Shown here: positions 1-35,007 of the stretch, piece by piece
How positions within the stretch are numbered: position 1 is the first letter of the stretch
Layout: each line of letters opens with the position of its first letter
Assembly: GCA_013150955.1 (NCBI GenBank)
Contig: JAADJD010000024.1
Location: forward strand, 68,518 to 103,524
Length of the DNA: 35,007 nt
Direction of reading: 5' to 3'
Origin: Calditrichota bacterium
Lineage (GTDB): Bacteria > Calditrichota > Calditrichia > RBG-13-44-9 > J042
Program-made: the position numbers and the translations under genes
The notes under the pieces: model-generated
The model's input: only the letters and a program-made list of their open reading frames with translations
The model's database searches: none
Told to the model about the DNA's origin: nothing

Positions 1-205
1 TGAAAATGTGTTCCAGGGTTTATTCGCGATTTTGTAGATATTTTTTGGTTTCATTCGCGTGATTCGCGGTTTATTGCATAATTTGGGATAAAAAAAAACC
101 ATTGGATTAGATCTGGATGAAAATGTGTTTCGGGGTTTATTCGCGACTTTGTGGATATTTTATAGATTTATTCGTTCGTGGTTCATTGCATTACTTGGCT
201 TCATC
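1..205. repeat. Dispersed ~165-bp AT-rich repeat, edge-truncated copy plus degenerate second copy
   Basis: Positions 1-90 match the right half of the repeat found whole at 14051-14217, 24844-25010 and 33010-33174: a 'gtttattcgcgattttg' core, then 'attcgcgtgattcgcgg', then 'tgcataatttggga'. Positions 91-205 repeat the same order in a more diverged form. The left end of the first copy is cut by the window edge. No gene is seen in this stretch. Confidence 0.8.
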
Positions 206-220
206 TGGTTGAAACCTTTC

Positions 221-250
221 TTTACAAATTCCCGTAATTTTCCCCATTAT
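221..250 (+). promoter_or_regulatory. Possible sigma-70-type promoter for the secreted HExxH protein gene
   Basis: TTTACA at 221-226 (5/6 to TTGACA) and CATTAT at 245-250 (4/6 to TATAAT) are 18 bp apart. Transcription would begin about 20 bp before the ATG at 276. The region is AT-rich, so chance matches are likely. Confidence 0.3.
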
Positions 251-275
251 TACTTGTCAAATTGGGAGAATATTC

Positions 276-1589
276 ATGAAAATTATTTTATCCGTGCAGC
301 TCCTCTGCCTATTCACTTTTTCCATCACAGGGGGCCAGCAGTTGGAAACGGCAAAACAGGCATTCCTGTATTTTCAGGAAGCAGAACAGATCGCCCGTCA
401 GGACAACGGCAAATTGTGGGGCCAATCCCTGGCCGGCCCCATGCTATTTGTCGACCCTCACACCCGCGTGGTTTTTGCCAACCAGGCCGACTCTGCAGGA
501 CACCTGAAAAAATTGGGTGAGGTTTACACGGCAGTCCTGCCCAAGCAATTCAACATGGCCAATACTGTGCTGGACTGGCTGGGCATTCGCTGGAGCATGA
601 TTCTCTGGCCGTTACCAGAAGACCTGTATGAGCGACGGCAGTTGATGATGCACGAATCGTTTCACCGCATACAGGAAAGACTGGGATTTCCGCTGGCAAA
701 TCCGGTGAATCGGCACCTGGATGATCCCCGGGGTCGCCTGTGGCTACGGCTGGAATGGGAAGCCCTGAGGAACGCCCTGCGTGCATCCGGAGATTCCCTG
801 ATTTTTCACCTGGAAAGCGCACTGCTTTTCCGGCAGCAGCGACACCGGCTATTTCCGGAAGCCGATTCGCTGGAAACGCTTCTGGAATTTGGGGAGGGTC
901 TGGCCGAATACACTGGCGTCACGCTGAGTGGACGTAAGGAAGCGGAAATCCGTGAATACCTGCTCCAGCGCCTTCAGCAAGCGCAAACACTCCCCTCCTT
1001 TGTCCGAACGTTTGCTTACATTTCCGTTCCGGTGTATGGTTTTCTACTGGATCAATCCGGATTCAGCTGGCGCAGCCGGCTTACCCTCCAGCAAAACATT
1101 TCGGCCATGATCCAGCAGGCCTTTGGGCTGAAGCGTGCGACTGCCCCTCGCAAAATGATTGCAGAACGCTGGTCTCTTTATGGGGGGCATCGTATTCAGG
1201 AGGAGGAAGAACAACGGGCAGCGGAACGAAAGGCCAGAATCGCCCGCTACCGCCAGATGTTTATCCGTCAGCCGGTGATTGAGATACCGCTGCAAAACAT
1301 GAACATCCAGTTCGATCCCCGGCACATTTATCCGCTGGACACGCTGGGAACGGTCTACGCCGCTTCGGTTCGCATCAGCGACGTCTGGGGCACGCTGACC
1401 TCCACCGGGGCCGTTCTTATTCGACCGGACTGGAAAACGGCGCAGATTCCTGCAGCAGGCATCGATCCATTATCTCAAAAGGCCTCGATCACGGGCAACG
1501 GCTGGACGCTGGAAATCAACACTGGATGGAAACTGGTTCGGGAAACCGGGGACAATCGCTATCGGTTGATCCCCCATTCCGGTCGCTAA
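276..1589 (+). CDS. Secreted or periplasmic hypothetical protein with HExxH metallopeptidase-like motif
   Basis: The gene encodes 437 aa starting at ATG 276, with a Shine-Dalgarno GGGAGA at 264-269. Residues 1-20 form a short hydrophobic signal-like segment, so export is likely. The central region holds HESFH at residues 126-130, a zincin-type HExxH zinc-binding motif. About 75 residues later comes EFGEGLAEYTG (204-214), whose glutamates could supply the third zinc ligand and so suggest a gluzincin-like site. A later stretch, AYISVPVYGFLLD (about 247-259), resembles the conserved helix that follows the site in such proteins. I do not recognise the family by name. The 3' end overlaps the end of convergent yraN by 4 bp. 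The protein may be an active peptidase or an inactive scaffold; substrate unknown. Confidence 0.75.
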   Translation: MKIILSVQLLCLFTFSITGGQQLETAKQAFLYFQEAEQIARQDNGKLWGQSLAGPMLFVDPHTRVVFANQADSAGHLKKLGEVYTAVLPKQFNMANTVLDWLGIRWSMILWPLPEDLYERRQLMMHESFHRIQERLGFPLANPVNRHLDDPRGRLWLRLEWEALRNALRASGDSLIFHLESALLFRQQRHRLFPEADSLETLLEFGEGLAEYTGVTLSGRKEAEIREYLLQRLQQAQTLPSFVRTFAYISVPVYGFLLDQSGFSWRSRLTLQQNISAMIQQAFGLKRATAPRKMIAERWSLYGGHRIQEEEEQRAAERKARIARYRQMFIRQPVIEIPLQNMNIQFDPRHIYPLDTLGTVYAASVRISDVWGTLTSTGAVLIRPDWKTAQIPAAGIDPLSQKASITGNGWTLEINTGWKLVRETGDNRYRLIPHSGR

Positions 1590-1984
1590 GTCGACCACAG
1601 GTAAAATGCATTGGGATAATAGCGAATGCGATAGTCGCGGGGATTGCCATCCACGATCACCACATCGAATCGGTAATCCACATCATCGCGGGGATGCAAC
1701 TGGATGTAGGCCTGAGCAATTTTGTAGAGCTGGCGTTGTTTGCTTCGGGTGATGCGCTCTTCGGGCAATCCAAATCGGTGGGAATCGCCAGTTTTTACTT
1801 CCACAAACACCACCACGTTGCCATCCTGGGCAATCAAATCCATCTCGCCCCGTTCCGCACGAAAATTGCGTTCCAGAATGGTCATTCCCCGTTCCAGGAG
1901 AAACCGGGCGGCGATTTCCTCGCCCCATCTCCCAAAAGCTTTTTTATTTTTCGGCACGAAGCGCCCCCAATGGTGTTTGTACAT
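1586..1984 (-). CDS. yraN: YraN/UPF0102 family nuclease-fold protein
   Basis: The 132-aa product has the standard length and layout of the YraN (UPF0102) family, a restriction-endonuclease-like fold related to Holliday-junction resolvases. Visible family hallmarks are FGRWGEEIAARFL near the N-terminus (about 17-29), RGEMDLIA (45-52) and VVFVEVKT (58-65). Together these give the E...D...ExK nuclease core (D49, E62, K64). The cellular role of the family is not settled. In many bacteria yraN lies near rnhB or rsmI; here it is isolated, with a repeat block directly upstream of its ATG at 1982-1984. Its stop codon overlaps the stop of the convergent HExxH gene (1586-1589), so the two share 4 bp and have no room for a terminator between them. 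Confidence 0.93.
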   Translation of the reverse strand: MYKHHWGRFVPKNKKAFGRWGEEIAARFLLERGMTILERNFRAERGEMDLIAQDGNVVVFVEVKTGDSHRFGLPEERITRSKQRQLYKIAQAYIQLHPRDDVDYRFDVVIVDGNPRDYRIRYYPNAFYLWST

Positions 1985-1987
1985 TAA

Positions 1988-2152
1988 CCCAAATGATGCA
2001 TTAAACCGCGAATCACACGAATGAAACCAAAAAATATCTACAAAATCGCGAATAAACTCCGGAACACATTTTCATCTAGACACAATCCAAAGTATTTTAT
2101 TGGTTTTATTTGTGTTAATTCGTGTCATTCGTAGGCTAATGCATAATCTGGG
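1988..2152. repeat. Dispersed ~165-bp repeat, complete copy, inverted orientation
   Basis: This copy runs from 'cccaaatgatgcattaaacc' to 'gctaatgcataatctggg'. The first ~40 bp are an imperfect inverted repeat of the last ~40 bp, and both contain the 'cgaatnacacgaat' core. It is the reverse-complement orientation of the copies at 14051, 24844 and 33010. A further half-unit (right arm only) follows at 2153-2212. Confidence 0.85.
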
Positions 2153-2212
2153 TTTATTTGTGTTCATTCGTGTAATTCGTGGTCTATTGCATACTCTGGT
2201 TTTATTATTTTT

Positions 2213-2424
2213 ACTCGTTGTGCTAATTTAGGACAAAGCAGGTATTTAGAAAACCGTTAAAACGGTTAATCATTCATCCGTCATGCTATCCATTCTCCTG
2301 GCTAAAGCCAGGAGTTAATAGAAAATCACATTCATGAACACACGGATTTATCTGGGTGGACAACTCCAATAACAAGCAATAGAACTGTTTTAACGGCTTG
2401 TGTTGTCTAATTAGTACAGCGGGT
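2213..2424. mobile_element. Palindromic MITE/BIME-like element, copy A
   Basis: A 212-bp non-coding element homologous over its whole length to 25021-25239. Its ends are inverted repeats (actcgttgtgct / agtacagcgggt). Internal hairpins include aaccgtt-aa-aacggtt (2252-2267) and a perfect 9-bp stem ctcctggct/agccaggag (2295-2303 with 2306-2314). The hairpin at 2338-2358 is decayed relative to copy B. The homology to copy B stops exactly at a 7-bp direct repeat, TATTTTT, at 2206-2212 and 2425-2431, which looks like a target-site duplication. No transposase is encoded, so movement would need enzymes supplied elsewhere. Confidence 0.75.
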
Positions 2425-2431
2425 TATTTTT

Positions 2432-2508
2432 ATTTGCGTAAATTCGAGTAATTCGTGGTTCCAATGCATAATCCGGGTTTATTTGTGTTCATTCGTATCA
2501 TTCGCAGG
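2432..2508. repeat. Right-arm fragment of the dispersed ~165-bp repeat
   Basis: The stretch 'tttgcgtaaattcgagtaat' ... 'caatgcataatccgggttta' ... 'gtgttcattcgtatcattcg' repeats the arm sequence seen before the palindromic element at 2153-2212. This indicates that copy A sits within a cluster of this repeat. The remaining bases to 2567 show nothing recognisable. Confidence 0.7.
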
Positions 2509-2567
2509 CAACTGCCCGCCACCGGGTTCCTGAATCCGTCCCTGCATCCAGAACACATTCGGGGAGA

Positions 2568-3461
2568 TCACGATTCCCCGTGCTCCAGGTGCAATTTAAA
2601 TGCCAGTAGGGTGTTCTTCAATAGCATGGCGATGGTCATGGGCCCCACGCCACCGGGCACCGGGGTAATATGGCTGGCCACTTCGCAGGCCTCGTCAAAG
2701 GCCACGTCACCGACCAGCCGGTAACCTTTTTCGTTATCCGCCGGTACCCGATTCACCCCGACATCGATGACCACTGCATCGGGTTTAATCATGTTTCCGC
2801 GGACAAATTCGGGTCGACCGATGGCGGCCACCAGAATATCGGCCTGCCGGGTAAAATAGGCCACGTCATCAGCGGCTGAATGCACCACGGTTACAATCGC
2901 ATTGGCTTGGGGCGATTTCTGCAACAGCAAATTCGCCAACGGCTTCCCCACAATATTACTCCGCCCCAGAATGACCACATGTTTCCCGACCGGAGAAATT
3001 CCCGAACGCTGCAGGAGCTCGACCACCCCCGCCGGCGTTGCGGGCTGAAACAGCGGCTCCCCAATGGTCAGGCGTCCCACATTGAACGGATGAAAACAAT
3101 CCACATCTTTCTCCGGTCGAATGGCTTCCAGCACCTTCCGCGTATCGATGTGCGATGGCAGGGGCAATTGCACCAGAATGCCGTGATATCGATCATTCTC
3201 ATTGAACGCCTCAATTCGCTTTAATAGTTGCTCCTGGGAAATGTCCGCCGGCAGGTGCTCGGTAATAGAGTGAATGCCCACATTCTGGCAGGCCTTTCCT
3301 TTTTGTCGCACATAGACGTTCGAGGCGGGATCATCCCCAACAAGAAGCACAGCCAGTCCCGGTGTTTTACCGGTGCGCTGCTGTAGCTGCTGAACCTCTT
3401 CGGCCACTTCTTGGCGAATTTCGCCAGCAATGGCCTTCCCGTCAATGATGGTGGCTTTCAT
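2568..3461 (-). CDS. folD: Bifunctional methylenetetrahydrofolate dehydrogenase / methenyltetrahydrofolate cyclohydrolase
   Basis: FolD interconverts 5,10-methylene-THF, 5,10-methenyl-THF and 10-formyl-THF with NADP(H), feeding purine synthesis and formyl-Met-tRNA. The 297-aa length is typical. The catalytic signature Y50-x3-K54 lies in SNVYVRQKGKAC, followed by VQLPLP (97-102), the cofactor loop GRSNIVGKP (166-174) and the C-terminal PVPGGVGPMT (267-276). The usual Cys of the PCTP segment is Ala here (QPATPAG, 139-145). The start codon lies inside ymdB: the two genes overlap by 20 bp, which suggests translational coupling, as no clear Shine-Dalgarno is visible. It is the last gene of the minus-strand block and ends on TGA. 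Confidence 0.97.
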   Translation of the reverse strand: MKATIIDGKAIAGEIRQEVAEEVQQLQQRTGKTPGLAVLLVGDDPASNVYVRQKGKACQNVGIHSITEHLPADISQEQLLKRIEAFNENDRYHGILVQLPLPSHIDTRKVLEAIRPEKDVDCFHPFNVGRLTIGEPLFQPATPAGVVELLQRSGISPVGKHVVILGRSNIVGKPLANLLLQKSPQANAIVTVVHSAADDVAYFTRQADILVAAIGRPEFVRGNMIKPDAVVIDVGVNRVPADNEKGYRLVGDVAFDEACEVASHITPVPGGVGPMTIAMLLKNTLLAFKLHLEHGES

Positions 3462-4251
3462 TGGAAAACTCGGATTTATTAAAATTTAACCGAAAGATTT
3501 TTCGGGCCTTCCCGGTTGCATCGTCCACTTCAATCACCACCCCATTAAATCGAATATTTTCTTTGGCGATGGCATAGTAGACATGGGATTGCATAATAAA
3601 GCGTTGAATGGCTTTCTGTGTATCCATCCCGATCACCGAGTCGAAGGGGCCGGTCATTCCCGCATCGGTGATGTATGCGGTTCCGTTAGGGAGGATGCGT
3701 TCATCGGCGGTTTGCACGTGGGTGTGGGTACCGATGACCGCCGAGACGCGCCCGTCCAGATACCAGGCTAACGCCTGTTTTTCGGCGGTGGCTTCCGCGT
3801 GAAAGTCAACGATGATGATCGGCGTGTGGCGTCGCAATTTGCGAATTTCCTCTTCCCCCAATCGAAAGGGGCAGTCCAGCGGGAACATGAAGCTGCGCCC
3901 CTGCAAATTCAGCACGCCGACTTTTTGTCCATTTTGCGCTGCAACGATGGCCGAACCCACTCCCAGATTCCCCGGGGGATAATTCAACGGCCGCAGCAGG
4001 TATCCCTCGAACTGCCGCAAGACCTCACGCTTTCGCGGTTCCCAGATGTGATTTCCAGAAGTTAAGCAATCGATACCATTCTCTTTTAATCGCTGCACCT
4101 GTTTGACGGTGATGCCCTTCCCTTTATCGGCGTTTTCAGCGTTGGCAATCACAAAATCGATGGCATATTTGCGCTTAATTCGAGGTAATAAATCCAGCAC
4201 CAGATCAATGGCACTTTCTCCAACCAGATCGGCAATAAATAAAATTCGCAT
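3442..4251 (-). CDS. ymdB: YmdB family metallophosphoesterase
   Basis: The 269-aa protein belongs to the YmdB/TIGR00282 calcineurin-like family; Bacillus YmdB is a cyclic-nucleotide phosphodiesterase affecting biofilm and motility decisions. The dinuclear metal ligands are all in place: D8 (FIADLVG), E39-N40 (NAEN), N67-H68 (SGNHIWE), H151 (VDFHAEAT) and H176/H178 (GTHTHVQT). The start ATG is preceded by AAGGAA at 4262-4267 with about 10 bp spacing. The gene follows rny, the same order as in Bacillus and other Firmicutes, and overlaps folD downstream. The 230 bp between rny and ymdB (4252-4481) contain no gene that I can recognise. The C-terminus ends in a short Ser/His tail with three terminal His, probably incidental. 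Confidence 0.95.
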   Translation of the reverse strand: MRILFIADLVGESAIDLVLDLLPRIKRKYAIDFVIANAENADKGKGITVKQVQRLKENGIDCLTSGNHIWEPRKREVLRQFEGYLLRPLNYPPGNLGVGSAIVAAQNGQKVGVLNLQGRSFMFPLDCPFRLGEEEIRKLRRHTPIIIVDFHAEATAEKQALAWYLDGRVSAVIGTHTHVQTADERILPNGTAYITDAGMTGPFDSVIGMDTQKAIQRFIMQSHVYYAIAKENIRFNGVVIEVDDATGKARKIFRLNFNKSEFSNESHHH

Positions 4252-4481
4252 GCAGAAAACGTTCCTTAAACTTTTGGTTTTGCAAAAGGCAAAATTTACA
4301 TCCCGACTAAAACGTCAACAATTGGATTTATTCTTTTTTTAGGAGGCGATTCCCCCGTCAGTAGAAACAGGCAGCCAGGGCTCTTTCAGAAGCTCCCAGT
4401 AAATAGCGAATGAAATAACAGTTCCTTTTCCGGTCTGGATAACGGTTCAGTCCGCCCTGTTGATCGCCGGCTGTAGAGCCA

Positions 4482-6035
4482 TCAGGTGGCGTAATCGTAA
4501 GCGCGGTATTCTCGAATCACCGACACGCGGATTTCCCAGGGGAATTCCATTTCTTCCTGGATCTTTTTGGCGATTTCGCGGGCCAGGGCGCGTGCCCGAT
4601 TGTCGTCCACGGTTTCGGTTTCCACAAAAACACGCACTTCGCGACCTGCCTGGATGGCATAGGCGCGATCCACTCCTTCGAAGCTGGTGGCAATATCCTC
4701 CAGCTGTTCCATTCGCTGGATGAAGTTTTCCAGCGTCTCCCGACGGGCACCCGGTCGACTGGCCGAAATTTGATCGGCAGCGGCCACCAGCAGGGTGTAA
4801 ATGGAATTGACCATCTTTTCGTCGTGATGGGCTTCGGCTGCGTTGATCACCACTTCGTGCTCGTTGAATTTACGCAGAAGATCGGCACCAACCTGGGCAT
4901 GATTGGCTTCGGTGTAACTATCCAGCGCCTTGCCAATGTCGTGAAACAGTCCCGCGCGTTTGGCCAGATGCACTTCCAGATCCAGCTCCGCCGCCATAAT
5001 CCCACATAAATACGCCACTTCTATGCAGTGGTTGAGCACGTTCTGACCATAGGAAGTGCGGTATTTCAATTTCCCCAGCAATTCCACCAGTTCCGGTGGC
5101 ACGCCGTGCACTCCCACCTCCAGTAAGGCCTGCTCGCCGATTTCCCGCAGGGATTCCTTCATTTCCTGTTCGGTCTTTTCCACCACTTCTTCGATGCGGG
5201 CCGGATGAATGCGTCCATCCGCAATGAGTTTTTCCATGGCCCGACGGGCAATCTCCCTGCGGTACGAATTGAAAGAGGACAGCACCACAATCTCCGGCGT
5301 ATCGTCGATGATCACATCCACCCCGGTGACCATCTCAAAGGAACGGATGTTGCGGCCCTCGCGGCCGATGATGCGTCCCTTCATGTCGTCGTTGGGCAGG
5401 GCAACCACGGATACGGTGGATTCTACCGACTGCTGGGCCGCCACCTGCTGGATGGCCTGCACCACAATCTCCCGCGCCTTGCGTTTGGCCTCCAGGCGCG
5501 CTTTTTCCACAATGCTCAACGCAATGCGTTCGCCTTCCTCGCGGGCCTCTTCTTCCAGATCTTTCAGCAACAACTTCTTGGCTTCCTCTCGCGACAGACC
5601 CGAAATTTCTTCCAGCTTGTGGATTTGCTCGGCAATTAACTCATTTAATTCTTTCGTCTTGGCCTGAATGTAATTCTCTTTCTCCTGAATCTCTCGTTGC
5701 AACGCCCGCAATTCCTTTTCCCGCTTGTCCACCTGCTCGGCCCGGCGATCCACCTCCAGTTCCCGCTGATCCAGTTGATTCTCCAGTTTCTGCAGTTCGT
5801 TGCGCTTTTGCTCAATCTCCTTTTCCATCTGGTGCTTGTGCTCGAACAGCTCCTCCTGCGCTTCCAGCACCTTCTCCCGTTTCAGGTTTTCGGCTTCCTT
5901 GCGGGCATCTTCCAGAATGCGTTCGGCTTCCTGGCGGGCAAATAACAACGATTTATTGGCCGTTATTTTCAAAATAATTATGGTCGCAATCGCCCCAATC
6001 AATATTCCGATGACTATACCAACAACCCATTCCAT
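4482..6035 (-). CDS. rny: Ribonuclease Y
   Basis: RNase Y is a membrane-anchored endoribonuclease that starts mRNA decay and processing. The 517-aa product shows the full architecture: one N-terminal transmembrane helix (about 3-23), a long charged coiled coil (about 28-200), a KH domain with GRIIGREGRNIR (220-231), and an HD domain with LFHDIGK (363-369; H365/D366), H379, HH at 403-404 and D421. It starts at ATG 6035 behind a strong Shine-Dalgarno (GGAGGTGAG in the minus strand). A structured leader (6079-6173) and a 6S-like RNA lie immediately upstream, so the gene probably has its own transcript. It ends on TGA, which shows that UGA is used as a stop in this organism. Confidence 0.98.
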   Translation of the reverse strand: MEWVVGIVIGILIGAIATIIILKITANKSLLFARQEAERILEDARKEAENLKREKVLEAQEELFEHKHQMEKEIEQKRNELQKLENQLDQRELEVDRRAEQVDKREKELRALQREIQEKENYIQAKTKELNELIAEQIHKLEEISGLSREEAKKLLLKDLEEEAREEGERIALSIVEKARLEAKRKAREIVVQAIQQVAAQQSVESTVSVVALPNDDMKGRIIGREGRNIRSFEMVTGVDVIIDDTPEIVVLSSFNSYRREIARRAMEKLIADGRIHPARIEEVVEKTEQEMKESLREIGEQALLEVGVHGVPPELVELLGKLKYRTSYGQNVLNHCIEVAYLCGIMAAELDLEVHLAKRAGLFHDIGKALDSYTEANHAQVGADLLRKFNEHEVVINAAEAHHDEKMVNSIYTLLVAAADQISASRPGARRETLENFIQRMEQLEDIATSFEGVDRAYAIQAGREVRVFVETETVDDNRARALAREIAKKIQEEMEFPWEIRVSVIREYRAYDYAT

Positions 6036-6078
6036 TTCATCTCACCTCCAATTATCTGCACCATCTATTTTAATTGCC

Positions 6079-6173
6079 GGGGGTGACCAAACCGTGAATC
6101 CCGGAGCCCCATCCCCATCCTTGCTCCGGCATTCTTTCGGCTGGATCGTGCCGTTCACCATTTCGTCACCCCC
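6079..6173 (-). promoter_or_regulatory. Candidate structured RNA leader upstream of rny
   Basis: Between the 6S-like RNA and rny, a 9-bp GC-rich stem can close (6079-6087 with 6165-6173, GGGGGTGAC/GTCACCCCC). It encloses further complementary pairs: GTGAA/TTCAC (6094-6098 with 6154-6158) and CCGGAGC/GCTCCGG (6101-6107 with 6123-6129), plus a short GGCA/TGCC pair beyond. These are nested or adjacent and together form a branched fold of about 95 nt, ending some 43 nt before the rny start. I could not match it to a known riboswitch class. It could be a cis-regulatory leader, perhaps for autoregulation by RNase Y, or a stable 5' end. Confidence 0.45.
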
Positions 6174-6198
6174 TACCCCCGATCCTCAATATAAAAAA

Positions 6199-6373
6199 CC
6201 CTGCATTGGTAGGATGGATTTGGAAAAGAACCGTGTTGCACACGGTGGGTGCCTGCCTGAACGGTTCTTGCTTCCTTCGGGTTACGAAGGCCTGCAATAG
6301 ACGCCCAGAGTCAAGCTCCCTGTTAATTGGTGTTGGTTCTTCCCAAATACAACACCCTAACCAATGCAGGGCT
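6199..6373 (-). ncRNA. ssrS: 6S RNA-like regulatory RNA downstream of zapA
   Basis: About 175 nt, the normal 6S length, starting a few bases after the zapA stop. The ends pair in a perfect 12-bp closing stem (6199-6210 with 6360-6371, CCCTGCATTGGT/ACCAATGCAGGG), followed by a U-run (plus-strand A-run 6193-6198) that makes the 3' half an intrinsic terminator. Inside lie a terminal hairpin CCTTCG/CGAAGG (6274-6279 with 6285-6290) and two side hairpins, GGTGTTG/CAACACC (6329-6335 with 6350-6356) and ACCGTG/CACGGT (6230-6235 with 6241-6246). 6S RNA binds the housekeeping RNA polymerase holoenzyme. The zapA-ssrS linkage is well known from E. coli. The identification rests on position, length and fold, not on a database match. 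Confidence 0.65.
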
Positions 6374-6376
6374 ATT

Positions 6377-6685
6377 TTACAATTTTAAAATCTGCCCTAC
6401 AGACTGATCAATTTCTTGATTCAGGTGTCGACTTTCTTCCTCGACGGTTTTGACCAACTGGTCATACTTTTCTTTTAAACGAAACAATTCATCCGCAATG
6501 TTCAGTGCTGTCAACACAGCAATTTTTGTTTGCGATGTGACGCTGGTTTTTTCAGAAAGTCGACGAAATTTTTCATCCACATACGCGGCAATGCTTTGCA
6601 CGTAGTCGCTCCCCGCGTCCGCTTTCAGCGAATACTCCATCCCACCAATCTGCACCTTTATCGACTGTTTTTGCATTCCCGTCAT
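6377..6685 (-). CDS. zapA: Cell division protein ZapA
   Basis: The 102-aa product has the ZapA layout: an N-terminal globular domain with SIKVQIGGMEYSLKA and SDYVQSIAAYVDEKFR (about 8-42), then a helical region TKIAVLTALNIADELFRLKE that forms the dimer and tetramer coiled coil. ZapA bundles FtsZ filaments at the Z-ring. The start may be the first Met or the Met at residue 4 (MQKQS). It lies 14 bp after a small coiled-coil gene and directly before the 6S-like RNA, an arrangement seen in other bacteria. Confidence 0.92.
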   Translation of the reverse strand: MTGMQKQSIKVQIGGMEYSLKADAGSDYVQSIAAYVDEKFRRLSEKTSVTSQTKIAVLTALNIADELFRLKEKYDQLVKTVEEESRHLNQEIDQSVGQILKL

Positions 6686-6699
6686 GTTGCGTTATGTGA

Positions 6700-6984
6700 T
6701 TACCATTCAATGTCGTTTAACTTGACTGCCAGGCGTTCTAACTTGTTTTTAATTAATTGTTCTTTCTCCTTCAGCGTTCGATTTTCTTTTTTCAGTCGCT
6801 TAATTTCTTCTTCCAGAATCGCAATGCGCTTTTTATACTCCTGTTCAGCGGCACCCGATTTTGTTCTGGCTAACTCATCTTTTAAACGTTGCTCATTTTT
6901 TTGAAGTTCAACAACCTGTTTTAACAATTGCCGAATACGCTGGGTTAATCGAATAAATTGTTGAATGTCCTGATCGACGGCCAT
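6700..6984 (-). CDS. Small coiled-coil protein, ZapB-like
   Basis: The 94-aa product is almost entirely predicted coiled coil, with heptad-like runs of Leu/Ile and charged residues (about 15-88, e.g. RIAILEEEIKRLKKENRTLK). It has no other domain and is rich in Lys, Glu and Gln. It sits 9 bp after pheT and 14 bp before zapA, clearly in the same transcript. Size, composition and position suggest a ZapB-like division factor that works with ZapA. ZapB-type proteins are too simple in sequence for a firm assignment by eye, so this is inference from context. Confidence 0.7.
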   Translation of the reverse strand: MAVDQDIQQFIRLTQRIRQLLKQVVELQKNEQRLKDELARTKSGAAEQEYKKRIAILEEEIKRLKKENRTLKEKEQLIKNKLERLAVKLNDIEW

Positions 6985-6993
6985 TCGCTACCA

Positions 6994-9366
6994 TTATCTT
7001 AATTTCGCCTGAAATTTATCCCGCAGTCGCTTCAAAATCGCATCCATCCGCTGATTCACCTCTTCCTCGGTCAGCGTCCGCTCTGGTGATTGAAAAATAA
7101 AACGGAACGCCACACTCTTCTTTCCCGCTTCGATCTGTTTTCCCCGATAAATATCAAACACGAACACATCCTGCAGCAGGGCATCGGTGGCGTTTCGAAT
7201 TTCCCGGATCAATTCAGCCACCTCGATGGTCTCATCCACCACCACCGCCAGATCTCGATCCACCCACGGGAACCGTGGAATGGGCCGGTATTGCTTCTCC
7301 TCGGTCAGCAGCTCAAAGACCCGCTTTAAATCAAATTCCCCCACATAAATGGGTGTTTCCACATCAAAGAAATCCTGAATCGCTTGTTTCACCCTCCCGA
7401 AGAAGCCAATCTGTTGTCCCTTTACCCGTACGGCCAGCGCTTCCTTACCGACCGCAAAATTATCATAATAAATAAATTCAGGCTTGTCAAGGGAAAATTT
7501 GTCCAGCCAGGCCTCAATCAATCCCTTAACATCATAAAAATCAATCAATTGCCGACTGGAGTACCACAGTTCCGGCTCCCGATTCCCGGTTAGCGCAAAG
7601 GCCAGATGGATCTCCTCCCGCGGCTGCCGGTTCAAATCCCCCGGATGATAAAATACCCGATTGATTTCGAATATGCGCAAATCCCTGATCTGACGATTCA
7701 CATTCCACTGAATGACCCCCATCAGGCTCAACACCAGATTGTTGCGCAACCCACTCATGTCCTGACTGATGGGATTTAAGATCGGATACACCGGCTCACC
7801 GGTCAGCTCACTCCAGCGTTGTGCATTGATCATGCTATTGGTCAGAACCTCCTGCACGCCAAATCCCACCATCACATCCCGCACCCGATCCAGAAACGCA
7901 TCGAATCGGTTTACGGCCACACGGTAAGGCATCCGGGTAACCGGCGCGGCCGGTATATTCTCCAGTCCATACAAACGGGCCACTTCTTCCGCCAGATCGG
8001 CCACGCGGGTTAAATCCGGTCGAAACGTGGGAACCATCACCTGCCCATCTTCCACTTTTAGCTCGATGCGTTCCAGAATGCGGGCCATTTCTTCCGCAGA
8101 CAGGCGGGTTCCCAGCAGGGTGTTGATTTGCTGGTGCTTTAAGGGGATTTTCACCGGAAAAATTCGACGGGGATACGCATCCACCGCACCCTGGAGTACT
8201 TCTCCCCCTGCCAGTTGCACCAGCAACTGGGTGGCCCGATCCTGGGCATAGCGCACGCCATTGGGATCGGTTCCCTTCTCGAAACGCTGGGATGCTTCGC
8301 TTTTAATTCCCAGGTACCGCGCGCTGCGCTGGATGCTTTCGGGAGAAAAATAAGCGCTCTCCAGCAGGATGTTCCGGGTTTGGGAACGCACCTCGGAATT
8401 CAGACCACCCATGATTCCCCCAATGGCCACGGGCTTTTGGGCATCGCAAATCAGAACCGTTCCTTCCTGCAACGTGTGTTCCTTTTCGTCCAGCGTCACA
8501 AATTTTTCCCCCTGTCGGGATTCGCGCACCACAATTTTTCCCCCTTCCAGCAAATCCAGATCAAACGCGTGCAATGGTTGTCCGGTTTCCAGCATGACGT
8601 AATTGGTTACATCCACCACGTTGTTGATGGCGCGCATGCCCACCGCTTCCAGCCGACGAACCAGCCACAGCGGCGATGGCCCCACAGTAACGTTCCGAAT
8701 CACTCGCGCGGCGTATCGGGGACAGCTGTCGGGCGATTGAATTTCCACGCCCACAACCTCTTCGGCAGATGGCTGGACTTCCGGAAATTCCGGACGGGGT
8801 TTGCGCAGGGGACGGTTTAAAATGGCCGCCACCTCGCGGGCTATTCCGATATGTCCCAGCGCATCGGGACGGTTGGGAGTAACCCCAATATCCAGAATAA
8901 AGTCGGTCTCAAATTCCAGCGCTTCGGCCAGCGGCTTCCCCAGTGGGGTGTCGTCCGGCAATACCCAGATGCCGTCGGAAGATTCGGCCAGCCCCAGCTC
9001 CTGTTCGGAACAGATCATGCCTTCGGACTCCACACCTCGGATCTTTGCCCGCTTAATCTTCAATCCAATGGGCAACTCTGCCCCCACTCGGGCAACCGGT
9101 ACCCGCTGTCCTTCCTCCACATTGGGGGCTCCACACACAATCTGCAATCGGGCGTCCCCCACATCCACCTGGCACAGGCTTAATTTATCCGCGTTGGGAT
9201 GCCGGGTTACCTGCAGCACCTTCCCCACCACCACATGGGGAAAATCCAGCCGACGCTCGATTACCTCTTCCACTTCAAAACCAATCAACGAGAGCTTTTC
9301 CGCTAAAAGGTAGGGATCGACGTCCAGATCCACGTAATCTTTCAACCAGTTGTAGGAAACTTTCAT
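6994..9366 (-). CDS. pheT: Phenylalanine-tRNA ligase beta subunit
   Basis: The 790-aa length fits the bacterial beta chain of the (alpha-beta)2 enzyme that charges tRNA-Phe. Domain order is visible: an EMAP-type tRNA-binding OB fold (about 39-150, VVVGKVLQVTRHPNADKLS and IVCGAPNVEEGQ), the B3/B4 editing domain (about 210-390, with ETGQPLHAFDLD), the B5 domain (about 400-470), the catalytic-like core, and a C-terminal FDX-ACB anticodon-binding domain starting near FPWVDRDLAVVVDE. It follows pheS by 15 bp and precedes the ZapB-like gene by 9 bp, so pheS, pheT and the division genes are probably cotranscribed. Confidence 0.98.
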   Translation of the reverse strand: MKVSYNWLKDYVDLDVDPYLLAEKLSLIGFEVEEVIERRLDFPHVVVGKVLQVTRHPNADKLSLCQVDVGDARLQIVCGAPNVEEGQRVPVARVGAELPIGLKIKRAKIRGVESEGMICSEQELGLAESSDGIWVLPDDTPLGKPLAEALEFETDFILDIGVTPNRPDALGHIGIAREVAAILNRPLRKPRPEFPEVQPSAEEVVGVEIQSPDSCPRYAARVIRNVTVGPSPLWLVRRLEAVGMRAINNVVDVTNYVMLETGQPLHAFDLDLLEGGKIVVRESRQGEKFVTLDEKEHTLQEGTVLICDAQKPVAIGGIMGGLNSEVRSQTRNILLESAYFSPESIQRSARYLGIKSEASQRFEKGTDPNGVRYAQDRATQLLVQLAGGEVLQGAVDAYPRRIFPVKIPLKHQQINTLLGTRLSAEEMARILERIELKVEDGQVMVPTFRPDLTRVADLAEEVARLYGLENIPAAPVTRMPYRVAVNRFDAFLDRVRDVMVGFGVQEVLTNSMINAQRWSELTGEPVYPILNPISQDMSGLRNNLVLSLMGVIQWNVNRQIRDLRIFEINRVFYHPGDLNRQPREEIHLAFALTGNREPELWYSSRQLIDFYDVKGLIEAWLDKFSLDKPEFIYYDNFAVGKEALAVRVKGQQIGFFGRVKQAIQDFFDVETPIYVGEFDLKRVFELLTEEKQYRPIPRFPWVDRDLAVVVDETIEVAELIREIRNATDALLQDVFVFDIYRGKQIEAGKKSVAFRFIFQSPERTLTEEEVNQRMDAILKRLRDKFQAKLR

Positions 9367-9381
9367 AATCTTTTTACTTGC

Positions 9382-10386
9382 TTAAAATTGTCTTAAAAAC
9401 CGCATGTCGTTTTCAAAAAATAGCCGGATGTCATCGATGGCAAATTTCAGCATGGCAATGCGATCGACCCCCATGCCAAAGGCATACCCGGTGTAAATTT
9501 CCGGATCGTAGCCCACGGCTTTGAACACGTTGGGATCCACCATACCCGCGCCGGAAATTTCCATCCAGCCGGTCTGTTTACAGACCCGGCATCCTTTTCC
9601 CCGACAGAATACGCAATTAAAATCGTATTCCAGACTGGGTTCTGTGAACGGGAAGAAACTGGGGCGGAAGCGAACCTGAATGTCCTCGCCAAACATGCGT
9701 CGGGCAAATTCAGAGATCACCGCCTTCAGGTCGGCAAAGCTGATGCCCTGATCCACACACAATCCTTCCACCTGATGAAAGAATGGTGAATGGCTGGCAT
9801 CCGGTGTATCGCGCCGGTAGACGCGACCCGGAGCGATAATGCGCACGGGAGGAGGCTGGCTCTCCATCACCCGAATCTGCACCGGAGAGGTATGGGTGCG
9901 CAGCAGAATGTCCTCCGTGACGTAAAGCGTGTCCTGCATGTCCCGCGCGGGATGCAGCTTGGGAATGTTCAACGCCTCGAAGTTGTAATAGTCCGTTTCG
10001 ACTTCCGGCCCATCGGCAATGGTAAACCCCAGCGACTGAAAAATGGACTTGATCTCGTCCAGCACCTGGGTCAATGGATGTTTGCGGGCCACGGGGGGTT
10101 TTCTACCGGGAAGGGTTAAATCGATCCATTCGCCAGTGTCCTCTTCCCGAAAACGGGATTTGTATTCCGCAATGGTGCGTTCAAATAGCTGTTTTAATTC
10201 ATTGAGCAACCTGCCGATCTGGGGCCGGTCTGCGGGATCCACCTGACCCAGTTGTTTAAAATACGCCTGTAACTGGCCTTTTCGTCCCAGATATTTTACC
10301 CGTAAGGCATCCAGTTCCTGAAGATTTTTAACCGTCTGAATTTCGGTTAAGAATGCCTCCCGCAATTGCTCAATGTTTTCTTTCAT
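9382..10386 (-). CDS. pheS: Phenylalanine-tRNA ligase alpha subunit
   Basis: The 334-aa catalytic subunit carries the N-terminal coiled-coil tRNA-binding arm (about 1-85) and the class II core: DASHSPFFHQVEGLCVD, then EPSLEYDF, a Cys-rich knuckle (CVFCRGKGCRVC), and GWMEISGAGMVDPNVF. It ends with the motif 3 region GYAFGMGVDRIAMLKF. I place the start at ATG 10384-10386, 4 bp after GAGGCT (10391-10396), rather than at an in-frame TTG four codons upstream. A strong terminator lies between rplT and pheS. No T-box sequence or Phe-rich leader peptide is seen in the 131 bp between them. Confidence 0.97.
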   Translation of the reverse strand: MKENIEQLREAFLTEIQTVKNLQELDALRVKYLGRKGQLQAYFKQLGQVDPADRPQIGRLLNELKQLFERTIAEYKSRFREEDTGEWIDLTLPGRKPPVARKHPLTQVLDEIKSIFQSLGFTIADGPEVETDYYNFEALNIPKLHPARDMQDTLYVTEDILLRTHTSPVQIRVMESQPPPVRIIAPGRVYRRDTPDASHSPFFHQVEGLCVDQGISFADLKAVISEFARRMFGEDIQVRFRPSFFPFTEPSLEYDFNCVFCRGKGCRVCKQTGWMEISGAGMVDPNVFKAVGYDPEIYTGYAFGMGVDRIAMLKFAIDDIRLFFENDMRFLRQF

Positions 10387-10517
10387 CGTCAGCCTCAATC
10401 TGCTTCCCGCTCCCTGGCGGTCGTTGATTGTTCCGTTACGCGAGCCCGGTTGAATTTCATGGGAGTGGCATCGGCCTGATCACTTTGCCCCAACAGGACT
10501 CTCGTTGCCCCTCCATT

Positions 10518-10558
10518 TAAAAAAATAGGAATTGAATAGAACATTCAATTCCTATTTT
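10518..10558 (-). terminator. Strong intrinsic terminator or attenuator between rplT and pheS
   Basis: A perfect 15-bp stem (10522-10536 with 10544-10558) with a 7-nt loop is followed on the minus strand by a run of seven T (plus-strand A 10519-10525, partly inside the stem). It lies 26 bp past the rplT stop. It would end the thrS-rplT transcript or act as a partial terminator before pheST. No separate promoter for pheS is obvious between it and 10387. Confidence 0.88.
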
Positions 10559-10583
10559 GCACTCCGATAACCAGCCTCCCTGC

Positions 10584-10931
10584 TTACTTGGCCACCTGTT
10601 CCACCAATGCCTTAAAGGCGTCGGGCTCGTGCATGGCCAGATGCGCCAGCGCCTTGCGATTCAGATCGATGTTCTTCTCCTTCAACCCATGGATGAACTG
10701 CGAATAGGTCAGGCCATGTTCGCGGCAGGCCGCATTAATGCGTACGATCCACAGGCGCCGGAAATTGCGCTTCTTTTGCCGACGATCCCGATAGGCATAC
10801 TGCAGGCTCTTTTCCACCTGATCCTTGGCCGTTCGATACAGACGATGTTTTCCCAGCCGATATCCCCTGGCCAGTTTCAGAATCTTTTTATGCCGTTTCC
10901 GTGCGGCAACGTTGTTTTTTGCTCTGGGCAT
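10584..10931 (-). CDS. rplT: Large ribosomal subunit protein bL20
   Basis: The 115-aa basic protein matches bL20 throughout: [24 protein letters not shown]-type segment [40 protein letters not shown], and [20 protein letters not shown]. bL20 is an early assembly protein of the 50S subunit and in several bacteria represses its own operon. It follows rpmI in the conserved infC-rpmI-rplT order, with a strong terminator 26 bp downstream. Confidence 0.99.
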
Positions 10932-10953
10932 GTTCTCCTCCAGTCCTTAAGTT

Positions 10954-11148
10954 TCACTCCAGAATCATTTTGTGAACCCTGGGAGCATCCACAGCATCCA
11001 CATAACGATATTTTCGCAATTTGCGTTTCCGCTTGGCTGATTTCTTGGTCAAAATATGACTTTTATAATTTCGCCGATGTTTGATTTTTCCGGTCGCGGT
11101 CACCCGAAACCGTTTCTTGGCTCCACGACGTGACTTCATCTTTGGCAT
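10954..11148 (-). CDS. rpmI: Large ribosomal subunit protein bL35
   Basis: The 64-aa product is typical bL35: [46 protein letters not shown] and the [14 protein letters not shown] end. It lies between infC and rplT with a good Shine-Dalgarno (AGGAGAGG on the minus strand). Confidence 0.99.
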
Positions 11149-11181
11149 TGCCCAATCCTCTCCTTTGTCGTTTTACACCGA

Positions 11182-11697
11182 TTAATTTTTACTTCCCATT
11201 ACCAGAATCATGCGCCGTCCTTCCATTTTGATATTGCCCTCTGGCTGGGCAATATCGCTTAAATGATCCACCACCTTCTCCAGAATCTGGCGCCCCATAT
11301 CCTGATATATTAACTCTCTTCCGCGAAAAATCACAGTAAATTTTACTTTATTTTTCTGTTCCAGAAATTTCCGGGCCTGTCGCAGCTTGGTTTCCAGATC
11401 ATGATCTTCCGTCTTGGGTCGCATCCGAATTTCCTTTACCGTGATCACGTGCTGCCGCTTCCGGCCTTCCTTCTCTTTCTTGCTCTTCTCGTACTTATAC
11501 TTACCAAAATCCATGATGCGGCAGACCGGCGGATTGGCATTGGGCGCCACTTCCACCAGATCCAGTCCAAACTCTTCCGCCTTCTTCAGCGCCTCCGACG
11601 TGGGAACGATTCCCAGCTGCTTTCCCTCCGGATCAATCAGGCGTACCTTGGGTACGCGAATCTGATGATTTACGCGGATGATGTCCTTTTTACTAAT
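11182..11697 (-). CDS. infC: Translation initiation factor IF-3, with an AUU start codon
   Basis: IF-3 binds the 30S subunit and checks the start codon. The frame encodes 171 aa: N-domain (NHQIRVPKVRLIDPEGKQLG, then LDLVEVAPNANPPVCRIMDF), a basic linker with KYKYEKSKKEKEGRKRQ, and the C-domain ending GRRMILVMGSKN. An in-frame stop (TAG) lies five codons upstream of the ATT at 11695-11697. No ATG, GTG or TTG occurs between that stop and the conserved N-terminus. The minus strand shows AAGGAG six bases before the ATT. The start is therefore the AUU codon known from E. coli infC, where it allows IF-3 to repress its own synthesis. The gene lies 20 bp after thrS. Confidence 0.95.
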   Translation of the reverse strand: MSKKDIIRVNHQIRVPKVRLIDPEGKQLGIVPTSEALKKAEEFGLDLVEVAPNANPPVCRIMDFGKYKYEKSKKEKEGRKRQHVITVKEIRMRPKTEDHDLETKLRQARKFLEQKNKVKFTVIFRGRELIYQDMGRQILEKVVDHLSDIAQPEGNIKMEGRRMILVMGSKN

Positions 11698-11717
11698 GAG
11701 CGTCTCCTTCTATTGGT

Positions 11718-13646
11718 TTACTTTTTCAATTTGATTTCGTGAACAATGCGCGCTTCGAATTCGTCCACACGCATGCTGCCAATATCGCCCTCGCCCTTGT
11801 GCCGAACGGATACGGTGTTGGATTCAACTTCTTTATCCCCCACGATCAGCATGTAAGGAATCTTCTGTACCTCCGCCTCGCGGATTTTGAATCCCACCTT
11901 TTCATTACGCCGATCCAGCTCGACCCTCACACCGGCTCGCCGCAGTTGATCGTACACCTTCTGGGCGTAATTGTGATGCCGATCGGTAATGGGTAGAATG
12001 ATCGTTTGAACCGGTGCCAGCCACACAGGAAATGCGCCGGCGTAATGTTCGATAAGAATGCCAAAGAACCGTTCCAGCGAACCAAATAATGCCCGGTGCA
12101 CCATTATGGGCCGATGCCGCTTTCCATCTTCGCCAATATACTCCATTTCGAAGCGTTCGGGCAAATTAAAATCCACCTGCACAGTGGAACATTGCCAGGA
12201 TCGCCCCAGTACGTCCTTTATTTTAATATCGATCTTTGGCCCGTAGAACACCCCTTCACCGGGATCGACCTCATAATTCAGCCCTTTGACCTCCAGAGCC
12301 TTTTCCAGCGCTGCCGTGGCGGCCTCCCAGTTTTCCAGACTCCCTACAAATTTTTCCGGACGGGTGGAAAGATAGACTTCGTACTCGTGAAATCCAAACG
12401 TCTGCAGAATATAAATGACCAGATCCAGTACCTTTACAATTTCGTCCGTTAACTGCTCTGGCGTGCAAAAGATGTGAGCATCGTCCTGGGTGAACCCCCG
12501 AACGCGCATCAAACCGTGCAGCACACCTGACCGCTCGTATCGGTACACCGTTCCGAATTCCGCCAGCCGCAAGGGCAAGTCCCGATAGCTCCGGAGCTGA
12601 TTTTTGTAAATGGTTATGTGAAAGGGGCAATTCATGGGTTTCAGCTGGTAGTGAATATCCTCCAGCTCCATGGGCGGGAACATGTTCTCCCGATAAAATC
12701 CCGTGTGGCCGCTTCGTTCCCACAGATCCAGCTTGGCCACATGCGGGGTGTAAACCAGTTCATAACCATGATTGTAGTGTTCATCGATCCAGAACTGTTC
12801 CATCACCCGACGCACACGGGCCCCTTTGGGGTGCCAGAGAATCAATCCATTGCCAATGCTTTCCTGGATGGAAAACAGGTCCAGTTGTTTCCCCAGTTTT
12901 CGATGATCCCGTTTTTTCGCCTCCTCAATGCGGTGCAGATGCTCTTCCAGCATCTTCTTTTTGGGATAGCTGGTACCGTAAATCCGCTGCAACATCTTGT
13001 TGTTTTCGTCCCCGCGCCAGTAGGCCCCCGCCACACTCAGCAGCTTAAAATGCTTGCCCAACCGACCGGTAGATGGTACATGCGGGCCGCGACATAAATC
13101 GGTAAATTCTCCCTGAGAATAAGCCGAAATGACCTCTTCATCCGGGAAATCGTTAATTAATTCGATTTTCAAATCTTCGCGAATGTTTTTGAAGAATTCG
13201 ATGGCCTTTTGCCGGGGCAACTCTTTCCGAACGATGGGATAATCCGCCTCCACAATCCGGGCCATCTCCGCCTCAATTTTTTCGAAATCTTCCGGGGTAA
13301 TGGGGCGATCCAGCTCGATGTCGTAATAAAAGCCATCCTCAATGGGCGGCCCGATGCCCAGTTTGGCTTCCGGGTAAATGCGTTTGATCGCCTGAGCCAT
13401 CAGGTGGGCGGAGCTGTGCCAGAAAACCTCACGCCCCTCCTTGTCAGCAAACGTCAGAAAACGAATGTCCCCATCCTCGGTAATGGGACGGGTGAGTTCA
13501 ATGATTTTATCGTTAAGCTTCACGGCAATGGCCTCTTTGGCCAGCCGCGGGCTGATTTCCCTGACGATTTCTTCCCCGGTGATGCCAGCGGGATATTCCT
13601 TTTCCTGGCCATCCGGGAATCTCAGTTTGACTTTCTGCGAACTCAT
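11718..13646 (-). CDS. thrS: Threonine-tRNA ligase
   Basis: The 642-aa length and order fit bacterial ThrRS: a TGS domain (1-62), the editing/SAD domain with HSSAHLMAQA (H77, H81) and YCRGPHVP-like DLCRGPHVPSTG, a class II core with MNCPFHITIYK carrying a zinc ligand Cys, RYERSGVLHGLMRVRGFTQ, and a C-terminal anticodon-binding domain from about residue 540 (PVQTIILPITDRHHNYA). The ATG at 13644-13646 has no strong Shine-Dalgarno. The gene lies 14 bp beyond the T-run of the tRNA-Val terminator and may depend on read-through from that transcript. It is followed by infC, a widespread arrangement. Confidence 0.98.
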   Translation of the reverse strand: MSSQKVKLRFPDGQEKEYPAGITGEEIVREISPRLAKEAIAVKLNDKIIELTRPITEDGDIRFLTFADKEGREVFWHSSAHLMAQAIKRIYPEAKLGIGPPIEDGFYYDIELDRPITPEDFEKIEAEMARIVEADYPIVRKELPRQKAIEFFKNIREDLKIELINDFPDEEVISAYSQGEFTDLCRGPHVPSTGRLGKHFKLLSVAGAYWRGDENNKMLQRIYGTSYPKKKMLEEHLHRIEEAKKRDHRKLGKQLDLFSIQESIGNGLILWHPKGARVRRVMEQFWIDEHYNHGYELVYTPHVAKLDLWERSGHTGFYRENMFPPMELEDIHYQLKPMNCPFHITIYKNQLRSYRDLPLRLAEFGTVYRYERSGVLHGLMRVRGFTQDDAHIFCTPEQLTDEIVKVLDLVIYILQTFGFHEYEVYLSTRPEKFVGSLENWEAATAALEKALEVKGLNYEVDPGEGVFYGPKIDIKIKDVLGRSWQCSTVQVDFNLPERFEMEYIGEDGKRHRPIMVHRALFGSLERFFGILIEHYAGAFPVWLAPVQTIILPITDRHHNYAQKVYDQLRRAGVRVELDRRNEKVGFKIREAEVQKIPYMLIVGDKEVESNTVSVRHKGEGDIGSMRVDEFEARIVHEIKLKK

Positions 13647-13660
13647 CGGTGTATACCCAT

Positions 13661-13699
13661 AAAAAAATTAAACAAAGCCACGAATGGAACATTCGTGGC
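13661..13699 (-). terminator. Intrinsic terminator or attenuator between tRNA-Val and thrS
   Basis: A perfect 9-bp stem GCCACGAAT/ATTCGTGGC (13677-13685 with 13691-13699), with a 5-nt loop, is followed on the minus strand by TTTGTTTAATTTTTTT. It lies 9 bp from the tRNA 3' end and could both define tRNA termination and reduce read-through into thrS. Confidence 0.8.
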
Positions 13700-13708
13700 C
13701 GCGATTTG

Positions 13709-13782
13709 TGGGGCGGGCCAGAGTCGAACTGACGACCTCCACGATGTCAACGTGGCGCTCTAACCAACTGAGCTACCGCCCC
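13709..13782 (-). tRNA. tRNA-Val (GAC)
   Basis: A 74-nt cloverleaf with acceptor stem GGGGCGG/CCGCCCC, D-arm GCTC...GAGC, anticodon arm CCACG-TTGACAT-CGTGG (anticodon GAC, reads GUC/GUU valine codons) and T-arm GTCAG-TTCGACT-CTGGC (one G-U pair). The discriminator is A. The 3' CCA is not encoded, so it must be added by the CCA-adding enzyme. Confidence 0.97.
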
Positions 13783-13804
13783 AATTGCCTATAAATGGCG
13801 GAAA

Positions 13805-13833
13805 AATATAACTTTTGCACCTCCCAAATGCAA
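13805..13833 (-). promoter_or_regulatory. Sigma-70-type promoter of the tRNA-Val-thrS transcript
   Basis: On the minus strand, TTGCAT (13828-13833, 4/6) and TATATT (13805-13810, 5/6) are separated by 17 bp. Initiation would fall about 15 bp before the tRNA 5' end. The spacing, position and good -10 box make this one of the clearest promoters in the window. Confidence 0.6.
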
Positions 13834-13985
13834 GGACAAATTTATCCCGGATTCCGCGACAATTTCCAGGTATGTGACCGCAAATTGTTTTCCAATTTTC
13901 ACATATTCACATGTTGCGTTCATTTAGAATGGTGAAGGTATTTCGTGGTTTGTTTTGCCCAATCCATACAACGGAACGTATCAGA

Positions 13986-14336
13986 TCCAAATGTTGCATT
14001 AAACCCAAATAATGCATTAAACCGCCAATCACACGAATGAAACCAATAAACCCAGATTATGCAATAGCTTACGAATTACACGAATGAACACCAACAAAAA
14101 ATAATCAAATGCACTGGATTCTATCTGGATGAAAATGTTTTCCCGGATATTTTCGCTATTTTGTTGATATGATTCGAACTCATTCGCGTGATTCGTGGTT
14201 TAACGCATTATTTGGGATAAAATATCCACAAAATCGAGAATAAACCTCGAAACGAATTTTCATCCAGATATAATCAAATGGATTTTTTATTCGTGTTAAT
14301 TGGTGTCATTCGTGGTCTAAGGCATAATCCGGGTTA
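13986..14336. repeat. Cluster of dispersed ~165-bp repeats
   Basis: One complete unit spans 14051-14217 (cccagattatgcaatagc ... taacgcattatttggga). It is preceded by partial left arms (13986-14050) and followed by an inverted partial unit (14218-14336) that ends in 'ggcataatccggg'. The cluster fills the divergent gap between the tRNA-Val promoter and the EamA gene. The 150 bp between the promoter and the cluster (13834-13985) show nothing recognisable. Confidence 0.85.
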
Positions 14337-14446
14337 AAATCGGATCGGTATCGATGGCTTTTCCAGAGAATTTTTCTTTCGCCTGAATTCCGCGAAGAAG
14401 GTTGCTATATTCCCAGCGCCCAGAGATAAAAACTGTTCCGGGAAAT

Positions 14447-15277
14447 ATGGAATTTTCGCGTGGTATCCTCGACATGCTCCTGGCCGCCTTTTTCTTTAGC
14501 TTAATGGCGGTTTTTGTGAAAGCAACTGGCTCGCGCATCCCGTCCCAGGAAATAGTGCTCTTTCGCAGCATCATCGTATTTGCCATTACCGCATACTGGA
14601 TCCGGCGAAAAGGCCTGCCCCTGCTGGGGAATAATCATAAACTGCTGTTCTTGCGCGGATTTTTCGGATTTGTCGGACTTTCGGCGTTCTATTTCACGCT
14701 GACGCACATCCCCATTGCCGATTCGGTCATGCTCCAGTACACCAGTCCCCTGTTTACAGCCCTCCTGGCCATTTTCATCCTGAAAGAACCGACTCCGCTT
14801 CGACTATGGGGTTACTTCCTGCTGGCGTTCGTGGGGATTCTGTTGATCATTCGTCCAGGACTGAATCTTCAATTTCTCCCGGCAACGGTTGGCTTAATTG
14901 GTGCCATGGGAGCCGGCGTGGCCTATAATCTGGTTCGAAAATTAAGAGAAACCGATCACCCGTTGCACATCATCTTATCCCTTCCGGCAGTGTCTATCTT
15001 ATTCTCCTTACCGCTGGTCGCCTCAAATTTTGTCATGCCCCGGGGATGGGAATGGTTGATGTTACTCGGGGTTGGCGTTTCCACTCAGATTGCTCAGGTG
15101 TTTTTAACTCGCGGACTTCACACAGTAACCGCCGCCCGTGCCACCAACGTGACTTACATCAACGTGGTTTTCTCGGCCATGTGGGGATTGCTTTTGTGGC
15201 ATGAAATTCCCGATTGGCGCAGCGTTATGGGAGCAATGCTCATCCTTTTCGCAATTTTCAAAATTGGGCAGAAATAG
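14447..15277 (+). CDS. EamA/DMT-superfamily transporter
   Basis: The 276-aa integral membrane protein has about ten hydrophobic helices in two tandem EamA repeats (about 6-130 and 145-275), the drug/metabolite transporter layout. Features typical of the family are the first helix (LDMLLAAFFFSLMAVFVKA), FYFTLTHIPIADSVMLQYTSPLF in the first half and RGLHTVTAARATNVTYINVVF in the second. The substrate cannot be read from sequence. I start at ATG 14447 rather than an in-frame TTG at 14402. A -10-like TATATT at 14406-14411 (with a weak CTGAAT -35 at 14383-14388, 17 bp apart) would put transcription initiation after the TTG. The gene stands alone between two repeat blocks. Confidence 0.9.
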   Translation: MEFSRGILDMLLAAFFFSLMAVFVKATGSRIPSQEIVLFRSIIVFAITAYWIRRKGLPLLGNNHKLLFLRGFFGFVGLSAFYFTLTHIPIADSVMLQYTSPLFTALLAIFILKEPTPLRLWGYFLLAFVGILLIIRPGLNLQFLPATVGLIGAMGAGVAYNLVRKLRETDHPLHIILSLPAVSILFSLPLVASNFVMPRGWEWLMLLGVGVSTQIAQVFLTRGLHTVTAARATNVTYINVVFSAMWGLLLWHEIPDWRSVMGAMLILFAIFKIGQK

Positions 15278-15296
15278 GGGGTGTGCGAAGATTATG

Positions 15297-15489
15297 CACG
15301 AAACCACAAATCATGCGAATGAAACCAGATTAAGCAATAGCCTACGAATGACACGAATGAACACAAATAAAACCAATAAAATTCATTGGATGATATCTGA
15401 ATGAAAATGTGTTTTGTGGTTTATTCGCGATTTTGTAGATATTTTTTGGTTTCATTCGTGTGATTCGCGGTTGAATGCATTATTTGCGA
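15297..15489. repeat. Dispersed ~165-bp repeat abutting the histidine kinase stop codon
   Basis: A complete unit at 15325-15489, preceded by a short arm fragment (15297-15324). The unit ends at the base before the stop codon of the convergent hybrid kinase (15490-15492), so only repeat sequence separates the two convergent genes. Confidence 0.85.
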
Positions 15490-18400
15490 TTAATTCTGAT
15501 TCGGGGTGTCTAAAACTTTGCGTACAGCACGGGCCAGGGTGTGGATATAGTAAGGCTTTGGCAAGAAATGAATGTCCTCGGATAATGCCCCATTCTTACT
15601 CAAATAATTGTTTGTATAACCGGAAGCAAAAATAATCTTCATATTGGGATGCTGTTTTTTCACTGCATCTGCAAATTCTTTTCCGTTCATTTCCGGCATG
15701 ACCATGTCGGTAATGATCAGGTCAAATTTGTTTTTCTTGCTTTTCAGCAATTGCAAGGCCGCCTGTCCGTTCGGGGCCTCAGAAACTTTGTATCCTAAAG
15801 AAGTCAGGGCATCCACAGCAAACTTTCGGACACTGGGATCATCTTCAACAATCAAAATCTTTTCCCGACCCGACCATGATGCTTGCTTTAGAAATTCCTT
15901 TTTCTTTTTTATCTCTTCTTGAATCACCGGCCAATAAATCTTAAACGTTGAACCCATCCCCGGCTCTGAGTACACGTCAATATGACCACAATTCTGTTTC
16001 ACGATTCCATAAACTGTGGATAAACCCAATCCTGTTCCCTGATGCTTTTCTTTGGTGGTAAAAAAGGGTTCAAAAATGTGGGCTTTGATCGTTTCATCCA
16101 TTCCAATTCCGTTATCGGTCACTGCAAAATACACATAATGCCCTTCTGTTCTGTGTGGGTGATTTTTTACATAACTCTTATCAAAGAAGGCCTGACCGGT
16201 TTCAATTAGAATTTTTTTGGTTGGAACAGGTTTATCCAGCGCCTTGATTGCATCCTGTGCATTGACCACCAAATTAATTAAAATCTGCTCGATCTGGGAT
16301 TTATCAGCCTTAATATTTGGCAATCCGTCAGCAAGAACCGTTTCGATTTGAATGTCCTCACTGATCAATCGACGCAACATCTTGTAAAGCGAAGCGATGA
16401 CATCATTTATATTTAAAACCTCCGGTTTGTGGGGCTGCTTTCGACTAAATGCCAACAGCTGACTGGTTAAATTCTCGGCCCGCTGACCGGCATGTAAAAT
16501 TTCCTTCACAATGTTATAAAGTGAATGATTTTTATCCAATCGCATTATAGCCAATTGCGCATACCCATTAATCACCGTTAATAAATTATTAAAATCATGA
16601 GCAATCCCGCCCGCCAGCAACCCAATGGACTCCATTTTCTGCATTTGATGAATCTGGGCTTCCATTTTTTTCTGTCGGGTGATATCCTGACTAATAGCAA
16701 CATAGTTAATGATTTTACCCGATGAATCTACGATGGGGAATATTAAATTATCGCAATAATATTCACTGCCATCTTTCTTCTTATTTATAAGAACTCCCTT
16801 CCAGTGTTCTCCGGCTGTAATTTTTTGCCACATTTCTTTATAAAACTGATCATCGTGTTTTCCGCTCTTCAAAATATTGGGTTTTTGGCCAATGGCTTCC
16901 TCTGAACTATAGCCCGTAATTTTACTAAATGCTGGATTAACAAATTGGATAATACCATTGACGTCTGTTAGTACAATGGATACCGGAATTTGTTGAATAA
17001 GGGTTGCCAATTTCCGTATTTCGTATTTATGTGTTTGCTGTTGTTGCTCTACCAAACGAATCTTCTCTAAAGCCGTTTCTACAAACCGACACAACACTTT
17101 GAGGAAATTAATTTCTGCATCCTTCCAGTAGTGCACCTTTTCAATACTATCACAAACTAACATATAATACCGCGCTTCCTTAAGGTAGAAAGGATACCAC
17201 AATGTTGATTTTGATTGGGAGACGCGATGCCAGTTTTCAAAAGTATTAAAAGAAGCCTTTCCGTTGTCCCCGTTGAATACACTGATTCGATAATGAGGTT
17301 TTTCCCCAAAAATCGCATCCACTTTCAAAAGGTCGTTTAACAATTGCTCATCTGAAACTGCTTTCGCAGGTGATTTCTCCGGGTCACTCCATTCACTCAC
17401 ATGTCGAATTCGGTTCTTATTTAAGTCAATTTCTAAAAGGTGACAACGATCCAATTTTAACACCTGACCGGCAACCACCACCATGTGTTCAAGAACTTTC
17501 TGTGAATCCAGAATCTGAATAATCGTTTCCGAAATCCGATTCAAACCTTGCTCAAATCGTAATTGTTGTTTCAATTCAGTTGCAGCTTCGCTGTGTTCTA
17601 TTAATTCAGCCAGAGTATGAGAAATTGCGCCCAGGTATTCTTTAAAATCACTTAAAATTGGGCGGTCTTCATTCGTATAAATTACCAAGACTCCCAATAA
17701 CTTATCACTCACAATGGGAACATGACCGCACTGAAAATGTCCATCCTGTTGAAAACGCATGGAATCTGTCGATTCCAGGTGGGAAAATCGCATCTGGCAT
17801 TGCACAGCCGTCATTCCACATAAACATTCTTCAATGGGAACGTAGGCACAAACTTGTTTCTGCTTTTCAGGGAAGTTTTTCGAAACAACCAGTCGAAGGC
17901 GATTATTTTGATGATCCGTTAAAAAAATGGCACCTTTTTTCTGAGGCCAAAAATCAAAAAAGGAGAAAATGATTTCTAATGCATGTTCAAGTTTTAAGGT
18001 TAAAGGGATTTCATCTAAAGAAATTTGTAATAGCGAATTGATGACCCGTTGCAATTTGACATTTTGTTGAACAGCTTGCTCAGCCTGCTTCCTTTTTTCA
18101 ATGTCGTCTTGCAGTTGCCGATTGATATCGAATAACCTCTTATAAGACCGCTTAATGCTGTGAATCATGGGCTGGAAAATGAACAGGGCTTCAATCGCAA
18201 GTAATCCCAAAATGGACAGCGCCATCACGAAAGCGATGATTTTCAATTCCTGAACCCGCTCATTTGCTTCAGCGGCATATTGAAAAACAATTTTGTCCAT
18301 TAGTTTCAGGTAATTGTCCGATGCATTCAAAAAACTTTCGATTAAAGGTTTTTGGATTGTTAAACTTTTTATTTCCGCATCTGGCATGGTTAAAACCTTG

Positions 18401-18837
18401 TCTACCAACTCGGCCATCTGGACGAAATACGGCTGGATTTGTTGAAACAACGCCTGTACTGTTGGACTATTGTTACCGGGAAGTCCCAATTCTTTATCGC
18501 CAAATTGCAGGCCCTGTTGAACCCGTTTCCAGGTAGCCACAGTTTCTTTTAATCGAGCTTTGTAATGCTTTCGGATTAGCGAATCTTCAGCATGAATTAA
18601 CTGTAAAAGCTCTCGGGTTAGTTTTTGGGAAAGCATTCGCTGGCGACCGGATAAATTGATTACCGGAGCATCATTGGATTGGGTTCGTAAAGATAATCGC
18701 AATACTTCATATCCCGAGAGACTTAGAAGAGCAATTAGGGAAAGTCCAGCCAGATAGCGAATGGTAAACGCGCGGATCTGTTTCCTAATGGAAGTCATTT
18801 TTACGAAATTTTCAAGTTTTCGCGCTTTTAATTCCAC
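15490..18837 (-). CDS. Hybrid sensor histidine kinase with PilJ/NarX-like input, GAF, PAS and receiver domains
   Basis: The 1115-aa protein has a TM helix (about 27-47), an extracytoplasmic region starting VINLSGRQRMLSQKLTREL (59-77, P-box-like as in PilJ/NarX sensors), and a second TM (about 199-222). Next come a short linker, two GAF-like regions (about 265-415 and 430-590), a PAS domain (about 608-722), HisKA with AGGIAHDFNNLL (phospho-acceptor H747), HATPase_c (N859, DNGIGMD 908-914, GTGLGLS 934-940) and a C-terminal receiver (D1044 in IITDMVMPEMNG, K1094). It should autophosphorylate on H747 and pass phosphate to D1044; no output domain or partner regulator lies nearby. The start is the GTG at 18837; ATG 18798 (MTSIRKQ) is an alternative. 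A TATAAT on the minus strand at 18928-18933 may be its -10. Confidence 0.93.
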   Translation of the reverse strand: MELKARKLENFVKMTSIRKQIRAFTIRYLAGLSLIALLSLSGYEVLRLSLRTQSNDAPVINLSGRQRMLSQKLTRELLQLIHAEDSLIRKHYKARLKETVATWKRVQQGLQFGDKELGLPGNNSPTVQALFQQIQPYFVQMAELVDKVLTMPDAEIKSLTIQKPLIESFLNASDNYLKLMDKIVFQYAAEANERVQELKIIAFVMALSILGLLAIEALFIFQPMIHSIKRSYKRLFDINRQLQDDIEKRKQAEQAVQQNVKLQRVINSLLQISLDEIPLTLKLEHALEIIFSFFDFWPQKKGAIFLTDHQNNRLRLVVSKNFPEKQKQVCAYVPIEECLCGMTAVQCQMRFSHLESTDSMRFQQDGHFQCGHVPIVSDKLLGVLVIYTNEDRPILSDFKEYLGAISHTLAELIEHSEAATELKQQLRFEQGLNRISETIIQILDSQKVLEHMVVVAGQVLKLDRCHLLEIDLNKNRIRHVSEWSDPEKSPAKAVSDEQLLNDLLKVDAIFGEKPHYRISVFNGDNGKASFNTFENWHRVSQSKSTLWYPFYLKEARYYMLVCDSIEKVHYWKDAEINFLKVLCRFVETALEKIRLVEQQQQTHKYEIRKLATLIQQIPVSIVLTDVNGIIQFVNPAFSKITGYSSEEAIGQKPNILKSGKHDDQFYKEMWQKITAGEHWKGVLINKKKDGSEYYCDNLIFPIVDSSGKIINYVAISQDITRQKKMEAQIHQMQKMESIGLLAGGIAHDFNNLLTVINGYAQLAIMRLDKNHSLYNIVKEILHAGQRAENLTSQLLAFSRKQPHKPEVLNINDVIASLYKMLRRLISEDIQIETVLADGLPNIKADKSQIEQILINLVVNAQDAIKALDKPVPTKKILIETGQAFFDKSYVKNHPHRTEGHYVYFAVTDNGIGMDETIKAHIFEPFFTTKEKHQGTGLGLSTVYGIVKQNCGHIDVYSEPGMGSTFKIYWPVIQEEIKKKKEFLKQASWSGREKILIVEDDPSVRKFAVDALTSLGYKVSEAPNGQAALQLLKSKKNKFDLIITDMVMPEMNGKEFADAVKKQHPNMKIIFASGYTNNYLSKNGALSEDIHFLPKPYYIHTLARAVRKVLDTPNQN

Positions 18838-19016
18838 ATTTGGAAAAACAACTCCATTAAAAATTTTACTAAAAAATTTCGAATACCACTTTTAATAATT
18901 CAAAATATCGGAATTTTTTGGGGAAAAATTATAAATTTTTTACTCGAAAGCAATATTTTGGTGAGTAAACATTTAGCTATTTCAATAAAGCGGGCAATTA
19001 AAAACAGGCTATCTCA

Positions 19017-20342
19017 TTACTTTTCCAGCACTTCAACCACTTCGCCTCTCAGGGCATGGGGGGTGGCTTCCAGGATCTTTACGCGTACAAATTGCCCCTT
19101 TCGATAATCCCCCCTGGGGAATATTACTATTTTATTGCCTTCGTTGCGTCCCTGGAAATGATTCGGGGATTTTTTGGTAAACTCCTGCTCGATCAAAACT
19201 TCGTGAACTTCTCCCACATGGGCACAATTTTTTTGATAGGAAATTTTTTTCTGAATCTCGTTCAATCGCACAATGCGCTCCGTTTTCACTTCGTCCTGAA
19301 CATCATCAGGATATTTCCGGGCAGCAATGGTTTTGGGACGCTCAGAATATTTAAAAATAAATGCCGAATCGAACTGCACCGTCTCCACCACGCGCACAGT
19401 ATCCTCAAATTCCTCATCTGTTTCCGTGGGAAATCCCACAATAATGTCCGTGGTCAACACCACATCGGGCATCAGTCGGCGAATTTTTTCCACCAGTTTC
19501 AAGAATTCCGCCCGGGTGTAAGTCCGATTCATCAATGCCAGGATTCGATCATTCCCCGCCTGTAACGGCAAATGGATTTGCCGACAGACCTTTGGATTCT
19601 CCGCAATCACCCGCAGCAAACTGTCGGGGAAATCTTTGGGATGAGGAGAGGTAAATCGGATGCGTTCGATGCCATCGACTTCGCTCACCCGCTCCAGCAA
19701 ATAGGCAAAATCTTTCCCCTGGTAATTATAGGAATTCACGTTCTGTCCCAACAGCGTCACCTGCCGGAACCCTTCCTCAGCCAATCGGCGCACTTCTGCA
19801 ACTACGTTTTCGGGATCGCGGCTTCGTTCCCGTCCCCGGGTGTAAGGCACCACACAGAAGGTGCAGAAATTATCGCATCCTCGCATAACCGCAATCCAGG
19901 CATTCACTCCGCCCTCCCGGGTGGGATACACATCCGAATAGGTTTCAAATTCCGACAGGGTCACATCGAAGCTCTTTTCACCCGTGGTTTCCACCCGTCG
20001 AATCAGCTGGGGCAATCGTTTGTAGCTATCCGGGCCGGCGATAAAATCGATGGGCAGGTGCGGATCCTTTAACAACTGCTGACGGAAATTGGTGGCCATG
20101 CATCCCAGGATACCGATCAGCACTTTGTCGCCATTGCGCTTCTGTTTGATCTGATGGATGCGGTTAAACACCTTGCGGTTGGCATTATCCCGCACCGAGC
20201 AGGTATTGAGCAAAATAATTTCAGCCTCATCCGGGGAGTCGATAAACTGGTAGTCTTCTTCCTTCCCCAGAATGGTCTTCACCAGCTCCGTATCATACTC
20301 GTTCATCTGGCAGCCGTATGTCTCGATATATACTTTTTTCAT
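19017..20342 (-). CDS. miaB: tRNA-2-methylthio-N6-dimethylallyladenosine synthase
   Basis: MiaB is a radical-SAM enzyme that adds a methylthio group to i6A37 of tRNAs reading U-initial codons. The 441-aa product has the N-terminal UPF0004 domain with three cluster Cys (C11 in YGCQMN, C48 in NTCSVRDNA, C81 in GCMA), the radical-SAM motif C156-x3-C160-x2-C163 (RGCDNFCTFCVVPYTRGRE) and a C-terminal TRAM domain (about 375-440). The ATG overlaps the mtaB stop as ATGA (20339-20342), so translation is probably coupled. Its relation to the downstream kinase gene, 180 bp away, is unclear. Confidence 0.97.
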   Translation of the reverse strand: MKKVYIETYGCQMNEYDTELVKTILGKEEDYQFIDSPDEAEIILLNTCSVRDNANRKVFNRIHQIKQKRNGDKVLIGILGCMATNFRQQLLKDPHLPIDFIAGPDSYKRLPQLIRRVETTGEKSFDVTLSEFETYSDVYPTREGGVNAWIAVMRGCDNFCTFCVVPYTRGRERSRDPENVVAEVRRLAEEGFRQVTLLGQNVNSYNYQGKDFAYLLERVSEVDGIERIRFTSPHPKDFPDSLLRVIAENPKVCRQIHLPLQAGNDRILALMNRTYTRAEFLKLVEKIRRLMPDVVLTTDIIVGFPTETDEEFEDTVRVVETVQFDSAFIFKYSERPKTIAARKYPDDVQDEVKTERIVRLNEIQKKISYQKNCAHVGEVHEVLIEQEFTKKSPNHFQGRNEGNKIVIFPRGDYRKGQFVRVKILEATPHALRGEVVEVLEK

Positions 20343-21664
20343 AGGATGATTCCCGTCATCATTTGATCCTCTACACCGGTTAAGCGCACCGACATCAACC
20401 GATTGTGTAAATCCTGATCCGATTGTACCTTCACCCGAATATAGGTATCGGTTAACCCAATCCAGAACCCACCTTTCTTTTGTTCGAAGAGCACTCGTTC
20501 CGTTTTCCCAATAAATTGCTGGTAATATAAACGCCGTTTGCGGGCACTCAGTTCACGCAAGCGGGCACTTCGTTCTATGATCACCTCGCGATCCACTTTA
20601 TCGGCATACCGCCGGCTGGGCGCATGATCCCTTTCTGAATATCGGAAGACGTGGAAATAGGCCAGCGGCAATTCCTTCAACAAGCGATAGGTTTCTTCGA
20701 AATCGTCATCGGTTTCTCCGGGAAATCCCACAATGACATCGGTACCCAGACACACTTCAGGGATTTGCTGATGAACACGCCAGATGAATTCAGCAAATTC
20801 CTCCGCGGTGTATTTGCGCTTCATGCGAGCCAGAATACGATTGCTCCCGCTTTGCAGGGGCACATGCAGATGGCGACAGAACCGCTCGTGCGATTGCATC
20901 AATTCCACCAGTGCGTCTGGAATGGTTGTAGGCTCGATGGAAGAAATCCGCAATCGCCACAGTTCTGGAATGCTGAGCAATGCTTCCACAACATCCACCA
21001 GCTGTTTATCCCCATCGGAATAGGTACCGATGTTAATCCCGGTCAACACCAGCTCGTGATGGCCGGCGCGCACCAATTCCCGCGCCTCACGAATGATGTC
21101 CTGAAATTCCCGACTGCGGGCGCGACCGCGAGCAAATGGGATTTCACAAAAGCTACAGAAGAAATCGCACCCGTCCTGGATTTTTAAATTGGCCCGGGTA
21201 TGACGCGTATCCAATCCTGCTACCGGGATGGTAAAAGGTGTGCGTGGAATAGTTGGCGTCCGCACCACCGGGGTTTCTGGAATACCCTCCTGCAGGATGG
21301 ATAAAAATTCCATTTTTTCGGCATTGCCGACCACCCAATAAACATTGGGCATTTCCAGCAACCTGTCCCGCTGCACCTGCGCCTGGCAGCCCACCAGAGC
21401 AATGCGCGCAGAAGGATTGGTTCGCACCACGCGATGAATCAACCGCCGGGTGTCGGCATCGCCATTTTCGGTGACCGTACAGGTATTAATCACCACCACA
21501 TCCGCCGGTTCACGGACATCGACAATGCGGTATCCCTGTTGACGGAAACTCTGCTCAATGATCGCCGTTTCCGCCTGATTGAGTCGGCATCCAAACGTGT
21601 AAAAGGCCACCCGCAGTGCCTTATCCGCCGGAGCCTGGGTATGGGCTGAATGCGCGTTGTTCAT
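20339..21664 (-). CDS. mtaB: tRNA threonylcarbamoyladenosine methylthiotransferase MtaB
   Basis: MtaB converts t6A37 to ms2t6A in tRNAs reading ANN codons. The 441-aa protein has the three N-terminal cluster cysteines (C26 in TFGCRLNQAE, C62 in NTCTVTENGD, C93 in VGCQAQ), radical-SAM C166-x3-C170-x2-C173 (DGCDFFCSFCEIPFARG) and a C-terminal TRAM-like segment. The GCRLNQAE and NTCTVT spellings separate it from MiaB. The frame stays open another 64 codons upstream to 21856, but that part does not resemble the family. A good promoter at 21720-21748 lies inside it, so I choose the ATG at 21662-21664. Confidence 0.95.
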   Translation of the reverse strand: MNNAHSAHTQAPADKALRVAFYTFGCRLNQAETAIIEQSFRQQGYRIVDVREPADVVVINTCTVTENGDADTRRLIHRVVRTNPSARIALVGCQAQVQRDRLLEMPNVYWVVGNAEKMEFLSILQEGIPETPVVRTPTIPRTPFTIPVAGLDTRHTRANLKIQDGCDFFCSFCEIPFARGRARSREFQDIIREARELVRAGHHELVLTGINIGTYSDGDKQLVDVVEALLSIPELWRLRISSIEPTTIPDALVELMQSHERFCRHLHVPLQSGSNRILARMKRKYTAEEFAEFIWRVHQQIPEVCLGTDVIVGFPGETDDDFEETYRLLKELPLAYFHVFRYSERDHAPSRRYADKVDREVIIERSARLRELSARKRRLYYQQFIGKTERVLFEQKKGGFWIGLTDTYIRVKVQSDQDLHNRLMSVRLTGVEDQMMTGIIL

Positions 21665-21719
21665 CTCGATCCCGGATTCCAGTCTTTGTTTCGCTTTTTT
21701 CAAATCCGATAAACGCACA

Positions 21720-21748
21720 AATATAACCCGAAAAAAGTTCCAATTCAA
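21720..21748 (-). promoter_or_regulatory. Sigma-70-type promoter for mtaB-miaB
   Basis: On the minus strand, TTGAAT (21743-21748, 4/6) and TATATT (21720-21725, 5/6) are 17 bp apart. Initiation would be about 50 bp upstream of the chosen mtaB ATG, which supports the shorter reading of mtaB. Confidence 0.55.
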
Positions 21749-21895
21749 ACGTCCCCGGATAAAATTCGCCATCCGGATGTCAAAAATTGAGGAATTAGTC
21801 TCTTTTATACCAGACAGTAAAAGGTCTTTTTCAAAATCAACATTTGACTTTCTCAATAGGCAACATTAAAAAACTATCCCGCTTAAAAAATTTTT

Positions 21896-21922
21896 TAAAG
21901 TCAAAACAAAAATTACCGAATT
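21896..21922 (+). promoter_or_regulatory. Possible sigma-28 (FliA-type) promoter for the chemoreceptor gene
   Basis: TAAAGTCA (21896-21903), 11 bp, then ACCGAATT (21915-21922) resembles the FliA consensus TAAAGTTT-N11-GCCGATAA, with the CCGA core intact. Such promoters commonly drive chemotaxis and motility genes, and the next gene encodes a chemoreceptor. The predicted leader of about 90 nt contains a small hairpin CAGGGG-ctt-CCCCTG (21947-21961). Confidence 0.45.
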
Positions 21923-22017
21923 TTTAAATCGATGTAAAAGGTTTGGCAGGGGCTTCCCCTGAACGTTAAAGTATTCAAGCATTTTCACATGGATGTCATA
22001 GAGAATGGGGGGTTCAA

Positions 22018-24258
22018 ATGAGGATCAAAGTATTGCTAAATATATTTGTTGGAATCATCGCCTTCATGCTTATTGTTGGCTTAATCCTCACATTCCAACA
22101 ACTAAAGGAAATGGATGTTGACAGTCACATTGTGAATTTAAATGGCAAATTAAGAGCACTTACCTTTCGACTGGCACAGCTCTCATTGGAAAAATCGTAT
22201 GGAATGGATACCCAAAAGGAAATTGAACGCATTGCTCAGGAATATGATCTGATTTTAAATGGATTGATCCATGGGAATAACCAGTTAAACTTGCCAGCAG
22301 CGACCAATAAAAAATACCGGGCAGAACTGGAAAAAATTCAACATATCTGGAATCGATACCGAAAAGTATTGTCCCTGGTGGACGACAACCCTGAGCTGGT
22401 GAGTGAGCTCCACGAAGAAAGTAACCGCTTATTTGAACAAACGAATGCCACAACAGGAATTGCGGCCAATTTAGCCAATGCCAACCTCTCCGACGTAAAA
22501 TCCACCCAGACCATCCTCTTTGTTATCAATGCCCTGGTGCTGTTGGCCATTCTTTTCGTCAGCATGCGCAAGATTTCGGTTCCCCTGAACGCCCTCAAGG
22601 ATAAAGCCATTCAAATTGCCTCTGGAGATTACGACACGGTGATCGACTCGTCTTCTAAGGACGAGATTGGGGATCTGGCCCGAAGCTTTCAGGCCATGGT
22701 GCAAACCCTGAAGCGTAAAATCCACGCCACCAACATCATCATTGAAACCACGATTCATTCCATTGAACAGCACGATCTGGATTCCACCTACTCCACCGTG
22801 GTGAATGGCATCCAGTCGCTTACAGAAGCCGATAGCGCCATGTTGATTGTGGTGGATCCCAAGACTCAGCAGATAAAAGATGTTAAACCCAACGATCTGC
22901 CCGATTATCTGGTAAACGAACTGGTGCGCATGGATGCCGGTCATCCCCTACTAACGGGAGCTTTCCAGCATCAGGAATTTCGGGAATGGCGGGCCAACCA
23001 GCCGGAATTTCCCGCGGGGTGGAAGCAACACGGATTTCAGAGCGTCTGGGTGGCGCCGCTGGTTTTCATGAATTCCACCATTGCCTGTGCCATCGTGTTG
23101 GGTAAACGTCAGGATTGGGAGGACGACACCCGCCATCACCTGGAACTGATCTCCAAACTGACCGCGGCGGCTATCAGTGCCAAATCGACCATTTACGAAG
23201 TCGAAAAGATTCGGCGCTACCTGGAACAGGAAGTGGCTACCATTCTATCCATCGTCGAGGAATTTTCCCGGGGCAATTTTGCCATCGAGGTCAATCACCA
23301 GGCCAGTGACGAGGAAATCGCCCGCCTGTACGACGGGTTACGCATGATGAAAGTAAATCTCAGCAACCTGATCGTTCAACTGAAATCGATCGGTACCACG
23401 CTATCCGATGCATCCATGGATTTAAGCTCGCGCTCGGAGGAACTGGCCAGGGGGGCTCAGGAACAGGCCAGTCGCACCCGGGACTTATCCGCCGCCGTGG
23501 AGGAAATGAACGCCACCATCATCGAAAGTGCGCGCAATTCGCAGGAATCTTCGGAGATGGCCCAAAAGGCTTTTCAGGTTGCCCACGAGGGTGCACAGTC
23601 CATCGATCAGGCCATTCAGCAAATGCGTAAGATATCCACCTCGGTGGAAAAAATTCAGGAAATGATGACCCGACTGGATAGCTCGGCTCAACAGATTGGG
23701 GAGATCATTTCCGTTATCACCGATATCACCGAACAGACCAACCTGCTGGCACTGAACGCAGCCATCGAAGCCGCCCGGGCGGGTGAGCAGGGCAAGGGGT
23801 TCGCCGTGGTGGCTGGCGAAGTGGGGAAGCTGGCACAGAAGGCAGCAGATTCCACCACCGAGATCAAAGCGATTATCGATCAGATTCAAAGCAACACTGC
23901 CCGCGTGGTGAAGGCCGTCCAGGAAAGCCTGAATGATGCCGAAGAGGGCATTAAGATTGCCGATGTGGCAGGCGATTCCCTACAGGAGATCATTTCCGTG
24001 GTGGAAAACGTGAAAAACATGATGCAACAACTGGCCCTGGCCAGCAACGAACAGGCCACCGCCAGCGAACAGATCAGTCAGAACATTGAAGTCATCAACA
24101 GCATTACACAGGAATCGGCTTCCGAAATCAATGAGATTGCCCGGACGGCAGACAATCTCAATTCCATGGTCGAGTCCCTGTACGAATCGCTCAATGCATT
24201 TCGGGTAAACGAAAACGAAGCCACACCTCAGCTGCGTCCCCAGCCACACGTCAATTGA
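22018..24258 (+). CDS. Methyl-accepting chemotaxis protein with PilJ/NarX-like sensor, HAMP and GAF-like regions
   Basis: The 746-aa chemoreceptor begins at ATG 22018 after a G-rich Shine-Dalgarno. Order of parts: TM1 (about 8-28); extracytoplasmic helical sensor with [20 protein letters not shown] (37-56) and [12 protein letters not shown] (82-93), both matching segments of the hybrid kinase sensor; TM2 (about 165-183); HAMP (about 184-236); a GAF-like region (about 245-390); and a signalling domain whose tip reads [20 protein letters not shown] (572-591), then [15 protein letters not shown]. It should control CheA through CheW. No che genes are in the window, so its signalling partners are elsewhere. 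It ends on TGA, followed by a strong terminator. Confidence 0.96.
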
Positions 24259-24292
24259 TGATGCATCCCAATGGGTGGGGGGAACCCAATTC

Positions 24293-24324
24293 ATCCCGGG
24301 ATTTGCCTTATCCCGGGATTTTTT
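24293..24324 (+). terminator. Intrinsic terminator after the chemoreceptor gene
   Basis: Two copies of the self-complementary ATCCCGGGAT (24293-24302 and 24310-24319), separated by 7 nt, form a 10-bp stem followed by six T. A weak promoter-like pair (TTGCCT 24303-24308, 17 bp, TAAATT 24326-24331) overlaps it and could serve the next gene. Confidence 0.85.
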
Positions 24325-24361
24325 CTAAATTTTTGCCAGATAGAAATGGTACGAGGCGCTG

Positions 24362-24757
24362 ATGAAAGGTCGCATCCGCTATGGTCTGGTATTGGGATTA
24401 TTTCTTTTATTGTATATTCAATGCCAGAGCGATCGAAATGCAGAACCCATTCCATCGGAACATCTGAATGAACTCCGGCTGACACTGATTTATTACTCCA
24501 TCCCCACCTGACCGACCTGCCAGCGAATTGAGGCCATCGTGAATGGCCTGGAACAGACCCACCGGGGCAAGCTGCGCGTGGTGATTGTGGACGCCACCAC
24601 CGCCGATGCGAAGGCCGATTTGTCCCTCTATCAGCTGGGATCGCATGGACTATTCATTTATGATGCCCAGGATCAGCTTTTGAAAACCATACCGGGGAAA
24701 CGGCTGAAAGAACTCAACATTCCCCAGCTGGTGGATTCGCTGCTACAAAGTCGTTAA
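24362..24757 (+). CDS. Candidate selenoprotein: thioredoxin-like lipoprotein with U-P-T-C redox motif
   Basis: Read through one in-frame TGA (24509-24511), the gene encodes 131 aa and stops at TAA 24755-24757. GAGG at 24352-24355 is a well-placed Shine-Dalgarno for ATG 24362. Residues 1-21 form a lipoprotein-type signal ending LLYIQC; Gln before Cys21 is unusual. A thioredoxin-like core follows: strand LRLTLIYYSI (38-47), then T-U50-P-T-C53, a helix (QRIEAIVNGLEQTH), strand LRVVIVDATT (71-80) and a strand pair HGLFIYDAQDQLLKTIPG. UGA falls exactly on the first redox Cys of a CxxC motif, and a hairpin suited to be a bacterial SECIS follows. rny, folD, mtaB and the chemoreceptor gene all end on TGA, so UGA is not simply reassigned. 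Without selenocysteine machinery it would be a gene broken by a nonsense mutation. Confidence 0.72.
24531..24549 (+). promoter_or_regulatory. Putative bacterial SECIS hairpin
   Basis: A perfect 7-bp stem AGGCCAT/ATGGCCT (24531-24537 with 24543-24549) closes the loop CGTGA. The stem begins 19 nt and the loop 26 nt after the TGA. Bacterial SECIS elements lie within the coding region just after UGA, with the apical loop roughly 16-37 nt away and a G (usually GU) in its first positions; all of this holds here. SelB recognition is inferred, not shown. Confidence 0.65.
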
Positions 24758-24769
24758 CCCCAATTTTGC

Positions 24770-25010
24770 GTGAGCCTACGAATGACACGAATTCATTCAG
24801 ATTATGCAGTAACCTACGAATGACACGAATTAAAACCAATAAACCCAGATTATGCATTAGAACCGCGAATTACACGAATTAACACCAATAAAAATAATAA
24901 AATGCATTGGTTTATATCTGAATGAAAGTGTTTTCTTGGATATATTCGCTATTTTGTTGATTTTATTCGAATTCATTCGCGTGATTCGTGGTTTAACGCT
25001 TTATTTGGGA
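24770..25010. repeat. Dispersed ~165-bp repeat, complete unit with upstream arm fragments
   Basis: The complete unit is 24844-25010 (cccagattatgcattagaac ... taacgctttatttggga). Its imperfect inverted ends are each about 37-40 bp and both contain 'cgaat.ac.cgaat'. Two further arm fragments lie at 24770-24843. The block fills the convergent gap between the selenoprotein candidate and queG. Confidence 0.87.
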
Positions 25011-25020
25011 TAAAAAAATA

Positions 25021-25239
25021 ACCCGTTGTGCTACTTCAGGATAAAGCAAGTATTTAGAAAAACCGTTAAAACGATTAAGAATCAACCGGTTACATTATCC
25101 ATACTTCTGGCTGAAGACAGGAGTTAATAGAATTTCTCATTCATTAACACCCAGATTTATCTGGGTGAATAACTCCTATAGTAACAATAAGTTGTAGAAC
25201 CACTTTAACGGTTTGGGTTGTCTAATTAGCACAATGGGT
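25021..25239. mobile_element. Palindromic MITE/BIME-like element, copy B
   Basis: A 219-bp element homologous end to end to 2213-2424. Terminal inverted repeats are acccgttgtgct (25021-25032) and agcacaatgggt (25228-25239), 11 of 12 positions matching. Near-terminal 'aaaccgttaaa' is mirrored by 'tttaacggttt'. A perfect 8-bp hairpin cacccaga-ttta-tctgggtg lies at 25148-25167. It is flanked by AAAAATA on both sides (25014-25020 and 25240-25246), the reverse complement of the repeat flanking copy A. No open reading frame of note. Confidence 0.8.
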
Positions 25240-25365
25240 AAAAATAATAAAATACATTGGCTTGTGTCTGAATGAGAATTTGTTCCAGGGTTTATTCGCG
25301 ATTTTGCAGATACTTTCTGGCTTTATTCACGCGATTCGCGGTTTAATGCCTAATTTTATTTAAGC
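25240..25365. repeat. Dispersed ~165-bp repeat, right part of a unit interrupted at its left by copy B
   Basis: The sequence resumes with 'aaaaataataaaatacattg' and continues through the 'gtttattcgcgattttgcag' core to 'gattcgcggtttaatgcc'. The left arm of this unit is missing; the palindromic element lies where it should be. It ends 13 bp from the queG stop codon. Confidence 0.8.
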
Positions 25366-25377
25366 ATCGCGAATGGG

Positions 25378-26364
25378 CTATTTTTCTCTGGACGCCTGAG
25401 GATGTACTGCCGGCGACTGTTTCCAGAGCCGATAGGCCCGTCTCACCTGCCGCATGAACCGCTCATACCCCGCACGCATGACCGGCGTGCCCCGGAATAT
25501 CTTTTCGAACTGCTCCCGGCTCATGCGAACCATCCGGGACAGTTTCCACCACCCGTCCGGAATCCGGCTGCGAAAATCGGTTTCCGCTGTATCCTGACTG
25601 AAGCGGTTCCAGGGGCAGACCTCCTGACAGATATCGCAACCGAATACCCAATTTCCCATCTGGTCTTCCAGATCGGGGGCAATCTCACCCACGTGCTCAA
25701 TCGTTAAATAAGAAATGCAGCGGCTGGCGTCCAGCACGTAGGGAGCTATCAGGGCATCGGTGGGACAGGCATCCAGGCATCGGGTGCAGCGGCCACAAAA
25801 ATCCATTTCAAACGGCGTATCCGGTGGTAGCTCCAGCGACAGCAGCAGGGCTCCCAAAAAGAAGTACGATCCTCGCTGTTTTAAAATCAAATTGGTGTGC
25901 TTACCAATCCAACCCAATCCCGCCCGTCGGGCCAGCGGCTTTTCCATGATGGGAAACGAATCCACACAAACCCGCCCTTTTGCCTCCGGCTGCAATTCCT
26001 GGATGTATCTCAGCAACCGTTTTAATTTCTTGCGCATCACCCGGTGATAATCGCGTCCCCGGGCGTAAATGGAAACGTTGCCCTCATCAGGGGTGCGGGA
26101 GATGGGCTCATTCTCCCGATAGTAATTCAACGCTACCATTACCACGGATCGAGCATCTGGAAAAAAAGACTGCGGTCGGGCCCGATGATCCCCATATCGG
26201 GCCATCCAGTCCATGGTACCATGATACCGACGATCAAGCCACCAGCGCAGTCGATCGGCTTCTTCTGGCAGGGAATCCGCCGTGGTAATCCCCACTGCAC
26301 TAAATCCTTCGGCAAGCGCGCGTTCCTTAATGCGTCGGGCCAATTCCTGAGGGGTAAGGGTCAT
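25378..26364 (-). CDS. queG: Epoxyqueuosine reductase
   Basis: QueG is a cobalamin and Fe-S enzyme that performs the last step of queuosine synthesis in tRNA. The 328-aa protein contains the B12-binding region with VDSFPIMEKPLARRAGLGWI (catalytic Asp 135) and two ferredoxin-type [4Fe-4S] sets: C190-x2-C193-x2-C196-x3-C200-P, and C216 with C243-x2-C246-x3-C250-P (FGCDICQEVCPWN). It lacks the extended HEAT-repeat C-terminus of some homologues, as many bacterial QueG do. It is 27 bp downstream of the glycerophosphodiesterase gene and probably cotranscribed. With miaB and mtaB, it is the third anticodon-loop modification enzyme in the window, two of them requiring Fe-S clusters for sulfur insertion. 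Confidence 0.97.
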   Translation of the reverse strand: MTLTPQELARRIKERALAEGFSAVGITTADSLPEEADRLRWWLDRRYHGTMDWMARYGDHRARPQSFFPDARSVVMVALNYYRENEPISRTPDEGNVSIYARGRDYHRVMRKKLKRLLRYIQELQPEAKGRVCVDSFPIMEKPLARRAGLGWIGKHTNLILKQRGSYFFLGALLLSLELPPDTPFEMDFCGRCTRCLDACPTDALIAPYVLDASRCISYLTIEHVGEIAPDLEDQMGNWVFGCDICQEVCPWNRFSQDTAETDFRSRIPDGWWKLSRMVRMSREQFEKIFRGTPVMRAGYERFMRQVRRAYRLWKQSPAVHPQASREK

Positions 26365-26391
26365 GATGTCGCCAACGGGTTGGGGTGTAAA

Positions 26392-27159
26392 TTATCCCTG
26401 GGTGACCAGTGGGGATGTTTCCCGAATCTTTTTGACCACCTGAAAATACACTTCCGGTTTGTTGGTAATGATCGCATCCACCCCCAGCCGGATCATCTTT
26501 TCCATGGCCTTTGGCCGATCCACCGTCCACACATGAATGGCAAATCCCCGCTCATGCAAATGATCCACATAAAACTGGTTGACCAGTCGGTGGTTGGGAT
26601 GCATGGAGTGCAAGATTTCCTGTTCGATGAACAGGGTGTAAATTTTGTGCCGGAAAATGTATCCCAGATGATATTCTGGCGCCAGGGCTGCAATTCGCTT
26701 TAAAATTTTAAAATTAAAGGAAGAAATGATGATATTCTCCCGCAGTTTAAAATCGCGGAGCATCTTTACCAATCGGGCTTCCAGTCCATCCATGTAAAAG
26801 GGGTGCGGTTTAATATCCAGATTAATCAACACCCGATCGCGTAACAGATCCAGCACATCCTCCAGGGTGGGAATGCGATGATTGGGATCGCCCCGAAGAT
26901 AAATGCGTCTCAGCTTCTCGATGGGCATTTTGTGCACTTTGCCCAGTCTACCGGTCATTCGCAGTAGCCGCCGATCGTGAAACACCACAATGTCCCGCGT
27001 AGCCGTAAACCGGATATCCAGCTCGATGCCATCGCAACCCATCTGGATGGCCTCTTCGAAGGATTGAAGGGAATTCTCCGGAGCGACCGCATGAGCCCCT
27101 CGATGCGCAAACACCAGGGGAAACCGCCGCTTCTCGAACAACCGTGGAACAGGTGTCAT
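26392..27159 (-). CDS. ugpQ: Glycerophosphodiester phosphodiesterase (GDPD family)
   Basis: The 255-aa TIM-barrel protein hydrolyses glycerophosphodiesters to sn-glycerol 3-phosphate and an alcohol. Family residues are present: HRG (19-21), PENS (27-30), E46 and D48 in GIELDIR as metal ligands, H61 in VVFHD as the second catalytic His, and the late LDIKPH and VWTVDRP segments. No signal peptide is seen, so it is probably cytosolic. ATG 27157-27159 lies about 27 bp after the start predicted from the promoter at 27193-27221. It leads a two-gene unit with queG. The symbol is by family; orthology to E. coli UgpQ is not proven. Confidence 0.93.
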   Translation of the reverse strand: MTPVPRLFEKRRFPLVFAHRGAHAVAPENSLQSFEEAIQMGCDGIELDIRFTATRDIVVFHDRRLLRMTGRLGKVHKMPIEKLRRIYLRGDPNHRIPTLEDVLDLLRDRVLINLDIKPHPFYMDGLEARLVKMLRDFKLRENIIISSFNFKILKRIAALAPEYHLGYIFRHKIYTLFIEQEILHSMHPNHRLVNQFYVDHLHERGFAIHVWTVDRPKAMEKMIRLGVDAIITNKPEVYFQVVKKIRETSPLVTQG

Positions 27160-27192
27160 CGATTAATCCAAGTGAATTTCAAATCAGCGGGT

Positions 27193-27221
27193 AATTTAAG
27201 CAGAAAGCACCAATTTTTCAA
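27193..27221 (-). promoter_or_regulatory. Sigma-70-type promoter for ugpQ-queG
   Basis: On the minus strand, TTGAAA (27216-27221, 5/6) and TAAATT (27193-27198, 4/6) are 17 bp apart, about 34 bp upstream of the ugpQ start codon. The 300-bp divergent gap 27160-27459 otherwise holds only the weaker plus-strand candidate at 27325-27353. Confidence 0.5.
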
Positions 27222-27324
27222 CCGGTGAAACAATCGTCTGAACAGTAACCGCAAAATGCTGCTCCGCCCCAGAAATGGTTGCAATTAATGAAAAATCCCC
27301 TTAGATTGTTTGAAACGATTGAAA

Positions 27325-27353
27325 TTGCCGATAACGCACGTTGAGTTTATACA
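27325..27353 (+). promoter_or_regulatory. Possible promoter for the 733-aa exoprotein gene
   Basis: TTGCCG (27325-27330, 4/6) and TATACA (27348-27353, 4/6) are 17 bp apart. This would give a leader of about 100 nt before ATG 27460. The match is modest. Confidence 0.35.
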
Positions 27354-27459
27354 TTCAGCGGCTGGCAATATCTGCACCCATCGAATGACAGGCTCCCCGG
27401 GATTTTTGATCTTTTAAAATAACCATTCACCATCATTTGAATGGAGGGAGGACAGTCTC

Positions 27460-29661
27460 ATGAAACGGCAATCGTTTTCATGCCTTCTGTACCTTGGACT
27501 GGCCCTGATGTTCATGGCCACCCTGGTGACTCCCCTGCTCTCTCAAAATGGTTCCTGGATCGCACAGCCCATTTCGCGGGACATGAGCGGAGAATGGTTG
27601 CACGGATGTGGGAAAACGGTGGCTGCGGTAACCTGCCAATCGGCTGCATTCATTTACTTTTTCGATATCCGAACATCCCGCTGGTCAACTGTGGATTTTC
27701 CTGGAACCCAGACGTTCCGGGGATTGGCGGTAGCCGGTCAGGTGGCCATGGCGTATAGCGATTCGTTTCTGGTGGGATTCAGCGGGATTACCTCCAGCTG
27801 GGACACCCTGACGTACCGGGGCCAGCCTCTGGATCCCGACCCCTGGCTCAAAGAACGCAGCTGGGGTGCCGGGGAAAAGCTGGCCTGGTTTGTTACCGAT
27901 AGCTACGTGTACGTGTTTGATGGGGAGCTGGGACAGTGGCAGGCCCTCCCTTACTCCCTATCCTTCGAATATTCCCGCGGTCACGGACAGTTCTGGTCGA
28001 TCGATGATTACGTGGGAATCACCCTGGCCAATCCATTTGATAATCAATATTCCAATATTGCTTACAGCTTGCCGGCACATGCGTTTGCGGTGTTGCCGGA
28101 TGGGGGTTATGTAACACAGGATGCCTGGCGGCTCAATCACGGATTTGTGGCCTTTCGGGAGGCCGGGGACGGTTATCAATACATCGGATACAGCGCATTC
28201 ACCAATCGGTTTGAGACCATCTCTTCCAACCTTTACCGACTGGATCCACAGGTGGATTACAATCCGGCGCAGGTTACCACGCGAACCACCTTTGTCTTTT
28301 CCACAAAACAGCTGGTGAGTGATCCCGATAATTACGTCCTGACGTCGTACGGCTTCGACACACGATCGGGTGATTGGGTACAGCACAGCTGGGGATACCA
28401 CGAAAGCGAGTGGAACGTGGGCATGTGGCGTTGTGGGGGGCAGTTTGCGGTGATTCCACTGATCCATCAGAATCAGAACACCAACTTCTTGCTATTTTCC
28501 GGTGTGGATCAAACATTTTCCCTGCTGATGCCGGGACTCAAGCAGGGCAGTGCCAGTTGCGGGGGCACCGTTCTGGCCGGCTACGACTCCACCCGCACCT
28601 GGTTTTACTCCGTGTCCACGGGAGCGTCTCATTCCCTTTCACACAATCCAGCCACCCTGCACAGTCGCATATTTGGCGACCATTTTGGACTGGTTATTAA
28701 AGAGCCAGCAGACAATTCCAGCATCCTCTATTTACAGACATTTCACGAACAACGGGATCGCGTCACGGAGCATACTCTTCCTTTAAACCGGGGCTCTGGC
28801 CCAAATACCCCGTACCTGGCCCTCTTCAGCACCTATGGGAATAATAACGAAGTGTTCTTTTATTCGGGCATCCTGGACACCCACCTTCTGATTCCCTTTA
28901 CTTCCCCGGTGCAACCCAATCAGCTCCATGCCAGCGGGATGCTGGCTTACGTCATCACCACCGAAAAGTTCACATTGTACGATGCCACGTTAAATGTAAC
29001 ATATGATATTCCCCAGACCATCTCCAGCTCTGGCGTTGCCAGCGGGACATCCGTTGCCCTGATCATGGCCGGCTCGAATACGGTATATACATACAATACG
29101 ATAAATCATCTGTGGGAAATGCAAACCATTCCCGAAACCCCGCAATACGTGTATTGTGGTCAAACCGTTGGACTGATTCAAACACCGGACTGGCAACGTA
29201 AGATGTATGCCTACAACGGTTATCGGGGAGCGCTTGTCCCATTAACGGTTGAAGGCAACTGGGTTTATGCCCCACCCCGGGTCAACGGGGACATTGCTCT
29301 GGTGGTTCGGGACACCTTAGTTTATGCCTTTACTCCCGAGCTGGAAACAGCCATGGGTTCCCCGGAACCGGTGCCGGTGGCAAACCGGATGATACTCTAT
29401 CCCAATTTTCCCAATCCCTTCAATGCAACCACGATGATCCGATATTCCCTTCCCCACCGGGAACACGTGGTGGTGCGGATTTTTGACATTCGGGGTCGGT
29501 CGATCATCACCCTGGTGGATCGGTTCCAAAAAGCGGGAATTCACACAATCCGATGGAATGGAGTGAACAGTTCCGGCCAATCGGTTCCCAGCGGCGTCTA
29601 TCTTTACCAGCTACAAACGGGCCATGGAAAAACGGCCCGTAAGATGGTGGTGTTGAAATAA
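27460..29661 (+). CDS. Secreted protein with C-terminal FlgD-like sorting domain
   Basis: The 733-aa product begins with a signal peptide (about 1-29, ending PLLSQ) and has a strong Shine-Dalgarno (GGAGGGAGG) before ATG 27460. The main body (about 35-630) is a beta-rich array of loosely repeated segments with alternating aromatic, Gly and Asp residues, e.g. WSTVDFPGTQTFRGLAVAGQ, suggesting a propeller-like fold; no catalytic motif is seen. The last ~90 residues form a FlgD-like Ig domain with YPNFPNPFNATTMIRYSLP, then VRIFDIRGRSIITLV and VPSGVYLYQLQ...KMVVLK. This is the C-terminal domain common on exported proteins of the FCB group and often linked to type IX-like secretion. Unlike its two minus-strand neighbours, its reading frame is intact. 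Confidence 0.87.
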   Translation: MKRQSFSCLLYLGLALMFMATLVTPLLSQNGSWIAQPISRDMSGEWLHGCGKTVAAVTCQSAAFIYFFDIRTSRWSTVDFPGTQTFRGLAVAGQVAMAYSDSFLVGFSGITSSWDTLTYRGQPLDPDPWLKERSWGAGEKLAWFVTDSYVYVFDGELGQWQALPYSLSFEYSRGHGQFWSIDDYVGITLANPFDNQYSNIAYSLPAHAFAVLPDGGYVTQDAWRLNHGFVAFREAGDGYQYIGYSAFTNRFETISSNLYRLDPQVDYNPAQVTTRTTFVFSTKQLVSDPDNYVLTSYGFDTRSGDWVQHSWGYHESEWNVGMWRCGGQFAVIPLIHQNQNTNFLLFSGVDQTFSLLMPGLKQGSASCGGTVLAGYDSTRTWFYSVSTGASHSLSHNPATLHSRIFGDHFGLVIKEPADNSSILYLQTFHEQRDRVTEHTLPLNRGSGPNTPYLALFSTYGNNNEVFFYSGILDTHLLIPFTSPVQPNQLHASGMLAYVITTEKFTLYDATLNVTYDIPQTISSSGVASGTSVALIMAGSNTVYTYNTINHLWEMQTIPETPQYVYCGQTVGLIQTPDWQRKMYAYNGYRGALVPLTVEGNWVYAPPRVNGDIALVVRDTLVYAFTPELETAMGSPEPVPVANRMILYPNFPNPFNATTMIRYSLPHREHVVVRIFDIRGRSIITLVDRFQKAGIHTIRWNGVNSSGQSVPSGVYLYQLQTGHGKTARKMVVLK

Positions 29662-29673
29662 GGAATATTTTCC

Positions 29674-32534
29674 TTATTTCATCAGTACCATTTTGCGCAC
29701 CTGCTCAAATTGGCCAGCCCTCAGGCGGTAGAAATAAATACCTGCGGGTACATTCAGACCGCTCTCATCCCGGCCATCCCATTGCACCGTGTAACGGCCG
29801 GCTGTTTGACGCCAGTTAACCAGTGTACGCACTTTCTGGCCCAGACTGTTGTATATCACCAGCGTCACATCCCCTGCCCGGGGCAACGCATAACGAATCG
29901 TCGTTTGGGGTTGAAGGGATTGGGGTAATTGGGATGCAACGCGTAAGCCGCGATGGTTGCTTCCGAACCGGTTTCCATACCGGTGTAGGGATCGTTCCAA
30001 TCCAACACATTGGCCCAGATGTCGTAGCCGGTGCCGCCCACATGGCTGGTCGTCCATGTCGTATAAATCCGTTGATTCCATAATTTTACATTTGGGATAA
30101 ATTGGTTTCTATTTTTATGCTTTGTCACCACAAAATTGTTACCCATAGGCATACCGTCCGAAGTATAACGTTGACCGTAAACATCCCAATCCCCATTACG
30201 ATTATCCTGCCATACAACGACAAAATTGTCCTTAGCAACCAGGGATATAGAGGGTCGCCATTGCCATGCTTTACCATCATCCTCATTGACTTTGAAGTTC
30301 GTTCCGATGGGTGCGCCATTTGATTTGTATCGCTGACCATAAATATCCCAATCCCCATCACGATTATCCATCCAGACAATCACAAAATTGCCATAAGTAT
30401 CCAGCGATATGGAAGGAAACCAATGAGTTACATCGCCGCTGTCATCATTTACTTTAAAATTTGATCCAATTGGGGTGCCATGCGAGTCATAACGCTGAGC
30501 ATAAATATCCCAATCCCCATTACGTCGATCTACCCACGCAATTACAAAATTGCCCTTTGCATCCAATGATATAGAGGGAGTCCTTTGCCATTCACTACCG
30601 TTGTCATCATTAACCTTGAAGTTCGATCCAATGGGAATACCGCCAAGGTCATAACGCTGAGCGTAAATATCAGCATTTCCATTTCGATAATCCTCCCACG
30701 CAATCACAAAATAACCTTCCTTACTTAATGATACAGACGGGCATCTTTGCCGTGCGCTACTATTGTCATCATTGACCCTGAAATTGGGTCCTCTTGGTGT
30801 GCCGTCTGATGCATAACGCTGAGCATAAATATCCCAATCCCCATTGCGTTGATCGTGCCATACTATCACAAAACTGCCCCGCGAATCCAATGAAATAGCT
30901 GGATACCACTGTCCCGCACTACCACTGTCATCGTTGACTTTAAAGTTTGACCCGATGGGAATGCCGTCAAATGTATAACGTTGAGCGAATATGTCAGCAT
31001 ATCCATTGCGATAATCTTCCCAAACAATCACAAAATTGCCACTTCTATCCAGAGATATGGAAGAATACCTTTGCCTTGCACTACCACGATCATCGTTAAT
31101 TTTAAAGTTTGACCCTACAGGAGTGCAATTCGAAGTATAACTTTGTCCATATATATCGGTATCTCTATTACGATGATCTTGCCACACAATCACAAAATTA
31201 CCAGCCATATCCAATGATGTGGAAGGTAACACTTGACTTGTATTGCTGTTGTCATCATTAACCTGGAAGTTCGATCCTATCGGAATGCCCTCTGAGGTGT
31301 AACATTGAGCGTAAATATCGGCATTCCCATTGCGATAATCTTGCCACACAATCACACAATTACCAGATCCATTTAGCGATATCGAGGGGAGTGATTGATC
31401 TGCACTGCTGTTGTCATCGTTGACTTTAAAGTTTGCCCCTATGAGAGTGCCGTCTGAATAATAACGCTGAGCGTAAATATCCCGGTTCTCATTCCGTTGA
31501 TCCACCCACACAATTGTAAAATTTCCATCTGCATCATGGGATATAGAAGGATATTCTTGAAGTGAATCGCCACTGTCATCGTTGACTTTAAAATTGGATC
31601 CTATGGGAACGCCATTGGATGTATAACGCTGAGCGTAAATATCGGCATTCCCATTGCGATAATCTTGCCACACAATCACAAAATTGCCACTTCTATCCAG
31701 AGATATGGAGGGAAAAGACCATCTCGATACGCTGCTTTCGGCATCATTGACTTTAAAATTCGAACCTATTGGGGTGCCGTCTGAATCATAATGCTGAGCC
31801 CAAATTTCCCACTCCCCATTGCGACGATCTACCCACACAATAACAAAATTACCATTTGCATCCATTGATACAGAAGGGTATTCCTGGCTTGCACCAGCAC
31901 TATCATCGTTTACTTTGAAATTTGACCCCATGGGTTTACCACTCGTTGCATAGCGCTGGGCATAAATATTCCAATCCCCATCACGATAATCCTGCCACAC
32001 AATTACACAATTGCCATGTGCATCTAATGAGATGGTAGGGGACACTTGCCATGCACTGCCATCGTCATCATTGACTTTGAAATTCGACCCATTAGGAGTG
32101 CCATCCAGGGCGTAACGCTGAGCGTAAATATCCCAATCCCCATTGCGTTCATCGTACCACACGATAACAAAATTACCATTTTCATCCATCGAAATTTGTG
32201 GATTCCATTGAAAGGCTTCTCCAACATTTTCATTTACCTGAAAATCTTCAATAATTGCCTGGAGCGGCAACCGTTCCTCAGCAGTTGACGCATGGTTGCC
32301 TGGGTTGGTCACAGGAATTCCCAAAACGGCAGGTACATCATGCCAGTTATAGCACCACTCCCGTAGCCAATGATCCCCCAAAGGAATCTCCTCTGGCACC
32401 ACTCCCCTCATACGCCAATTCTCCTGTTCACTTTCTGTAAGAAACGGGAAATTGGGATGAAAGAAAAACTGCGCCCAAACGGGAAAGATGAGAAATAAAA
32501 GTATTGGAATACTTTTAAAATATCTTAACAACAT
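29674..32534 (-). CDS. Secreted repeat (beta-propeller-like) protein with C-terminal sorting domain; frameshifted
   Basis: The start is ATG 32532-32534, 5 bp after GGAGGAG, giving a signal peptide (MLLRYFKSIPILLFLIFPVWAQ). Thirteen ~54-aa repeats follow, built on PSISLDxxGNFVIVWxDxRNG, DIYAQRYxSxGxPIGSNF and KVNDD, plus a degenerate last one. The frame then breaks in the sorting domain. After HPNYPNPFNP the minus strand has CCCCAAACG where one more C would restore QTTIRYALP, and the continuing frame reads to LRAGQFEQVRKMVLMK and stops at 29674. With one base added, the gene is exactly 954 codons. The break is at the G-run 29907-29910 (plus strand). As given, the protein ends early at 29865 without its full sorting domain. 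Sequencing error, recent mutation and phase variation are all possible. Function unknown, probably surface-exposed. Confidence 0.85.
30113..32219 (-). repeat. Thirteen tandem 162-bp coding repeats
   Basis: The period is exact at most joints: for example, 'ataaatatcccaatcccca' occurs 162 bp apart at 30346 and 30508. Each unit encodes 54 aa with the core SLDxxGNFVIVWxDxRNG and SNFKVNDD. Units differ at many codons, often silently, so the array is not a very recent expansion. Confidence 0.88.
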
Positions 32535-32816
32535 GACACTCCTCCATATGGTGGATAGAACGTAACAAAATTGAGGCCGATACAACTTTCTTTGAGAAAT
32601 CAACAAATCCATATCACAAAAACTTTAATAAATTTTTTCAATGGCTTCTTATCTTGTGTTACCATTTCAAAATTCCAAGATCCAGTTCGAACACTTGCTT
32701 AATTGACAATTACTATGCCAAAATAAAAATGCCGTTTTGTCTTAATTTTTAAAAGATATTGTGCAATTATTGAGACTTCTATTCAGTGAGGTGTGTTATA
32801 ATTGACACAGCTGATC
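32535..32816. other. AT-rich leader of the frameshifted repeat-protein gene
   Basis: About 280 bp of AT-rich sequence upstream of the ATG at 32534. The frame of that gene stays open to 32612, but the Shine-Dalgarno and signal peptide favour the later start. I see no gene and no convincing promoter pair. Confidence 0.5.
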
Positions 32817-33174
32817 CCAAATTAAGCATTAAAATCGCAAATCATACAAATGAATCCAGAAGATAATAACAAAATAGTGAATAACCCTCAGAATCCATTT
32901 TTTATCCCGGATGAAGCATCCACAATCTGCTATTGGGTGATTTGATATGATTAAACCCAGATTATGCATTAGCCTACGAATGACACGAATTAACGCGAAC
33001 AAAAATAATCCCAGATTATGCATTAGAACCACGAATCACACGAATTCACACCAATAAAAATAATAAAATGCACTTGATGCTATCTGAATGAAAATTCGTT
33101 CGGGGTTTATTTGCGATTTTGCGGTTATTTTAGGATTCATTCGTGGGATTTGCGGTTTGATGCATTATTTGGGA
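32817..33174. repeat. Cluster of dispersed ~165-bp repeats
   Basis: A complete unit spans 33010-33174 (cccagattatgcattagaac ... tgatgcattatttggga). A more decayed inverted copy and an extra arm occupy 32817-33009. The complete unit retains 'accaataaaaataataaaat', the sequence into which the palindromic element appears to have inserted elsewhere. Confidence 0.85.
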
Positions 33175-33195
33175 TAAACCGGTTTTAGCAACATT

Positions 33196-33234
33196 ACCTT
33201 CCTCCCCCTTTTGAAAGTAAGTGGGGAGGAAGGT
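33196..33234. repeat. Perfect 12-bp GC-rich inverted repeat
   Basis: ACCTTCCTCCCC (33196-33207) and GGGGAGGAAGGT (33223-33234) are exact inverted repeats around a 15-bp loop. The site is about 110 bp beyond the stop of the FG-GAP-like protein gene (minus strand). No T-run follows on either strand, so it is not a standard intrinsic terminator. Confidence 0.75.
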
Positions 33235-33339
33235 CCGGTTGTTTAGAAAAACATGGGGAACAGTCTCTTATTTATCATTCTCATTTTGCAATCTGTGCAA
33301 TGGGTAATGTAATAAACAATCTTTTCATCCTCTCATTTT

Positions 33340-35007
33340 TTACCGCACCAGCACCATCTTCCGCACCTGCTCAAATTGGCCAGCCTTCAGGCGGTAAAAA
33401 TACACCCCAGCCGGCAGCTGTCGCCCGGAGTCATCCCGGCCATCCCATTGCACCGTGTAGCGGCCGGCCGGGCTGGTGTTCCTCCACCAGGGTGCGCACC
33501 ACCTGGCCCAGGGAGTTATACACCTGAAGGCTTACCCGATTGGCCCGGGGTAAGTGATACTGGATAATGGTGCCAGGGTTAAAAGGGTTGGGGTAGTTTT
33601 GCAATAAACCAAACACTGTGGGTACTGGTTCCTGAGCGCTCTCCGGGATACCCACAATGCGTAAATTCTCATACCAGGCGATCTTATCATCCCTTGAAGA
33701 CGCCGAGAGCACATCCACATCCCCATCACCATCCAGATCGACCGCATAAACTGAGATGGCACCAGCCGCGGAATCGCTGATCACATGCTCTGTGAAATTC
33801 TCGTTACCATCATTCTCATACCAGGCAATCTTGTCGTCAAAATATGACGCCGAGAGCACATCCACATCCCCATCACCATCCAGATCGACCGCATAAACTG
33901 AGATGGCACCATCCGCGGAATCGCTGATCACATGCTCAGTGAAATTTCCCCGACCATCATGCTCATACCAGGCAATCTTATTATCATACAACGTCGACGA
34001 CGCCGAGAGCACATCCACATCCCCATCACCGTCCAGATCAACCGCATAAACCGAACTAGCACCATATGCAGTCCTGCTGATTACATGCGTGGTAAAATTC
34101 CCCCGACCATCATGCTCATACCAGGCAATCTTATTATCCAAATCCGACGCCGAGAGCACATCCATATCCCCATCACCGTCCAGATCAGCCGCATAAACCG
34201 AGCGAGCACCATCCGCTGAAGTGCTGATCACATGCTCAGTGAAATTCTCGTTACCATCATTCTCATACCAGGCAATCTTGTCGTCAAAATATGACGCCGA
34301 GAGCACATCCACATCCCCATCTCCATCCAGATCAATAGTATAAACTGAGCGGGCACCATCCGCAGATCTGCTGATCACATGTTCGGTGAAATTTCCCCGA
34401 CCATCATGCTCATACCAGGCAATCTTATCGTCGCTAGACGACGCCGAGAGCACATCCACATCCCCATCACTATCCATATCAACCGCATAAACCGATTGTG
34501 CACCATCCGAAGTGCTGATCACATGCTCGGTGAAATTCCCCCCACCATCATGCTCATACCAGGCAATCTTGTCATCCAAAGCCGACGCCGAAAGCACATC
34601 CACATCCCCATCACCATCCAGATCAATAGCATAAACCGATTGTGCACCATCCGCGGAAGTGCTGATCACATGCTCGGTGAAATTCCCCCGTCCATCATGC
34701 TCATACCAGGCAATCTTATCATCCTTATACGATGCCGAGAGCACATCCACATCCCCATCTCCATCCAGATCAACCGCATAAACCGAGCGGGCACCATCCG
34801 CAAATCTGCTGATCACATGCTCGGTGAAATTCCCCCGACCATTATTCTCATACCAGTCTATATATCTTCCATGTGCCGAGAGCACATCCACATCCCCATC
34901 CCCGTCCAGATCCGTAGCATAAACCGAGCTCGCACCATATGCCGCACTTCTGATTACATGTTCGGTGAAATTCCCCTTTCCATCGTGCTCATACCAGGCG
35001 ATCTTAC
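33340..35007 (-). CDS. Secreted FG-GAP/VCBS-like repeat protein with sorting domain; 5'-truncated and frameshifted
   Basis: The frame is open to the right edge, so the start and signal peptide lie outside the window. Nine ~49-aa repeats are present, each with IAWYEHDGRGNFTEHVIS, SVYAVDLDGDGDVDVLSAS and a DDK joint. The DLDGDGDVDVL segment is a DxDxDG-type calcium-binding loop as in FG-GAP/VCBS propellers. After the repeats come NYPNPFNPGTIIQYHLP and SLQVYNSLGQVVRTLVEEHQP. The minus strand then reads CAGCCCGGCCGGCCGCTAC, one base too many for Q-P-A-G-R-Y. The uncorrected frame ends at 33431. Past the extra base, near 33470 (plus strand), the frame continues as TVQWDGRDDSGRQLPAGVYF to KMVLVR and stops at 33340. 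Likely a cell-surface or secreted protein; role unknown. Confidence 0.85.
33690..35007 (-). repeat. Nine tandem ~147-bp coding repeats (FG-GAP/VCBS type)
   Basis: The segment 'gagagcacatccacatcccc' recurs about every 147-150 bp. Units are nearly identical in DNA across the calcium-loop part, suggesting frequent homogenisation or recent expansion. The array runs off the window edge. Confidence 0.88.

Follow-up and report, generated by a model that had tools for sequence, protein, structure and literature searches.

A gene in the stretch of Calditrichota DNA analysed here (35,007 nucleotides, the window) very probably encodes a translated selenoprotein, a reading in which the insertion of selenocysteine (Sec) itself is inferred from comparison. 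We read it as the representative of a new family of thioredoxin-like selenoproteins, set apart by Pfam and NCBIfam models and by the catalogue entries tested. The gene lies on the plus strand at 24362..24757, with an ATG start at 24362, a single in-frame TGA at 24509..24511, and a TAA stop at 24755..24757; a Shine-Dalgarno-like GAGG (24353..24356, plus strand) stands 5 nt before the ATG, and homologues have a like architecture. Read through the TGA, it specifies a protein of 131 residues, MKGRIRYGLVLGLFLLLYIQCQS...YYSIPTUPTCQ..., with Sec at residue 50, in the first position of a UxxC motif, and the putative resolving Cys at residue 53 (24518..24520). Frame, UGA, UxxC motif and TAA are all as an initial annotation of this DNA had placed them. 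The upstream neighbour, a chemoreceptor gene, is separated from the selenoprotein gene by its own terminator-like hairpin (24293..24326, plus strand). Directly 3' of the gene, at 24780-25010, are imperfect repeats with the word ACGAATT, which occurs again around 14071 and 32985. Elsewhere in the window, two adjoining repeat-rich secreted proteins on the minus strand (29674-32612 and 33250-34891) both show a frame change within a C-terminal YPNPFNP-type domain, the remainder continuing in another frame; sequencing error, decay, or a programmed shift may be responsible.

Homologues were sought among 98 relatives, the 40 Calditrichota genomes, and 385 genomes including distant ones, as well as in a second phylum (82 genomes) and among 387 relatives of one of the genomes that carry the gene, G411. 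Together these searches gave nine family members, counting that of the window. Eight of the nine, from six genera and two phyla, have one in-frame TGA at the identical codon of the UxxC motif: five in Calditrichota (G000, which is the window genome, G002, G006, G008, and G015, representing four genera) and three in another phylum (G229, G411, and G412, representing two genera). The ninth, from G003, a member of the same taxonomic family as the window organism, has TGC in the alignment column of the UGA and encodes Cys at position 50, so that the in-frame UGA aligns with the redox-site Cys or Sec of the homologues, the column in which the initial annotation had proposed to look for one or the other. 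Columns invariant in all nine sequences are M1, C21, Y44, Y45, P48, U/C50, C53, G96, D101, and G112. Overall protein identity of the Sec homologues to the window copy is 26-35%, and G+C content differs as well. Opposite-strand frames of roughly 93-120 amino acids cover the selenoprotein genes of relatives (L031, L032, L033, L034, L069, L070), and automatic annotation may therefore call the wrong strand there.

A hairpin, AGGCCAU-CGUGA-AUGGCCU, begins 19 nt after the UGA and is the candidate bacterial SECIS element (24531..24549, plus strand). Its perfect 7-bp stem (24531-24537 with 24543-24549) and CGUGA loop (24538-24542), which starts 26 nt after the UGA, are as first described. Published limits for the bacterial SECIS are a loop of 3-9 nt with a G in its first two positions, a stem of 4-16 bp, a loop located 16-37 nt after the UGA, and an energy of at most -7.5 kcal/mol (PMC13188914). 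The window hairpin falls within these limits, at -12.1 kcal/mol for a 40-nt stretch, and some homologues, at -5.3 to -7.3 for the corresponding stretch, fall slightly outside the energy limit. A search of the region with Rfam models returned only terminator-like or chance matches, none of them a SECIS. The folding energy of a 71-nt stretch, compared with shuffled sequences, is ordinary (z 0.22), and the hairpin of a single sequence is therefore no evidence by itself; the comparative tests, however, exceed chance. All eight Sec genes have the hairpin at equal distance from the UGA, with the loop CGUGA except for CGUGG in G002, and the codons ACC ATC GTG AAT GGT are nearly identical throughout. 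Where residues are identical, the same codon is used in 109 of 116 comparisons within codons +8 to +12, against 391 of 838 elsewhere, and none of 5000 within-gene synonymous codon shuffles reached the observed agreement (mean 43.7, sd 6.8). Across the Sec genes, pairing holds in 89% of the stem's cells, and two pairs of the stem are compensatory: G-C for A-U in the window, and A-U for G-C in G229. Run over 119 kb, a covariance model made from the SECIS stretches of all eight genes matches only those eight (E < 0.5), a result that speaks to specificity only, because the eight matches arise by construction. As sequence comparisons, these findings show that the hairpin is under selection. The Cys form reads AAT GAG CTG AAA TCC at this position and has no such hairpin. 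It also lacks the Ile-Val-Asn-Gly motif conserved in the Sec forms and, since motif and hairpin are lost together, it is probably the RNA that dictates this peptide motif.

The window belongs to contig 6 of a 4.07-Mb genome that is 99.7% complete. That genome encodes a tRNA-Sec (selC) with anticodon UCA, SelA (582 bits) followed by SelB (376 bits), and SelD (392 bits), all over curated cut-offs; the four components that the initial annotation had proposed to look for are thus all present. Across the 40 genomes of Calditrichota, selA scores over its cut-off in 28. The SelD of the window genome (G000:C43:40325-41245; L027, L072) is itself a predicted selenoprotein of a known family, with an in-frame UGA (TCAGUASK) and, after it, a hairpin whose loop is G-rich. 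One Sec-form genome, G229, lacks a SelB over the cut-off; its assembly is 98% complete and divided among about 210 contigs. Other matches in the SelB search of this assembly include EF-Tu-like and CysN frames, and one SelB-like frame (C43) was rejected as really CysN by its own sequence and its CysD neighbour. The contig that carries the G229 gene has a G+C content of 0.40, like the 0.41-0.42 of two other contigs of the assembly, and contamination is therefore not indicated. For the absent SelB, a gap in the assembly is the simplest guess.

In a phylogenetic tree the Cys gene of G003 pairs with the window gene (support 93/99) within a clade otherwise composed entirely of Sec forms, although its long branch makes the placement less sure. 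In the G003 genome selA gave no match, and SelB none over its cut-off; the assembly is 86% complete, so that the missing selA and selB could be a gap. Subject to that limit of the assembly, the most fitting account is that Cys replaced Sec as the Sec system was lost.

Coding constraint continues past the UGA. The frame that follows the UGA or Cys codon stays open for 78-83 codons in all nine genes, and for 78-81 in the Sec genes. Downstream of the UGA, dN/dS is 0.019/0.12 in one same-genus pair (L019-L020) and 0.118/0.44 in another (L054-L055). Differences at the three codon positions number 1, 1, and 6 in one of these pairs and 7, 8, and 16 in the other, and so fall mainly at third positions. 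Low dN/dS together with third-position changes implies coding constraint downstream of the apparent stop.

Several other explanations of the UGA were weighed against this evidence. A Cys codon might have mutated to TGA in a pseudogene, or have been misread; a single change turns TGC or TGT into TGA, and a Cys form does exist. The same TGA, however, recurs in eight genes of six genera in separate assemblies. Because independent genomes share it, sequencing error, which the initial annotation had named as a concern at 24509-24511, can be excluded, and with purifying selection downstream and a conserved hairpin to account for as well, we give decay or error almost no credence. It is also very improbable that the UGA is a true stop, ending a 49-residue lipopeptide whose downstream part would be translated separately. 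Ordinary gene finders would call the gene in that way, but the Cys homologue (L018) is one continuous frame, and the active site would be split in a thioredoxin fold that needs both sides. Slightly more room, though still little, is left for near-cognate suppression of the UGA by Trp or Cys, or for its reassignment, with a hairpin that is merely regulatory or causes translational pausing. Conserved hairpins 3' of stop codons can promote ordinary readthrough, and G229 lacks a SelB over the cut-off. Against this stand the full Sec machinery of the window genome, an aligned residue that is a redox Cys rather than Trp, and a Cys form that has no hairpin, in a genome without a selA or selB match. 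Other genes in the window, moreover, end in TGA, as do the homologues L019-L021 themselves, which upholds the earlier statement that UGA is not generally reassigned here. Selenocysteine insertion is the reading we retain.

The predicted protein has a hydrophobic N-terminal signal segment (residues 1-20, 24362..24421, plus strand; helix 10-19 in the model), which ends at Cys21 (24422..24424), the residue predicted to be lipidated after signal cleavage. An exported N-terminus of this kind, with its invariant Cys, is predicted in all nine members. The earlier description of a lipoprotein-like signal holds for the hydrophobic segment and the invariant Cys and is weakened in the window copy by an atypical lipobox, Tyr-Ile-Gln-Cys, with Gln at position -1; relatives G015, G008, and G002 have a better one (e.g. 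Leu-Ala-Ala-Cys). From export signal and invariant Cys, the product is most likely a lipoprotein that faces out of the cytoplasm. An AlphaFold2 model, built on only seven sequences (the window protein and six relatives), predicts a thioredoxin-fold domain at residues 39-131, with block-mean pLDDT of 92-97 over residues 41-130. The confidently modelled part, residues 40-130, has five strands (40-46, 71-77, 96-100, 106-111) and helices in this order: strand 40-46, helix 51-66, strand 71-77, helix 81-89, two strands (96-100, 106-111), and helix 120-129. The best PDB matches of the model are thioredoxins, at a modest TM of about 0.5 by query length, and Sec50 stands at the start of helix 1, as does the nucleophilic Cys of thioredoxin; the thioredoxin-like fold with UxxC before a helix, proposed at the outset, is borne out to this extent. 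The cis-Pro that precedes strand 3 in thioredoxins is missing. Its site is occupied in the window by His95-Gly96 (24644..24649, plus strand), where Gly96 is invariant in all nine and residue 95 is His in every Sec form and Ser in the Cys form.

Neither a Pfam nor an NCBIfam model recognizes the protein at its cut-off, in keeping with the initial annotation, which had not recognized its family; the nearest are generic thioredoxin and SaoT. The family resembles thioredoxin (PF00085) and the UxxC thioredoxin-type selenoproteins (PMC13188914) in predicted fold and in UxxC at the CxxC site. It differs from thioredoxin in its predicted exported, Cys-anchored N-terminus, in a motif of type PGUPFC rather than WCGPC, and in the replacement of cis-Pro by His-Gly, and its PF00085 score, 21.8 bits, is below the gathering score of 23.5. 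The best specific selenoprotein model is that of SaoT (NF040730), a thioredoxin-like (seleno)protein that has UxxC in common with our family. It matches several members weakly (best E 9.6e-6), with at most 24 bits among the scores listed against a cut-off of 65, and its 83 positions include none over the signal segment. Glutaredoxin (PF00462) and glutaredoxin-like (PF05768) models, whose motif the PGCPFC found here resembles, give weak matches to six and five of seven members, with best E-values of only 4.8e-4 and 0.012, and the window protein scores below both gathering scores. A separate Cys-only family of thioredoxin lipoproteins (L042, L047, L056, L058; motif GSVNCIPCK) occurs in the same and the neighbouring phylum. 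It shares the lipoprotein-like N-terminus and CxxC and is distantly similar (E of roughly 1e-5 to 1e-8) but forms its own clade (100/100) and keeps the cis-Pro (IPTQVFLD), nearer to canonical thioredoxin. A 2026 review catalogues 119 prokaryotic selenoprotein families (PMC13188914); NCBIfam and Pfam models matched our protein to none of those within reach of this test, families represented only by cd or PTHR entries lying outside it.

The following course of events may be proposed. A ribosome starting at 24362 would read to the UGA at 24509, where the hairpin at 24531-24549 would recruit SelB with GTP and Sec-tRNA(UCA); Sec would be inserted, and translation would proceed as far as the TAA (24755). 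The resulting protein would be exported and most likely lipid-anchored at Cys21. Sec50 would then attack an oxidised substrate and Cys53 resolve the mixed intermediate, the pair cycling between selenol/thiol and selenenylsulfide as it reduces disulfides or a similar oxidised substrate, and a separate reductant would recycle the oxidised pair. Only the genetic part of this scheme is backed by data; redox activity, partner, and substrate we infer. Neighbouring genes, compared by eye across homologue loci, include no partner common between genera, and for that reason none is proposed. A role as disulfide reductase (thiol/selenol oxidoreductase) is the probable one. Its competitor, which bears on function and not on Sec insertion, is a selenoprotein that is peroxidase-like, metal-binding, or selenium-handling by way of the His at the cis-Pro site. 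That His replaces cis-Pro in all Sec forms, and weak similarity to SaoT points the same way; a UxxC motif that keeps its resolving Cys, on the other hand, fits dithiol chemistry, and no partner genes point elsewhere, so that we consider such a role unlikely, if worth bearing in mind. We offer with similar reserve the suggestion that these proteins form a new extracytoplasmic subtype of the thioredoxin fold, in which Sec and the cis-Pro-site His might act jointly on a substrate outside the range of ordinary thioredoxins.

Since annotation normally takes UGA for a stop, genes such as this one are easily missed or shortened in public genomes. Our search of open-licence papers on Calditrichaeota or Caldithrix and selenoproteins found nothing relevant; within those papers Calditrichota is a phylum without a selenoprotein report, and many of its members encode the selenocysteine machinery. 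The family described here would add one to the roughly 119 catalogued for prokaryotes. A compact experiment of nature is offered by its Cys member, in which a Sec-to-Cys change goes together with loss of the hairpin and whose genome yielded neither selA nor selB.
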